Assembly (NCBI RefSeq): GCF_947493765.1
Contig: NZ_CANLSZ010000001.1
Coordinates: 310,001 to 374,000 of the forward strand
Direction of reading: 5' to 3'
Source: an uncultured Arthrobacter sp.
GTDB lineage: Bacteria > Actinomycetota > Actinomycetes > Actinomycetales > Micrococcaceae
Length of the DNA: 64,000 bases
A program made the translations under genes and the position numbers. Of this stretch, positions 1-64,000 are shown piece by piece (the first letter of the stretch is position 1; every line of letters begins with the position of its first letter). A model generated the notes under the pieces. The model ran no database searches. It saw only the letters and a program-made list of their open reading frames with translations, and was not told the DNA's origin.

Positions 1-1135
1 CTGCGCGCTTCGACATCCGCACCGACGCGCCGTCCCTGACCAGATTCACCAGCTGACCGATCAGCACCTCGACGGCGTCGGGATCGTCTCCCAGTGCCGC
101 GGCTGCGGCCTTGAGCCGGGCGACGTACCCGTGGTGGTCCGCCCCCAGCATGATGATGTTGAGATCGAAGCCCCGACGACGCTTGTTGACGAAGTACCCG
201 ATATCGCCCGCGATGTACGCCGGGGAACCGTCGGACTTGATGACCACGCGGTCGCGATCGTCGCCGAAGTCCGTCGACCTCAGCCACCAGGCGCCGTCCT
301 CGAGGTACAGATTCCCGGAGGCCTTCAGCTGGTCCAGCAGTCCTTCCACGAAGTTGTCCTGGAACAGGGAGTGCTCGTGGAAGTAGACGTCGAAGTCGAC
401 GCCGAAGTCGTGCAGCGACGCCTTGATGTCACCGAACATCGCATCGACGCCCAGTGCGCGGAAGCGCTCGATGGCCTCGTCCCGCTCGAGATCCAGGATG
501 CCCGGTTCCGCCGCGAGGACCCGCTGGGCGATGTCGACGATGTACTGGCCCGCGTAGCCGTCCTCCGGTGCGCCCTGACCCGTCGCCGACGCGTACAGCG
601 AGCGCGCGAACCGTTCGGTCTGGGCGCCGTGGTCGTTGAAGTAGTACTCCCGCGTCACACTGGCACCCTGGGACTGGAGGATGCGGGCCAGGGCATCCCC
701 CACGGCCGCCCAGCGCGTGCCACCGATGTGGATGGGGCCGGTGGGGTTGGCGGAGACGAACTCCAGATTGATCTTCTGACCCGCGAGCGCGTCGTTCGTC
801 CCGTAGGCCGGGCCGGCCTCGACGATGGTGCGCGCGAGCTCGCCGGCGGCACCGACGTCGAGCGTGATGTTCAGGAAACCGGGGCCGGCGATGTCGACGC
901 TCTTGACGCCGTCGATCCCCGCCAGGCGAGCACTGAGCAGCTGCGCGAACTCGCGCGGATTCATCCCCGCCTTCTTGCCGAGCTGCAGGGCGATGTTCGT
1001 GGCCCAGTCGCCGTGCTCGCGATTCTTCGGTCGCTCCACGCGGACCTCCGAGGGCAGCTCGATGCTGATGTCGCCGGCGTCGACGGCGGCCCGGAGGCAT
1101 GCGGAGATGGCTGAGGAAAGTTCATCGGGAGTCAC
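1..1135 (-). CDS. argS: Arginyl-tRNA synthetase, N-terminal part (3' end outside window)
   Basis: Reverse-strand GTG at 1135; translation [67 protein letters not shown]...[24 protein letters not shown], with the class I HIGH-like motif of ArgRS. Missing from the ORF track because it runs off the edge. Confidence 0.95.
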
Positions 1136-1339
1136 TCCTCCAGCATAGCGGCGCGGCTGCGCGGGGCCGGAGCGCGCGCCCTGCATGACGCACCTCCGGC
1201 TACCGTCCGGGACATCCTCAGGAACGAATGATGTCATGGGACTGTGGCACGACCTGCGCACGAGCACCAGAGCGTCCACGTCCCGCCGCGCGAACCACCG
1301 TCCGCCCGGGCCCGCCAGGTGATGTATCAGGAGCACCCC

Positions 1340-1891
1340 GTGACCAGAACACCCCCGACCGCCGTCCGTCCCGCAGCGCCGACCACGCCGACGTCCGTGT
1401 CGCAGTCCACGCCGCAGTCCGGCGCGCGCTTCCCGCACCACAGGCGCGCCCTCACGATGCTCGCCACCGTGTCGATCCTCGGGGCCGCAGGGTGCGCGGG
1501 AGCGGATGCTCCTGCCGACGACGCCGCCGATCCTGCCTCCGGGGCTCCTTCCGCCGACGCCCCGGCTGCGGCGAAACCCCCCGCCGCCGGACAGGTGTAC
1601 CAGGACGGCGAGTACCGCGAGACCGGCAACTACCAGTCCCCTGCCGGGCCCGAGGAGGTCGGCGTCACACTCACCCTCGAGTCGGACGTGGTGAGTGCCG
1701 TCGAGGTGGAGCCCATGCCGGACAATCCGACCACCAAGGTCTACCAGGAGCGGTTCGCCGGAGGAATCTCCGAGGCGATCGTCGGCAAGAAGCTCGACGA
1801 ACTCTCGGTGGACAGGGTGGCCGGTTCCTCCCTGACCAGTGGCGGCTTCAACGACGCCGCCGACAAGATCAAGAGCGAAGCCCGGCTCTAG
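1340..1891 (+). CDS. FMN-binding domain lipoprotein, predicted flavinylated
   Basis: GTG start after CAGGAG; N-terminus [20 protein letters not shown] (twin-Arg plus lipobox); C-terminal [16 protein letters not shown] resembles the FMN_bind flavinylation motif. Confidence 0.75.
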
Positions 1892-2758
1892 ATGTCTTCG
1901 GCCCACTCCTTTTGCTTCGTGGCGATCGGCACGAGCTGGCGCGTGGACAGCAGCATGCCCCTGCTGCCGGAGCAGCAGGCCGGACTCCTGCGCCTCGCCG
2001 AGAACTACGACGCGCTCTACTCCAGGTTCCGCGCCGATTCGGGCATCACCCGGCTGGCGGTTACCGGCGGATCGCTGCCGCTACCGCCGCATGGCGAGGC
2101 ACTGGGCCGGCTGCTGCGCTCGCTGCACGAGCTGACGGACGGCGCCGTGTCGCCGCTGATCGGTGAACGGCTCGCCGAGCAGGGGTACGACGCCGCGTAC
2201 TCCTTCGTCCCCACGATCGCGCCCTCCCCCGCCCGGAGTTGGGACGACGTCCTGGAATGGAGCGTGGACACGGTTACCGTGCGGGAACCGGCCCTGCTCG
2301 ACGTCGGAGCCGCCGGCAAGGGCCAGCTCGTGGATCTGATGTTCGAGTACCTCGTCGCCGAGGGCCACGACGACGTGGTCGTCGATGCGAGCGGGGACCT
2401 GCGGCGGAGCGGATCCGGCTCCATCACCGTGGCTCTCGAGCATCCCTACGACGCGTCGCTGGCGATCGGGACGGTGGAGCTCGGTAGCGGCGCCCTGTGC
2501 GCCTCGGCGTCGAACCGGCGTGTCTGGGGCGACGGGCTCCACCACATCGTCGATGCGCGGACGGGGAGCTGCGTGGACACCGTCGTCGCCACCTGGGTCC
2601 TCGCCGCCGATGCCATGACCGCCGACGGTCTGTGCACCGCCCTGTTCTTCGCGGACCCCGCCGAGCTCTCGCGGTCCTTCGACTTCGACTACGTCCTGGT
2701 GTACTCGGACGGACGCGCCCGCTTCTCCGCATCCCTCCAAGGAGCCCTGTTCCCATGA
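1892..2758 (+). CDS. ApbE-family FAD:protein FMN transferase
   Basis: ATG directly follows the upstream TAG; ApbE-like blocks ([52 protein letters not shown]). Confidence 0.88.
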
Positions 2759-4266
2759 CCGCAGCACTGGACGCCCTGCTGGGACGACTGACCCTGTACC
2801 GGCTGATGCTCGCCCTGCTCCTGGTCCTCGCGGTCGAGGCATTTCTGCTCTCGGTCACGGGGCTGCTCGCCTACACGCCCGCAGAGCTCGCCGGTACCCT
2901 CGCGGCCGCGGTCGGGGGCACGTTCATCGGCACGCGTCTCATGGCCCTGATCCTGCGCCTGCGGCCTCACCAGGACTCCTCCCTCATCACGGGTCTGATC
3001 CTCTTCCTCATCATGTTCCCCTCGGACACCGCCGCCGGGCTGGGCGGCGTCCTCGCCGCAGGGGCTGCAGCGGGCACGTCGAAGTTCCTCCTGGCCTTCC
3101 GGGGCCGGCACATCGTCAACCCGGCCGCGATGGGCGCCGTCGTCGCGACCCTGTTCGGCGTGGGAGCGGCCGCCTGGTGGGTCGCCAACGCGTACATGCT
3201 GCCCGTCGTCGCGCTCGGAGCGTTCCTCATCCTCCACCGCATGCGGAAACTGTCCATGGGGGTGGTGTTCCTCGTCGTCGCCCTCGGTATCCTCGTCACG
3301 GATCTCGTCCTCGGAGGCATGGGGCTCGGGGCCGGTCTGCAGCTCGTGGTGACGTCGTACCCGGTCCTGTTCCTGCTCGGCTTCATGCTCACCGAGCCGC
3401 TCACGCTGCCGCCCCTGCGCCGGCAGCAATGGCTCTACGCTGCGATCGTGGCCGCCCTGTTCGCCCTGCAGCTCTCCGTCGGTCCGGTGTTCCTCGGCCC
3501 GGAGTACGCCCTGGTGATCGGCAATATGGTGGCCTTTTTCCTGGGCCAGCGCCGGAGTGTGCGGCTGGCCTTCTCCGGATCGCGGCAGCTCACCCGCACG
3601 AGCACGGAGCTCGTCTTCGACGCCGCTCGGCCCGTGCGGTTCAGGGCCGGCCAGTACATGGAGCTGGACCTGCCGCATCAGGGGGCGGACAGTCGCGGCA
3701 GTCGCCGGATCTTCAGCATCACCTCGGCACCCCAGCGAACCGATGCCGTGACATTCGGTCTGCGGACGTCGGAGTCCGGGAGTTCCTTCAAGAACGCGCT
3801 CCTGTCGCTGCCCGCGAGCGCCCGCGTGACCGGCACCGTCGTCGGCGGCGACTTCCTCCTGCCACGGGATGCGTCTGTGCCGCTGCTGCTCGCTGCCGGC
3901 GGTATCGGCGTGACCCCCTTCATCTCGCAACTCCGTGATCTGGCCGCCCGCGGGGAGGAGCGCGACGTCGTCCTGGTCTACGTGGTGCGGGACGATCAGG
4001 ACGTCGCGTTCCAGGACGAGCTGGTGGAGCTGGGGACCCGCGTGGTGCTGTTCAGTCCGGGTGGCCTCGGCGCTCCGGCTCTTCCACCGGCGTGGACGCG
4101 CGCCGGGGCGGAGCCGACCGCGGAGCTGCTCCTCGCCGCCGTGCCGGATCTGACGGAGCGAACGGTCCTGGTCTCGGGGGCACCGCACTTCATCCGCGAC
4201 CTCCGTCGCCTGCTCCGCGCCGCAGGCGTTTCGCGTGTGCGGACGGATGCCTTCCTGGGGTACTGA
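2755..4266 (+). CDS. NqrB/RnfD-like membrane domain fused to ferredoxin-NADP reductase-type FAD/NAD(P) domain
   Basis: ATGA overlap with apbE; N-terminal multi-TM RnfD/NqrB-like half, C-terminal FNR-like half (FRAGQYMELDL, RRIFSITSAP, LLAAGGIGVTPFISQL). Confidence 0.85.
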   Translation: MTAALDALLGRLTLYRLMLALLLVLAVEAFLLSVTGLLAYTPAELAGTLAAAVGGTFIGTRLMALILRLRPHQDSSLITGLILFLIMFPSDTAAGLGGVLAAGAAAGTSKFLLAFRGRHIVNPAAMGAVVATLFGVGAAAWWVANAYMLPVVALGAFLILHRMRKLSMGVVFLVVALGILVTDLVLGGMGLGAGLQLVVTSYPVLFLLGFMLTEPLTLPPLRRQQWLYAAIVAALFALQLSVGPVFLGPEYALVIGNMVAFFLGQRRSVRLAFSGSRQLTRTSTELVFDAARPVRFRAGQYMELDLPHQGADSRGSRRIFSITSAPQRTDAVTFGLRTSESGSSFKNALLSLPASARVTGTVVGGDFLLPRDASVPLLLAAGGIGVTPFISQLRDLAARGEERDVVLVYVVRDDQDVAFQDELVELGTRVVLFSPGGLGAPALPPAWTRAGAEPTAELLLAAVPDLTERTVLVSGAPHFIRDLRRLLRAAGVSRVRTDAFLGY

Positions 4267-4297
4267 GTACTGTGACTCTTCGCCAGCGCGGCGACGT

Positions 4298-4318
4298 CCT
4301 GTCGAGGAGATCGACAGG
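4298..4318 (+). terminator. Hairpin after NqrB-FNR gene
   Basis: CCTGTCGA-ggaga-TCGACAGG, 8-bp perfect stem, no T tract. Confidence 0.45.
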
Positions 4319-4391
4319 AAGTAGCCGTGGCTGGGTACCAGGATGGACTGCAAATGATGAAGACGGCGGCCAGCCCCTACTATGTGAAGCC

Positions 4392-4898
4392 ATGGAACTA
4401 CGGTGCCTTTCCGAACGGGATATGCCCCAGGCGCTCCTCGCCCATCAGGAACTCGCAGCAGAGGAATTCGACTTCCTTCCGGGCTACGATCCCGGGACCG
4501 AGTGGAAGGATTTTCTCGAGCTCGTAGAAGCCGCTCGCCAGGGCCGACGTCTTCCTGCCAGCCACGTCGCCGCCACATTTCTCATTGCTGAAGCCGAGAA
4601 CCACATTGTAGGACGGGTGACAATTCGCCATCGTCTGACGCCGTTCCTGCGGACCGTCGGCGGACACATCGGCTATGTCGTCCGACCCGGGTTCAGGAGA
4701 CGTGGGTACGCACAGCAAATGCTGGGGCTCGCCCTGATCGAAGCGAAGCGACTGCGCATCGATCAGGCCTTGCTGACATGCGATGCGCACAACGATGCGT
4801 CCAGAACCGTCATTGAGAAGTGCGGAGGGGTCCTCGAAGCACCACTGGAGACTGACGCTGCTATGACAATGAAGCTTCGCTACTGGATCGACACATAG
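4392..4898 (+). CDS. GNAT family N-acetyltransferase
   Basis: MELRCLSERDMPQALLAHQEL...GHIGYVVRPGFRRRGYAQQMLGLALIEAKRL; start chosen inside the longer ORF 4092..4898. Confidence 0.85.
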   Translation: MELRCLSERDMPQALLAHQELAAEEFDFLPGYDPGTEWKDFLELVEAARQGRRLPASHVAATFLIAEAENHIVGRVTIRHRLTPFLRTVGGHIGYVVRPGFRRRGYAQQMLGLALIEAKRLRIDQALLTCDAHNDASRTVIEKCGGVLEAPLETDAAMTMKLRYWIDT

Positions 4899-5058
4899 GC
4901 CTTGCTGCCGGCGCGCGTACTGACGCACTCCGTCAAAGGCTGCCTCCGGCGTCGGGCTCACCTCTTCCTGCAGGATCGGCTGCCTGCCGTTTTCCCACCC
5001 ATGCGGCACCTGCTAAGCTCGACGAGTCCCATTCGGGCACGGGATCGATCCCGTCCCC

Positions 5059-5131
5059 GCCTTCGTAGCTCAGGGGATAGAGCGTCTGCCTCCGGAGCAG
5101 AAGGTCGTAGGTTCGAATCCTATCGAGGGCA
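5059..5131 (+). tRNA. tRNA-Arg (anticodon CCG)
   Basis: GCCTTCGTAGCTCAGGGGATAGAGCGTCTGCCTCCGGAGCAGAAGGTCGTAGGTTCGAATCCTATCGAGGGCA; 7-bp acceptor stem, T-loop GGTTCGAATCC, loop CTCCGGA. Confidence 0.95.
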
Positions 5132-5149
5132 CACAACGACTCAGAGTTC

Positions 5150-5188
5150 ACCGCCGTCGGCCCTTGGGCAGACGGCGGTTCTGTTTTC
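5150..5188 (+). terminator. Terminator after tRNA-Arg
   Basis: ACCGCCGTC ... GACGGCGGT followed by TCTGTTTT. Confidence 0.6.
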
Positions 5189-5204
5189 CCGGCTGGTTCC
5201 CCCC

Positions 5205-5283
5205 GTCGATCCCATTTTTCGCCGGTGGAAGTAGGGCAGGAACCGTCGTTCCCGGCGGCAGCTGCCTGAAGAGTGGGATCGAC
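5205..5283. repeat. GATCCCAC-family intergenic repeat, locus A (2 half-units)
   Basis: Outer 10-bp inverted repeat GTCGATCCCA...TGGGATCGAC; internal GTTCCC lies 40 bp after the first GATCCC; 3' half AGCTGCCTGAAGAGTGGGATCGAC resembles units at 11.9 kb. Confidence 0.75.
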
Positions 5284-5422
5284 AATCTGAGTCTGACGCC
5301 GTGAACCACCACTCCCGGACCTTCCAGCAGGATGGCGGGCACCGACGACCCGCTGAGGCGATGCTGCGTCGCGCTGGGGATCCTGCGCGGTATACAGACA
5401 TGGGGCAGGTAGCATCGGGCCC

Positions 5423-6685
5423 ATGAATCGGGGGACAGCAGCAGGCCGCACGCGATTGGGCTCGGCCCTGGCAGCAGCAGGGCTGACGAACGGGCCGATC
5501 GAGCTCCTCGACTTCCTCATCCCGCTCTGGGCCGGCATAGCCCTGCACGCCACTCCTGCCCAGGTGGGGTTCCTCGTCGCCGTCGAGCTCATCGTCTCCT
5601 TCTTCACCCGTCCGGTTGCGGGATACCTGGCCGACACCAGGAAGCGCGAAGTCGTCGCGGCCCTCGGCGCCCTCCTCTACGGGCTCTCGTGCCTGGGTTA
5701 TGCCCTGGCCGGGTCACTGTCGGTCGCCTATGGTGCAGCGGTGGTGGGCGGCCTGGGCGGTGCACTCCTCTGGGTGGCGCTCCGCGCCATGGTCGGGGAG
5801 CAGCTTCGATCGGATTCAGGAGTCTTCGCCCGCTTGATGTCCGTACAGGAAACCGGTGTGTGGATCGCTTTCGTCGCCGGTCTCCTGCTGCTGGGTCAGT
5901 TCGATTCGTTCCCACTGGTCTTCCGGGCCTGCGCCGGGGCATGCCTGATCGGCGCACTGATCCTGTTCCTCAGCCCAACCACGCCGACTGCACACCCCGC
6001 GCTTCAAGCCGACGGAACGGTCAACGACCACGAGGGTTCTCGGATCCCGGCACCGCCGGTCACCCGCAGCGCACGGGTCATGGTGCAGTCGCTGCGCCCG
6101 ATGCTCATCGCCACCGTGGTGACAGCGTTGGCCGAGACCATGGTCGCGATCCTGCTGCTCCTGCGTCTTCAGCGCGACCTGGATCTGGACGTCATCGAGA
6201 TCGCCTATGTCTTCCTTCCGGGGGCCATCGCCCTGGGAGTCCTCCCGCCGGTCCTCCACACCCTCGTCCTGCGGATCGGGCGCCGCAGAGCGATGGCCGC
6301 TGGTTCGGTCCTCAGCGGACTTTTCGCCATCTCCCTTGCCTATGCGGCCGGACCTGTGGTCGTAGCGGCCCTGTGGGTCCTGTGCGGCGTGGCCTGGGCG
6401 ATGGTGATACCGATAGAACAGGCCGTCGTGACCGAGAAGTACCCACTCCAGCTCGGGGCGGCGATGGGAATCTACACCGCCACGACGCTCATCGGCGCAG
6501 CGATAGGAGCATCGCTCGCGGGAATCCTGTACGACGTCGTGCCGTGGCCCGTCACCTGCATGGTGGCGGGCGCCATCATCCTCTCGGGCGCCGTCCTGGG
6601 TCCGTGGGCCATCACCAGACTCGGCGTCGCGGACAAACCAGCACCGAGCACTCCCGAGCCTCGGCCCACCGGTCCCGTCGCGTAA
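5423..6685 (+). CDS. MFS transporter
   Basis: About 12 hydrophobic segments; MFS-like GYLADTRKREVVAALGALLYG loop. Confidence 0.85.
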   Translation: MNRGTAAGRTRLGSALAAAGLTNGPIELLDFLIPLWAGIALHATPAQVGFLVAVELIVSFFTRPVAGYLADTRKREVVAALGALLYGLSCLGYALAGSLSVAYGAAVVGGLGGALLWVALRAMVGEQLRSDSGVFARLMSVQETGVWIAFVAGLLLLGQFDSFPLVFRACAGACLIGALILFLSPTTPTAHPALQADGTVNDHEGSRIPAPPVTRSARVMVQSLRPMLIATVVTALAETMVAILLLLRLQRDLDLDVIEIAYVFLPGAIALGVLPPVLHTLVLRIGRRRAMAAGSVLSGLFAISLAYAAGPVVVAALWVLCGVAWAMVIPIEQAVVTEKYPLQLGAAMGIYTATTLIGAAIGASLAGILYDVVPWPVTCMVAGAIILSGAVLGPWAITRLGVADKPAPSTPEPRPTGPVA

Positions 6686-6736
6686 GGGCGGTGGTCAGCC
6701 GACTGACTGCTGTAGCTCTAGTCCTGATCGCGCCGG

Positions 6737-6760
6737 TGCTCTCCGCAACGGGAGAGCACC
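6737..6760. terminator. Hairpin downstream of MFS gene
   Basis: GTGCTCTCC-gcaacg-GGAGAGCAC. Confidence 0.5.
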
Positions 6761-6982
6761 CGACCGAGCCAATGGGATCCGACTAGAATCCCGTGCTCTC
6801 CAATCGTTCGTGGGAGATCCGCTCCCGCAGGTCGTCGTCGTTCTGCCGGGTTAGATTGGGGTGACCATCGCCGCAGTAGATGGGCTCGAGATCGAGTCGT
6901 GAACGGGGCCGGTGCCACTCAACGCGTTGCTGCGATGGCTCGCCGTCGCACACGCACCAAGTAGTAGAAGGAGAGGCGTTCA

Positions 6983-7717
6983 ATGGACGACTTCATTACA
7001 GGAGGAGACTCTGGTCTGGTCATCGACTGGACCGAGATGCCGACCTACAACACCATCATGGCGATCGCCGCTGGTGCTGGTCTCATCTTCATCGTGATGA
7101 TCGGACGCGCACTGACCCGCAATGAGCGTTTCAAGCCCGAGGGCTGGGCCCTGACGGCTGGCGTGCTCGGTTTCCTGTTGACCACGACCGGCCTGCACAT
7201 GACCCTGACCTGGCCATTCGCGCGCTACTTCCCCTTCGACAACATTGTCTTCGGCGAGCCCAGCCTCGCCTTCGGGGTGCTGCTGCTGGCAACCGCCCTG
7301 TACCTCTGGAAGCGAGGCGGCCAGATCACCGAGGCCGAGGACCAGGCTGCAGAAGCCGCGAGCGTCGCTCGTCCGCTGGGGATCTTCGTCGTCGGCCTGG
7401 GCCTGGCTCTGTTCGGGATCGCCGCGGCGGGTCTCATCTTCCAGCTGTTCGCGGCCCCTCCTGAGGAGCCCGTCGCCGGGGTCTTCGCTGCCTACCCGAT
7501 GGTCGAAGCAGTCTTCATCTCCGGGCTCTTCGCGCTCATCGGATTAGGCGCGGTGCTGTTCCCCCTCGCGCTCAACACGTTCTCGTCCCACGGGAAGCTG
7601 ACGCCCCTCGTCCGCACTGTCGGGATTCTCTGGCTTGTGACGGGAATTGTCTTCCTGCTCTTCGGAGCAATGAACTTTTACACGCATATCGGCCTGATCG
7701 TCAATACCATGCAGTAG
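6983..7717 (+). CDS. Integral membrane protein, DUF981-like
   Basis: MDDFITGGDSGLVIDWTEMPTYNTIMAIAAGAGLIFIVMIGRAL..., several TM segments; SD AGAAGGAGAG upstream. Family name from memory. Confidence 0.65.
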   Translation: MDDFITGGDSGLVIDWTEMPTYNTIMAIAAGAGLIFIVMIGRALTRNERFKPEGWALTAGVLGFLLTTTGLHMTLTWPFARYFPFDNIVFGEPSLAFGVLLLATALYLWKRGGQITEAEDQAAEAASVARPLGIFVVGLGLALFGIAAAGLIFQLFAAPPEEPVAGVFAAYPMVEAVFISGLFALIGLGAVLFPLALNTFSSHGKLTPLVRTVGILWLVTGIVFLLFGAMNFYTHIGLIVNTMQ

Positions 7718-7768
7718 CCAGCTGTCCCTGTCAGTTCTGCCGGTAGTGGGCGGGAATCGACAGCCGTC

Positions 7769-8104
7769 CTACTCGTCGGGATGCGCGTCCGTCCTCTCGA
7801 CGTCGTCACGACCCGGCATGATCACGCCGCCCAGTGCTTCGACCGATTTGAGCAGGACCTTCGTCAGTTCCGCGTGGGGCTCGGGCACTTCGTCCGCCTC
7901 GTACTCGAACCGAATGGGCTGAGTGGGGGCCAGCCAGACGCTCATGGCAGCACGTCGCCCGTCGATCTGCCCCGAGGACCTGAGGAACAGGCCCTTGCCC
8001 GCGCGAAAGGTCATGATGATCACCGCTTGCATGGAACGCGTCAGGTTGTCCGGCATGTCAAACACCAGGTCTGTCTGGTATCCACCGATTCGTATCGCAC
8101 CCAT
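7769..8104 (-). CDS. Hypothetical protein
   Basis: MGAIRIGGYQTDLVFDMPDNLTRSMQAVIIMTFRAGKGLFLRSS...; ordinary coding-like composition. Confidence 0.6.
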   Translation of the reverse strand: MGAIRIGGYQTDLVFDMPDNLTRSMQAVIIMTFRAGKGLFLRSSGQIDGRRAAMSVWLAPTQPIRFEYEADEVPEPHAELTKVLLKSVEALGGVIMPGRDDVERTDAHPDE

Positions 8105-8182
8105 AACAGCGTCCTCCCGTTAGCCCGTTACCTGCGTACGCCGAGAGTAGGCGGTTCTCGAGGTGAGCGGGAGTGCATCGAT

Positions 8183-8216
8183 CACCGTCCACCGTCCACC
8201 GTCCACCGTCCACCGG
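8183..8216 (+). repeat. 7-bp tandem repeat (CACCGTC)n
   Basis: CACCGTC x4 plus a partial fifth unit, ending about 14 bp before the GNAT start codon. Confidence 0.9.
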
Positions 8217-8230
8217 GCAGACTGATCGGT

Positions 8231-8758
8231 ATGAGCACCACCGGAAGTCCCTCCCCCGTCCTCCGCAGCGGTCCCATCGAGCTGCGGCCCTACACGGAGA
8301 CGGACGAAGAAGCCTTCGTCGCCCTGTTCCAGGATCCCGAGGTCGTCCGGTACGTCGGCGACGGCCTGGAGACCGAGGAAGCCGATCGCGCTCTATTCCA
8401 CCGCGTCTTCTCCGAGGTGTATCCCGTGGACAAGTTCGCAGTATGGGCTGTGCTCGCCGAGGGCTCCGTCGTCGGACACGCTGAACTCAAGCCGTCACCT
8501 CGCGACGACGTCGACGGCTGGGAGCTCGTCTATGCGATCCGGCGCTCCCATTGGCGCAGGGGCTACGGTCGCCTCGTGGCATCGCTTGTCATCCGCTACG
8601 GGTTCGACGAACTCCGACTGCCGATGGTGTTCGCGACCGTCGACCTGGAGAACACGGCTTCGCTGGCGTTGCTGAAGGGCCTCGGCTTCGCGCAGGTCGG
8701 GGAGACTGTCGACAACGGGCAGCGGATCGCGGTCCTGTCGATACAGGCGCCTGAGTGA
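8231..8758 (+). CDS. GNAT family N-acetyltransferase (RimJ/RimL-like)
   Basis: MSTTGSPSPVLRSGPIELRPYTETDEEAFVALFQDPEVVRYVGDG...RRSHWRRGYGRLVASLVIRYGFDELRL. Confidence 0.88.
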   Translation: MSTTGSPSPVLRSGPIELRPYTETDEEAFVALFQDPEVVRYVGDGLETEEADRALFHRVFSEVYPVDKFAVWAVLAEGSVVGHAELKPSPRDDVDGWELVYAIRRSHWRRGYGRLVASLVIRYGFDELRLPMVFATVDLENTASLALLKGLGFAQVGETVDNGQRIAVLSIQAPE

Positions 8759-8829
8759 GAGCTGGAGCGCGAAGCGCGGTCGATGATCAAGGGGACAGGC
8801 CGCCGTCGTCGCGGCACACTCTCCCTGTT

Positions 8830-9342
8830 TCACTCCACTGCGTACTTGAATCCGCGATGTGAGCCGACGAATCCCAGGCGCTCGTAGAAGCGATGGGCGT
8901 CCTGCCGTGCCTCGTCGGAGGTGAGCTGTACCAGCCGTGCCCCGACCGAGAGGGCAGCGCTTTCCATGACCCACCGCAGCATCGCTGAGCCGATGCCACT
9001 CGATCTGTTGCCGCTGCTGACGCGGACTGCTTCGACCAGCAAGCGGGTCGAGCCGCCCCGCGCCAATCCAGGAATCCGCGTCAGTTGCATCATGGCCAGT
9101 GGTTCGTGCTCGGCGCCACTTACCACGAGCAGGTCGTTGGAGGGGTCCGCGACAATCGCCCTGAGAGCAATTCCGTAGGCGTCAGCATCTGCATCAGCAG
9201 CGTTGTCACCCCGTGTCGCACTGATCGGGTCGTCCGCGAGCAGGAGCCTCAGCGCGTCGAGGTCGTCAGGGGTAGCCCTGCGTAGAGTGAGGTCCTGGTC
9301 CTTGACATGGAGGGGAACCGGAAGGTTCAGCGACTGAATCAC
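8830..9342 (-). CDS. GNAT family N-acetyltransferase
   Basis: VIQSLNLPVPLHVKDQDLTLRRATPDDLDALRLLL...GIGSAMLRWVMESAALSVGARLVQLTSDEARQDAHRFYERLGF; GTG 9342 chosen inside ORF 8830..9402. Confidence 0.85.
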   Translation of the reverse strand: MIQSLNLPVPLHVKDQDLTLRRATPDDLDALRLLLADDPISATRGDNAADADADAYGIALRAIVADPSNDLLVVSGAEHEPLAMMQLTRIPGLARGGSTRLLVEAVRVSSGNRSSGIGSAMLRWVMESAALSVGARLVQLTSDEARQDAHRFYERLGFVGSHRGFKYAVE

Positions 9343-9664
9343 TCCTGAAGTGTCCCACTCACCATCGGCAGTGTTCGGCTGCACGGTCGAGCCAGTGCGC
9401 AAGGACGCTTTCGCGCTCGTATGGGTTCAGATCGACGCCCCACGGCAACGGTCACGTCTTCTGGCGAACCGTGGAAGCGCCACGCGCTCTGACGTCGTCG
9501 ACGGGGTGATCCCTGGGCAGATTGAACATTTCGACGAGCCGGTCGATGAGGAACCGATCATTAACGACGCCGACGACACCGCGTCGAGCAACAGGGTGCA
9601 GGAAGTCGTCGACGCAATTCGGTGCCGACGCAGTCACTGATCAACCGGCGCGTCCAAGAGTAGT

Positions 9665-9893
9665 TCAATCCCACCCCTGGCTGCTGGACCGTGGGATCGG
9701 GCGGTCGATCCCACTGCTGGCGGCTGAACTTTGGGAATGGGCGACGTCAGTCGGTCGATCCCACCGAAGCTACCGGAAAACTCGGACTGAACGGCGTCGG
9801 ACGGTTGATCCCACGGTCAATCCCACCGCTGGCGGCTGAACCGTGGGATCGGTCGGTCGATCCCACCGAAGCTACCGGAGAAGTGGGAGCGGT
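9665..9893. repeat. GATCCCAC-family intergenic repeat array, locus B (6 half-units)
   Basis: (A/G)ATCCCAC at 9667, 9707, 9757, 9807, 9819, 9859: steps 40, 50, 50, 12, 40; several pair with downstream GTGGGA(T). Confidence 0.85.
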
Positions 9894-10044
9894 CAGACCG
9901 AGTGCGGCGTCGCGGCCGCAACTGCCCTCGTGCTCTGGTGCACCGGCTCGCAATTCATCTGCTCGCGCGGCATTGCACCACAGTCCGAATATCGCGGCGG
10001 GAAGATGTCGGGCCCAGGAACCTGAGCATCCGACACGGAAACGG

Positions 10045-10302
10045 TCAGCACCAGTACACATCGCTGCGGTGGCCCGGGGTTATCTTTGCCACGACGACGA
10101 CATTGTCATCGACGGTATACATGAGGCAGTAGTTCCCGACGCGAGCCCGGAGTCCGGCGCGCCCCTGGAGTGGCGTGGCTTCCGGCGGCCGCGGGTCCGT
10201 AGCAAGGAGTGCTATTGCTCCGCGACGACGGTCTCGATCCTGCTGGCCGATTCGCTTCAGCGCGCAGACCGCGGCGGGGCGCAACTCGATGCGGTACTTC
10301 AC
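10045..10302 (-). CDS. RelE/ParE-family toxin, probably impaired
   Basis: VKYRIELRPAAVCALKRIGQQDRDRRRGAIALLATDPRPPEATPLQGRAGLRARVGNYCLMYTVDDNVVVVAKITPGHRSDVYWC; GTGA overlap with the antitoxin remnant; expected GxYR reads GNYC. Confidence 0.8.
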   Translation of the reverse strand: MKYRIELRPAAVCALKRIGQQDRDRRRGAIALLATDPRPPEATPLQGRAGLRARVGNYCLMYTVDDNVVVVAKITPGHRSDVYWC

Positions 10303-10560
10303 GTCCAGCCCAGGTCGGCCTTCACCTGCGCCCACGGGATGCCGGGGCCCTCCTCGGCCATCGCCTCGTCGAACGCCTTGACGTCCTCAGCGTCCTCGAA
10401 GGCCTCGAGCATCCGCTCGTACTGTTCAGGACTCACGACGACGGCTGCCTGTGTTCATGCGCTCGATACATGCTGCTTCGCCCTTGGCGCGGGCGATGAC
10501 GTCGGAAAAGTGATTGCGCGCGTCGGCAATGCTGATGGTGGACCTGACTTGATCACACAT
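10299..10560 (-). pseudogene. Phd/YefM-family antitoxin, frameshifted
   Basis: Frame 1: MCDQVRSTISIADARNHFSDVIARAKGEAACIERMN then TGSRRRES*; next frame continues QAAVVVSPEQYERMLEAFEDAEDVKAFDEAMAEEGPGIPWAQVKADLGWT*. Confidence 0.8.
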
Positions 10561-10737
10561 TTGGTACATGGGGGTGTATATCAAAGAACGCAGCGAGGCA
10601 GCTGACCCAAAGCTCGTGTCAAGCTCGTCACCGTTCTGGGCTACCAGATCCACCTGGTGGAGACTGAAGCAGTGGTCCCGGCGGAACCGAACGCGCACGA
10701 ACACAGCTGCAGTGAGTCATCATCGAGAAGGAACCTC

Positions 10738-11754
10738 ATGTCACAGCACAAGATTCACGAGATCCGATTGGCGAGCTTCGTCGAGGAAACCTTCCAACCC
10801 GATAATTTCGACGTCGCTGAAGCCGAGATCGAGACGACACTCGAGGACGGCCAGGTGCTCGTCAAGGCTCTGCGTTTCGGTCTGAATGCCGGGTTGGCGA
10901 ATCGCATCTCGGGTGGCTCCGGGCCGAGCACCCGCGCCCAGATGGCCGTGGGCGAGGTGCCGCAGAGTGATGCAGTCATGGAGGTGATCGAGTCGAAGAC
11001 CGAGGACTTCTCCCCCGGCGACCTGGTGGTACAACAGTGGGCGCCGTGGCGGACCCAGGACGTGGTTTCCGCCAGCCACCTCCGCAAGATCCGGGACGAA
11101 GTGCGAGATCTGCCGCTGGAATACCACCTCACGGTCCTCGGCCACGTGGGCTTCACCGGCTGGGTAGGACTGGTCCATGTAGGTCAGGTGGACCCTGAGG
11201 ATGTCGTCTTCGTCTCTGCTGCCTCGGGCGGCGTGGGCAGCTGCGTGGTCCAGTTCGCGGCGGCGAAGGGCGCCCGCGTGATCGGCAGCGCGGGCTCCGC
11301 GGAGAAGGTCGCACTGGTTCAGGACCTCGGTGCGGACTCCTGTATCAACTACCACGAGGGCGATCCGACGGAGCTTCTGGCCAGCGCCGCCCCCGACGGC
11401 ATCACGCTCTACTTCGACAATGTGGGCGGGCCCCTGCTGGAGGCAGCACTCGACCAGTTGCAAATGCACGGGACAGTGGTGATCTGTGGAGCGGTGTCCC
11501 AGTACGGGCAGAAGTCGCCGCAGGGACCGTCCAATTACCTCCGGATGATTTCGCATGAACTCACGATGCGGGGCTTCGCGGTCACAGAGCACGAGGATCT
11601 GCGAACGGCCTTCGAGCAGGAGGTGGGCACGTGGGTGCGTGCTAGTACGGTCACCAGCCTGCACACGGTGTTCGAGGGCTTCGACGCAATTCCGGAGGCC
11701 TTCGCCGCCCAGCTCGGTGGTGGAACGCGCGGTCGTGTGATCGTGGCCCTGTAG
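10738..11754 (+). CDS. NADP-dependent oxidoreductase (MDR superfamily, zinc-free type)
   Basis: VFVSAASGGVGSCVVQFAAAKGARVIGSAGSAEKVALVQDLGADSCINYHEGD; FDNVGGPLLEAALDQL. Confidence 0.9.
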   Translation: MSQHKIHEIRLASFVEETFQPDNFDVAEAEIETTLEDGQVLVKALRFGLNAGLANRISGGSGPSTRAQMAVGEVPQSDAVMEVIESKTEDFSPGDLVVQQWAPWRTQDVVSASHLRKIRDEVRDLPLEYHLTVLGHVGFTGWVGLVHVGQVDPEDVVFVSAASGGVGSCVVQFAAAKGARVIGSAGSAEKVALVQDLGADSCINYHEGDPTELLASAAPDGITLYFDNVGGPLLEAALDQLQMHGTVVICGAVSQYGQKSPQGPSNYLRMISHELTMRGFAVTEHEDLRTAFEQEVGTWVRASTVTSLHTVFEGFDAIPEAFAAQLGGGTRGRVIVAL

Positions 11755-11845
11755 CTGACGAGAGCGGTCGACGCTGATCTCGCCCGTGACACTCTGCCGT
11801 CAATGGTGCACCGGTCACGCATGCTGGATTAGTCGACGTCGGCCA

Positions 11846-12122
11846 GTCGATCCCACACTCGGCGGTTGAAGAGTGGGAGATCGGCGCGGAGACATCTTCC
11901 GATCCCACTGCTGGCGGCTGATGTCAGGGAAGGACGTGCCGATCCCACGGAAGCTGCGTGAAGAGTGGGGTCAACCGACGTGGACCGGTCGATCCCACAG
12001 TCGGCGGTTGAAGAGTGGGAGATTGGCCTGAATGCATCTTCCGATCCCACAGCTGACGGCTGACGTCCGGGAATGAACTGTCGATCCCACGGAAGCCGCG
12101 CGAAGAATGGGATCGACCGACG
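11846..12122. repeat. GATCCCAC-family intergenic repeat array, locus C (two 142-bp copies)
   Basis: GATCCCAC at 11849, 11901, 11941, 11991, 12043, 12083: steps 52, 40, 50, 52, 40, so three motifs repeat with exact 142-bp period. Confidence 0.9.
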
Positions 12123-12251
12123 CAGCCTCTGAGGCAGCCTGACCCGCGACCCGGATCGCCGTCGGACCCCGGCCAGCGGCCCGGTGGCTTTGGTAGGCTC
12201 CACCCAATGTGACCCTCAGGGGTCCTGACAACCACTACCGGCGGGGGAATC

Positions 12252-12995
12252 GTGGGAACGAAGCGCATCGCGCATCGGCGAGGACGGACTCCGGGAACCA
12301 CCCCTACGCCGTACGTCCTCACGGTAGTCGTGCTCGTCCTCGCCGTCCTGGCCGCAGGGTTCATGGGCGACTTCTCCGCCCGGCCCGTCATCGATGCAAC
12401 GGTCAGCCCGGTGGAGCCCACGAGTATCCCCACGCCCTCTGCCGAGATGACACCCGCACCACAGGTCGACGACGGCGAGCGCATCGTGATCGACTCGAAG
12501 CTGACCATGGCGGTCTTCGTCCTGCTGGTCATCGCCCTCCTTGCCCTAGTGGTGCGCTATCTCCTGCGGCTGAGGTCCCGCCCGAGCATCAGGGGTGGGA
12601 GCCTCGACGAGGCACAGGTCCGCCCCGCAGGAACCCTGGAGCCCGTCGCCGAAGCATTACCGACCTGGACGAGGACGGCCGAGCAGCTCCTGGTGGACGA
12701 TGCCGACACCTCCGACGCCGTGATCCGCTGCTGGCTGGACTTCGAGCAAATGTGCGCGAGCGCGGGAGTGCCGCGCCGAGCCACCCAGACGACGTCGGAC
12801 TTCGCCTCCGCGGCTGCGCAGGCCCTCGATCTCCCGGTGGAGCCTCTGACCACCCTCAACCGGCTGTACCAGCGGGCCCGCTTCGCGCGCGGCCGCCAGG
12901 ACGGCCACGGTGCCCTCGGACGGGCCGATCGCGAGCTCGCGCTGAGGAGCGTCCGGTTGCTGGCCGCTTCCACCGACGGTCCGGTCCGCCGGTGA
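12252..12995 (+). CDS. DUF4129-domain membrane protein
   Basis: N-terminal TM, second TM VFVLLVIALLALVVRYLL, C-terminal DUF4129-like TSDFASAAAQALDLPVEPLTTLNRLYQRARFA. GTG start. Confidence 0.75.
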   Translation: MGTKRIAHRRGRTPGTTPTPYVLTVVVLVLAVLAAGFMGDFSARPVIDATVSPVEPTSIPTPSAEMTPAPQVDDGERIVIDSKLTMAVFVLLVIALLALVVRYLLRLRSRPSIRGGSLDEAQVRPAGTLEPVAEALPTWTRTAEQLLVDDADTSDAVIRCWLDFEQMCASAGVPRRATQTTSDFASAAAQALDLPVEPLTTLNRLYQRARFARGRQDGHGALGRADRELALRSVRLLAASTDGPVRR

Positions 12996-13456
12996 AGCCC
13001 TCGGCCTGGGCCGTCACCGGCGTCCTGACCTTCCTCGCGCTCGTGGCTGCCTGGTTCTTCGGACTCGACCCGGCACACGCGGTGGTCCTCGTAGGAGCGG
13101 GTATCACTGCGGGGATCGCCAACGGCGTTCTGGAAGCCGTCGACGTTCCGCGCCCTGTGCTGAGCCCCCTTCCCCCACCGATCCTCGGGCTGGCCGATCT
13201 GCAGGCACTGGAGTTCTCCCTGTCCGCCAGGGAACCGGGCTCGCGGACGATCCTCGAGGTCCACACCCTGGCCCGGTCCGTGATCGCGCTGCGGGAGGAC
13301 ACCCGGAGGACCACGACGCTCCAGGCCTTCGCCACCGGTCCCGTACCCGTGATGCTCACGCACCGCGAACTCCGCGCCCTCATCGACGAGATGGAACGTC
13401 GCGTGCAGCACGCCGACCCGCCAGCACTTACCAGGAGAGCCCATGCCAAGCCCTGA
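12992..13456 (+). CDS. Small membrane protein of MoxR operon
   Basis: GTG overlaps upstream TGA; VKPSAWAVTGVLTFLALVAAWFFGLDPAHAVVLVGAGITAGIANG..., two TM segments. Confidence 0.75.
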   Translation: MKPSAWAVTGVLTFLALVAAWFFGLDPAHAVVLVGAGITAGIANGVLEAVDVPRPVLSPLPPPILGLADLQALEFSLSAREPGSRTILEVHTLARSVIALREDTRRTTTLQAFATGPVPVMLTHRELRALIDEMERRVQHADPPALTRRAHAKP

Positions 13457-14471
13457 TCCGCGGAGCACCAGCACAGCAGTGAGCGACGCTCCGGGTACGG
13501 AGCGCACGACCGGGACTGCCACCGAGGCGGCCCGCGTGGGTCAGGAGGTGCTCGAGCGGACGGCGACCGTCGTCGTCGGCGCGGCCCCTGCGCTGCGTCT
13601 GGCTCTGGCAGCAGTGCTCGCAGGAGGCCATGTCCTGTTCGAGGATCTTCCCGGTCTCGGCAAGACCCTCGCGGCCAAGACCCTCGCCCAGGCCCTCGGC
13701 CTGGACTTCCGGCGCCTGCAGTTCACCCCCGATCTGCTGCCCTCGGACGTCACGGGCTCGTCGATCTTCAATCCGGCGACGCGTGAGTTCGAGTTCAGGC
13801 CAGGGCCCATCTTCGCGGGCCTGTTCCTGGCCGATGAGATCAACAGGACCTCACCCAAGACGCAGTCCGCCCTGCTGGAGGCCATGGCGGAGGGCCAGGT
13901 CTCCGCGGAGGGCACCACCCTGGTGCTCCGCCGTCCTTTCCACGTCTTCGCGACGTCCAATCCGATCGAGTTCGAGGGCACCTATCCCCTGCCCGAGGCC
14001 CAACTGGACCGCTTCATGGTCCGCCTGCGCTTCGGCTACCCGGGGCCGGGCGGGGAGCAGGACATCATCGCGCGGCGCATCGGACGACGCCGGGATGCCA
14101 CGGAGGTCGCGAGCGTCACCTCCGCCGACGGACTGCTGGCCCTGCAGGCCGCCGTCGAGGCGGTGGACGTGGACGACGACGTCATCGACTACGCCGTGCG
14201 GCTCGCCACTGCGACCCGCAGCCATCCGGCCATCGAGGTGGGTGCCTCTCCGCGCGGCTCGCAGGCTCTGGTCCTGCTGGGCCGGGCACTCGCCGTGCTC
14301 GACGGCCGCGCCTTCGTCCTCCCCGAGGACGTGGTGGAGTCCGCCGTCGCCGTCCTCGCGCATCGGCTCACCCTGACGCCGTCGTCCTGGGCGCAGGGCG
14401 CATCGACGGAGCGGGTGGTCCAGGACGTCCTGGCCGAGGTTCCCACACCCCCGACCGTGCCGCGTGGCTAG
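13443..14471 (+). CDS. MoxR-family AAA+ ATPase
   Basis: GGHVLFEDLPGLGKTLAAKTLAQAL, FLADEINRTSPKTQSALLEAMAE, HVFATSNPIEFEGTYPLPEAQLDRF. Confidence 0.93.
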   Translation: MPSPDPRSTSTAVSDAPGTERTTGTATEAARVGQEVLERTATVVVGAAPALRLALAAVLAGGHVLFEDLPGLGKTLAAKTLAQALGLDFRRLQFTPDLLPSDVTGSSIFNPATREFEFRPGPIFAGLFLADEINRTSPKTQSALLEAMAEGQVSAEGTTLVLRRPFHVFATSNPIEFEGTYPLPEAQLDRFMVRLRFGYPGPGGEQDIIARRIGRRRDATEVASVTSADGLLALQAAVEAVDVDDDVIDYAVRLATATRSHPAIEVGASPRGSQALVLLGRALAVLDGRAFVLPEDVVESAVAVLAHRLTLTPSSWAQGASTERVVQDVLAEVPTPPTVPRG

Positions 14472-15975
14472 GGGCACTGTGGCTGAAGGCAGTACGGCCC
14501 GGGGCAAGACGGCTGAGGGCACGAGGGCCGGCGGCGGTGCGGCCCGGAGCAAGGATGCCACCCGCTCCCCCGGCCGGGCGCTCGCCCTGATCGTCACGCT
14601 GATCTGCGTCATCGGGGGCCTGGTCTCGGGGCGTCCGGAGACCGTGGCCCTGGCGGCCCCGTTCGCCCTCCTCGCCCTCTCCGGACGGATCTCCAGCACG
14701 TCCAGCACCGCAGCAGACACCGTGACGGAGCCCTCCATCCGGATCCAGACGGAGCGACGGCTCGCAGGGGACAGCAGCAGACTCCGGCTCCTGGTCACGC
14801 CCCGCTCGACGGCGAAGCCATCGGCGTCGTCCCTCGTCGGTGTCACCCTGGCGGCTCCGGGGTGTCCCGCCGACGCGCTGGTCCTCCGGGCGGACGAGAC
14901 CTGCCCTTTCCTCGCTGACATCCCCGTCTCCGGGGAGGTCGCCGTCCTCTCCTACGGCTCCGCCGGTTTCTCCGCCGACCTCACCGCCACCACCGACTTC
15001 GTCCAGGCCCCGCCGGTCCGGGTTACCATCCTCCCGCAGCTGGGCCCGAGCCTGGCCGGACCTGTGTCCAGGCGCCTGAGCGGACTCAGCGGCTCCCACA
15101 CCTCGAGGCGTCCGGGCGAGGGCGGTGAGCTGAGGTCCATCGCCCCGATGCAGCCGGGAGATCAGCAGCGGCGCATCGACTGGCGGGCCACGGCACGCCG
15201 ATCGGCCGACCAGGACAGGCTCATGGTGCGACGGACCTTCGCGGACGCCGAGGCATCCGTGTTCCTGATCATCGATCAGGCACATGATCTGCCGGCGTCC
15301 ACCGAGGACTGGTTCGCCACGGGCACCGACGTCCTCGGTCAGGGCTCGCTGCACGTGGCCCGGACGGCGGCAGCCACCGTCGCGGCCTCGTACCTGGCCG
15401 CCGGCGACCGCGTGGGGCTCGACGATCTCTCCGGCACGCGGCGAGCGCTGCGCACGGCAGCCGGAGCACGGCAGCTCGAGCAGATCCGCACACGCCTCGC
15501 GGGCACCGCCGTCGTCCCGCGGCGCCGGCGACGCCGGGACCCCCTCCCGCCGCAGGGAGCCGTCGTGATGGTCTTCTCGGCCTTCCTCGACGACGAGCCG
15601 GCGCGTCTGCTGCGCCTCTGGCACGCGCAGGGTCACCCGGTGGTCGGCGTGGACTGCGTACCTTCCCTGGAGCGGACGGAGACCTCCGCCGCGCAGGCGA
15701 GCACCGTACGACTGACCCTGCTGCGACGCCGGCTGCTCCTCGAGGAACTCAGGGCCGAGGGCATCACCGTCCTCTCCGGCTCCGCGCGTCGTGCACCCAG
15801 AAGGGTGCCCGACGGCGCACCGGCCGCGGCGCCCGACGCGCCGCTCGTGGACGGCGCCCTGATGGATCTCGGGACCGGCCTGCGGCTGCTGGCACGCCGC
15901 GCGGGCAGGAGCACAGGGGCGGGCAGGAGCACCGCATCAGGCGCGGCCCCAAGCACGATCCGGAGCAACCGCTGA
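14464..15975 (+). CDS. DUF58 domain-containing protein
   Basis: Downstream of moxR; IAPMQPGDQQRRIDWRATARR, FADAEASVFLIIDQAHDL. Confidence 0.85.
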   Translation: MARGTVAEGSTARGKTAEGTRAGGGAARSKDATRSPGRALALIVTLICVIGGLVSGRPETVALAAPFALLALSGRISSTSSTAADTVTEPSIRIQTERRLAGDSSRLRLLVTPRSTAKPSASSLVGVTLAAPGCPADALVLRADETCPFLADIPVSGEVAVLSYGSAGFSADLTATTDFVQAPPVRVTILPQLGPSLAGPVSRRLSGLSGSHTSRRPGEGGELRSIAPMQPGDQQRRIDWRATARRSADQDRLMVRRTFADAEASVFLIIDQAHDLPASTEDWFATGTDVLGQGSLHVARTAAATVAASYLAAGDRVGLDDLSGTRRALRTAAGARQLEQIRTRLAGTAVVPRRRRRRDPLPPQGAVVMVFSAFLDDEPARLLRLWHAQGHPVVGVDCVPSLERTETSAAQASTVRLTLLRRRLLLEELRAEGITVLSGSARRAPRRVPDGAPAAAPDAPLVDGALMDLGTGLRLLARRAGRSTGAGRSTASGAAPSTIRSNR

Positions 15976-16514
15976 TGATGCGCCGCTCCGGGCAGCCCGC
16001 CGGCGTACGGGCAGTTCCCGATCGCCGCGGACTCGTCCCCCTATGGACGCTCCGGTGCGCCACCGCTCTGACCGCCGTCCTGCTCGGAGGCGTGGTGTGG
16101 GACGGTATGGCGTGGGACGGGTCGGCGTGGATCGCGCTACCCCTCCTCGTGGTCGCTGCCGCCGCGATCCTGCCCTCGACCGGCCTCGTCGCGCTGTCCC
16201 TGCTCCTGCTGGTGGTCTCCTACGCCGTCAACATGCCACCGGGATGGCCCTGGCTCCCCGTCTTCGTCGCCGGTCTCCACGCCCTCTTCGTGCTCTATCT
16301 CCTGCTCCTGCCCCTCCCACGCCACGGCTGGATCAGCCTCCTGGCACTGCGCGAGCTAGCCCTGTCCTATCTGCGCATCCAGGCCCTCGCCCAGCCCATT
16401 GCGGTCCTCGCACTCCTCATCGACGACGACGGATCGAATCTCGCCGTCGTCATCATGGGCGTCGCTGCCCTGAGCAGCTGGTCGCTGTGGCTGGTGGTCC
16501 GGCGGACCCGGTAG
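15975..16514 (+). CDS. Membrane protein, last gene of MoxR operon
   Basis: Overlaps DUF58 stop; multiple hydrophobic segments. Confidence 0.7.
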   Translation: MMRRSGQPAGVRAVPDRRGLVPLWTLRCATALTAVLLGGVVWDGMAWDGSAWIALPLLVVAAAAILPSTGLVALSLLLLVVSYAVNMPPGWPWLPVFVAGLHALFVLYLLLLPLPRHGWISLLALRELALSYLRIQALAQPIAVLALLIDDDGSNLAVVIMGVAALSSWSLWLVVRRTR

Positions 16515-16548
16515 GCACAGGTGCGAGGACCTAGACTGGGAGACAACC

Positions 16549-19500
16549 ATGGCACTGACAATCTCCTACCCCGCCGATCTCCCTGTCTCCGAACGCCGAG
16601 CCGACATCATGGCCGCGATCGCCGCCAACCAGGTCACCATCATCGCGGGCGAGACCGGCTCGGGGAAGACCACGCAGATCCCCAAGATGTGCCTCGAACT
16701 CGGGCTCGCCGAGCACGGGCTGATCGGCCACACCCAGCCGCGCCGGCTCGCCGCCCGTACCGTCGCGGAGCGCATCGCCGAGGAACTGCAGGTGAGCCTC
16801 GGCGAGGAGGTGGGCTACCAGGTCCGCTTCACCGGCTCCGTGGGGCGGAGGACGAAGCTCAAGCTCATGACCGACGGCATCCTGCTGGCCGAGATCCAGC
16901 ACGACAGGATGCTGCGCAAGTACAGCACCATCATCATCGACGAGGCCCACGAGCGCAGCCTGAACATCGACTTCATCCTCGGGTACCTCAAGCGCATCCT
17001 GCCGCAGCGTCCCGATCTGAAGGTCATCATCACCTCCGCCACCATCGATCCCGAGCGCTTCGCCGCGCACTTCGCGGCCGACGCCGCGGTCGAGGAGACC
17101 TCCCCTGCACCGATCATCGAGGTCTCCGGCCGCACCTACCCCGTCGAGATCCGCTACCGGCCGCTCGACCAGCCGCCCGGCGGGCTCGACGACGGCGATA
17201 CCGCGAGCGGCGCGGACAGCGAGCTGGAGGAGGAGCGCGACCCGCTCGACGCCGTGTCCGACGCCGTCGACGAGCTGAGCGCGGAGGCCCCGGGGGACAT
17301 CCTGGTGTTCTTCTCCGGCGAGCGCGAGATCCGCGACGCCGCCGAGGTGCTGCGCGCCCGCATCCAGTCGAGCGCACGCCTGCGGGGCACCGAGGTCCTC
17401 CCGCTGTTCGCCCGGCTCTCGCTGGAGGAACAGCACCGCGTCTTCCGCCCCACGGGGAACCACCGGCGCATCGTGCTCGCGACCAATGTGGCCGAGACAT
17501 CGCTGACCGTGCCCGGCATCAAGTACGTGATCGACACCGGCACGGCGCGCATCTCCCGTTACTCGCACCGCACCAAGGTGCAGCGCCTGCCGATCGAGCG
17601 CGTCTCGCAGGCCTCGGCGAACCAGCGCTCGGGCCGCAGCGGCCGTGTCTCGAACGGCATCGCCATCCGCCTGTACTCGGAGGAGGACTTCGCCGCGCGG
17701 CGCCCGTTCACCGAACCCGAGATCCTGCGCACGTCCCTGGCCGCCGTCATCCTGCAGATGGCCGCCATGGGCGTCACGCGCGGGCCGAAGGACATTGCGG
17801 ACTTCCCGTTCGTGGAGCCCCCGGAGTCGAAGGCCATCAACGACGGCGTCACCCTGCTGCGCGAGCTCGGTGCCCTGAAGGACGACGGCGGCCTCTCCCC
17901 CGTGGGCCGGCAGCTCGCCCAGCTCCCCGTGGACCCGCGCCTCGGCCGCATGATCGTCGAGGCGGGGAACCGCGGTGCCGTGAAGGAGGTCATGGTCCTC
18001 GCGGCCGCCCTGACCATCCAGGACCCGCGGGAGCGGCCGTCGGCGGACCAGCCCGCCAAGCAGCAGCAGGCCGCCGAGAAGCACAAGCGCTTCGTGGACG
18101 AGAACTCCGACTTCACGGCGTACCTGAATTTGTGGCGGTATCTGCAGCAGAAGCAGGACGAGCTCTCCTCCACCCAGTTCCGCAAGCTGTGCCGCACGGA
18201 GTTCATCAACTACCTGCGCGTGCGGGAGTGGCAGGATCTCTTCCAGCAGCTGCGCCAGCTCGCCAAGCCGCTCGGGATCACGCTGCACGCCGGACCCGTG
18301 GACCCCGTGGGCCTGCACGAGCAGATCCACGTCAGCCTGCTCTCGGGCCTGCTGAGCCATATCGGCCTCTACGACCAGCGCAAGCGCGAGTACGCCGGAG
18401 CGCGCGGCACACGCTTCGCGATCTTCCCGGGCTCCTCCCTGTTCAAGAAGTCCCCCGACTGGGTCATGGCGGCCGAACTCGTGGAGACGTCCCGGCTGTG
18501 GGCCCGCGTGGTGGCCCGGATCGATCCCCTGTGGGCCGAGCAGGTGGCTCCGCATCTGGTCAAGCGCTCCTACAGCGAGCCGCACTGGTCCCGGAAGATG
18601 GGCTCGGTCATGGCCTACGAGAAGGTGACGCTGTACGGGGTGCCGATCGTGCCGCAGCGGCGCATCAACTACGGGCGGATCGACCGCGAGGTGGCCCGCG
18701 AACTGTTCATCCGCCATGCCCTCGTGGAGGGCGACTGGAAGACGCACCACACCTTCTTCAGCCGCAACCAGGCCCGCCTGGCCGAGGTGGAGGAGCTGGA
18801 GAACCGGCTGCGCCGCCGGGACCTGCGCGTGGACGACGAGACCCTGTTCGAGTTCTACGACCAGCGCATCGGCCCCGACGTCGTCTCGGAACGGCACTTC
18901 GACTCCTGGTGGAAGAAGGCGCGCCACGACCGGCCCGATCTGCTGGACTTCGACCCGGACCAGCTGCGCAGCGAGGACGCCGCCGATCTCGACGAGGCGG
19001 CCTTCCCGAGCACCTGGCACCAAGCAGGCTTCGAGCTGCCGCTGACGTACGAGTTCTCACCGCTGACCCCGGAGGCGCACGACGGCGTGACGGTCACCAT
19101 CCCCGTCCTGTTCCTCAACCAGCTCGACTCCCGGCCGTTCCGCTGGCAGATCCCCGGCCAGCGCGTGGACCTCGTCACGGCGCTCATCAAGTCGCTCCCG
19201 AAGCAGGTGCGCAAGAACTTCGTCCCGGCCCCCGATGTGGCCCGCACCGCCGTCGCGGCCCTGGCGGCCGACGCGGATCCGGCGCAGGACGATCTCGAGA
19301 CGTCCCTGGAACTCGTCCTGCGGCGCTCACGCGGTCACATCATCCCGCCCGGTTCCTGGAACTGGTCCGCCGTCCCGCAGCATCTGCTCATGATGTTCAG
19401 GGTCGTCGACGCCGACGGGCGCGTCCTGGACGAATCGCGTGACCTGGAAGCACTCAAGGAGTCCCTCGCCCCGGCCGTCAGCCGGGCCATCGCGCAATCG

Positions 19501-20637
19501 CTCGGCGCCACACCGGGCACCACGCAGGCACCGGGTCCCGGGGGGCGCGGCCCGGGAACTGCACGCGCCGGGACCGGTCCCGCGGGCCGGCAGGCGGGCG
19601 GCCGGAAGGACGGGCGCAACGAGGGGAGCAACGAGGGGCGCAACGACGGCGGTCGGCACGGCTCCCAGCGCGGGTCGCGTACCGATACGACACCGGCGGC
19701 CGGGGCCCCGGGTGCCGGCACGGTCCCGACGGGCGGCGTCGCCCTCGCGGAGGCTCCTGCCGTGGCGGAGCGCACCGGCGAGAGGAGCTGGGTCTTCGGC
19801 ACCGTGGAGCGCGAGGTCTCGCGGACCGTGGCCGGTCATCGGGTCACGGGCTACCCCGCGATCGTGGACGAGGGCACCTCGGTGGGTCTGCGTGTCCTCC
19901 CCACGACCGGCGAGCAGGGCGCCGTCATGCGTGCCGGGATCATCAGGCTCCTGTCGCTGCGCATCCCGAGCCCCGCGAAGCACGTGCTGGAACACCTGAG
20001 CAACACGGAGAAGCTCACCTTCAGCCAGAATCCGCACGGGAGCGTCGCCGAGCTGATCGGCGACTGCACCCTGGCGGCGATCGACAAGCTCGTCCCGGCG
20101 GACCTGCCCTGGACCGAGGAGGCGTTCGACCAGCTGTACGAGGCGGTGCGCGCCGAACTGATCGACACGGTGTTCACCGTCACCGCGACCGTCGAGAAGG
20201 TGCTCTCGAGCACCCGGCGCATCCAGAAGCAGCTCAAGGGCACCACGAGCCTGGCGCTCATCTCGGCGCTGAACGACATCAGGAGTCAGCTGGAGCATCT
20301 CGTGTACCCCGGCTTCGTCGCGGCCACGGGCTACACGCAGCTCGCCCAGCTCCCCCGCTATCTCGCGGCGATCGAGGTGAGGCTGGAGAAGCTGCCCACG
20401 AACGTGCAGCGGGACGGGCTCGCCCTGGCCACGGTCCAGCGCCTCGAGGACGACTACGACGACGCCGTCGCGTCCCTCGCCGCCGGCCGCCACCGCCCTG
20501 AAGGCCTCGCCCGCGTGCGCTGGATGATCGAGGAACTGCGGGTCAGTCTCTTCGCGCAGGATCTGGGGACGGCCTACTCCGTGTCGGAGAAGCGGATCCG
20601 CACCGCGCTGAACGAGGCCCTCGCCGCCGCCCGGTAG
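16549..20637 (+). CDS. hrpA: ATP-dependent RNA helicase HrpA
   Basis: IIAGETGSGKTTQIPKMCLELG, IIDEAHERSLNIDFILGYLK, VIITSATIDPERF, NQRSGRSGRVSNG; 1362 aa DEAH helicase. Confidence 0.95.
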   Translation: MALTISYPADLPVSERRADIMAAIAANQVTIIAGETGSGKTTQIPKMCLELGLAEHGLIGHTQPRRLAARTVAERIAEELQVSLGEEVGYQVRFTGSVGRRTKLKLMTDGILLAEIQHDRMLRKYSTIIIDEAHERSLNIDFILGYLKRILPQRPDLKVIITSATIDPERFAAHFAADAAVEETSPAPIIEVSGRTYPVEIRYRPLDQPPGGLDDGDTASGADSELEEERDPLDAVSDAVDELSAEAPGDILVFFSGEREIRDAAEVLRARIQSSARLRGTEVLPLFARLSLEEQHRVFRPTGNHRRIVLATNVAETSLTVPGIKYVIDTGTARISRYSHRTKVQRLPIERVSQASANQRSGRSGRVSNGIAIRLYSEEDFAARRPFTEPEILRTSLAAVILQMAAMGVTRGPKDIADFPFVEPPESKAINDGVTLLRELGALKDDGGLSPVGRQLAQLPVDPRLGRMIVEAGNRGAVKEVMVLAAALTIQDPRERPSADQPAKQQQAAEKHKRFVDENSDFTAYLNLWRYLQQKQDELSSTQFRKLCRTEFINYLRVREWQDLFQQLRQLAKPLGITLHAGPVDPVGLHEQIHVSLLSGLLSHIGLYDQRKREYAGARGTRFAIFPGSSLFKKSPDWVMAAELVETSRLWARVVARIDPLWAEQVAPHLVKRSYSEPHWSRKMGSVMAYEKVTLYGVPIVPQRRINYGRIDREVARELFIRHALVEGDWKTHHTFFSRNQARLAEVEELENRLRRRDLRVDDETLFEFYDQRIGPDVVSERHFDSWWKKARHDRPDLLDFDPDQLRSEDAADLDEAAFPSTWHQAGFELPLTYEFSPLTPEAHDGVTVTIPVLFLNQLDSRPFRWQIPGQRVDLVTALIKSLPKQVRKNFVPAPDVARTAVAALAADADPAQDDLETSLELVLRRSRGHIIPPGSWNWSAVPQHLLMMFRVVDADGRVLDESRDLEALKESLAPAVSRAIAQSLGATPGTTQAPGPGGRGPGTARAGTGPAGRQAGGRKDGRNEGSNEGRNDGGRHGSQRGSRTDTTPAAGAPGAGTVPTGGVALAEAPAVAERTGERSWVFGTVEREVSRTVAGHRVTGYPAIVDEGTSVGLRVLPTTGEQGAVMRAGIIRLLSLRIPSPAKHVLEHLSNTEKLTFSQNPHGSVAELIGDCTLAAIDKLVPADLPWTEEAFDQLYEAVRAELIDTVFTVTATVEKVLSSTRRIQKQLKGTTSLALISALNDIRSQLEHLVYPGFVAATGYTQLAQLPRYLAAIEVRLEKLPTNVQRDGLALATVQRLEDDYDDAVASLAAGRHRPEGLARVRWMIEELRVSLFAQDLGTAYSVSEKRIRTALNEALAAAR

Positions 20638-20663
20638 CGGGGCGGTAGCGCAGCGCCCCGGTA

Positions 20664-21089
20664 TCAGTCCGGGACGTGCTCGCCGTGGCCGGCGTCGCGC
20701 AGGGCATCGCGCAGCGTCTGCGCGGCCTCGTCCATCGCTGCCGGGTCGGGCGAGAGATCGACGCGCTTGACGTCGAAGTCCGCCGGTGACTGCGTGGGCC
20801 AGACGTGGACGTGGAAATGGGGCACCTCGTAGCCTTCCATGAGCACGCCCACCCGGCGGGCCTCGTACGCCTTCTCCTGGGCCGTGCCGATGATCTGCGC
20901 CACGGCCATGACCTTCGAGAGCAGCTCGGGCTCGGCGTCGAGCCAGTGCTCGACCTCCCGTCGCGGGACCACGAGGGTGTGGCCGGGCGTGATCGGCGCG
21001 ATCGTCAGGAAGGCGACGACGTCGTCGTCCTGCCAGATGAATCGCCCCGGGATCTCACCCTCGATGATCTTCGTGAACATGGTCGCCAT
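20664..21089 (-). CDS. HIT family protein
   Basis: MATMFTKIIEGEIPGRFIWQDDDVVAFLTIAPITPGHTLVVPRREVEHW...HFHVHVWP. Confidence 0.93.
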   Translation of the reverse strand: MATMFTKIIEGEIPGRFIWQDDDVVAFLTIAPITPGHTLVVPRREVEHWLDAEPELLSKVMAVAQIIGTAQEKAYEARRVGVLMEGYEVPHFHVHVWPTQSPADFDVKRVDLSPDPAAMDEAAQTLRDALRDAGHGEHVPD

Positions 21090-21271
21090 GGTTGCTCCTG
21101 CTGAGTCGGTCGGAGGGGCACCCCGGGCCGGGCCGTCCGGCAGCGCGACGGCACCGCGCAGCGGCGGTGGTCCGGGGCGTCCTGGGTGCATCCTCCGACG
21201 CTACCGCGACCGGACCCGGCGGACCAGTGGTGATCCGCCGGACCGGCACGGGGGGGGTATGTCCTGCCCGC

Positions 21272-22099
21272 TCAGGCTCCGGTGGCGACGGGTAGCCCCT
21301 CGGTGGTGGACCACTGCGACCAGGACCCCGGGAACAGGGAGGCGCTGATACCCGCGATGTCCAGTGCGGCGATCTCGTGGGCGGCGGTGATGCCGGAGCC
21401 GCAGTACACCGCGACGCGCCCCCGATCCGCACCGAGAGCGCCGAACCGGCGGCGGAGCTCCGCGGCGGGCCGGAAGCGCCGGTCCCGGCCGAGGTTCTCC
21501 ATGGTGGGGGCGCTCACCGCGCCCGGGATGTGGCCGGCCTTCGGGTCCACGGGCTCCTGCTCGCCGCGGAAGCGTTCTCCCGCGCGGGCGTCGAGCAGGA
21601 CGTCGACGGTCGCATCGTCGAGCAGGTCCGGGACGGCCACGACGGGCATGTGGCCGCAGGAGAGGGTCACGGAGCCCACGCAGTGCTGTTCCTCGCCGCC
21701 CTCGACCTCGAAGCCCGCGGCACGCCACGCCGTCAGGCCGCCGTCGAGCAGGCTGACGGAGTCGAAACCGGCGTCGCGCAGCAACCACCACAGGCGGGCG
21801 GCGGCGAGATTGCCGGAATCGTCGTAGGCCACCACGGTGGAGTCGTCGTCGAGCCCCCACTGCCGGGCAGCTTCCTGGAGCGCGTCGGTGTGGGGCAGCG
21901 GATGCCGGCCGAGTCCGGGGCCGCCCGGGGCGCACAGCTGCGTCTGAAGGTCCACGTAGACCGCACCCGGGATGTGCGCTGCGCGGTAGTTCTCGTGGCC
22001 GTGGGGGTCGCCCAGCGCCCAGCGTACGTCGAGCAGGATCAGCTGCGCACCGGAGGTCATCCGGTCCTGCAGTTCCTGCACATCCATCAGAGTCTTCAT
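21272..22099 (-). CDS. Sulfurtransferase (two rhodanese domains)
   Basis: LLDVRWALGDPHGHENYRAAHIPGAVYVDL; catalytic loop CGSGITA. Confidence 0.9.
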   Translation of the reverse strand: MKTLMDVQELQDRMTSGAQLILLDVRWALGDPHGHENYRAAHIPGAVYVDLQTQLCAPGGPGLGRHPLPHTDALQEAARQWGLDDDSTVVAYDDSGNLAAARLWWLLRDAGFDSVSLLDGGLTAWRAAGFEVEGGEEQHCVGSVTLSCGHMPVVAVPDLLDDATVDVLLDARAGERFRGEQEPVDPKAGHIPGAVSAPTMENLGRDRRFRPAAELRRRFGALGADRGRVAVYCGSGITAAHEIAALDIAGISASLFPGSWSQWSTTEGLPVATGA

Positions 22100-22251
22100 C
22101 GAGATCTCCTGTCGGAACGGGTGACCGGCACGTGAGGTCCTTCACGGCCGATCCTGATGGACGTCAGTCCACCACACCGGCGGGAGGACACCAAGCACTC
22201 CCCGTCCGCGCGACGCCGGGGCGGCAGGCAGCAGCCTTGTAGGCTGGCCCG

Positions 22252-23355
22252 ATGGCCAGGTTCAGCTCAGCCGATCGATCGTGGTCCGACGACGCCGTGC
22301 GGCGGATCGAGGCCGACGGCAACAGATCAGCGGACACCCATCTGTTCTCCGTGCCCCTCCCGGAGCACTGGGGTGTGCAGGTCTACCTCAAGGACGAATC
22401 GACGCACCAGACCGGCAGTCTCAAGCACCGCCTGGCCCGGTCACTGTTCCTGTTCGGGCTCGTCAACGGCTGGATCACGGAGGGGACCACCATCGTGGAG
22501 GCCTCCAGCGGCTCCACCGCGGTCTCCGAGGCGTACTTCGCGCAGCTGCTGGGGCTCCCGTTCGTCGCCGTCATGACACGCACCACGAGCCCGGAGAAGA
22601 TCGCCCTGATCGAGCAGTACGGCGGCACGTGCCGCTTCGTCGCTCACGCCTCCGAGGTCTACGCGGAGGCCGAGGCCGTGGCGCGGGAGACCAGGGGCCA
22701 CTACATGGACCAGTTCACGTTCGCCGAACGGGCCACGGACTGGCGGGGCAACAACAACATCGCCGAGTCCATCTTCGGTCAGCTCGCCCTCGAGCCGCAT
22801 CCGCTCCCGGACTGGATCGTGGTCGGCGCCGGGACCGGCGGCACGAGCGCCACGATCGGCCGCTACGTGCGGTACCACCGTCACCCCACGCGCCTCGCCG
22901 TCGTCGACCCGGAGAACTCCGCCTTCTACCCGGCGTGGGCGGACCCGGGATCCCGGCCCGCCGGGCGCCCCTCGCGCATCGAGGGCATCGGCCGGCCGAG
23001 ACTCGAACCGAGCTTCGTGCCGAGCGTGATCGACACCATGATCCGGGTGCCCGACGCGGCGTCCGTCGCAGCGGCGCGTCATCTGCGCACCCTCACCGGC
23101 CTCCACGCCGGTCCCTCCACCGGCACCAATCTGTGGGGGGTGTGGCAGCTGGTGGCCGACCTGGTGTCCGAGGGACGCACCGGCAGCATCGTGTCGCTGA
23201 TGTGCGACTCAGGGGACCGCTACGCCGCGACCTACGACGACGACGCCTGGCTCGCCGACCGCGGTCTGGACCCCTCCGGTCCGCTCGCGGTCCTCCACGA
23301 CTTCTTCGCGACCGGCGTTTGGCCGGAGGACAGCCCCGGCACTGACACCGACTGA
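22252..23355 (+). CDS. PLP-dependent cysteine synthase/cysteine desulfhydrase family (Cds1-like)
   Basis: [21 protein letters not shown] (PLP Lys), [36 protein letters not shown]. Confidence 0.85.
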
Positions 23356-23408
23356 CACCGGCGGATCCGGGAGTCCGAGGTCCGCCGGCCACGGGCGGCA
23401 GGTCGGCT

Positions 23409-23443
23409 GTCAGAAGTCACAGGTCAGAAGTCAGAGGTCCAGC
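23409..23443 (+). repeat. 14-bp tandem repeat in convergent intergenic region
   Basis: GTCAGAAGTCACAG / GTCAGAAGTCAGAG / GTCCAGCTCAGAG (third degenerate; extends a few bp into the 3' end of the 23444 CDS). Confidence 0.7.
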
Positions 23444-24100
23444 TCAGAGCTCGACGCTCCCTCCGACCGACAGGTGCTCGAACTCCGTGCCGAACCGGGC
23501 TCCGAGCCGCGTGAGATGGCCCTCGACCAGCCCGAGTCCGGCGTCGTTGAGCAGCGCCTCATGGAGCTGGAAGGCGCGTGGGGCGCGGACCGAGATCATG
23601 AAGTCGAGGACCTCCTCGAGCTTCGACCACGGGGCGTGCACGGGCACGAGCAGAGTGTCCACCCGGACGCCGTCCGGCACGGTGAAGGAGTCCCCCGGGT
23701 GGTACAGCGAGTCCTCGACCAGGTAGCCGACGTTCCCGATGACGGGGATGAGCGGGTGGATCAGCGCATGCTGGTCGCCGAAGGTCCGCACGGCGAGACC
23801 GGCGGCGGAGAACTCCTCGCCGCCGCCCACGGCATGGAGGCGCCCGGCGCCGTCGCCGAGGGCCGGGCGGAGGGCGTCGACCGCCCCCTGCGGAGCCCAC
23901 AGCTCCACCGCCGGGTTCGCCGTGAGGAACGCGACCACGCGGTCCTGGTCGAGGTGGTCGGCGTGCTCGTGCGTGACGAGGATCGCGGCAGCGCCGTCCA
24001 GGGCCTCGTCGACCTCCGAGAACGAGCCCGGGTCGATGACGAGCACCGCGCCGTCCTGCTCGAGCCGGACACAGGAATGGGTGAACTTGGTCAGCAGCAT
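23444..24100 (-). CDS. MBL-fold metal-dependent hydrolase
   Basis: MLLTKFTHSCVRLEQDGAVLVIDPGSFSEVDEALDGAAAILVTHEHADHLD. Confidence 0.9.
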   Translation of the reverse strand: MLLTKFTHSCVRLEQDGAVLVIDPGSFSEVDEALDGAAAILVTHEHADHLDQDRVVAFLTANPAVELWAPQGAVDALRPALGDGAGRLHAVGGGEEFSAAGLAVRTFGDQHALIHPLIPVIGNVGYLVEDSLYHPGDSFTVPDGVRVDTLLVPVHAPWSKLEEVLDFMISVRAPRAFQLHEALLNDAGLGLVEGHLTRLGARFGTEFEHLSVGGSVEL

Positions 24101-24179
24101 GGCCCCACCCTACCGGCGCCGACGCTGATAATCTTGACTCCTATCCAGGGCGTGAGGACGTCCGCGGAAGGGCAGTGAG

Positions 24180-24650
24180 ATGATCCCCGAGGCAGTACCC
24201 GACGTCGCCGCACGCGGCTCCGCGGCCGCACCTGTGGCCGGCCGTGGCACCGGTCAGCGCGTGACGCGCCAGCGGCGGGCCGTCAGTGCGGCCCTCGACG
24301 ATCTCGACGACTTCGTGAGCACCCAGGAACTGCACCGCGTGCTGCTCGACCGCGGCGCATCGGTCTCCCTCCCCACCGCCTACCGCATCCTGCAGTCCCT
24401 CGCGGACGACGGCCTGGTCGACGTGCTGCGCAATGCCGACAACGAGGCCGTCTACCGGCGGTGCGCCGTGGAACACCACCACCATCACCTGCTGTGCACG
24501 GAGTGCGGGACGGCGGTGGAGATCGAGGCACCCGCCGTCGAGCAGTGGGCCGGACGCATCGCCGCCGAGCACGGGTTCACGGACGCCGCCCACACGGTGG
24601 AGATCCAGGGTGTGTGCCCCGCGTGCACCGCGCGCCGTGCGGGTTCCTGA
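24180..24650 (+). CDS. Fur-family transcriptional regulator, probably Zur
   Basis: RVTRQRRAVSAALDDLDDFVSTQELHRVLLDRG...HHHHHLLCTECGTAVEI; convergent with znu operon. Confidence 0.85.
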   Translation: MIPEAVPDVAARGSAAAPVAGRGTGQRVTRQRRAVSAALDDLDDFVSTQELHRVLLDRGASVSLPTAYRILQSLADDGLVDVLRNADNEAVYRRCAVEHHHHHLLCTECGTAVEIEAPAVEQWAGRIAAEHGFTDAAHTVEIQGVCPACTARRAGS

Positions 24651-24713
24651 CTCCCCCGAGGACAGTGGCTTCCGCGGTGCCGACGCTCCGCGTACCGCCC
24701 CCGGGGCCGGGTA

Positions 24714-25607
24714 TCAGCTCGCAGGTGCGGCGACCGACCCACGCGGGGCCCTCGTCGCGGGGGCCGCTGTGCCCCGGCGCGCACCGACGGCCCGGCAGAT
24801 GAGGTAGATGGCGAACGAGATCGTGGTGACGTAGGGACTGATGGGGATGCGCCCGCCGAGCGCCAGCAGGATCCCGCCGACCACGGAGATGCACGCGAAG
24901 GCGACGCTGAGGAGCACCACGCGGCCCGGCGCGGCGGTGATCCTCAGCGCCGCGGCCGCCGGGGTGATGAGCAGGGAGAGCACCAGCAGCGCCCCGACCA
25001 CCTGGATGGACAGGGCCACGGCGACGCCCAGCAGCACCATGAACAGGATCGAGAGGCCGCGTACGGGCACACCGCGCGCCTCCGCCAGAGCGGCGTCCGC
25101 GCTGGCGAACGTCAGCGGACGCCAGATGAGAACCAGGGCGACGATCACGACGACGGCGCTGCCCACCAGGAGATTGAGCTGGACGTCGTCCACCGAGACG
25201 ATCTGGCCGGTGAGAAGACCGAACTTGTTCGCGGCACGGCCCTCGTAGAGGGAGAGGAAGAGGATGCCCAGTCCCAGGCCGAAGGGCATGACGACCCCGA
25301 TGATCGAGTTCCGGTCCCGGGCCCGGATACCCATCAGACCCAGGACGAGGGCCGCCAGGACGGAGCCCACGAGCGACCCGGCCACCACGTTCGCCCCGAC
25401 GAGCAGGGCGAAGGCCGCTCCGGCGAAGGACAGCTCCGCGATGCCGTGCACGGCGAACGCGAGGTCGCGCATCATGACGAAGACCCCGATGAGCCCGCCG
25501 AGGAGACCGAGGACGGCCCCTGCCAGCAGCGAGTTGCGCACGAGCGGCAGGAGTTCGGCGTAGTTGTCGAAGGTGAAGACGGCGTGGAGTGCGTCCTGGA
25601 GATCCAT
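24714..25607 (-). CDS. znuB: Zinc ABC transporter permease
   Basis: Multi-TM ABC-3 family (AVHGIAELSFAGAAFALLVG; LLGVAVALSIQVVGALLVLSLLITPAAAA). Confidence 0.88.
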   Translation of the reverse strand: MDLQDALHAVFTFDNYAELLPLVRNSLLAGAVLGLLGGLIGVFVMMRDLAFAVHGIAELSFAGAAFALLVGANVVAGSLVGSVLAALVLGLMGIRARDRNSIIGVVMPFGLGLGILFLSLYEGRAANKFGLLTGQIVSVDDVQLNLLVGSAVVVIVALVLIWRPLTFASADAALAEARGVPVRGLSILFMVLLGVAVALSIQVVGALLVLSLLITPAAAALRITAAPGRVVLLSVAFACISVVGGILLALGGRIPISPYVTTISFAIYLICRAVGARRGTAAPATRAPRGSVAAPAS

Positions 25608-25610
25608 GGC

Positions 25611-26495
25611 TCAGACGCCCTCGTGATGGTGGGTGGTGGCGTCGGGCAGTCCGACGACGACGATCCGGCCGTTGCTCTCGAGGACCTCCACCGGGCTGCC
25701 GTACAGGTCGGAGAGCACCTCGGAGGTCATGACCTCCGCAGGGGTCCCCACACGGAACCTGCCGTCGGCCAGGTAGAGGACCCGGTCCACGTAGTCGATC
25801 ACGGGGTTGATCTCGTGGGTCACGAAGACCACGGCGCTGTTCTTCTCGTGGCACTGCCGGTCGATCAGGGCGCTCACCGCCTGCTGGTGGTGCAGGTCCA
25901 GCGAGAGCAGCGGCTCGTCGCACAGGAGCACGGCGGGGTCGGTCGCGAGGGCCTGCGCGGCCCGGAGCCGCTGCTGCTCACCGCCGGACAGGAGCCCCAC
26001 CGGTGTGTCGGCGTAGGACTGCGCGCCGACATCCTCGAGGAGCGACCCCACGCGACGGGTGTAGTCCCTGCTCCTCAGTCGCAGGCCCCAGCGGTGACCG
26101 TCCACGCCGAGGCCCACGAGATCGCGCGCCCGGAGCGGGGTGTCCGGGGGGAAGGACTTCTGCTGCGGGATGTAGCCCAGCGCGCGGGATCCGCGGGCGA
26201 CGGGCCGGCCGTCGATGGCCGCCGTCCCCGCGTCGAGGTCCTGCAGGCCCAGCAGAACCTTCAGCAGGCTCGTCTTGCCCGATCCGTTGGGTCCCAGGAC
26301 CGCGAGGAACTCCCCCGGCATGACGTCCAGGTCCAGGTCCTCCCACAGTGTGCGGCTGCCGAAGGACAGGGACGCCCCGCGCAGGCTGAGCGCAGGCCGG
26401 GCCGGTGCGCCCGTCCGGGTGGGTGCCTGCCCGGGGATGGTCGAGGTCATGCGTAACGGCTTCCTGTGGACGGGGCTGTGGTGGGTGTCCTTCAT
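25611..26495 (-). CDS. znuC: Zinc ABC transporter ATP-binding protein
   Basis: VLGPNGSGKTSLLKVLLGL, LLSGGEQQRLRAAQALA, LLCDEPLLSLD. Confidence 0.88.
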   Translation of the reverse strand: MKDTHHSPVHRKPLRMTSTIPGQAPTRTGAPARPALSLRGASLSFGSRTLWEDLDLDVMPGEFLAVLGPNGSGKTSLLKVLLGLQDLDAGTAAIDGRPVARGSRALGYIPQQKSFPPDTPLRARDLVGLGVDGHRWGLRLRSRDYTRRVGSLLEDVGAQSYADTPVGLLSGGEQQRLRAAQALATDPAVLLCDEPLLSLDLHHQQAVSALIDRQCHEKNSAVVFVTHEINPVIDYVDRVLYLADGRFRVGTPAEVMTSEVLSDLYGSPVEVLESNGRIVVVGLPDATTHHHEGV

Positions 26496-26499
26496 CCGC

Positions 26500-27441
26500 T
26501 CAGGACTCGAGCGCCGCGGCGATGTCCGCCGTGTTGGCGCTCATCCAGGACACGTAGTCCTCGCCGTCGGGCAGCGTCTCGCCGAAGTCCAGCACGGGGA
26601 GGTCCGCGTCCTCGGCGACCGAGCGGACCAGCTCGGTCTGCGAGCCCTCGGTCTGGTTGTTGTAGGCGAGGAACGCCAGGCTCCCCGAGGAGACGAGGGT
26701 GGTCATCTCCTCCATCGCTGAGACGGGGACATCCGTCCCCTCCTCGATGGCCTCCGTGAACCCGCCCGGCGTGACGTTCTCGAGCCCGGCGGCTTCCAGC
26801 AGGTACACGGGGACCGGTTCGGTGACGGCCACCCGGCCGCCGCCCCCGTCGGCGGCGAGGGTGTCGAGGCGGTCGCGAACAGGGGCGAGCTCCTCGGCGA
26901 ACGCCTCGGCCCGGCGGTGGTAGTCCTCCGCGTTCGGCTCGTCGAGGCGGGCGAGTTCGTCGGCGACGGCGCCGGCGAGATTCTCCATGGCGGGCAGGCT
27001 GTACCAGACGTGCTCGTTGGCGTCGGGCCCGCCGTCCTGCCCGAAGCCATCGAGCCCCGACACCGTGACGGCACTGAGTACGGACCGGTCGGTGTCCTCG
27101 GCGAGGCGGGCCAGGAAGGGGTCGTAGCCGCCCCCGTTGTCGATGACGAGATCGGCCTTGGAGACCGTCAGCTTGTCCTGCACGGTGGCCTCGTAGGAGT
27201 GCGGATCCTGGCTGGGCCCGTCCACGATCGACGTCACGTCCACCTCCTGGCCCCCGACACGTGCGGCGATGTCGCCGAACACGTTGGTGGAGGTGACGAT
27301 CGAGATGCGGTCGTCGCCCGGGGAGCCTCCGGTGTCGGAAGTGTCGGAGGCGTCGCCGCCGGCCCCGGAGCCGCAGCCCGCGAGGGCGAGGACGGACGCC
27401 AGGAGCAGGAGGGGTGCTGCCGGACGGCGGTACGGGGGCAT
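26500..27441 (-). CDS. znuA: Zinc ABC transporter substrate-binding lipoprotein
   Basis: MPPYRRPAAPLLLLASVLALAGCGSGAGG lipobox; ISIVTSTNVFGDIAARVGGQEVDVTSIVDGPSQDPHSYEAT. Confidence 0.88.
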   Translation of the reverse strand: MPPYRRPAAPLLLLASVLALAGCGSGAGGDASDTSDTGGSPGDDRISIVTSTNVFGDIAARVGGQEVDVTSIVDGPSQDPHSYEATVQDKLTVSKADLVIDNGGGYDPFLARLAEDTDRSVLSAVTVSGLDGFGQDGGPDANEHVWYSLPAMENLAGAVADELARLDEPNAEDYHRRAEAFAEELAPVRDRLDTLAADGGGGRVAVTEPVPVYLLEAAGLENVTPGGFTEAIEEGTDVPVSAMEEMTTLVSSGSLAFLAYNNQTEGSQTELVRSVAEDADLPVLDFGETLPDGEDYVSWMSANTADIAAALES

Positions 27442-27461
27442 CGGGACCTCGATCAAACTAA

Positions 27462-27476
27462 TGAGAACTGTTTGCA
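27462..27476 (-). promoter_or_regulatory. Putative Zur operator upstream of znuA
   Basis: TGAGAACTGTTTGCA, imperfect 15-bp palindrome (5 of 7 pairs), 21 bp upstream of znuA start. Confidence 0.5.
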
Positions 27477-27522
27477 ATAACGGTCCGAGCCTAACCCATC
27501 GGGCAGGGTCGGCGTTCACGCA

Positions 27523-28608
27523 TCACCTCACGGACTCGTGCGCGCCGCCCGTACCTCCGTTCCTCCGGGCCCCCTGGTTCTGGGTCGCATCCCGGATCTC
27601 ACCGATGAGCTGCTCGATGACGTCCTCGAGGAAGAGGACCCCGCGCGTCGCGCCGTCCGGACCCAGCACGCGCGCCAGGTGTGACCCGGTGGCCTGCATG
27701 ACCGACAGGGCGTCCTCGATGGCGTCGTCGACCGCGAGATTGGCGAGCGTACGCACCCTGTTCTCCGTGATGGGCCTGCGGTAGACGGCCTGCGGCAGGG
27801 ACATGATGTCCTTCAGGTGCATGTACCCCGTCAGGTTGCCGTGCTCGTCCACCATGACGAACCGCGAGAACCCCGTCCGTCCCACGGCCCGCTCGAAGTC
27901 CTCGGGCGTGGCGTCGGTACGGACCGTCACGAGCTCGCCGAGGGGCACCATGGTGGTCTCGGCGGTCTGCCCGGAGAACTCCAGGGCCCCCGAGATGAGG
28001 CCGGACTCGTCGTCCACCAGGCCGCTCTTGGTGGACTCCTCCACGATCGACTGGACCTCCTCCAGCGTGTAGGTCGAGGACAGCTCGCTCTTGGGTTCCA
28101 CCCTGAGGGCCCGGAGGATGTGGTTGGCCATCCAGTTCAGCGAGCTGATGACGGGGTTGACCACGCGCGCGATCATCACGAGCGGCGGGGCCAGCACGAG
28201 TGCGGCCTTGTCCGCCACGGACACCGAGATGTTCTTGGGCACCATCTCCCCGAACGTCACGTGGAGGAAGGTCACCAGGACCAGCGCCAGGCCGAAGGCG
28301 ATCCCGCCGGCGAGCGCCTCCGGGACACCGACCGCCTCGAGCGGCAGGACGAAGAGGTGGTGGATGGCCGGTTCGGCCACCTGCAGGATCAGCAGGGAGC
28401 AGACCGTGATGCCGAGCTGGGCGCAGGCGAGCATCAGCGAGACGTGCTCCATGGCCCACAGGGTGGTCTTCGCGCGCTTGGACCCCTCGTCCGCGAGCGG
28501 TTCGATCTGGCTCCGGCGTGCGGACATGATCGCGAATTCGGCGCCCACGAAGAAGGCGTTGCCGAGGAGCAGCACCACCAGCCAGAGGATTCCTGCCCAG
28601 TCGCTCAT
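27523..28608 (-). CDS. DUF21/CBS-domain membrane protein (CorC/hemolysin family)
   Basis: MSDWAGILWLVVLLLGNAFFVGAEFAIMSARRSQIEPLADEGSKRAKTTLWAMEHV; CBS region. Confidence 0.9.
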   Translation of the reverse strand: MSDWAGILWLVVLLLGNAFFVGAEFAIMSARRSQIEPLADEGSKRAKTTLWAMEHVSLMLACAQLGITVCSLLILQVAEPAIHHLFVLPLEAVGVPEALAGGIAFGLALVLVTFLHVTFGEMVPKNISVSVADKAALVLAPPLVMIARVVNPVISSLNWMANHILRALRVEPKSELSSTYTLEEVQSIVEESTKSGLVDDESGLISGALEFSGQTAETTMVPLGELVTVRTDATPEDFERAVGRTGFSRFVMVDEHGNLTGYMHLKDIMSLPQAVYRRPITENRVRTLANLAVDDAIEDALSVMQATGSHLARVLGPDGATRGVLFLEDVIEQLIGEIRDATQNQGARRNGGTGGAHESVR

Positions 28609-30026
28609 CGCTCACTCCTGATCGCCGTGCTGCCCGCGAAGGCGGAGCGGGAGCCACGGTCCGCGCGACCCTCGTCCTGCGGGACCGCCTCGTGTTCGGC
28701 GACGACGGCGGGGTCGCCGTCGTCCTCCGTCCGGGGTGCCGGCCGGAACTGGATCCGGTCGATCCGGCGGCCGTCCATGCGCTCCACCGTCAGCGTTCCG
28801 GTCGGCAGTTCCACGGTGTCACCGGGCTCGGCGATACGCCCCAGCTCGGCCATCATGAAGCCGCCGACCGTCTCGTACCCGGCCTCGTCCGGGACGGCGC
28901 TGCCGGGGATCTGCACCGACACCTCGTCGGGGCGCATGAGTCCCGGGAAGAACCAGTCCCCCGCGGCGCTCTGGAGCACACCGGGCGTGGAGGTGTCGTG
29001 CTCGTCGGCGACCTCGCCCACGATCTCCTCGACGAGGTCCTCGAGCGTGACCACGCCGGCGGTGCCGCCGTACTCGTCGAGCACCACGGCCAGCTGCAGA
29101 TTGGCCTCGCGCAGTTCGCTCAAAAGGGAGTCCAGGTGCACGGTCTCGGGGACCCGCAGGACGTCGGTCAGGATGGTGCCGGCCGGCAGCTCGGCGCGCT
29201 TGTGCCGGGGCACGGCCACGGCCTTCTTCACATGGACCACCCCGCGGATGTCGTCGGCGGAATCACCGAGCAGCGGGAACCGGGAGAAGCCGGTGCGGCG
29301 TGCGGCGTCGACGACGTCGGCCACCGTCTGGTCCGAGTCGATGGCCTCCATGCGGTTCCGCGGGGTCATCACGTCGGCCGCGGTCTGCTCCGAGAAGCTG
29401 AACGTGCGGGCCAGGAAGTTCGCGGTGCCCTGGTCGAGTGTGCCCATCTCCGCCGACCGGCGGACCAGGGAGGACAGCTCCGATGCCGTCCTGGCGCCGG
29501 AGATCTCCTCCTTCGCCTCGAAGCCGAAGATGTTGAGGACCCGGTTCGAGAAGCCGTTGAGCAGGATGATCGCCGGCTTGAAGACCGCCGTGAACATGAG
29601 CTGCGGGCGGGCCAGGGCGCGGCCCACCCGGAACGGCAGGGCGATCGAGAGATTCTTGGGGACGAGTTCGCCCATGAGCATGGAGAGCAGTGTGGCCAGG
29701 GCCATGGCGATGACGAGCGACGCCGAGGTGATGAGCGCCTCCGACAGGCCGAGGGCGGCCAGCGGGGTCTCGAGCAGGCGGCCCACCGAGGGTTCCATGA
29801 CGTACCCGGTGAGCAGCGTGGTCAGGGTGATCCCGAGCTGACAGCTCGAGAGCTGCGTCGACAGGGACTTGAGGCAGCGCAGCAGGGGTTCGGCCCGGGT
29901 GTCCCCCTCGTCGATCGCCCGCTGCACGTAGGTCTGGTCGAGCGCCACGAGGGCGAACTCGACGGCCACGAAGAAGCCGGTCCCGAGGATGAGCAGGAGG
30001 CCGGCCGCCAGATAGATCCATTCCAC
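28605..30026 (-). CDS. DUF21/CBS/CorC-HlyC domain membrane protein (paralogue of previous gene)
   Basis: MEWIYLAAGLLLILGTGFFVAVEFALVALDQTYVQRAIDEGDTRAEPLLRCLKSLSTQLSSCQLGITLTTLLTGY; VLDEYGGTAGVVTLEDLVEEIVGEVADE. Confidence 0.92.
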   Translation of the reverse strand: MEWIYLAAGLLLILGTGFFVAVEFALVALDQTYVQRAIDEGDTRAEPLLRCLKSLSTQLSSCQLGITLTTLLTGYVMEPSVGRLLETPLAALGLSEALITSASLVIAMALATLLSMLMGELVPKNLSIALPFRVGRALARPQLMFTAVFKPAIILLNGFSNRVLNIFGFEAKEEISGARTASELSSLVRRSAEMGTLDQGTANFLARTFSFSEQTAADVMTPRNRMEAIDSDQTVADVVDAARRTGFSRFPLLGDSADDIRGVVHVKKAVAVPRHKRAELPAGTILTDVLRVPETVHLDSLLSELREANLQLAVVLDEYGGTAGVVTLEDLVEEIVGEVADEHDTSTPGVLQSAAGDWFFPGLMRPDEVSVQIPGSAVPDEAGYETVGGFMMAELGRIAEPGDTVELPTGTLTVERMDGRRIDRIQFRPAPRTEDDGDPAVVAEHEAVPQDEGRADRGSRSAFAGSTAIRSER

Positions 30027-30305
30027 CGCGGCTAGCCTTCCCTCTGGGTGCCGGGGAGAACCGGCGGGCCGTGTCTGAGGGGGTCCGCTGCGTCGGAGGA
30101 CAGCGGCGCCTGGTCCGGGGCGGACCCGGTCGGCCGGTCCGTGTCGGACGTCAGGAGCGCAGGGGCGGGGGCTGGGAGGTTGCCGGCGTCGAGCCGGCTC
30201 CTAGAAGGACTGTCCATAAGACGGCCAGTTTACCGGTTCGGACACCGCGGAGCCTACGGATCGCCGGCCGGCTGCGCACCGGACCCCTCCCGGCGCGGCC
30301 CGGCG

Positions 30306-31799
<1,494 letters not shown>

Positions 31800-31934
31800 C
31801 TAGTGGCCCGGCATGGCTGATTGGATTGTTCTTCGATCCTGTCACTACACTTGAACAGGGTCCGGACCCGGCGTCACGCCGATCCTGCCGACCGCTTCGC
31901 GCTCAGGGCAACTTACGGAAGAGGCGTATACGAC

Positions 31935-34900
31935 GTGCCAGAACAGACCAGCCACCGTCTACCTGAAGAATTCGGCGGGAACGAGTGGCTTGTTGACGAG
32001 CTGTACGAGCAATTCCGCAAGGACCGCCACTCGGTGGACAAGAAGTGGTGGGAGCTGTTCGACTCCTTCGATGCCGAGTCCGAAGCCGGCTCCGGCTCCG
32101 GCTCCGGCAAGGACGATCAGCAGCAGGCCCGGAAGGGCCCGGACGCATCGGCGGGCCAGGCCCACCGCACCCCCCCGGCTCCGGAGCGGGCGCCCGACGC
32201 GCCGAGGTCGGATCCTCCCACGAGGGAACTGCCCGTCGTGAAGGCCGAGGCGGAAGCACCGAAGGCCTCGGGCGAGAGCCCGGCCAGCACGCAGCAGAGC
32301 GGCAAGCCCCCCGTCCCCAACGAGCCGGCGAAGAAGGCCGAGCCCGCGCGGGACGAGAAGCAGACCACCCCCATCCCGGCCCAGCTGCCGGCCTCGGACC
32401 GCTCCGACCAGATGGACGAAAACAAGGTCAGCGTGCTCCGCGGCCCCGCGAAGGCGATCGCCACCAACATGGAGGCCAGCCTCACGGTCCCCACCGCCAC
32501 CAGCGTGCGGACCATCCCCGCGAAGCTCCTGATCGACAACCGGGTGGTCATCAACAGCAATCTGGCCCGGGCACGCGGCGGCAAGGTCTCCTTCACGCAC
32601 ATCATCGGCTACGCGATCATCCGTGCCCTGGCGCAGTTCCCGTCCCAGAACGTCTACTACGACGTCGTCGACGGGAAGCCGTCCTCCGTGCAGCCCGCGC
32701 ACGTCAACTTCGGCCTGGCCATCGACATGCCCAAGCCCGACGGCACGCGGTCGCTCGTGGTACCGAACATCAAGAAGGCCGAGACGCTGAACTTCTCGGA
32801 GTTCTGGACCGCCTACGAGGAACTCGTCAAGAAGGCGCGCTCCGGCAAGCTCGGCGCGGACGACTACGCCGGCACCACGGTGTCCCTGACCAACCCGGGA
32901 GGCATCGGCACCGTCCACTCCGTCCCGCGGCTGTCGAAGGGGCAGGCCTGCATCATCGGCGCCGGCGCCCTCGAGTACCCGGCCGAGTTCCAGGGGTCCA
33001 GCGAGAAGACCCTGGCCAAGCACGCGATCAGCAAGACCATCACGCTGACCTCCACCTACGACCACCGGGTCATCCAGGGTGCCGGCAGCGGCGAGTTCCT
33101 GCGCATCATCCACCAGCTCCTGCTGGGCGAGCAGAACTTCTACGACGACATCTTCGAGTCCCTGCGGATCCCCTACGAGCCCGTGCGCTGGAGCGCGGAC
33201 ATCCAGGTGGACCCGATGGACCAGATCAACAAGGTGGCGCGGATCCAGCAGCTGATCCACGCCTACCGTGTACGCGGCCACCTCATGGCGGACACGAACC
33301 CGCTGGAGTACGTGCAGCGCAAGCACGCCGACCTCGACATCCGCACCCACGGCCTCACGCTCTGGGACCTGGACCGCGAGTGGCCCACCGGTGGCTTCGG
33401 CGGCAAGCCCACACTCAAGTTCCGCACCATGCTCGGGGTGCTGCGCGATGCGTACTGCCGCACCACGGGCATCGAGTACATGCACCTGCAGGATCCGGTG
33501 GAGCGCCAGTGGTTCCAGGACGAGCTCGAGCACCCGTACTCGAAGCCCGACCGCGAGGAACAGCTGCGCATCCTGGAGAAGCTCAACTCCGCGGAGGCCT
33601 TCGAGACCTTCCTGCAGACCAAGTTCGTGGGGCAGAAGCGCTTCTCCCTCGAGGGCGGGGAATCCCTGATCCCCCTGCTCGACGCCGTGCTCTCCGGGGC
33701 GGCCGACGACGGCCTCGACGAGGTGGCGATCGGCATGGCCCACCGGGGGCGGCTCAACGTCCTGACGAACATCGCCGGGAAGACCTACGCGCAGGTCTTC
33801 CGGGAGTTCGAGGGCACCCAGGATCCGCGGTCGGTCCAGGGCTCGGGCGACGTCAAGTACCACCTGGGCACCGAGGGGACCTTCACCTCCGACGCCGGCA
33901 ACCGGACCAAGGTCTACCTCGCCGCCAATCCCTCGCACCTGGAGGCCGGGGACCCCGTCCTCGAGGGAATCGTCCGGGCCAAGCAGGACCTCCTCGACCA
34001 GGGTGAGAACTTCCCGGTGCTTCCCATCCTGATCCACGGTGACGCGGCCTTCGCCGGTCAGGGCGTGGTGGCTGAGACCCTGAATCTGTCGCAGCTGCGG
34101 GGGTACCGCACGGGTGGCACCATCCACGTGATCGTGAACAACCAGGTGGGCTTCACCACGAGCCCCACCTCCTCGCGGTCCTCGGTGTACTCGACGGACG
34201 TCGCCAAGATGGTCCAGGCGCCGGTGTTCCACGTCAACGGGGACGACCCCGAGGCCGTGGTGCGGGTGGCCCAGCTGGCGTACCAGTTTCGGCAGCGGTT
34301 CAACAAGGACGTCGTCATCGACATGGTCTGCTACCGCCGCAGGGGCCACAACGAGGGTGACGATCCCTCGATGACGCAGCCCATGATGTACAACCTCATC
34401 GAGGCGAAGCGCTCGGTGCGCAAGCTCTACACCGAGGCGCTCATCGGCCGCGGGGACATCACCCAGGACGAGGCCGAGCAGGCGCTGCGGGACTACCAGG
34501 AGCGACTCGAACGGGTCTTCGCCGAGACGCACGCCGCGCAGACCTCGCCCATCCCGGTCATCACCGACGACCCGGAGTCCGTCGCCGACCTGGAGCGACC
34601 CTTCTCCCAGCAGTCGGAGAGCGGGGACCGCTCGGTGCCCGAGACCGCGATCAGTGCGGACCGGCTCGCGCGGATCGGCGCGGCGCACACGGCCATCCCC
34701 GAGGGATTCACCGTGCACCCGAAGCTCAAGGCGCTCCTCGAGAAGCGGGAGCAGATGTCGCGGGAGGGCGGGATCGACTGGGGCTTCGGCGAGATGGCCG
34801 CCTTCGGCTCGCTGCTGACCGAGGGCGTCCCGGTGCGGCTCGCCGGCCAGGACTCGCGCCGCGGGACCTTCGTGCAGCGCCACGCCGTCTTCCACGACCG

Positions 34901-35792
34901 CGTGACCGGCCGCGAGTGGCTGCCGCTGGACGATCTCGCCGAGGACCAGGCGCCGTTCATGATCTACGACTCGCTGCTCAGCGAATTCGCGGCCATGGGC
35001 TTCGAGTACGGCTACTCGGTGGAGCGGCCCGACGCGCTCGTGATCTGGGAAGCGCAGTTCGGTGACTTCGTCAACGGCGCGCAGACCATCATCGACGAGT
35101 TCATCAGCTCCGCGGAGCAGAAATGGGGGCAGCGCTCCTCCCTCGTGCTGATGCTGCCGCACGGCTACGAGGGTCAGGGACCCGACCACTCGTCCGCACG
35201 GATCGAGCGGTTCCTCCAGATGTGCGCCGAGGAGAACATGGTGGTGGCCAATCCCAGCACCGCGGCCTCGCACTTCCACCTGCTGCGCCAGCACGCCTAC
35301 CGCCGTCCGCGGAAGCCGCTGGTCATCTTCACCCCCAAGCAGCTGCTGCGCCTGAAGGCCGCGGCCAGCTCGGTCGAGGACTTCACGCAGGGCAGCTTCC
35401 GGCCCGTCATCCCCGACGCGCTGCGCAGTGCGGGCGAGGACGTGAAGCGCGTGATCCTCGTGTCGGGCAGGCTGTACTACGACCTCCTCTCGAAGCGGGA
35501 GAAGCTCGAGGACACCACGACGGCGATCGTCAGGGTGGAGCAGCTGTATCCCCTGCCGCTCGAGGAGATCACGGCGGTCCTGGCCGAGTACCCGCAGGCG
35601 GAGATCGTCTGGGCCCAGGACGAGCCCGCCAACCAGGGCGCCTGGCCGTTCATGGGGCTGCATCTTCCGCCGGAGGTGGACCGTCCCATCCGCCTGGCCT
35701 CGCGACCGGCGTCGGCCTCCACCGCCACCGGCTCGGCGAAGAACCACGGCATCGAGCAGGAGGTCCTGCTGAAGAAGGCCTTCGGGGGCTGA
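31935..35792 (+). CDS. kgd: Multifunctional 2-oxoglutarate decarboxylase / 2-oxoglutarate dehydrogenase E1-E2 fusion
   Basis: GTG start; NEWLVDELYEQFRKDRHSVDKKWWELFD, low-complexity linker, E2 acyltransferase (TYDHRVIQGAGSGEFL), E1 (GMAHRGRLNVLTNIAGKTYAQVFREFEG). Confidence 0.95.
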   Translation: MPEQTSHRLPEEFGGNEWLVDELYEQFRKDRHSVDKKWWELFDSFDAESEAGSGSGSGKDDQQQARKGPDASAGQAHRTPPAPERAPDAPRSDPPTRELPVVKAEAEAPKASGESPASTQQSGKPPVPNEPAKKAEPARDEKQTTPIPAQLPASDRSDQMDENKVSVLRGPAKAIATNMEASLTVPTATSVRTIPAKLLIDNRVVINSNLARARGGKVSFTHIIGYAIIRALAQFPSQNVYYDVVDGKPSSVQPAHVNFGLAIDMPKPDGTRSLVVPNIKKAETLNFSEFWTAYEELVKKARSGKLGADDYAGTTVSLTNPGGIGTVHSVPRLSKGQACIIGAGALEYPAEFQGSSEKTLAKHAISKTITLTSTYDHRVIQGAGSGEFLRIIHQLLLGEQNFYDDIFESLRIPYEPVRWSADIQVDPMDQINKVARIQQLIHAYRVRGHLMADTNPLEYVQRKHADLDIRTHGLTLWDLDREWPTGGFGGKPTLKFRTMLGVLRDAYCRTTGIEYMHLQDPVERQWFQDELEHPYSKPDREEQLRILEKLNSAEAFETFLQTKFVGQKRFSLEGGESLIPLLDAVLSGAADDGLDEVAIGMAHRGRLNVLTNIAGKTYAQVFREFEGTQDPRSVQGSGDVKYHLGTEGTFTSDAGNRTKVYLAANPSHLEAGDPVLEGIVRAKQDLLDQGENFPVLPILIHGDAAFAGQGVVAETLNLSQLRGYRTGGTIHVIVNNQVGFTTSPTSSRSSVYSTDVAKMVQAPVFHVNGDDPEAVVRVAQLAYQFRQRFNKDVVIDMVCYRRRGHNEGDDPSMTQPMMYNLIEAKRSVRKLYTEALIGRGDITQDEAEQALRDYQERLERVFAETHAAQTSPIPVITDDPESVADLERPFSQQSESGDRSVPETAISADRLARIGAAHTAIPEGFTVHPKLKALLEKREQMSREGGIDWGFGEMAAFGSLLTEGVPVRLAGQDSRRGTFVQRHAVFHDRVTGREWLPLDDLAEDQAPFMIYDSLLSEFAAMGFEYGYSVERPDALVIWEAQFGDFVNGAQTIIDEFISSAEQKWGQRSSLVLMLPHGYEGQGPDHSSARIERFLQMCAEENMVVANPSTAASHFHLLRQHAYRRPRKPLVIFTPKQLLRLKAAASSVEDFTQGSFRPVIPDALRSAGEDVKRVILVSGRLYYDLLSKREKLEDTTTAIVRVEQLYPLPLEEITAVLAEYPQAEIVWAQDEPANQGAWPFMGLHLPPEVDRPIRLASRPASASTATGSAKNHGIEQEVLLKKAFGG

Positions 35793-35812
35793 CGCGGTAC
35801 CCGTACGATGTC

Positions 35813-35834
35813 GGGTGGGATCCTGATCCCACCC
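35813..35834. repeat. 22-bp palindrome GGGTGGGATC-ct-GATCCCACCC
   Basis: Inverted repeat directly downstream of kgd, carrying GTGGGATC/GATCCCAC. Confidence 0.8.
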
Positions 35835-35900
35835 GGGATCCGAGCGCGCACGGGCCCGCCCCGGCGCCGATCATCCGACGACCAGCACATCGAGGGACCA

Positions 35901-36500
35901 GTGGACTTACGCAGAATCCGGCTTGCAGCAGTGGGCGACGAACTCCTCGCCGGTCTCGGTGATCCCCGGTCCCTGGGCTGGATGGGTCGCGTGCTCGCCC
36001 GGACCCGGCCGGACAACGCGTCGGTGGAGGCGTACACCCTCGCCGCTCCCGGGGAGGGAACGGAGGCGCTGGCGAACCGCTGGCTGTCCGAGACCGGACG
36101 GCGCTTCGCCGAGGGCCACGAGAACCGGCTGGTGATCGGGCTGTCCGACCGCGATCTCGATCTGGACCTGTCCACCGCGAGGAGCCGCCTGAATCTCGCG
36201 AACATCCTCGACGGAGCCTCGCAGATGAGCGTGAAGGCCCTCGTGGTCGGCCCGCCCCCGGGCCTCGACGCCGAGCGGAATCGCCGGCTCGCCGATCTGT
36301 CCGCCGCGTTCGGTGACGTCACCACGCGACGCAAGCACGTCTTCGTCGACACCTTCACCCCGCTCCTCGCGCACGAGCAGTGGCGCAACGATCTCGCGGC
36401 CAACGAGGGCCTCCCGGGTCAGGCCGGCTACGGCCTCATGGCGTGGCTCGTGCTGCACCGCGGGTGGTACCAGTGGCTGGACATCCCGGCGCCCGAGTAG
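35901..36500 (+). CDS. GDSL/SGNH-type esterase
   Basis: VDLRRIRLAAVGDELLAGLGDPRSLGWMGRVLART...ENRLVIGLSDRDL; GTG start. Confidence 0.75.
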   Translation: MDLRRIRLAAVGDELLAGLGDPRSLGWMGRVLARTRPDNASVEAYTLAAPGEGTEALANRWLSETGRRFAEGHENRLVIGLSDRDLDLDLSTARSRLNLANILDGASQMSVKALVVGPPPGLDAERNRRLADLSAAFGDVTTRRKHVFVDTFTPLLAHEQWRNDLAANEGLPGQAGYGLMAWLVLHRGWYQWLDIPAPE

Positions 36501-36530
36501 ACACCCGCCGGCCCGCGTAGACCCTCGCCG

Positions 36531-36582
36531 GATCAGCAGAGCCCCGGGGGCGGCCCACGCCGCCCCCGGGGCTCTGCTGATC
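36531..36582. terminator. 24-bp perfect-stem hairpin, 4-nt loop
   Basis: GATCAGCAGAGCCCCGGGGGCGGC-ccac-GCCGCCCCCGGGGCTCTGCTGATC. Confidence 0.85.
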
Positions 36583-36690
36583 CCGGAGGAACTGCGGTGC
36601 CGATCCACTCACGTCTCGCCGCGATAACGAATCGGTGAGTGGTTGCTCACTGAGTGTCGAGGGCAACAATCATTCGCTATGCTTTCCCCG

Positions 36691-36706
36691 TGTGATCGCC
36701 GTCACG
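36691..36706. promoter_or_regulatory. CRP/GlxR-like site upstream of dpp operon
   Basis: TGTGATCGCCGTCACG, one mismatch from TGTGA-N6-TCACA. Confidence 0.4.
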
Positions 36707-36769
36707 ACGGTGATCCGCTTCGGGGGACCTTCCTGTGTTCCTCGCACCCAGCACAGTAAGGACTATCGA

Positions 36770-38560
36770 ATGCGTAACAAGCGCACCATGTCGCTCGCCG
36801 CTCTCTCCATCGGAGCCCTCATGCTCAGCGCGTGCGGTTCGGCCGGCGGGACCTCCGACTCCGACTCCGCCTCGTCGTCGGGCTCGAACGAGAATCTGGC
36901 ATCGACCATCACCATCGCGATCAGCCAGGCACCGACCGCCTACAACGGCAACACCGCCGCCACGAACGCGGTCTACAACACGTACGTCGACAACCTGTCA
37001 TCCAGCGCCTTCGTGTCGTACAGCCCGTCAGGATCGCTCGAGCAGAACACCGATTTCGGAAGCTACGAGAAGACCAGCGACGATCCGCTGACGGTGAAGT
37101 ACACCATCAACGAGGACGCCGTCTGGTCCGACGGCACCCCCATCGACTACGACGACGTCCTGCTGAGCTGGGCCTCCATGTCGGGGACGCACCCCACCGG
37201 CGAGACGGACGAGGAGACCGGCGCCGAGGCCGACCTCTTCCAGGCCTCCTCGACCAACGGCTTCTCCCAGATGAAGATGATCGAGGGCGAGGCTGGCGAC
37301 AAGGAGTTCGAGGTCGTCTTCGACGAGCCCTACGCCGACTGGGAGGCCCTCTTCACCACCGGGGTCTTCATGCCGGCGCACATCGCCGCCGAGCAGGGCG
37401 GCCTGTCCGCCGACGGCGACGGCGCGGAACTCATCGACGCCATCAAGAACGACGACCGCGATGCCCTCACCCCCGTGGCCGAGTTCTGGAACACCGGCTG
37501 GGCCTACGAGGCCGATCTGCCCACTCTCCCGGACCTCGCACTGCTGCCGTCCTCCGGCCCGTACAAGCTCGACAACGCCGTCAACGGCACCCTCACGCTC
37601 AAGAAGAACGAGGAGTACTGGGGCGAGGAGCGGGAGGGCCAGACCGAGACCATGGTCTTCAAGACCGTCGTCGACGAGGAGGCCGTGCAGGCCCTCCAGA
37701 ACGGCGACGTCGACATCATCGACCCCTCGAGCCCCACGGTGGACACCAAGACAGCCCTGGAGCAGATCGGCGAGACCGTCACCGTGGACACCGGCCAGTC
37801 GTTCACGTTCTCGCACGTGGACCTGGACCAGCGTCCCGGCGCGGTGTTCGAGGATCTGAAGGTGCGCCAGGCGTTCGCGGCCTGCATTCCGAAGGCCGAC
37901 ATGGTAAACAAGTTCGTCACCCCGGTCGATCCCGAGGGCTCCGTGCTGAATCTTCGAGAGTACCAGCCGAGCCATGACGATTACCAGACCGTGCTCGACG
38001 GCGCCCCCGCCGCCCAGGGCGACGGCGTCGCCGACATCGAGAAGGCCAAATCCCTGCTCGAGGAGGCCGGCAAGACGGAGCCCGTCAAGGTGTCCATGAT
38101 GTTCGCCTCGACGAGCCAGCTGCGCGCCGACCAGGTCTCCCTCGTGAAGGACTCCTGCGACAAGGCCGGCTTCGAGATCACCCCGCAGCCCGAGGCCGAG
38201 TGGAGCGCCAAGCTCCCGCAGCCCGGAGCCTGGGACGCCGTGATCTTCGGCTGGTCCGGTAGTGGCCTCGTGGCCTCCGGTCAGTCCATCTACGTCACCG
38301 ACGGGGAGCAGAACTTCGGCGGCTACACCAATGAGGAGGTGGACAGCCTCTGGGACGACATCGCGACCAGCACCGACGCCGAGCAGGTCGTCCCGCTGAA
38401 GACCGAGCTCGAGCAGGCACTTGCCGACACGCAGTACAACGTGGTGCTCTACGCGAACCCGAGTCTCGCGGGGTACACCTCGGATCTCGAGGGTGTCGAA
38501 CTGAATCCCACGCAGACCGGCATCACCTGGAATGCCTACACCTGGACGAAGCAGAACTGA
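36770..38560 (+). CDS. ABC transporter family 5 (peptide) substrate-binding lipoprotein
   Basis: MRNKRTMSLAALSIGALMLSACGSAGG lipobox; DAVWSDGTPIDYDDVLLSWASMSG. Confidence 0.9.
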   Translation: MRNKRTMSLAALSIGALMLSACGSAGGTSDSDSASSSGSNENLASTITIAISQAPTAYNGNTAATNAVYNTYVDNLSSSAFVSYSPSGSLEQNTDFGSYEKTSDDPLTVKYTINEDAVWSDGTPIDYDDVLLSWASMSGTHPTGETDEETGAEADLFQASSTNGFSQMKMIEGEAGDKEFEVVFDEPYADWEALFTTGVFMPAHIAAEQGGLSADGDGAELIDAIKNDDRDALTPVAEFWNTGWAYEADLPTLPDLALLPSSGPYKLDNAVNGTLTLKKNEEYWGEEREGQTETMVFKTVVDEEAVQALQNGDVDIIDPSSPTVDTKTALEQIGETVTVDTGQSFTFSHVDLDQRPGAVFEDLKVRQAFAACIPKADMVNKFVTPVDPEGSVLNLREYQPSHDDYQTVLDGAPAAQGDGVADIEKAKSLLEEAGKTEPVKVSMMFASTSQLRADQVSLVKDSCDKAGFEITPQPEAEWSAKLPQPGAWDAVIFGWSGSGLVASGQSIYVTDGEQNFGGYTNEEVDSLWDDIATSTDAEQVVPLKTELEQALADTQYNVVLYANPSLAGYTSDLEGVELNPTQTGITWNAYTWTKQN

Positions 38561-38586
38561 CAGCGGCTTCCCCATGAGTGCATGAG

Positions 38587-38614
38587 GACGGGCAGGCCTG
38601 CGGGCCTGCCCGTC
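38587..38614. terminator. Hairpin between binding protein and permease genes
   Basis: GACGGGCAGGC-ctgcgg-GCCTGCCCGTC, 11-bp stem. Confidence 0.55.
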
Positions 38615-38660
38615 CCCGTGCCAGCTCTCGCCATCACCTGCAGCGCCTCCTAGGAGCCCC

Positions 38661-40193
38661 GTGTTCTACTTCATCGCCAAGCGCACCGTCATCTCGTTCT
38701 TCATCATGCTCGCGGCCACCACCCTCATGTACTTCCTCACCATCTCCTCGGGCGACCCCTTCGAGGATCTGGGTGAGACGAGCGGCCCGCAGAAGGCGGC
38801 GACCATCGCGGCCCGCACCGCCGCCATGAATCTCGATGTGGCGCCGATCCCCCGCTACTTCCTCTGGTTGCAGGACGTGGGTCACTGCCTCGTGCCCGGC
38901 GGGGTCTCCTGCACGCTCGGCCAGGACCGCACCGGGGCCGCGGTCCTCCCACAGCTGGAGAACGCCATGGGCTCCACGCTGCGCCTCGTCGTCGTCGCGA
39001 CGGTCCTCGCCCTGGTCCTGGGCGTCGTCGTCGGGATCGTCACGGCGATCCGCCAGTACAGCACGTTCGACTACTCGATCACCTTCGTCTCGTTCCTGCT
39101 GTTCTCCCTGCCGCTGTTCTGGCTGTCCACCCTGCTCAAGCAGTACCTGGCGATCGACCTGAACACGTGGCTGGACAATCCGCAGTTCTCGTATCTCACG
39201 ATCGCCCTGATAGGGGTGGTCGCCGGCGTGATCTGGGCGGTCGTCGTCGGCGGCGACCGCAGACGTCGGCTCGTCGTCTTCGGCGTCGCCGCCGTGGTGA
39301 CGGCCCTGGCGCTCTATCTGCTCCTCGTCACCGGCTGGTTCGTCACCCCCGGGTTCGGCGTGGTCGGCATGCTCGTCTCCGCCGTGGGCATCGCCGTGCT
39401 GTGGACGGCACTGCTCGCAGGGTTCCGCCGCCGCCGGGTGCTCAACGCCGCTCTCGCCGCGGCAGGCGTGAGCTTCGCCGGCTACCTCGTGTCCATCCAG
39501 CTGCTCGACGATCCGAACTGGCTCGTGCTGGTCGCGCTGGTGATCGTGCTGGCGGTCGTCTGCTACGTGGTGGCCGGTCTCATCGGCGGCCCGTTCCGCG
39601 CGCAGGCCGCGAGGATCGGGGCCGTCATCGCGGTCTCCATGAGCCTGCTGATCGTCGTGGATCGCCTCCTCCAGGCGTACCCCACGCTGTCGGCCAAGGC
39701 CGGCGGGCGTCCCATCCCCACCACCGGATCGCAGTCGGCGAACCTCGAGGGCACCTTCTGGGAGATCAACCTCGACTACGCGCTGCACCTCATCCTGCCC
39801 ACGATCGCCCTGACGCTGATCTCCTTCGCCACCTACACCCGGTACACCAGGGCCAGTCAGCTGGACGTCATGAACCAGGACTACATCCGCACGGCGAGGG
39901 CCAAGGGCCTGAGCGAACGCACGGTCCTGGTCAAGCACGCGTTCCGCAACGCGATGATCCCCATCACCACCCTCATGGCGTTCGACTTCGCGGGCGTACT
40001 GGGCGGCGCGGTCATCACGGAGCAGGTCTTCGGCTGGAACGGCATGGGCAAGCTCTTCGTCGACGGCATCAATGCGGTGGACCCGGGCCCGGTCATGGCG
40101 TTCTTCCTCGTGGTGGGTACCGCCGCTGTGCTCTTCAACATGCTGGCCGACATCGCCTACGCCTTCCTCGACCCGCGCATCACCCTGAGCTAG
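38661..40193 (+). CDS. Peptide ABC transporter permease (DppB-like, enlarged)
   Basis: C-terminal DppB core (YTRYTRASQLDVMNQDYIRTARAKGLSERTVLVKHAFRNAMIPI); 510 aa with extra central hydrophobic region. Confidence 0.9.
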   Translation: MFYFIAKRTVISFFIMLAATTLMYFLTISSGDPFEDLGETSGPQKAATIAARTAAMNLDVAPIPRYFLWLQDVGHCLVPGGVSCTLGQDRTGAAVLPQLENAMGSTLRLVVVATVLALVLGVVVGIVTAIRQYSTFDYSITFVSFLLFSLPLFWLSTLLKQYLAIDLNTWLDNPQFSYLTIALIGVVAGVIWAVVVGGDRRRRLVVFGVAAVVTALALYLLLVTGWFVTPGFGVVGMLVSAVGIAVLWTALLAGFRRRRVLNAALAAAGVSFAGYLVSIQLLDDPNWLVLVALVIVLAVVCYVVAGLIGGPFRAQAARIGAVIAVSMSLLIVVDRLLQAYPTLSAKAGGRPIPTTGSQSANLEGTFWEINLDYALHLILPTIALTLISFATYTRYTRASQLDVMNQDYIRTARAKGLSERTVLVKHAFRNAMIPITTLMAFDFAGVLGGAVITEQVFGWNGMGKLFVDGINAVDPGPVMAFFLVVGTAAVLFNMLADIAYAFLDPRITLS

Positions 40194-40202
40194 GACATCC
40201 CC

Positions 40203-41234
40203 ATGAGCAACAACGACAAGCAGCGGGACGATTCCCGCCCCTCCGTGGAGCTGTCGGAGCTGACCCTGCTGAGCCAGGACTCCGACATCGCGGGTTCCCC
40301 GCGCACCCGGGACCAGACGGCGCGCGTCCAGACCGAGGCCAAGAGCCAGGGCAAGCTGATCCGCGAGAGGTTCTTCCGGCACAAGGGAGCCCTCGCCGGC
40401 ATCACGCTCCTGGTGCTGATCTTCATCCTGGCCTTCAGTTCCATCGGGTTCGCCGGGATCCCCGGCTGGTGGGACAAGGAGTACGACGTCCTGGCCGACC
40501 GCTTCAACGAGGGCAGGCCCACCCTGACGCTGTGGCCCTTCAGCCTCGGCGAGCACCCCTTCGGGCAGGACGTCCTGGGCCGTGACTACTTCGCCCTGAC
40601 CATGCGCGGCACGCAGACCTCGCTCATCATCGCCTTCATCGTGGGGCTCGTGGCCATGGTCATCGGTACCACGGTCGGTGCGATCGCCGGCTACTTCCGC
40701 GGCTGGACCGAGGCGTTCCTCATGCGCATCACCGACGTCGTCATCACCATCCCCACGCTGGTCATCGCCGCGGCGGTGGCGGGCATCGTCGCGAAGGCGG
40801 GCATCATCCCGTTCGCCCTGTTCCTCGGGGTGGTGACGTGGACGGGCCTGGCGCGGCTGGTCCGCGGTGAATTCCTGTCCCTGCGGGAGAAGGAGTTCGT
40901 CGAATCGGCCAAGTCGGTGGGCGCGAGTTCCGCCCGGATCATCTTCCGCCACATCCTGCCCAACACGGTGGGCGTCATCATCGTCTCGACGACGCTCGCC
41001 ATCTCGGGGGCCATCCTCCTGGAGACGGCCCTGAGCTACCTAGGGCTCGGCGTCACCGCCCCGGACACGTCCCTCGGCAAGGCCATCAACGACAATCGCT
41101 CCGCCCTCACGGTGCGGCCGTGGCTGTTCCTGTGGCCCGGCGCCTTCATCATCGGGATCGCCCTGGCGGTCAACTTCATCGGTGACGGCCTCCGCGACGC
41201 GTTCGATCCCAAGCAGACAAGGGTGAAGCAGTAA
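40203..41234 (+). CDS. Peptide ABC transporter permease (DppC-like)
   Basis: HPFGQDVLGRDYFALTMRGTQTSLIIAFIVGL; EKEFVESAKSVGASSARIIFRHILPN. Confidence 0.92.
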   Translation: MSNNDKQRDDSRPSVELSELTLLSQDSDIAGSPRTRDQTARVQTEAKSQGKLIRERFFRHKGALAGITLLVLIFILAFSSIGFAGIPGWWDKEYDVLADRFNEGRPTLTLWPFSLGEHPFGQDVLGRDYFALTMRGTQTSLIIAFIVGLVAMVIGTTVGAIAGYFRGWTEAFLMRITDVVITIPTLVIAAAVAGIVAKAGIIPFALFLGVVTWTGLARLVRGEFLSLREKEFVESAKSVGASSARIIFRHILPNTVGVIIVSTTLAISGAILLETALSYLGLGVTAPDTSLGKAINDNRSALTVRPWLFLWPGAFIIGIALAVNFIGDGLRDAFDPKQTRVKQ

Positions 41235-43015
41235 TGAGCTCCAGCACAGTCGTCATCTCCGACGAACAGACCCCCGTCCACAGCGGCCCCATCCTCGAGG
41301 TCTCGGGACTCGGCGTCGAGTTCAATGTCGACAACGAGTGGGTCATGGCGGCCGAGGACGTCTCCTACCGGATCCGTCCCGGCGAGATCCTCGCGATCGT
41401 GGGCGAGTCCGGCTCCGGCAAGAGCATGTCATCGCTGGCCCTGCTCGGTCTGCTCCCCCGCAACGGGCGCTGCACGGGCAGCGCGAAGATGCAGGGTAAC
41501 GAACTGATCGGCGCTCCGCAGAGCACGCTCCGGAAGATCCGCGGCAACGACATCGCCATGATCTTCCAGGAACCCATGACGGCGCTGAACCCCGTGCTGA
41601 CCGTGGGCGAACAGATCCGCGAGGCCATCGAGCAGCACACCGAGCTCTCGCCCGCCGATGCGAAGAAGCGCGCCATCGAGCTGCTCCTCATGGTCGAGAT
41701 CCCCGAGGCCGAGCGGCGGTACGACTCCTACCCGCACCAGTTCTCGGGCGGCCAGCGGCAACGCGCCATGATCGCCATCGCCCTCGCGAACGACCCGATG
41801 CTGCTCATCGCGGACGAACCCACGACGGCGCTCGACGTGACGGTGCAGGCCGAGGTGCTGGATCTGTTGCGTACCCTCAACAAGCGGCTCAACAGCGCCG
41901 TCCTCCTCATCACCCACGACATGGGGGTGGTGGCCGATCTCGCCGACCACGTGGTGGTCATGGAGAAGGGCAGGATCGTCGAGGCCGCGCCGACCGCGCA
42001 ACTGTTCTCCTCCCCCACCCAGGACTACACGAAGCAGCTCCTCGGCGCCGTCCCCCACCTCGGCTCGAAGGTCGGCGGCGTGCTGACCGACGTCGAGGTG
42101 GTGGACGGACGCCTGGAGCTCCACGAGGAGTACGCGGAGGAGGCCCGGCGCGCGCAGGCGGAGCACAGCGCCTCCGGGGTAGAGCCGGCCCTCGAGCTCG
42201 TGGACGTGGACATCGAGTATCCGGGGCGCTTCCGCCAGCCCGCCTTCAAGGCCGTCAGCGGGGTGTCGATCACCATCAATCCGGGTGAGGTCATGGGCCT
42301 GGTCGGCGAGTCGGGGTCGGGGAAGTCGACGATCGCGCGTGCCGTCACGGGTCTGATCAGGACCTCCGGCGGGAGCATCTCCATCAACGGGACGGACATC
42401 ACCACGCTCAGCGCCCGCAAGCTCAAGCCGCTGCGCAAGAGATTCGCGATCGTCTTCCAGGATCCCGCGGCATCCCTGAATCCGCGCCTGTCCATCGGCG
42501 ACAGCATCGGCGAGCCCCTGCTCCTCCATGAGAAGCTCGGGCGCGAGGAGCTCGACAAGCGCGTGGCCGGCCTCCTGGACGACGTCCAGCTGCCGATCGC
42601 CTTCCGCAACAGGTATCCGCACGAGCTCTCCGGCGGGCAGCGGCAGCGCGTGGGTATCGCCCGCGCCCTGTCCCTGCGTCCGGATCTGCTCGTCGCCGAC
42701 GAGCCGACCTCCGCACTCGACGTCTCGGTGCAGGCGGCCGTGCTCGAGCTGCTGCAGGATCTGCAGCGGGAGCGGGGCTTCGCCTGCCTCTTCGTGAGTC
42801 ACGACCTCGCCGTCGTCGAGCTCCTCGCGAGCCACATCGCCGTCCTCAACAAGGGTCGGCTCGTGGAGCAGGGCAGCACCGAGCAGGTGCTCAAGTACCC
42901 GAGGGACCCCTACACGCGCCGTCTGCTCGCGGCGGCTCCCGTGCCCGATCCGCAGGAGCAGTCGAAGCGCCGCGAGCAGCGCTCGATCATCCTGGCCGCG
43001 GGGACCACCGAGTAG
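41234..43015 (+). CDS. Peptide ABC transporter ATPase, fused DppD-DppF (two nucleotide-binding domains)
   Basis: Two Walker A (GESGSGKSMSSLALLGLL; GESGSGKSTIARAVTGLI) and two signature motifs (FSGGQRQRAMIAIAL; LSGGQRQRVGIARAL). Confidence 0.95.
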   Translation: MSSSTVVISDEQTPVHSGPILEVSGLGVEFNVDNEWVMAAEDVSYRIRPGEILAIVGESGSGKSMSSLALLGLLPRNGRCTGSAKMQGNELIGAPQSTLRKIRGNDIAMIFQEPMTALNPVLTVGEQIREAIEQHTELSPADAKKRAIELLLMVEIPEAERRYDSYPHQFSGGQRQRAMIAIALANDPMLLIADEPTTALDVTVQAEVLDLLRTLNKRLNSAVLLITHDMGVVADLADHVVVMEKGRIVEAAPTAQLFSSPTQDYTKQLLGAVPHLGSKVGGVLTDVEVVDGRLELHEEYAEEARRAQAEHSASGVEPALELVDVDIEYPGRFRQPAFKAVSGVSITINPGEVMGLVGESGSGKSTIARAVTGLIRTSGGSISINGTDITTLSARKLKPLRKRFAIVFQDPAASLNPRLSIGDSIGEPLLLHEKLGREELDKRVAGLLDDVQLPIAFRNRYPHELSGGQRQRVGIARALSLRPDLLVADEPTSALDVSVQAAVLELLQDLQRERGFACLFVSHDLAVVELLASHIAVLNKGRLVEQGSTEQVLKYPRDPYTRRLLAAAPVPDPQEQSKRREQRSIILAAGTTE

Positions 43016-43057
43016 CGCCACCAAGTAGGGCCACCGAGCAGGTCCACCGGGCGGGCT
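43006..43057 (+). repeat. 13-bp degenerate tandem repeat x4 starting in the dpp ATPase stop-codon region
   Basis: CACCGAGTAGCGC / CACCAAGTAGGGC / CACCGAGCAGGTC / CACCGGGCGGGCT. Confidence 0.7.
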
Positions 43058-43081
43058 CACTCAGTGGACCCCGCAACGTGA

Positions 43082-43111
43082 GGAGCCCCTGTCGTACGCG
43101 ACAGGGGCTCC
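43082..43111. terminator. Bidirectional terminator-like hairpin between convergent genes
   Basis: GGAGCCCCTGTCG-tacg-CGACAGGGGCTCC, 13-bp perfect stem. Confidence 0.75.
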
Positions 43112-43134
43112 CCACATCTGCAACCGGTGATCGA

Positions 43135-44100
43135 TCAGTGGCGGAAGACGATCTTGCCGAAGACCTCGCCGTCGAGCATCCGGCGGAATCCGGCCGCCGC
43201 CTCCTCGAGGGGAAGGACGGTGTCAATCACCGGGCGGACGCCGGTCGCGACGAGGAAGCGGGTGAGCCGGAGCATCTCGTCCCGGGTCCCCATGGTGGAG
43301 CCCAGGACCCGGAGCTGGAGGAAGAACACGCGGTTCAGATCGGCCGACGGCGCCGGGCCGCTCGTCGCACCGCAGGTGACCACGGTGCCGCCCGGAACGA
43401 GGGAGCGCAGGGAATGGGCCCAGGTGGCCTCACCCACCGAATCGAAGACGACGTCCACGCGCTCCGGCAGCCGGGCTCCGGCGTCGAACACCTGATCCGC
43501 GCCGAGGTCCAGCGCGCGCTGCCGCTTCTCCTCGCTGCGGCTCGTCGCCCAGACCCGGAAGCCCGCAGCCGAGGCCAGGGCGATGACGGCGGAGGCCACC
43601 CCGCCTCCGGCGCCCTGCACGAGCACCGTCGAGCCCGGAGCCGCGGGCGAGACCGTGAAGAGCATGCGGTACGCGGTGAGCCAGGCCGTCGGCAGGCAGG
43701 CTGCCTCCTCGAAGGAGAGCTCCGCGGGCTTGGGCACGAGATTGCGCTCCGGGACCCAGACGTAGTCCGCCATGGTCCCGGGGTGACGTTCGGAGAGCAG
43801 GGAGCGGCTGGGATCGAGCGTCTCGTCGCCGCGCCACTCGGGCGAGGACACGACGCCGTGGACGATCACCTCGTTGCCGTCGTCGTCGATCCCGGCCGCG
43901 TCGCAGCCGAGAATCATCGGCAGCCGCTCCTCGGGAAGCCCCACGCCCTGCAGCGACCACAGGTCGTGGTGGTTGAGGCTGGAGGCGACGACCTCGACCC
44001 GCCGGAAGCCCTCCGGTGCGCCCGGTGCGTCCAGCTCCCCGATGGTGAGGCCGCCGAGGGGGTCGTCTCCGGACTGGGTGGCAGCATAGACCGCGCGCAT
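43135..44100 (-). CDS. Zinc-binding alcohol dehydrogenase family / quinone oxidoreductase-like protein
   Basis: MRAVYAATQSGDDPLGGLTIGELDAPGAPEGFRRVEVVASSLNHHDLWSLQGVG; VLVQGAGGGVASAVIALASAAG. Confidence 0.9.
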   Translation of the reverse strand: MRAVYAATQSGDDPLGGLTIGELDAPGAPEGFRRVEVVASSLNHHDLWSLQGVGLPEERLPMILGCDAAGIDDDGNEVIVHGVVSSPEWRGDETLDPSRSLLSERHPGTMADYVWVPERNLVPKPAELSFEEAACLPTAWLTAYRMLFTVSPAAPGSTVLVQGAGGGVASAVIALASAAGFRVWATSRSEEKRQRALDLGADQVFDAGARLPERVDVVFDSVGEATWAHSLRSLVPGGTVVTCGATSGPAPSADLNRVFFLQLRVLGSTMGTRDEMLRLTRFLVATGVRPVIDTVLPLEEAAAGFRRMLDGEVFGKIVFRH

Positions 44101-44223
44101 ACGTGAGCTCCTTCGGTGGCGGATGATCCTCCTCATCCTAGGTGAGCGCATGCGGCACGTCACCGGCGGTGTGGGATACTTGGATGCAGCCCTGCGGATC
44201 CGGAACGTCAGAAGGAGAGAGCC

Positions 44224-44298
44224 ATGAGCAAGCGAGCACGCAAGAAGCGCGATCGGAAGCGCGGCGGCGCGAACCACGGTAAGCGCCCCAACGCCTGA
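44224..44298 (+). CDS. Ribosomal protein bL37-like 24-aa peptide
   Basis: MSKRARKKRDRKRGGANHGKRPNA*, GAAGGAGAG SD; absent from the ORF track because of size. Confidence 0.8.
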   Translation: MSKRARKKRDRKRGGANHGKRPNA

Positions 44299-44314
44299 CC
44301 AGGCGTCAGCAATG

Positions 44315-44358
44315 ACGAGAGAACCTCCGGCACCCATGGGTGCCGGAGGTTCTCTCGT
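44315..44358. terminator. 44-bp perfect palindrome after the bL37-like ORF
   Basis: ACGAGAGAACCTCCGGCACCCA|TGGGTGCCGGAGGTTCTCTCGT. Confidence 0.85.
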
Positions 44359-44360
44359 TG

Positions 44361-44399
44361 AGCTGTACTTCTCGGTCATTCAGCTGTACTTCTCGGTCA
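44361..44399 (+). repeat. 18-bp direct repeat x2 (21-bp period)
   Basis: AGCTGTACTTCTCGGTCA at 44361 and 44382. Confidence 0.85.
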
Positions 44400-44448
44400 G
44401 CCGTACTGGTGCGCGCTCGTCCCAGCGCCTGATGATCCTAGCGCCGGA

Positions 44449-44709
44449 TCAGTGGTCCACGGTCTTGAGGTGATTGATGCGCCCCAGGATGGTGGCCTTG
44501 AGCGTGGCCGGGGCCACCTCGGTGCAGGAACGCTTGACCACCGAGCGGATCACACACTCGAGATCGTGCTCCTCGGCGCACTGGGGACACCCGTCCAGAT
44601 GGTCCTTGATCTCCACGAGGTCCTGGTGGGAGAGTGCCCCGTCCAGGTACTCGTACAGCCGTTCGATCCTCGAGTCGGCGCAGTCGCCGAGGCTCTCGCA
44701 ATCGCTCAT
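44449..44709 (-). CDS. rsrA: Mycothiol-system anti-sigma-R factor RsrA
   Basis: ZAS motif [26 protein letters not shown]; overlaps sigR. Confidence 0.93.
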
Positions 44710-45422
44710 TTCGTCGTCTCCTGTTCCTTGCCGACCGGAGCCGCGACCTTCGACGCGGCAGCGCTTCCTTCACTGGTTCCTGCAGTACCCGCCGTCCCGC
44801 GCCCGAGCCCGCGCTCGTAGGCGTACTCGGCGAGGATCTCGCGCAGCAGCTTGCGCCCGCGATGCAGCCGGGACATGACCGTGCCGATGGGGGTGTTCAT
44901 GATCTCGGCGATCTCCTTGTACGCGAAGCCCTCCACGTCGGAGAAGTACACCGCGAGGCGGAAGTCCTCCGGGATGGCCTGCAGCGCACGCTTCACGTCC
45001 GAGTCGGGCAGATGATCGAGTGCCTCCACCTCGGCGGACCGCAGTCCGGCGGAGGTGTGCTCGGCGGCCTTGGCGAGCTGCCAGTCCTCGATGGTGTCCG
45101 AGTGGGACTGCAGCGGTTCACGCTGCCGCTTGCGGTACAGGTTGATGTACGTGTTGGTGAGGATCCGGTACAGCCAGGCCTTCAGGTTCGTCCCCGGCCG
45201 GTACTGGTGGAACGCGGAGAAGGCCTTCGTGTAGGCCTCCTGCACCAGGTCCTCGGCGTCGCTGGGATTGCGTGCCATACGCATGGCCGCCGAGTAGAGC
45301 TGGTCCACGTACTGCATGGCGTCGCGCTCGAACCGCGCCTTGCGGTCGCTGTCCGACTCCGTCGAGACGTCCAGCTGGGCGTCCTCGGCCTGGTTGCTGC
45401 CTGCGGGGGCTGTTGTATTCAT
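44706..45422 (-). CDS. sigR: ECF sigma factor SigR (short-form start 45422; extended start possible at 45536)
   Basis: [96 protein letters not shown]. Confidence 0.93.
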
Positions 45423-45567
45423 CGAGCTGAAGTCTACTCGTCCGCGCTGTCGCGGCACCGTGCCGACCACGCGCCGTGGCGCCGTCGACAACTGGAAATC
45501 CGGTCTCTCGACCGTCGTGGTGCGTGTGCCCGTCATCCGTGTCACCTCTTTCCGTTACCCCTGGTGC

Positions 45568-45593
45568 AACCTCTCCTCCGGTCCCCTTATTCC
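45568..45593 (-). promoter_or_regulatory. SigR-type promoter upstream of sigR
   Basis: Reverse strand GGAAT-N18-GTT (GGAATAAGGGGACCGGAGGAGAGGTT), exact match to the SigR/SigH consensus. Confidence 0.8.
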
Positions 45594-45737
45594 GATCAGC
45601 ATTCCGGTCCGCCCGCCCACTCCCGCCGTCGCGGCCCACGGATCGCCCCGTCCCGGCGGCCGTGCCAAACTAGACTCAGCATGCTTGGTACAACACAATC
45701 GAGCCCGGCCCAGGCCGCCGGGAACCTGGAGGCAGTT

Positions 45738-46286
45738 ATGACCCTTGTCCGTGTACTCGCCCGACCGCTCATCGCCGGCAGTTTCGTGTTCTCCGGCGTC
45801 GAGCGCCTCCGCACGGCCGGCGCCACCGCCCCCCAGCTCAAGCCCGTCCTCGCCGGTGTCACCAAGGTGGTCCCCTCCGCCGCGGCGGTGACGAGCAACG
45901 AGAAGCTCGTGGGCCAGGTCCTCGGCGCCACCCAGATCGGGGCAGCCCTGCTGCTGGGCATCGGCCGGTTCTCCCGGTTCTCCGCCCTGCTCCTGACGGT
46001 CACCGCCACCGTGAACACGCTGGTGGACTACCGCTCCGCGGACTCCGCCACCCCCGAGGACAAGAAGGCACGGCGGTCGCAGCTATTGAAGAACCTCTCC
46101 CTGATCGGGGCCGTGCTGCTGGCCTCGGTGGACACGAACGGCAAGCCGGGCATGGCGTGGCGCGCAGGTCACCTCGCCGAGGGCGCCCGCAAGAATGCGG
46201 TGGGCCTGAGCAAGGATGCACGCAAGCAGCTGAAGAAGGCCGACAAGGCCGTCCGCAAGACCGCCTCCGACGTCGTCGGTTCCTAG
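45738..46286 (+). CDS. DoxX-family membrane protein
   Basis: MTLVRVLARPLIAGSFVFSGVERLRTAGATAPQLKPV..., SD TGGAGG; divergent from sigR. Confidence 0.85.
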   Translation: MTLVRVLARPLIAGSFVFSGVERLRTAGATAPQLKPVLAGVTKVVPSAAAVTSNEKLVGQVLGATQIGAALLLGIGRFSRFSALLLTVTATVNTLVDYRSADSATPEDKKARRSQLLKNLSLIGAVLLASVDTNGKPGMAWRAGHLAEGARKNAVGLSKDARKQLKKADKAVRKTASDVVGS

Positions 46287-46290
46287 GCAC

Positions 46291-47661
46291 ATGGCGGCAC
46301 CATCAGGTGGGGGCGCGGGGCACGGGCTGTGGCCGGCGCCCCACCTGACGGGCCCTGTGGACGCGGAGATCTCCATCCCGGGATCGAAGTCGCTCACGAA
46401 TCGCTTCCTGGTCCTCGCGGCGCTGGCCGACGCGCCGAGCATCATCAGGAGGCCGCTCCATTCCCGTGACACCGCGCTGATGATCAGGGCCCTGGAGGAC
46501 CTCGGGGCGGTCGTCGACGAGCTCCCGGCGCATGCGGACGCGGACCCGGACTCCGGCCCCGATCTGCGCGTGAGCCCGCTGCCGGACCCCACGGCCGACG
46601 GCCCGCGGTCCATCGACTGCGGCCTCGCGGGGACCGTGATGCGCTTCGTGCCGCCCCTGGCCGCGCTGGTCCGCGACGTCACCGTGTTCGACGGCGATCC
46701 GCACGCGCGCCGTCGTCCGATGGGGAGCACCATCGCCGCCCTGCGCGGGCTCGGCGTCCGCGTGGACGACGCCGGGGCCGGCAGCCTCCCGTTCCGTCTC
46801 CACGGGGAGGGGAAGGTCGACGGCGGCCGGCTCGCCATCGACGCCTCCGCGTCCTCGCAGTTCGTCTCCGCCCTCCTGCTCGTGGCAGCCCGCTTCACCG
46901 ACGGGCTGCACCTCGAGCACGTGGGCGGATCCGTGCCGAGCCTCGATCACATCCGGATGACCGTGGAGCTGCTGCGCTCCGTCGGCGTCGCCGTCGACGA
47001 CTCCGAGCCGAATCACTGGCGCGTCTCCCCCGGGAGGATCCGCGCCTTCGACGTCGCCGTCGAACCCGATCTCTCCAACGCCGGCCCCTTCCTCGCCGCC
47101 GCGGCCGTCACGGGCGGAACCGTCCGTGTGCGGAACTGGCCGGTCGGCACCACCCAGGTGGGCGATCGCTGGCGGGAGATCCTGCCGCTCATGGGGGCGT
47201 CGGCGGAACTCGACGGCGATCTCCTCACCGTCACCGGCGGGTCCTCCCTGCGCGGCGGGGTCTTCGCGGAGACGTCCGAACTCGCACCCACCGTCGCTGC
47301 CCTGTGCGCCCTGGCGACGACGCCGTCCACCCTCACCGGCATCGCCCACCTGCGCGGGCACGAGACGGACCGGCTCGCTGCCCTCGTGGCCGAGATCAAC
47401 GCCCTGGGCGGCGACGCGGAGGAGACGGCCGACGGTCTGCTGATCCGGCCGGCCCCGCTGCAGGGCGGCGTCTTCCACACCTACGACGATCACCGCATGG
47501 CGACGGCGGGGGCCATCGTGGGTCTCGCGGTCGAGGGCGTCGAGGTGGAGAACATCGGCACCACGGCCAAGACCATGCCCGACTTCCCCGAGCGCTGGGC
47601 CACCGTGACGGGCACGCATCCTCCGGCCGGCAGCCCGGCGCGCGCGGAGCCCTCCGTATGA
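46291..47661 (+). CDS. aroA: 3-phosphoshikimate 1-carboxyvinyltransferase (EPSP synthase)
   Basis: ISIPGSKSLTNRFLVLAALAD; AGTVMRFVPPLAAL; DHRMATAGAIVGLAVEG. Confidence 0.95.
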   Translation: MAAPSGGGAGHGLWPAPHLTGPVDAEISIPGSKSLTNRFLVLAALADAPSIIRRPLHSRDTALMIRALEDLGAVVDELPAHADADPDSGPDLRVSPLPDPTADGPRSIDCGLAGTVMRFVPPLAALVRDVTVFDGDPHARRRPMGSTIAALRGLGVRVDDAGAGSLPFRLHGEGKVDGGRLAIDASASSQFVSALLLVAARFTDGLHLEHVGGSVPSLDHIRMTVELLRSVGVAVDDSEPNHWRVSPGRIRAFDVAVEPDLSNAGPFLAAAAVTGGTVRVRNWPVGTTQVGDRWREILPLMGASAELDGDLLTVTGGSSLRGGVFAETSELAPTVAALCALATTPSTLTGIAHLRGHETDRLAALVAEINALGGDAEETADGLLIRPAPLQGGVFHTYDDHRMATAGAIVGLAVEGVEVENIGTTAKTMPDFPERWATVTGTHPPAGSPARAEPSV

Positions 47662-48788
47662 GCGAGGCCGGCAACCGCCGCGGCTCACGCGCCTGGGACG
47701 AGTCGGACGTGCGGATCCGGCCGAACAAGAAGGGCTCCCGCCCCCGCACCAAGAACCGGCCCGCCTACGAGGACGCCGTGACCGGCCGGATCGTGACCGT
47801 GGACCGCGGTCGCTACACCGCCGTCGTCGACGAGGACACGGCGCAGGAGCGGATCGTGGTCGCCGCGCGGGCCCGTGAGCTGCGCCGCGAGCCCGTAGTG
47901 GCCGGGGATCTCGTGGCACTCGTCGGGGATCTCACGGGTGGCCCGGACTCACTGGCCCGCCTCGTGCGGATCCAGGAGCGCCGGACGGTGCTGCGCCGCA
48001 GTGCCGACGACACCGATCCCGTGGAGCGCGTGGTCGTCGCCAACGCCGACCAGCTGGTCATCGTGGTCGCCGCCGCCAATCCCGAACCGCGGACCGGCTT
48101 CATCGACCGTGCGCTCGTGGCGGCCTACGACGCCGGGATCGAGCCGCTGCTGTGCATCACCAAGGCGGATCTGCGGGACCCGGCAGAGCTGCTCGCCAAC
48201 TACGAGCACCTCGATCTGCGCGTGATCGTGAGCCGGACAGACGACGGCGTGGGCGTCGAGACCACCTCCGACGACGGCGACTCCGCCCGGCTCTCCCACG
48301 GCGCCGTGGACGCCCTCCGGGCCGAGCTCGACGGCCAGGTGAGCGTGCTGCTCGGCCACTCGGGTGTCGGGAAATCGACCATGGTGAATGCGCTGACCGG
48401 CTCCGCGCGCGCCACGGGCGGCGTGAACGCGGTGACGGGCAGGGGGCGCCACACCTCGTCGTCGGCCCTGGCCCTGAAAGCCGCCGACGCCTCCGCCGGG
48501 ACCTGGATCATCGACACGCCGGGGATCAGGAGCTTCGGCCTGGCCCACGTGGACGCCGACCGGATCCTCCAGGCCTTCCCCGACCTGGAGCCGGGCACGG
48601 AGCGCTGCGAGCGCGGGTGCCTCCACGACGCCAACGCCGTCCACTGTGGGCTCGACAGCTTCGTGGAGGAGGGTCTCGCAGGCGACTCCGGGCCGGTCCG
48701 GCTCGCGAGCCTGCGCCGCCTGCTCAGCGCCGGGAGCGCCGACCCGCGCGGACCGGCCCATGACGCCAAGGAGCTCGGACACCAGTGA
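47658..48788 (+). CDS. rsgA: Ribosome small subunit-dependent GTPase A
   Basis: ATGA overlap with aroA; LGHSGVGKSTMVNALTG; IDTPGIRSFGL; C-terminal ERCERGCLHDANAVHCGL zinc region. Confidence 0.95.
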   Translation: MSEAGNRRGSRAWDESDVRIRPNKKGSRPRTKNRPAYEDAVTGRIVTVDRGRYTAVVDEDTAQERIVVAARARELRREPVVAGDLVALVGDLTGGPDSLARLVRIQERRTVLRRSADDTDPVERVVVANADQLVIVVAAANPEPRTGFIDRALVAAYDAGIEPLLCITKADLRDPAELLANYEHLDLRVIVSRTDDGVGVETTSDDGDSARLSHGAVDALRAELDGQVSVLLGHSGVGKSTMVNALTGSARATGGVNAVTGRGRHTSSSALALKAADASAGTWIIDTPGIRSFGLAHVDADRILQAFPDLEPGTERCERGCLHDANAVHCGLDSFVEEGLAGDSGPVRLASLRRLLSAGSADPRGPAHDAKELGHQ

Positions 48789-48804
48789 TACAGCCGATCG
48801 CTGG

Positions 48805-48948
48805 TAGACTCAGGAACGTTGTTGTTTGCGCATTATGATTCTGAGCCTTGACCCTCCACCTGGAGTTCGACAGCTTGTGACGATAAGCGGGTAACGAACA
48901 CCACGATGAGCCCCGAACGTCGGGGCACTCAAGGTAAGGAAGTACAGC
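48805..48948 (+). promoter_or_regulatory. Promoter and long leader of csp gene
   Basis: Extended -10 TGGTAGACT (48803-48810), then about 130-nt untranslated leader with hairpin CCCCGA-acg-TCGGGG. Confidence 0.5.
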
Positions 48949-49152
48949 ATGGCTACTGGCACAGTGAAATGGTTCAACGCCGAAAAGGGCTTCGGCTTCA
49001 TCGCTCCCGATGACGGCGGCGCGGATGTCTTCGCCCACTTCTCGGCGATCAACTCGAACGGCTACCGTTCCCTCGACGAGAACCAGAAGGTCGACTTCGA
49101 GACCACCCAGGGCCCCAAGGGCCCCCAGGCCGAGAACATCACCGTTCTCTAG
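48949..49152 (+). CDS. Cold-shock protein
   Basis: [34 protein letters not shown]. Confidence 0.97.
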
Positions 49153-49186
49153 TCCTCCCGGTGCCGCTCCGCGCGGCGCAGGACGC

Positions 49187-49221
49187 AAAGCCACCGCAGG
49201 GCGCGAGCCCGCGGTGGCTTT
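49187..49221 (+). terminator. Intrinsic terminator of csp gene
   Basis: AAAGCCACCGC-agggcgcgagccc-GCGGTGGCTTTT. Confidence 0.9.
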
Positions 49222-49305
49222 TCGCTGTCCGCACCCGTTCCGCCCCGCTCCTGGCTGCCGAGCCGGGGCACGGGAAGTGCCGGTCCAGACGATAGGTTGA
49301 TCGAT

Positions 49306-50115
49306 ATGAGTTACACGCAGGGCTACAACGACGACCTCCGGCTCGCCCACATCATGGCCGACTCGGTGGACGACCAGACCATGTCCCGTTTCAAGGCGCT
49401 CGATCTGCGGATCGAGACGAAACCCGACCTGACGCCCGTCACCGACGCCGACAAGAGCGCGGAGAACGCCATCCGCGGTCAGCTCTCCCGGGCCAGGCCC
49501 CGCGACGCCGTCCTCGGCGAGGAGTTCGGCAGTACCGGCTCGGGCTCCCGCCGGTGGGTGATCGATCCCATCGACGGCACCAAGAACTTCATCCGCGGGG
49601 TTCCGGTGTGGGCGACGCTGATCTCCCTGATCGACGAGGGCCGGCCCGTGGTGGGCCTCGTGAGTGCTCCGGCGCTGGGCAAGCGCTGGTGGGCCGCGGA
49701 GGGGACGGGGGCGTACTCCGGCAAGTCCCTGGCCGCCGCGCACCGCCTGCGCGTCTCGAACGTCTCCCGCCTCGCCGACGCCTCGCTCTCCTACTCCAGC
49801 CTGTCGGGCTGGCGGGAACGCGGCGCCCTCGCCCGCTTCGTGGACCTCACCGACCAGGTGTGGCGATCGCGCGCCTACGGTGACTTCTGGTCCTACTGCA
49901 TGGTGGCGGAGGGCGCGGTGGAGATCGCGTGCGAACCGGAACTCAATCTCTACGACATGGCGGCCCTCGTGCCCATCGTGACGGAGGCCGGTGGCCGCTT
50001 CACCTCGCTCGACGGTGAGGACGGTCCCTTCGGCGGCAACGCGCTGGCCACCAACGGCACCCTCCACAGTGACGTACTGCGGCTCCTCAACCCCGACGTG
50101 GATGACCTGCTCTAG
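49306..50115 (+). CDS. hisN: Inositol monophosphatase family, probable histidinol-phosphatase
   Basis: VLGEEFGSTGSGSRRWVIDPIDGTKNFIRGVPVWATLISL; SRAYGDFWSYCMVAEGAVEI. Confidence 0.88.
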   Translation: MSYTQGYNDDLRLAHIMADSVDDQTMSRFKALDLRIETKPDLTPVTDADKSAENAIRGQLSRARPRDAVLGEEFGSTGSGSRRWVIDPIDGTKNFIRGVPVWATLISLIDEGRPVVGLVSAPALGKRWWAAEGTGAYSGKSLAAAHRLRVSNVSRLADASLSYSSLSGWRERGALARFVDLTDQVWRSRAYGDFWSYCMVAEGAVEIACEPELNLYDMAALVPIVTEAGGRFTSLDGEDGPFGGNALATNGTLHSDVLRLLNPDVDDLL

Positions 50116-50145
50116 CACCTCCCCCGCTGCCTCCGGGTCCCGCCG

Positions 50146-51003
50146 GTGACGTCCGGGCCCCGCCTCGGCGGCGAGCGCCGCCTGGACCTGGCGAGTGCCT
50201 ACCTGTCCGGGGCCGACCGCTACGCCCGGGTGCGCCCCGGCTACCCGGCGGGGATCGTCGACTGGATCGTGGACCGGACCGTGCCGGACGCCGTGTCTGA
50301 TGACGGTGTGCCCGATGAGGGTGCGAAGGATGAAGGCGTGTCCCAGGGCGCGGTGTACGCGGCCGACGTCGGAGCCGGCACCGGGATCTTCACGGGCCTC
50401 CTCGCGGACCGCGGGCTGCACGTGAGCGCCGTGGACCCGTCGGAGGAGATGCTGGGGGTCCTGTCCCGGCAGCTGCCGGAGGTCCCGGTGATCGTGGGAA
50501 CCGCCGAGGAGTCCTTCCTGCCCACGGCATCCGTGGACCTGGTCACACTGGCGCAGACCTGGCACTGGTGCGATCATCCCGCCGCCGCCGCCGAGGCCGC
50601 ACGCGTGCTGCGCCCGGGCGGCCGCCTCGCAGTGGTGTGGAACCAGCTGGACGTCTCGCGACCGTGGGTCCACCGGCTCTCGCGCATCATGCACGCCGGG
50701 GACGTCTACTCCCCCGCGTACCGTCCGGAGTTCGGACCGCTCTTCGCGCCACCCGAGGACCTGCTGGTCCGCTGGACCCAGGAGCTGACGGCGGCCGACG
50801 TCGTCGACCTCGCCCGTTCCCGCAGCTACTACCGGCGGGCCTCACCGGAGCTGCGCGCCCGCGTGGACGCGAATCTGCTGTGGTACCTGACGGACTATCT
50901 GGCGTTCACCCCCGACGCCCGCCTCAAGCTGCCCTACTACACCCATGCCTGGCGTGCGACGAGGAAAACAGTGGAGGACCACGCGCAGCAGCGTTATATT
51001 TAG
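50146..51003 (+). CDS. Class I SAM-dependent methyltransferase
   Basis: VYAADVGAGTGIFTGLLADRGLHVSAVDPSEEMLGVL. Confidence 0.88.
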   Translation: MTSGPRLGGERRLDLASAYLSGADRYARVRPGYPAGIVDWIVDRTVPDAVSDDGVPDEGAKDEGVSQGAVYAADVGAGTGIFTGLLADRGLHVSAVDPSEEMLGVLSRQLPEVPVIVGTAEESFLPTASVDLVTLAQTWHWCDHPAAAAEAARVLRPGGRLAVVWNQLDVSRPWVHRLSRIMHAGDVYSPAYRPEFGPLFAPPEDLLVRWTQELTAADVVDLARSRSYYRRASPELRARVDANLLWYLTDYLAFTPDARLKLPYYTHAWRATRKTVEDHAQQRYI

Positions 51004-51014
51004 GCATGCCTAAA
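50999..51014. promoter_or_regulatory. 16-bp palindromic DtxR/MntR-family-like operator overlapping stop and start codons
   Basis: TTTAGGCATGCCTAAA; contains the upstream gene's TAG and the ATG of the binding-protein gene. Confidence 0.7.
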
Positions 51015-51932
51015 AATTTGCGGCCGGGTGGACGACGGAAGCTCTCCGTCGGTGCCGGGCTGACGATCCTGGGCATCGTGCTGACAGGGTGCGCTGCTCC
51101 GGCTCCTCCCGAGGACGCCGATGAGCGGCCGCTGGTCCTGACCACCTTCTCCGTCCTCGCGGACCTGGCCGACGAGGTCGGCGGCGGTCACGTGCGGGTC
51201 GAGTCGATCACGAAGATCGGGGCCGAGATCCACGGCTACGAGCCCACGCCGTCGGACCTCGTCGGCGCGCAGGACGCCGATCTCATCCTGGACAACGGGC
51301 TGGGGCTGGAGCGCTGGTTCGAGCGCTTCCTCAATTCCGTCGACGCGCCCCACGTGGTCCTGTCGGAGGGTGTGGAGCCGGTGGACATCCGGTCCGGGGA
51401 CTACTCGGGCCTGCCCAATCCGCACGCCTGGATGTCCCCGGTGGCCGCGCAGACCTACGTGGCGAACACCGTGACAGCGCTGTCCGATCTCGATCCTGCC
51501 CACGCCGCCGAGTACGAGGCGAACGGCCGGAGGCTCACCACGGAGCTGGAGGGGATCGCCTCGGACTTCCGCGCCGGGCTGCGGGGCGCGGCGTCGAGGG
51601 CACTCGTGACGTGCGAGGGAGCCTTCTCCTACCTGGCGCGGGACGTCGGGCTCCGGGAGGCCTTCATCTGGCCCGTGAACTCCGACGCCGAAGGAACCCC
51701 GCGGCAGGTCCGGGAGGTGATCGACTTCGTCACCGAGCACGACGTCCCCACGGTCTTCTGCGAGTCGACCATCAATCCCTCCGCCCAGGAACAGGTCGCC
51801 CAGGCGACCGGCGCCACTCTGGGCGGCACCCTCTACGTCGACTCCCTCTCCGAGGCGGACGGCCCCGTGCCGGGCTTCCTCGACCTGATCCGCTACGACC
51901 TGCGCGTCATCACCGAAGGACTGACCCCATGA
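51006..51932 (+). CDS. Metal (Mn-type) ABC transporter substrate-binding lipoprotein
   Basis: ILGIVLTGCAAP lipobox; VLTTFSVLADLADEVGGGHVRVESITKIGAEIHGYEPTPSDL; NPHAWMSP. Confidence 0.9.
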   Translation: MPKNLRPGGRRKLSVGAGLTILGIVLTGCAAPAPPEDADERPLVLTTFSVLADLADEVGGGHVRVESITKIGAEIHGYEPTPSDLVGAQDADLILDNGLGLERWFERFLNSVDAPHVVLSEGVEPVDIRSGDYSGLPNPHAWMSPVAAQTYVANTVTALSDLDPAHAAEYEANGRRLTTELEGIASDFRAGLRGAASRALVTCEGAFSYLARDVGLREAFIWPVNSDAEGTPRQVREVIDFVTEHDVPTVFCESTINPSAQEQVAQATGATLGGTLYVDSLSEADGPVPGFLDLIRYDLRVITEGLTP

Positions 51933-52693
51933 CCTTGACGGACACGCAGCGCACCACCCCCGTGATCGAGGTGGACCGCCTCGGCGTCACGTACGGGCAG
52001 GTCCGCGCCCTCCAGGACGTGAGCCTCTCCCTGGCACCGGGCAGGATCTGCGCCCTCATCGGTGTCAACGGTTCCGGGAAGTCCACGCTCTTCAAGGCCC
52101 TCATGGGCCTCGTGGCTCCGGATACCGGTGGGGTCTCGCTCTTCGGCCTGCCGATCGCGGACGCCCGCCGGCGCCAGCTCGTGGCGTACATGCCCCAGAC
52201 CGAGGACGTCGACTGGACCTTCCCCGTCTCCGTGGCCGACGTCGTCACGATGGGGATCTACGGCCGCCTCGGACCCACCCGGCGGCTGCGGGAGGCGGAC
52301 CGCACCGCCGTCGACGTCGCACTCGACCGGGTGGGACTGGCCGAGCTGCGGCGCCGACAGATCGGCCAGCTCTCGGGTGGCCAGCGCAAGCGCGTCTTCA
52401 TCGCCCGGAGCATCGCCCAGGACGCCCGGCTGCTGCTGCTCGACGAACCGTTCGCGGGGGTCGACAGGACGAGCGAGCGCACCATGGTCAGCCTGCTCAA
52501 GACCCTGCGCGACGAAGGCCGGTCGGTCCTGGTCTCCACCCACGATCTCGCGGGTGCCCCGGCGCTGAGCGACGAGGCCATCCTCCTGCACGGCAGCGTC
52601 CTGGCGCACGGCCGGCCCGCCGAGGTCCTCACCCCCGACAATCTCGCCCGCGCCTTCGGCCAGGCGGCCACCACCCCGGAAGACGAGGCCTGA
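51929..52693 (+). CDS. Metal ABC transporter ATP-binding protein
   Basis: ALIGVNGSGKSTLFKALMGL; LSGGQRKRVFIARSIAQ; LLLDEPFAGVD. Confidence 0.92.
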   Translation: MTLTDTQRTTPVIEVDRLGVTYGQVRALQDVSLSLAPGRICALIGVNGSGKSTLFKALMGLVAPDTGGVSLFGLPIADARRRQLVAYMPQTEDVDWTFPVSVADVVTMGIYGRLGPTRRLREADRTAVDVALDRVGLAELRRRQIGQLSGGQRKRVFIARSIAQDARLLLLDEPFAGVDRTSERTMVSLLKTLRDEGRSVLVSTHDLAGAPALSDEAILLHGSVLAHGRPAEVLTPDNLARAFGQAATTPEDEA

Positions 52694-52694
52694 C

Positions 52695-53678
52695 ATGGAT
52701 GTCCTGGCGTTCCTCCTCGAACCCCTCCAGTACGGGTTCCTCACGCGCGCCCTCGCGGTCACCCTCGCCGCCGCCGTCGTCGCCGCCGTCCTGTCCTGCT
52801 GGCTCATCCTCATGGGCTTCTCGCTCATGGGCGACGCCGTCTCCCACGCCGTCCTGCCCGGTGTGGCCCTCGCCTACATCGTGGGGATCCCCTTCTCCAT
52901 CGGCGCGTTCGTCTTCGGGGCCGGCGCCGTGGCCCTCATCGGGATCGTCCGCTCCACCACCCGGCTGAAGGCGGACACGGTGATCGGCGTCGTCTTCACC
53001 GCGCTCTTCGCCTCTGGCCTGGCGATCGTCTCGGCCACGCCGTCGCAGATAGACCTGATGCACATCCTCTTCGGGAACGTGCTGGGCGTCTCGGCGGGCG
53101 AGGTCTGGCAGGTGCTGGTCCTCGGGGCCGTCACGCTGGTGGTCCTGCTGCTCAAGCGGCGCGATCTCACGCTGCTCGCCTTCGACCGCACCCATGCACA
53201 CGTGATCGGGATCAACACCCGCCGGCTCTCGGCCCTGCTGCTCGGGCTCCTCGCGCTGACCGTCGTCGTGGGCCTCCAGGCCGTGGGCATCATCCTCGTC
53301 GTCGCCATGCTCGTCACCCCCGGCGCCACCGCGTTCCTGCTCACGCGCAGCTTCGACCGCATGCTCGTCCTCTCGGTCTCGCTCACGGTCGTCGCGTCGG
53401 TGGCCGGCATCTACGCCAGCTACTACCTGGACATCTCCACGGGCGCGGCGGTGGTGCTGTGCCAGGCACTGGTCTTCACCGTGGTGTACCTCGTGGCGCG
53501 GCCGGACGGGCTGCTCTGGCAGCTGGGGCGCCGCCGGCGCTCGGGCCGGACCGGGCGCGGCAGCTCCCCGGCACGGAGCGGAGGCGCGGTCGAGGCAGCC
53601 CCGCCCGGCGACCCCCTCCCGGGCCGTGCGCGCACGGGCGACCCGTTGACCGGCACCGCACGCTCCTCGGACGCCTGA
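52695..53678 (+). CDS. Metal ABC transporter permease
   Basis: ABC-3 permease; GFSLMGDAVSHAVLPGVALAYIVGI. Confidence 0.92.
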   Translation: MDVLAFLLEPLQYGFLTRALAVTLAAAVVAAVLSCWLILMGFSLMGDAVSHAVLPGVALAYIVGIPFSIGAFVFGAGAVALIGIVRSTTRLKADTVIGVVFTALFASGLAIVSATPSQIDLMHILFGNVLGVSAGEVWQVLVLGAVTLVVLLLKRRDLTLLAFDRTHAHVIGINTRRLSALLLGLLALTVVVGLQAVGIILVVAMLVTPGATAFLLTRSFDRMLVLSVSLTVVASVAGIYASYYLDISTGAAVVLCQALVFTVVYLVARPDGLLWQLGRRRRSGRTGRGSSPARSGGAVEAAPPGDPLPGRARTGDPLTGTARSSDA

Positions 53679-54403
53679 TGGTCACGCGGCGCGGCCATGT
53701 GCTGAGCATCGAATCCACGAGCGTGCAGGACTACGTCAAGGTCCTGTACACCTCCACCGAGTGGCGGGGCGGTGCGATCACCGCATCGCACCTGGCCACC
53801 CGCCTGTCGGTCGCGAACTCCTCCGTCACGGGCATGGTCGCCAAACTGGTCGACCTGCGGCTGGCGGAGCACCGCAAGTACGGGCCCATCAGCCTCACCC
53901 CGTCCGGCCGCACGCTCGCACTGGCCATGGTGCGGCGGCACCGCCTCATCGAGACCTTCCTCGTCCGCGAGCTCGGGTACGGCTGGGACGAGGTGCACGA
54001 CGAGGCGGAGCTGCTCGAGCACTCCGTCTCGGCCGCGTTCATCGAGCGCCTCGCCGCGAAACTGGGGCAGCCCACGCGGGATCCGCACGGGGACCCCATT
54101 CCCGGCCGGGACGGCTCCGTGCTGTACCCCGACGCGTGCCGCCTCGACGCCCTGGAGGAGGGTCGGACGGGGCCGCTGGTCCGGGTCAGCGACGACGACC
54201 CCGGTATTCTGCGTTTCCTCGACCGCAACGGCATCGCCCTCGACGCCGAGCTCGGGCTGGCGCACGGCACCGGAGCCCGCCCGGAGCTCCTCGTGGGGGG
54301 CGCCGCCGCGCCGCTGGTGGTCGATGCAGCGCTCCCCACCGCGCTGTGGATCGGGACGGACCGGTCCCGCACGGAGCGCGCGGTGGATCGGACCGCGTCC
54401 TGA
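53678..54403 (+). CDS. DtxR/MntR-family metal-dependent repressor
   Basis: STSVQDYVKVLYTSTEWRGGAITASHLATRLSVANSSVTGMVAKLVDLRLAEHRKYGPISLTPSGRTLALAMVRRHRLIETFLVRELGYGWDEVHDEAELLEHSVS. Confidence 0.93.
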   Translation: MVTRRGHVLSIESTSVQDYVKVLYTSTEWRGGAITASHLATRLSVANSSVTGMVAKLVDLRLAEHRKYGPISLTPSGRTLALAMVRRHRLIETFLVRELGYGWDEVHDEAELLEHSVSAAFIERLAAKLGQPTRDPHGDPIPGRDGSVLYPDACRLDALEEGRTGPLVRVSDDDPGILRFLDRNGIALDAELGLAHGTGARPELLVGGAAAPLVVDAALPTALWIGTDRSRTERAVDRTAS

Positions 54404-54492
54404 GTCCGTCGTCGTGAATCGCGCCGCCACGGTCCCCGCTCCTAGACTGAGCGGGTACCTCACACCCCTACACCCGGAACCGGAGCCACTCC

Positions 54493-55593
54493 ATGACCTC
54501 TCTCGGCCTTGAGGAGGAGTACCTGCTCCTCGACCCGGACTCCGGACTGCCGGCGGATCACGCGGCCGAGGTCCAGGAGCTGCTCGAGGCCCATCCCGGG
54601 GTGACGCCGGAGGAGATCCAGCGCGAACTGCTGTCCTGCCAGATCGAGACGGCCACGCCCGTCTGCCAGAGCCTGGCCGAGGCGGAGGGGTCCCTGCTGA
54701 ACTTCCGCCGCACCCTGGCGGAGTCGGCGTCGAGCGTGGGCAGCCTCGCCGCCGCCACCGCGACGGCTCCGTGGATACACCAGGACTACCCGTCGCTGAC
54801 GGACAAGCAGCGCTACGAGGATCTCCGGGTGAGCGCCCCGGGCATCGTCGGTGACCAGTTCGTCAACGGCCTGCACGTGCACGTCGAGATCCCGGACCAG
54901 GAGAGCGGCATCCGGGCCCTGAACCGCATCCGCCCGTGGATCCCCCTGCTGACCGCCCTGAGCGTCAATTCCCCGTTCTGGCTGGGGCGCGACAGCGGCT
55001 TCGGGAGCTGGCGCGTGATCCACTACCGCCGGTGGGCCGTGCAGGGCATCCCGCCCGTGTTCGCCGACGTCGCCGACTACGAGCGTCGCATCACGCGACT
55101 CAGCAGCACCGGCGCCATCCTCGACCGCGGGGTCCTCACATGGGTGGCACGACTCTCGGACACCTTCCCCACGATAGAGCTCCGGGCCTGCGACGTGCAG
55201 CTCGAGGCCCGCGACTCCGTGCTCCTCGGCGCACTCACGCGGGCCCTCGTGGTCACCGCGCTGGGTGAGGCGACGGCGGACACTCCCCCGGTGGATCCTG
55301 ATCCCGAGCTGCTGGACGCGTCACTGTGGCAGGCGGCACGGGACGGGATGCAGCACCACCTCATGGACCTGCGCACGGCGGTACCCGTGCCGGCCGACAG
55401 GCTCCTCGAGTCCTTCCTCGACCACGTGGGACCGGCCCTGGAGTCAGAGGGCGATCTCGCCGACGTGACGGCGAGCCTGGCGACCATCGCGGAGCAGGGC
55501 ACCGGCTCGGAACGCCAGCGGCGGGCACTGCACGACGGCGGCATGGCGGCCCTGCTGTCCCTCTACAGGGAATCGCTCACCGGGGCGCAGTGA
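54493..55593 (+). CDS. Carboxylate-amine ligase, glutamate-cysteine ligase type 2 (YbdK-like)
   Basis: SLGLEEEYLLLDPDSGLP; LHVHVEIPDQESGIRALNRIRPWIPLLTALSVNSPFWLGRDSGFGSWR. Confidence 0.9.
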   Translation: MTSLGLEEEYLLLDPDSGLPADHAAEVQELLEAHPGVTPEEIQRELLSCQIETATPVCQSLAEAEGSLLNFRRTLAESASSVGSLAAATATAPWIHQDYPSLTDKQRYEDLRVSAPGIVGDQFVNGLHVHVEIPDQESGIRALNRIRPWIPLLTALSVNSPFWLGRDSGFGSWRVIHYRRWAVQGIPPVFADVADYERRITRLSSTGAILDRGVLTWVARLSDTFPTIELRACDVQLEARDSVLLGALTRALVVTALGEATADTPPVDPDPELLDASLWQAARDGMQHHLMDLRTAVPVPADRLLESFLDHVGPALESEGDLADVTASLATIAEQGTGSERQRRALHDGGMAALLSLYRESLTGAQ

Positions 55594-55603
55594 TGGGCTG
55601 AAC

Positions 55604-55670
55604 GTCCGGGTTGTGCGTCGCGGGCGGGCGGTCCGGGCTGCGGGTCCGGGTTGTGCGTCGCGGGCGGGCG
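55604..55670 (+). repeat. 27-bp direct repeat x2 (40-bp period)
   Basis: GTCCGGGTTGTGCGTCGCGGGCGGGCG at 55604 and 55644. Confidence 0.85.
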
Positions 55671-55677
55671 ACGCATC

Positions 55678-55905
55678 CTAGCGCTGCCGGCTGTCCCGCC
55701 GCAGCAGCCCCACGATGAGGCACAGCAGCCCGAGCAGCAGCGGCAGCAGGGTGTACAGGGTGTGCGTGCCGCCGAGATAACTCATGATGAAGATGAAGAC
55801 GAAGGTGCCGCTCACCAGGAGCCAGCCGAGCACGATGAGGGCGCGGCCCCGCTTCGGCGGGGGCAGCGGCGGCAGCCACGACGGCGGCCTGTCAGTCCAG
55901 CTCAT
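55678..55905 (-). CDS. Small membrane protein
   Basis: MSWTDRPPSWLPPLPPPKRGRALIVLGWLLVSGTFVFIFIMSYLGGTHTLYTLLPLLLGLLCLIVGLLRRDSRQR. Confidence 0.8.
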   Translation of the reverse strand: MSWTDRPPSWLPPLPPPKRGRALIVLGWLLVSGTFVFIFIMSYLGGTHTLYTLLPLLLGLLCLIVGLLRRDSRQR

Positions 55906-55950
55906 GGGCCCAGTGTAGTTCTCGGCGCCGCTCCGGTGCCGGGCCCAGAT

Positions 55951-57252
55951 TCAGTAGGACGGTGCAGCCGGTAGACCCATGTAGTGCTCGAGGGTGGACA
56001 GATTATGGCTCCGCATCTCCGACGCAATGGTAAGACCCACATAACGCAGATGCCACGGCTCGTAGGCGTAGCCTGTAATTGATGTCTGCCCTTGCGGGTA
56101 TCGCACGATGAAGCCGTATCGCCATGCATTCTGTGCCGCCCAGACCCCGGAAGGTGTTCCGCCGAAACATTCCTGCAGCCCGCACGCCCCGTTGGCGTTG
56201 CCGATGTCGATCGTCAACCCCGTCTGATGTTCGCTGTGCCCGGGTCGCGCCGAAATGAGATCCGCCGTGGCCTGACCGTACTGCTGCACATAGGAGGCAT
56301 ACAGCGATGCCTGCGTGTCGTAGGATCTGTAGCCGCTGACGGGGACCATCGCCACCCCTGCCGCCCTTGCGCCCGAGAGCAGCCGTGTGAGTTGCTGTGC
56401 TGCGTCGTTTCGCATGAGCGGACCCTCGACTCCTACCAGCGGGCCCGGGGTGTAGCGCACTGGAGTAAGGGGGCGGCGCTTGTTCACGACAACCACCGGC
56501 GAGGCGGCGACGTCGATGTCCCGAGATACGCGTGCACCACCAGCTGCTGTCCACGAGATGCGTCCCCGTTGATAGGTCTGGGTACATGTGGCGGCAGAGC
56601 AGGATTCATTCGACACCGGATACCCCAGGGCACCGTTCTCGTACTTCTCTGCAGCCCACGCGGCCCTGATCGCACCAAGGGAGACTGCCGCACCCGTCGT
56701 TCGAGACCAGTGAATTACGCCGCCCTGGTACTTTTGGTAGCAGCCGCCGCCGCGTAGACCGCAGATCTCATTCGTCGTGGGGAACCCCAGCTTACCGTTC
56801 TCGTACCGCGATCCCGCCCATGCCCTCCGAATCCCTCCATGGCTGGTATGGGCTCCACTGGCCGGCGACCAAACGATATAGCCCTTCTGGAAGCTTTGGT
56901 AACAGCCATTGTCGCGAAGCCCGCAGATCTCCGCGCTCACCGGATACCCGAGGAAGCCGTTCTCGGACCGGAATTGACGCCAGGTTCCGCGGATAGCTCC
57001 CCACGTGGCTTGGGCCCCGGTCGCGGGGGACCAAATAATTGCACCGTGCTGATAGCTTCGGTAGCACCCCCCGGCCCTCAATCCGCAGATCTCCGGGCCA
57101 GTCGGTACCCCGAGCTTCCCGGCGCTTCCGCCAAGCGCCGCGTATCGTGTATCGATGGGCGTCGCAGCCTGGGCCGCCGGCACCGAGATGAACCAACTCG
57201 ACAGCAGAGCGCATAAGAGAACACCCAGCAGGCGCGCCGAGGTGGGCCACAT
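55951..57252 (-). CDS. Secreted LGFP-repeat protein with VanY-type D-Ala-D-Ala carboxypeptidase domain
   Basis: Signal peptide; four LGFP-like repeats (LGVPTGPEICGLRAGGC...); SGYRSYDTQASLYASY, RPGHSEHQTGLTIDIG, EPWHLRYVG. Confidence 0.9.
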   Translation of the reverse strand: MWPTSARLLGVLLCALLSSWFISVPAAQAATPIDTRYAALGGSAGKLGVPTGPEICGLRAGGCYRSYQHGAIIWSPATGAQATWGAIRGTWRQFRSENGFLGYPVSAEICGLRDNGCYQSFQKGYIVWSPASGAHTSHGGIRRAWAGSRYENGKLGFPTTNEICGLRGGGCYQKYQGGVIHWSRTTGAAVSLGAIRAAWAAEKYENGALGYPVSNESCSAATCTQTYQRGRISWTAAGGARVSRDIDVAASPVVVVNKRRPLTPVRYTPGPLVGVEGPLMRNDAAQQLTRLLSGARAAGVAMVPVSGYRSYDTQASLYASYVQQYGQATADLISARPGHSEHQTGLTIDIGNANGACGLQECFGGTPSGVWAAQNAWRYGFIVRYPQGQTSITGYAYEPWHLRYVGLTIASEMRSHNLSTLEHYMGLPAAPSY

Positions 57253-57323
57253 GGTGTCCTCCGGTGATCGAGTTGTGTCGTCAAGCATAAGCACCCTCGA
57301 CGGTCGATTCCACCCGTGGACGC

Positions 57324-57357
57324 AAAAGCGCCCCACCGGATCCCGGTGGAGCGCTTC
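57324..57357 (-). terminator. Intrinsic terminator of tmRNA gene
   Basis: Reverse strand AAGCGCTCCACCGGGATCCGGTGGGGCGCTTTTG. Confidence 0.8.
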
Positions 57358-57366
57358 TGTGATTCG

Positions 57367-57731
57367 TGGAGATGGCGGGAATTGAACCCGCGTCCGATGC
57401 AGTGTAGTCAGGGCTTCTCCGTGCGCAGTCCGCGTCGGTTTTTCTCGGCTCCAGCCATCGTGCGGACGAGTGGCTGCCAAGCCCAGTTGTATGAGTGTCC
57501 CCCCGGTCCCTACAACGAGGACCGAGAGCAGTGGCCCTCTAAATGACGCCAGGATCCGGGGCGAGAGCAAACCCGGGCTGACGGACTAGCTAGGCTGCTT
57601 AGGCAGCGAGAGCGAAGTCAGTGCGCTTTTGTTCGGCACTTATTGTTTTACAAGGAGCGTTTACGAGATAACCCTGTATCCTCGGCACGCTTCCCCTGTC
57701 GCGACTAACATCGTCGAAACCTGTCATCCCC
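57367..57731 (-). ncRNA. ssrA: Transfer-messenger RNA
   Basis: 5' GGGGATGACAGGTTTCGAC, 3' GGACGCGGGTTCAATTCCCGCCATCTCCA; tag ORF AEQKRTDFALAA* at 57599-57637; smpB next door. Confidence 0.96.
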
Positions 57732-57867
57732 ATGTTCAGTTATCAAGTGGTGCGGTACTGCTTGGTGCGTCTCTTCGATACAACACTTCTTTGATACAAC
57801 ACCGGTGGGGCTTCACGCCCTGCCAGCTCATCCAGTCTACCGCACGCGAGGCCGTGGCCGCGAGCAC

Positions 57868-58341
57868 TCAGCCCCCGAGGTTCTTCTCACGCATGGCCCT
57901 CAGCGCCTCGCGGTTGTCCTGCTTCTCGCGGAGTGTCTGTCGCTTGTCGTAGTCCCGCTTTCCCCGTGCGACGGCGAGCTCCACCTTGGCCCGGCCGTTG
58001 AGGAAGTAGAGCTGCAGCGGTACCAGGGTGAAGCCCGATTCCTTGATCTTCTGCGAGATCTTGGTGAGTTCCTCGCGGTGCAGCAGCAGTTTCCGGCGGC
58101 GGCGCGCAGCGTGGTTCGTCCAGCTGCCCTGCGAGTACTCGGAGATGTGGATGCCCTCGAGCCAGAGCTCGTCGTTGTAGAAGACCGCGTAGCCGTCGAT
58201 CAGCGACGCACGCCCCGCCCGCAGGGACTTCACCTCGGTCCCCATCAGCGCCAGGCCGGCCTCGTAGGTGTCGAGCACGGCGTAGTCGTGATAGGCCTTC
58301 CGATTGGTGGCCACCACTTTCCGGCCACTTTCCTTCGGCAC
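57868..58341 (-). CDS. smpB: SsrA-binding protein
   Basis: [44 protein letters not shown]. Confidence 0.97.
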
Positions 58342-58453
58342 GGCAGAACTCCTTCTTCGCTACTGCTGCGGCTGCGGATCCGCGGGAGGACAGTGTCCTC
58401 CATCCTACGACCCGGGACCGGCGGACACTGCTCCACCCGAGCCGTCGGTGACG

Positions 58454-59575
58454 CTAGCTGTCCTGGGCCTCGTTGCGGTTGTCGGTCCGCCACCGGATGC
58501 CGGCGTCGATGAAGTCGTCGATCTCCCCGTCGAAGACCGCCGAGGTGTTGCCCACCTCGTGGTTCGTCCGGAGGTCCTTGACCATCTGGTACGGGTTCAG
58601 CACGTAGGAGCGCATCTGGTCACCCCAGGACGCCTTCACGTCACCGGCGAACGCCTTCTTCTCCGCGTCCTCCTGCTCCTTCTTCAGGAGCAGGAGCCTC
58701 GACTGCAGCACGCGCATCGCTGCGGCGCGGTTCTGGATCTGCGACTTCTCGTTCTGCATGGAGACAACCACGCCGGTGGGCAGGTGCGTGAGCCGGACGG
58801 CCGAGTCGGTGGTGTTGACCGACTGCCCGCCGGGCCCGGAGGACCGGAAGACGTCCACGCGGATCTCGTTGTCGGGCACCTCGATGACGTCCGTCTGCTC
58901 GATGAGCGGGATCACCTCCACGGCGGCGAAGGAGGTCTGGCGGCGGCCCTGGTTGTCGAAGGGGCTGATGCGGACGAGCCGGTGGGTCCCTGCCTCCACG
59001 GACAGGGTGCCGAAGGCGTAGGGTGCCTTGACCTCGAAGGTGGCGGACTTCAGGCCTGCCTCCTCGGCGTAGGAGGTGTCGAGGATCGCGGTGGCATACC
59101 CGTGCCGCTCGGCCCACCGGAGGTACATGCGCAGCAGCATCTCCGCGAAGTCTGCGGCGTCCACTCCCCCGGCACCCGACCGGATGGTGACGACGGCCTC
59201 GCGCTCGTCCCACTCGCCGGCGAGCAGGGTCACGATCTCGAGGTCGTCGAGGGCCTTGCCGAGGGCGACGAGCTCACGCTCCGCCTCCTCCAGGGAATCC
59301 TGGTCCGCCTCGTCCTCGCCCAGTTCCACCAGCACCTCGAGGTCGTCGATGCGGCTCTCGAGGGTCTCGAGCCGCTCGAGGGCGGACTGGCGGTGGGAGA
59401 GTTTCGAGGTGACCTTCTGCGCCGCGGCCGGGTCGTCCCACAGGTCAGGGGCGCCGGCTTCCTCGCTGAGTTCCTCGATGTCCTTCCGGATCCCCTCCAC
59501 GTCGGAGACCTGCTCGATGGACTGGTACTGGGCGCGAAGGGCGCGGATCTCTGCGGGAAAATCGGTGGTTGCCAT
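58454..59575 (-). CDS. prfB: Peptide chain release factor 2
   Basis: [36 protein letters not shown] (GGQ); continuous frame. Confidence 0.97.
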
Positions 59576-59626
59576 GGTGGTTCCAGCCTACGTCATCGCC
59601 GTGGGCGCCCTCTGGGTGGCCGGGCC

Positions 59627-60127
59627 TCACCTGACCAGCTGGGCCCGGGCATCGGCCCGGGCCGCTATGCGGATGCCCGCGGGCAGGAGACCGTTGATGA
59701 TCGGCGGACGCACCACCGCGGTCAGGACGACCCTCGCCGTCCGGCCGTCGGGCGCACCCGTGGCCGGGTCGACGGAGAGCTGCTCGAAGCGGGCGTCGGC
59801 GCCGGTGGCTGCGAGATAGCCCGCTGCGGACTGCTCGACCCCGGCCCCCTGGAGCACGGGCAGGGGCGCCGTCGGCCCCCCTTCCCCGCCTCCGCCCCCG
59901 ACGTCGATGCTGTAGTCGTCGGCCGCGGCGAGCGCGGCGCCGTCGGCCACCGAGAGCAGCTTCTTGTGCTCGATGTAGACGGCCGTCACCGCGAGGACGA
60001 CGGTGACGACGAGCAGGGAGATCAGCAGATAGCCGATGATCAGCACGCCCACCTGACCGCTGTCGCGCTGCGGACCTCCCGTGGCTCGGGCTGCGGTCCT
60101 GCCAAACGGAGCCGCGCGCCTGCTCAC
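59627..60127 (-). CDS. TadG-like pilus-assembly/secreted protein
   Basis: [50 protein letters not shown]. Confidence 0.75.
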
Positions 60128-60618
60128 CCGAACCGCTCCACCATCTGCGTCGCTGTGGCGTCCACGGTGGAGGCCGAGGGCGTGGTCCCGCCGATCGCCG
60201 GGACGAGGGGCAGCGGCACCTCGAGACGGACGGCGACGGTCACGGCGGACCCCGGCGCGAGGCACTCGGCGCTGCAGGAGATCTCCACCGCGGACTGGTC
60301 CCCGGCGAACCCGAAATCGGCCAGAGCGATGCGCGCCGCCTCCCGGGCCCTCACCTCCCCTTCGGCTGACGTCGACGCGTCGGCATAGACCTTCGCGGCC
60401 TGGTCGGCAGCGCCCACGACGGCGAACGACCCCGCCTGGAGCCGGCCGACCGTCAGCACGAGATACACCACGGGAATCAGCAGCAGGACTCCGAGGAAGA
60501 CGAATTCCACGACGGCGCTGCCCCGTTCGCCGTCGTCCTCCTGGCCGATGGCTGCCGGTACCCTCCGGCGCAGGCCCGGCCGACGGCGGCGGAGGAGCTC
60601 AGGTCGGCAGGGCCGCAT
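60124..60618 (-). CDS. TadE-family pseudopilin-like protein
   Basis: [49 protein letters not shown]. Confidence 0.82.
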
Positions 60619-61018
60619 GACCGCGCACCTCCAGCGTGCCGGCAGGGCCGAGCAGTCCGACGACGGGCAACGGCGCGCGGATCACCACCTCGAGGGTTCG
60701 CACGCCGCCGACCGTGCTCTCACCCACGGAGACGTCGGAGGCGTAGGCCTCGGAGAGGGAGCCCTCGATCAGCTCGCGGGCGCGTGTGGCGGCATCCGCG
60801 GGCCGGCGATCGGCCAGGGTGCCGTACCGCGCTCCCGACGACGCCGCGTCGATCAGCGTGTTCCGCACGTGCAGAACCAGAGTCAGCTGGAGGATCGCGA
60901 CGAAGATGACCGTCAGGAGACCCCCGATGAGGACGAAATCGACCACGGCGGCGCCACGCTCGCCGTCGTCGTGCGGCTCCTCCGGCCCGGCACGAACAAG
61001 CCGCAGCAGGGGCGCCAC
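60599..61018 (-). CDS. TadE-family pseudopilin-like protein
   Basis: HDDGERGAAVVDFVLIGGLLTVIFVAILQLTLVLHVRNTLIDAASSGARYG. Confidence 0.85.
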   Translation of the reverse strand: MAPLLRLVRAGPEEPHDDGERGAAVVDFVLIGGLLTVIFVAILQLTLVLHVRNTLIDAASSGARYGTLADRRPADAATRARELIEGSLSEAYASDVSVGESTVGGVRTLEVVIRAPLPVVGLLGPAGTLEVRGHAALPT

Positions 61019-61019
61019 G

Positions 61020-61259
61020 TCAGGGCGAGACCTGGTCGATCGCCTGGTTGAACAGTCCCTCCAGCGCCGGGCCGGCGATGGCGAGCAGCGCCGCGACCAG
61101 TACGGCGGACATCAGGGTGATCATCACCCAGCCCGGGACGTCACCCCGTTCGGGATCATCCGTCCCGGGGCGTGGTGCCGTGACCGCACGGCCGAGGGCA
61201 GAGATCAGGGCTGCCAGGAGCACCAGCGCGCCGAGGGTGGAGCGGGTCAGGATCGTCAT
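61020..61259 (-). CDS. Flp-pilin-like small protein with an additional N-terminal TM segment
   Basis: MTILTRSTLGALVLLAALISALGRAVTAPRPGTDDPERGDVPGWVMITLMSAVLVAALLAIAGPALEGLFNQAIDQVSP. Confidence 0.7.
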   Translation of the reverse strand: MTILTRSTLGALVLLAALISALGRAVTAPRPGTDDPERGDVPGWVMITLMSAVLVAALLAIAGPALEGLFNQAIDQVSP

Positions 61260-61302
61260 GGGATTCTCCCTGCTGTAGTGATGGGTCGGTGTGGGGCGAA
61301 CA

Positions 61303-62244
61303 TCAGAAACCGAGATTGATCAAAGCGATGCCGGGATAGACGGCGAAGAGCACGGTCAGCGGAAGGACACCGAACACCAGGGGCACCATCATGGCGATCT
61401 CCTTCTTCCCGGCCGATTCCATGAGGTCGCGTTTCGCGAGGTCCCGCACGTCCTGCGCCTGCGCCCGGAGAACATCTGCCAGGGGTGTGCCGCGCTGCAC
61501 GGCCACGGTGATGCCGTCCACAAACCGGGCCAGTGGGGCGAGGCGGGTCCGGCGGGAGAACTCCTGCAGGGCCTCCACCAGCGGCCTTCCCGCGCGGGTA
61601 TTGGCCAGCACCAGGGAGAACTCGCCGGCGAGTTCTCCGTTCGCCGTCCTGCTGATCCGCTCGAGTGCTCCCGTGGTGCTCTCCCCCGCCGAGACCGCGA
61701 GCGCCATCAGTTCCGCCAGGCTGGGGAACTGGGCGAGCATGCGTGCCTCCCGGCGTCTGATGTCGACGGAGAGGGCATAGTCCCGTCCCACGAACCCCAG
61801 GACGGCGCACGCCAGGATGACCACGACCGCCAGAGGTACACCGATGGACCCGGAGGCTACGAGCAACACCATCACGAGGGTGGATCCCGCGAGGGCTGCC
61901 GCCGCCCACAGCAGCTGCTGTGCCCTGAAGTCCGCCGTCGACTGGTCGCGTCCGGCCTGGGCGAGCCGGCGGGTGAGTGCCGCCGTCGCAGGATTGAAGC
62001 GGTGGGACCAGCGGACGGCGTCGGCGAGGATGGGGCGGACGATCCGCTCGAGGGGCCCGAACGGTGTGACGTTGGCAGGGGTGTCGGCAAGGAGCCGTGA
62101 TCCCACGTCGACCGCGCGGAGTTGCGGTGCGACGCGCGCGGTGAGCGTCGTGGGCCGCATCGGTGGAAGGCGCACGAGCACGACCCACAGGCCGCACCCC
62201 AGTCCGATGCCGCACAGGGCAGCGAGGGCCACCCCGGGATTCAT
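61303..62244 (-). CDS. Type II secretion F-family protein (TadC-like)
   Basis: MNPGVALAALCGIGLGCGLWVVLVRLPP...; ALAVSAGESTTGALERISRTANGELAGEFSLVLANTRAGRPLVEALQEF. Confidence 0.88.
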   Translation of the reverse strand: MNPGVALAALCGIGLGCGLWVVLVRLPPMRPTTLTARVAPQLRAVDVGSRLLADTPANVTPFGPLERIVRPILADAVRWSHRFNPATAALTRRLAQAGRDQSTADFRAQQLLWAAAALAGSTLVMVLLVASGSIGVPLAVVVILACAVLGFVGRDYALSVDIRRREARMLAQFPSLAELMALAVSAGESTTGALERISRTANGELAGEFSLVLANTRAGRPLVEALQEFSRRTRLAPLARFVDGITVAVQRGTPLADVLRAQAQDVRDLAKRDLMESAGKKEIAMMVPLVFGVLPLTVLFAVYPGIALINLGF

Positions 62245-63098
62245 CGCATCACCCGCTGGTCCTCGGGCAGCGCCCCGATGCGCAGCATGATGCGATAGCA
62301 GAGCACGGAGATCAGCAGGCCGCCGAGCAGCACCATCACACCGCCGGCGGTGTTGTAGGCACGGATCGCCTCCGGCCGGGTGGAGAGCAGGAGGAGGACG
62401 AACCAGGGCGCTGCGACCGCCAGGCGCGCGGCGTTGATGGTCCAGGACTGACGTGCTTCGAGCTCGCTGCGGGTCCGTGCGGCGTCCCGCAGGAACTCGG
62501 ACAGCGTCCCGAGGAGCCGCCCGAGGTCGGACCCACCCACATCGCGCGTCAGGCGCAGCGCCTCGACGATGCGATCGGCCACCGGATCCGCGAGACGCTC
62601 CTTCAGGCGGCTGAGGGCATCGTCGAAGCGCCCGCCCGCCCGGTAGTCCGCTCCGAAGGTCCGGAAGGCCGGCCGCAGTTCGAGCGGCCCCTTCTCCCCG
62701 AGCTGGATGAGCGCCTCCGGCAATGAGAGACCGGCGCGGATGGCGGAGCGGAGGTGATCCACCACCTCGGGCCACAGTTCGCGCAGCGAGGCCGTGCGTC
62801 TCGCTGCGCGCCACCTGACGATCGAGACCGGCAGGAGCGCACCGAAGAGGGCGAAGCACAGCGCGATGGGCGGTGAGCCGGTCAGGACGACGCCGACCAG
62901 CATCACGAGGAGCCCGACCGCTGCGCAGGAGGCGAGCAACCCCTTCGGCGAGACCCGCTCCACTCCGGCACGCGCCAGGAGATCCTTGAGGGGCGCCCGG
63001 CGGGCCTTGCCCGGACGACGGCGCTCCGGGCGCTCCCAGAAGGACCACCAGATGAGCAGGAGGCCCGAGCCGAGGGCGACTCCGAGTGCCGCGCTCAC
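62241..63098 (-). CDS. Type II secretion F-family protein (TadB-like)
   Basis: VSAALGVALGSGLLLIWWSFWERPERRRPG...; LRSAIRAGLSLPEALIQLGEKGPLELRPAFRTF; GTG start in ORF 62241..63590. Confidence 0.85.
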   Translation of the reverse strand: MSAALGVALGSGLLLIWWSFWERPERRRPGKARRAPLKDLLARAGVERVSPKGLLASCAAVGLLVMLVGVVLTGSPPIALCFALFGALLPVSIVRWRAARRTASLRELWPEVVDHLRSAIRAGLSLPEALIQLGEKGPLELRPAFRTFGADYRAGGRFDDALSRLKERLADPVADRIVEALRLTRDVGGSDLGRLLGTLSEFLRDAARTRSELEARQSWTINAARLAVAAPWFVLLLLSTRPEAIRAYNTAGGVMVLLGGLLISVLCYRIMLRIGALPEDQRVMR

Positions 63099-64000
63099 GC
63101 CGCGGATCCCAGCAGGGCCGCGATGTCCACACCCGCGGCTGCGAATTTGTCCTCCGCCGGCATGCCGCTCGCCGCGAGGTGCAGGGCTCCGTCGATCCGT
63201 CTGAAGACGTAGGAGGACTCGATCACCCCGTTCTCGACGCGTCGGCCGAGGGCCATGATCTCCATGACTCTGCGCTGGCCGCCGGGGAGCCGGGCGCAGT
63301 GCACCACGAGGTCGATGCAGGAGGCCACGGTGGGCACCACGAAGCTGCTCGAGATGTTCTCCCCGGCCAGCAGGGGAAGCGTGCAGATCTTCGTGATCGC
63401 GTCGTGCGCACTGTTGGCATGGACGCTGCACATGCCCGGGAGCCCGCTGTTGAGCGCGATGAGCATGTCGAGGCTCTCGGCCTCCCGCACCTCCCCCACG
63501 ATCAACCGGTCCGGCCGCATCCGCAGGGCCTCCTTGACCAGGCGTCGCAGCGGGATCTCGCCGTGTCCCTCGAGATTCGGTTGCCTGCACTGCAGTCCGA
63601 CGACGTCGCGCAGCGGCAGCTGGAGCTCGAAGATCTCCTCCACGGTGATCACGCGCTCCCGGGGGCCGATCGAGGCCCCGAGGCAGTTGAGCATGGTGGT
63701 CTTCCCCGCCTGCGTGGCACCGGAGACGAGGACGTTGAGCCCGCTCGCAACTGCCACACCGAGGAAGCGCGCCGCCTGCGGGGACAGGGTGCCGAGCTCC
63801 ACGAGGTGCTCCAGTCTCGAGGCGCGCGCAATGAACTTCCGGATGTTCACGGACCAGTGTTTCCGTGTCACCTCGGGGATGACCACGTGCAGTCGCGAGC
63901 CGTCGGGCAAGGACGCGTCGACGAAAGGCGACGAGACGTCGAGACGGCGCCCGGAGGACTTCAGCATCTTCTCCACGAGATCGCGCACCTGCTGGTCGGT
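63095..64000 (-). CDS. CpaF/TadA-family secretion ATPase (5' end outside window)
   Basis: LVSGATQAGKTTMLNCLGASIGPRERVITVEEIFELQL; LRMRPDRLIVGEVREAESLDMLIALNSGLPGMCSVHANSAHDAITK; open frame to window edge. Confidence 0.93.
   Translation of the reverse strand, partial: TDQQVRDLVEKMLKSSGRRLDVSSPFVDASLPDGSRLHVVIPEVTRKHWSVNIRKFIARASRLEHLVELGTLSPQAARFLGVAVASGLNVLVSGATQAGKTTMLNCLGASIGPRERVITVEEIFELQLPLRDVVGLQCRQPNLEGHGEIPLRRLVKEALRMRPDRLIVGEVREAESLDMLIALNSGLPGMCSVHANSAHDAITKICTLPLLAGENISSSFVVPTVASCIDLVVHCARLPGGQRRVMEIMALGRRVENGVIESSYVFRRIDGALHLAASGMPAEDKFAAAGVDIAALLGSAA

Follow-up and report, generated by a model that had tools for sequence, protein, structure and literature searches.

What are the short inverted repeats that recur between the genes of this Arthrobacter sp., and which protein, if any, accompanies them? 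The three intergenic repeat loci that a first-pass annotation had placed in the window (the whole stretch of DNA analysed here, 64,000 nucleotides) are present at the coordinates it gave, based on the sequence and a half-site scan (Table 1), and its half-site steps of 40/50/50/12/40 bp in array B and 52/40/50/52/40 bp in array C were reproduced. The unit it described, a half-site, a core and a second half-site, is real; as a refinement, TCCCA and TGGGA are separated by exactly 18 nt. The repeat unit is a TCCCA-N18-TGGGA palindrome with the consensus CGNTCCCAC-N16-GTGGGANCG, in which TCCCA and TGGGA are the invariant part. Outside the arrays, a lone inverted half-site pair (GTGGGATCC/TGATCCCAC) at 35815-35832 is possibly a chance occurrence in coding DNA. 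Between arrays B and C lies a ParE-type toxin gene (Pfam ParE_toxin; 10045-10335, minus strand), with a small gene upstream of it (about 10426-10704, minus strand) that resembles its antitoxin.

Table 1. Repeat arrays of the window and their component units (window coordinates).
Feature	Position	Strand	Content
Array A	5207..5281		One degenerate two-unit module (CGATCCCAT...GTGGGATCG); tRNA-Arg on one side, MFS-type gene on the other
Array B	9666..9891		Full units 9666-9699, 9706-9739, 9818-9851, 9858-9891; half-site starts 9666, 9706, 9756, 9806, 9818, 9858
Array B, remainder	9756-9789; 9806		Degenerate unit; lone half-site
Array C	11848..12115		Full units 11848-11881, 11990-12023, 12082-12115; half-site starts 11848, 11900, 11940, 11990, 12042, 12082
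Array C, remainder	11900; 11940; 12042		Starts of degenerate units

The repeats are real and beyond chance. In the 2.99-Mb host genome (labelled G000), TCGATCCCAC occurs 53 times versus once for the reversed control, TCCCAC-N16-GTGGGA 46 times versus 3, and the two-unit module with at most two mismatches 45 times versus 0; some single matches of the 10-mer fall in coding DNA and are chance. In 70 pairs of this genome, TCCCA and TGGGA start exactly 23 nt apart, with adjacent offsets near zero, and same-direction unit steps fall at 40 bp (40 cases), 50-52 bp (36) and 61-63 bp (42), with a weak class at 71 bp and very few steps between these classes. Successive classes differ by about one helical turn; this phasing of about 10.5 bp supports the earlier reading of the 40 and 50-52 bp steps as close to 4 and 5 turns. 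Loci of other species show identical step classes, although the 40-bp step was built into the search pattern there. The host carries at least a dozen intergenic arrays, including very long ones of 0.8-1.1 kb with about 15-17 units (contig 8, 1225-2005, L042; contig 1, 1827-2913, L046). A contig of Arthrobacter echini AM23 starts within such a long array (L138), and long arrays may therefore break assemblies.

With gene context judged from sequence stretches using a simple GC3-based gene caller, none of 55 arrays lay within predicted genes, and arrays were enriched in convergent gaps (p=0.0025) and depleted in divergent ones. This placement and the genome-wide copies support the earlier suggestion of a dispersed intergenic BIME- or REP-like palindrome family. 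Like the repeats described here, the BIMEs of enterobacteria are intergenic arrays of inverted palindromic units, but they differ in unit sequence, in half-site geometry (fixed at 23/17 bp here) and in the cognate gene. When about 85,000 species genomes, which may omit records of the window's own genome, were scanned with the two-unit pattern, 41 stretches were returned, all from Arthrobacter except one from a MAG named Renibacterium sp. (Micrococcaceae). Modules were present in 25 of 39 Arthrobacter genomes, at 1 to 45 each, while all control counts were zero. The first-pass annotation would have been refuted by an absence of further copies, by random spacing elsewhere or by identity to a catalogued family; copies were found both in the host genome and in its relatives, their steps fall into the same classes, and no matching REP or MITE family and no catalogued name were found in the searchable literature. 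The host is close to A. echini, with orthologous flanks roughly 82-93% identical to those of strains AM23 and P9; both strains have arrays at the same loci, with strongly diverged and locally homogenised content. Orthologous arrays are retained at identical loci in several species, and module movement is therefore slow or past.

In most species the repeat is a single 68-bp palindrome of four half-sites, TCCCA-N18-TGGGA-N12-TCCCA-N18-TGGGA, with a palindromic 12-bp linker that is often TGTCTAGACA. Judged by sequence comparison, this single module is the ancestral form, which the A. echini group, including the host, expanded into arrays. The arms of single modules show compensatory changes: over the full-length dyad of 22 diverse single modules, 102 cells were altered on both sides, versus 61.9 in shuffled sets (reached in 0/500), and slid versions of the dyad dropped to 39-44 cells. 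The two-unit fold was likewise above shuffles, and the module of Arthrobacter 3-341 (L088) folds into one long hairpin. The proposed covariation check was thus borne out for single modules of other species and failed for A. echini-type arrays, where no within-unit hairpin covariation was detected. Because covariation is gone in these arrays, the pairing favours DNA palindrome symmetry, or processing of the mobile form as a cruciform or hairpin, over a kept RNA structure, and an RNA hairpin role for arrays was set aside. It remains conceivable that the repeats act at the RNA level as bidirectional terminators or mRNA-stabilising hairpins, as the long single-module hairpin, its compensatory changes and the convergent-gap preference would suggest; however, the loss of covariation, the DNA-helix phasing of the steps and the lack of an RNA family match (in the window, Rfam matched nothing beyond tRNA and tmRNA) render this very improbable indeed.

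To identify a partner, proteins at module loci were compared for recurring neighbours. One gene, encoding an AbiEi_4 winged helix and an MTES_1575 domain (Vsr-like nuclease; MTES_1575/DUF559), lies between two modules at non-orthologous loci; the host copy is on contig 5, outside the window. In a census of the genus, the bracketed genes form one clade with at least 50% mutual identity and less than 50% identity to paralogs. Modules flank the genes of this clade on both sides in 13/21 cases and on one side in a further 6/21, with a background of 0 modules in 100 kb. The distance between module and gene is usually about 10-120 bp, reaching up to about 430 bp in array-bearing echini-type genomes. 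Among 39 genomes, 19 have gene and modules, 6 modules only, 3 the gene only and 11 neither (Fisher p=0.002, uncorrected for phylogeny and with broken gene copies counted). Two genomes (G117, G262) contain the gene without typical dispersed modules, and one (G196) retains only a gene remnant adjoining a module. Other neighbour clusters recurring across loci, namely ABC transporters and zinc-type oxidoreductases, look like common paralogs and were discounted.

The first-pass annotation had suggested looking for a transposase/RAYT or a DNA-binding protein. A Y1 (HuH, IS200-like) transposase (PF01797) was detected in none of 16 genomes of the genus, including the host, and in only one of 24 overall (G146, from another genus); missing from 23/24 genomes, it was rejected as the module partner, and the winged-helix nuclease gene takes its place. 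The exceptional genome carries pieces of the transposase (L092/L093, C1:113468-113831), and also a bracketed nuclease remnant (L144; GGGGACATAAGTACTTATGTCCCC). Plasmid carriage was limited to 4 distant matches among 72,556 plasmids. No report pairing AbiEi with DUF559 or MTES_1575 and repeats was found in the open-access literature.

The type of half-site matches the gene. Modules with GCCCA...TGGGC half-sites bracket the gene in G267, G257, G248 and G252, where 18, 10, 6 and 3 copies, respectively, are dispersed, and are absent (0 copies) from the TCCCA-type genomes G000, G268 and G160. Modules at different loci are more alike within a genome (0.68) than between genomes (0.54; 0/2000 permutations), as are their linkers (0.80 versus 0.56). 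At the level of sequence comparison, these patterns demonstrate coevolution of gene and module.

The cassette of module, gene and module is observed beside an Aldedh/MaoC gene (locus I) in many species, in orientations that vary among them, and at a different locus in G160 and H20. Three gene copies occur in G257 and two in G269, with module-like flanks. Where locus I lacks the cassette, the gap measures 47-237 bp versus about 1.0-1.25 kb when occupied, and at one A. bussei module locus six relatives have an empty gap of 36-79 bp and two a related module. The flanks of occupied and empty gaps are too diverged to reveal a target-site duplication, and no exact footprint of excision was resolved either; transposition is therefore only inferred, and the second locus, inverted orientation and extra copies are no more than suggestive of cleavage-driven gene copying.

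A structure predicted from a five-sequence alignment (mean pLDDT 77) gave moderate evidence on fold. The best match was the EDxHD homing endonuclease I-Bth0305I (3r3p; E 0.007, probability 1.00), followed by an AbiEi antitoxin (E 0.013), whereas the PDB sequence search and NCBIfam returned no match. E172, D199, H216 and D225 are invariant in the five proteins and are putative catalytic residues, inferred to be equivalent to those of EDxHD enzymes; the fold and catalytic residues that define this group are thus present, subject to that inference. AbiEi proteins bind cooperatively to inverted repeats of 23 bp, with Rv2827c binding two such pairs (PMC7319586), and I-Bth0305I forms a dimer on its target of nearly 60 bp (PMC3943268). 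Because of these fold matches and binding modes, we propose that the winged-helix part would bind half-sites of the TCCCA type, which each module would present as two inverted pairs on the same face of the helix, and that the nuclease part would cut at or near the palindrome. Repair or recombination could then copy, invert or move modules, at times as a whole module-gene-module cassette, and local duplication in the A. echini lineage, including the host, may have converted single modules into arrays. Binding to the module, cleavage and active mobility are all inferred.

The same evidence allows the module to be a mere operator of an AbiEi-like winged-helix protein, its dispersed copies forming a regulon or titration sites and the nuclease having no part in their spread. 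AbiEi binds its paired repeats upstream of its own gene, the two pairs of Rv2827c recall the module (PMC7319586), the fold matches AbiEi and the half-sites are phased at about 10.5 bp. However, modules also occur downstream of the gene, dispersed copies prefer promoterless convergent gaps and are depleted in divergent ones, and the putative catalytic residues are conserved, which leaves an operator unlikely, though still to be reckoned with. A self/non-self or restriction-like device, in which the nuclease would target incoming DNA and the palindromes would mark, protect or attract it, could be read from the fusion of a Vsr/REase-type nuclease to a winged helix and from PADLOC profiles touching both parts. 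These matches are partial and at the domain level only, the one-gene cassette leaves no room for a methylase or toxin partner, and the palindromes are dispersed and species-typed; we therefore consider such a device quite improbable.

Bracketing is not confined to one clade. A paralogous nuclease clade is bracketed by another palindrome, GCGTGTC-N7-GACACGC, in G100, G117, G147, G248, G250, G255, G256 and G258, and this palindrome is also dispersed, with up to 9 copies per genome (at places including L114, L117, L173, L176 and L179). Similarity between the two flanks exceeded the 99th percentile of the genomic null in 12/16 paralogs (binomial test applied), and in 16/26 homologs from across the order flank similarity passed the null at p<=0.02, with a sequence that differs from one homolog to the next. 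In a genome from a different genus of this family (G008), each of the five gene copies examined (L288-L292) has a bracketing repeat unlike those of the others; three of these repeats are long nested palindromes, and one example of the brackets is AGACCCATAACTGTTATGGGTCT. We tentatively suggest, at slightly less than even odds, that Actinomycetes hold a large undescribed class of repeat systems in which every gene for a winged helix joined to a Vsr/EDxHD-type nuclease is enclosed by a four-half-site palindrome of its own and also spreads it. Such a class would mirror REP/RAYT with an enzyme derived from a homing-type nuclease, and would comprise many independent gene-palindrome pairs. The recurrence of brackets of other sequence around paralogs at many loci across the order also bears on the idea that the modules are no more than REP/BIME elements of the ordinary kind, or sites for a nucleoid- or chromosome-organising protein, with the nuclease gene present by chance in a module-rich locus. 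Helical phasing, conserved loci, intergenic placement and the six genomes with modules but without the gene fit that idea, but coincidence cannot give such recurrence and the Y1/RAYT gene is missing from 23/24 genomes, making it improbable.

We favour, at a probability of roughly 0.6, the reading that the repeats are dispersed copies of the recognition module of a single-gene, REP/RAYT-like system built on a winged-helix plus Vsr/EDxHD-type nuclease. Against it stand the lack of a resolved target-site duplication, the persistent loci, the gene-less module genomes, the weak fold E-values, the five-sequence model, the uncorrected co-occurrence and the covariation lost in arrays. In common with REP/REPIN elements and their RAYTs (REPtrons, TIRtrons; PMC3116915, PMC8049555, PMC3733652, PMC8266576), the repeats are short, dispersed, extragenic palindromes of species-specific sequence that prefer convergent gaps, with a usually single-copy nuclease gene carrying the same palindrome on both flanks and decayed in some genomes where the repeats are kept. 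The copy number, intergenic placement, folds and covariation fit the definition of a REP as a many-copy, hairpin-forming extragenic palindrome. The REPtron arrangement, in which one dispersed palindrome stands on either side of the enzyme gene, is also present, but with a different enzyme family. Unlike REPs, however, the module is 68 bp long with four half-sites and forms arrays with 10.5-bp-phased steps. A GTAG/CGTC foot like that of REP palindromes is not apparent by eye in the Arthrobacter modules inspected (no formal count). Since the Y1 (HuH) transposase is absent from the 16 genomes of the genus examined and the enzyme is of another kind, the Arthrobacter system works like REP/RAYT but is no member.

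The AbiE type IV toxin-antitoxin systems and AbiEi-family antitoxins (PMC7319586, PMC3985639) share the N-terminal winged helix and paired inverted repeats by the gene, but in the Arthrobacter protein a C-terminal nuclease replaces the antitoxin domain and the repeats lie on both flanks and are dispersed. The bicistronic AbiE operon with a nucleotidyltransferase toxin is not matched, as the locus I cassette has room for one gene of about 0.8 kb plus modules and, judged from space only, none for a toxin gene. I-Bth0305I (PMC3943268) and the Vsr-like MTES_1575 domain (PMC3710099) share the matched nuclease fold, the invariant E...D...H...D and, by inference, a long dimeric target, whereas the Arthrobacter gene is free-standing in the host with its own palindromic brackets, outside an intron or phage gene.

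The Arthrobacter nuclease and its repeats thus appear to be an undescribed counterpart of REP/RAYT systems. To our knowledge, Y1 transposases are the sole established enzymatic partners of dispersed palindromes in bacteria. For many repeat families, CGTC REPs among them, no enzyme is known (PMC3733652). A second, unrelated enzyme class, if true, would account for orphan repeats in Actinomycetes, give a function to abundant genes that now carry the annotation AbiEi antitoxin or DUF559, and offer many natural protein-palindrome pairs in which DNA recognition and copying could be tested. Mobility is currently inferred, but copying, if demonstrated, would make the Arthrobacter system a new class.
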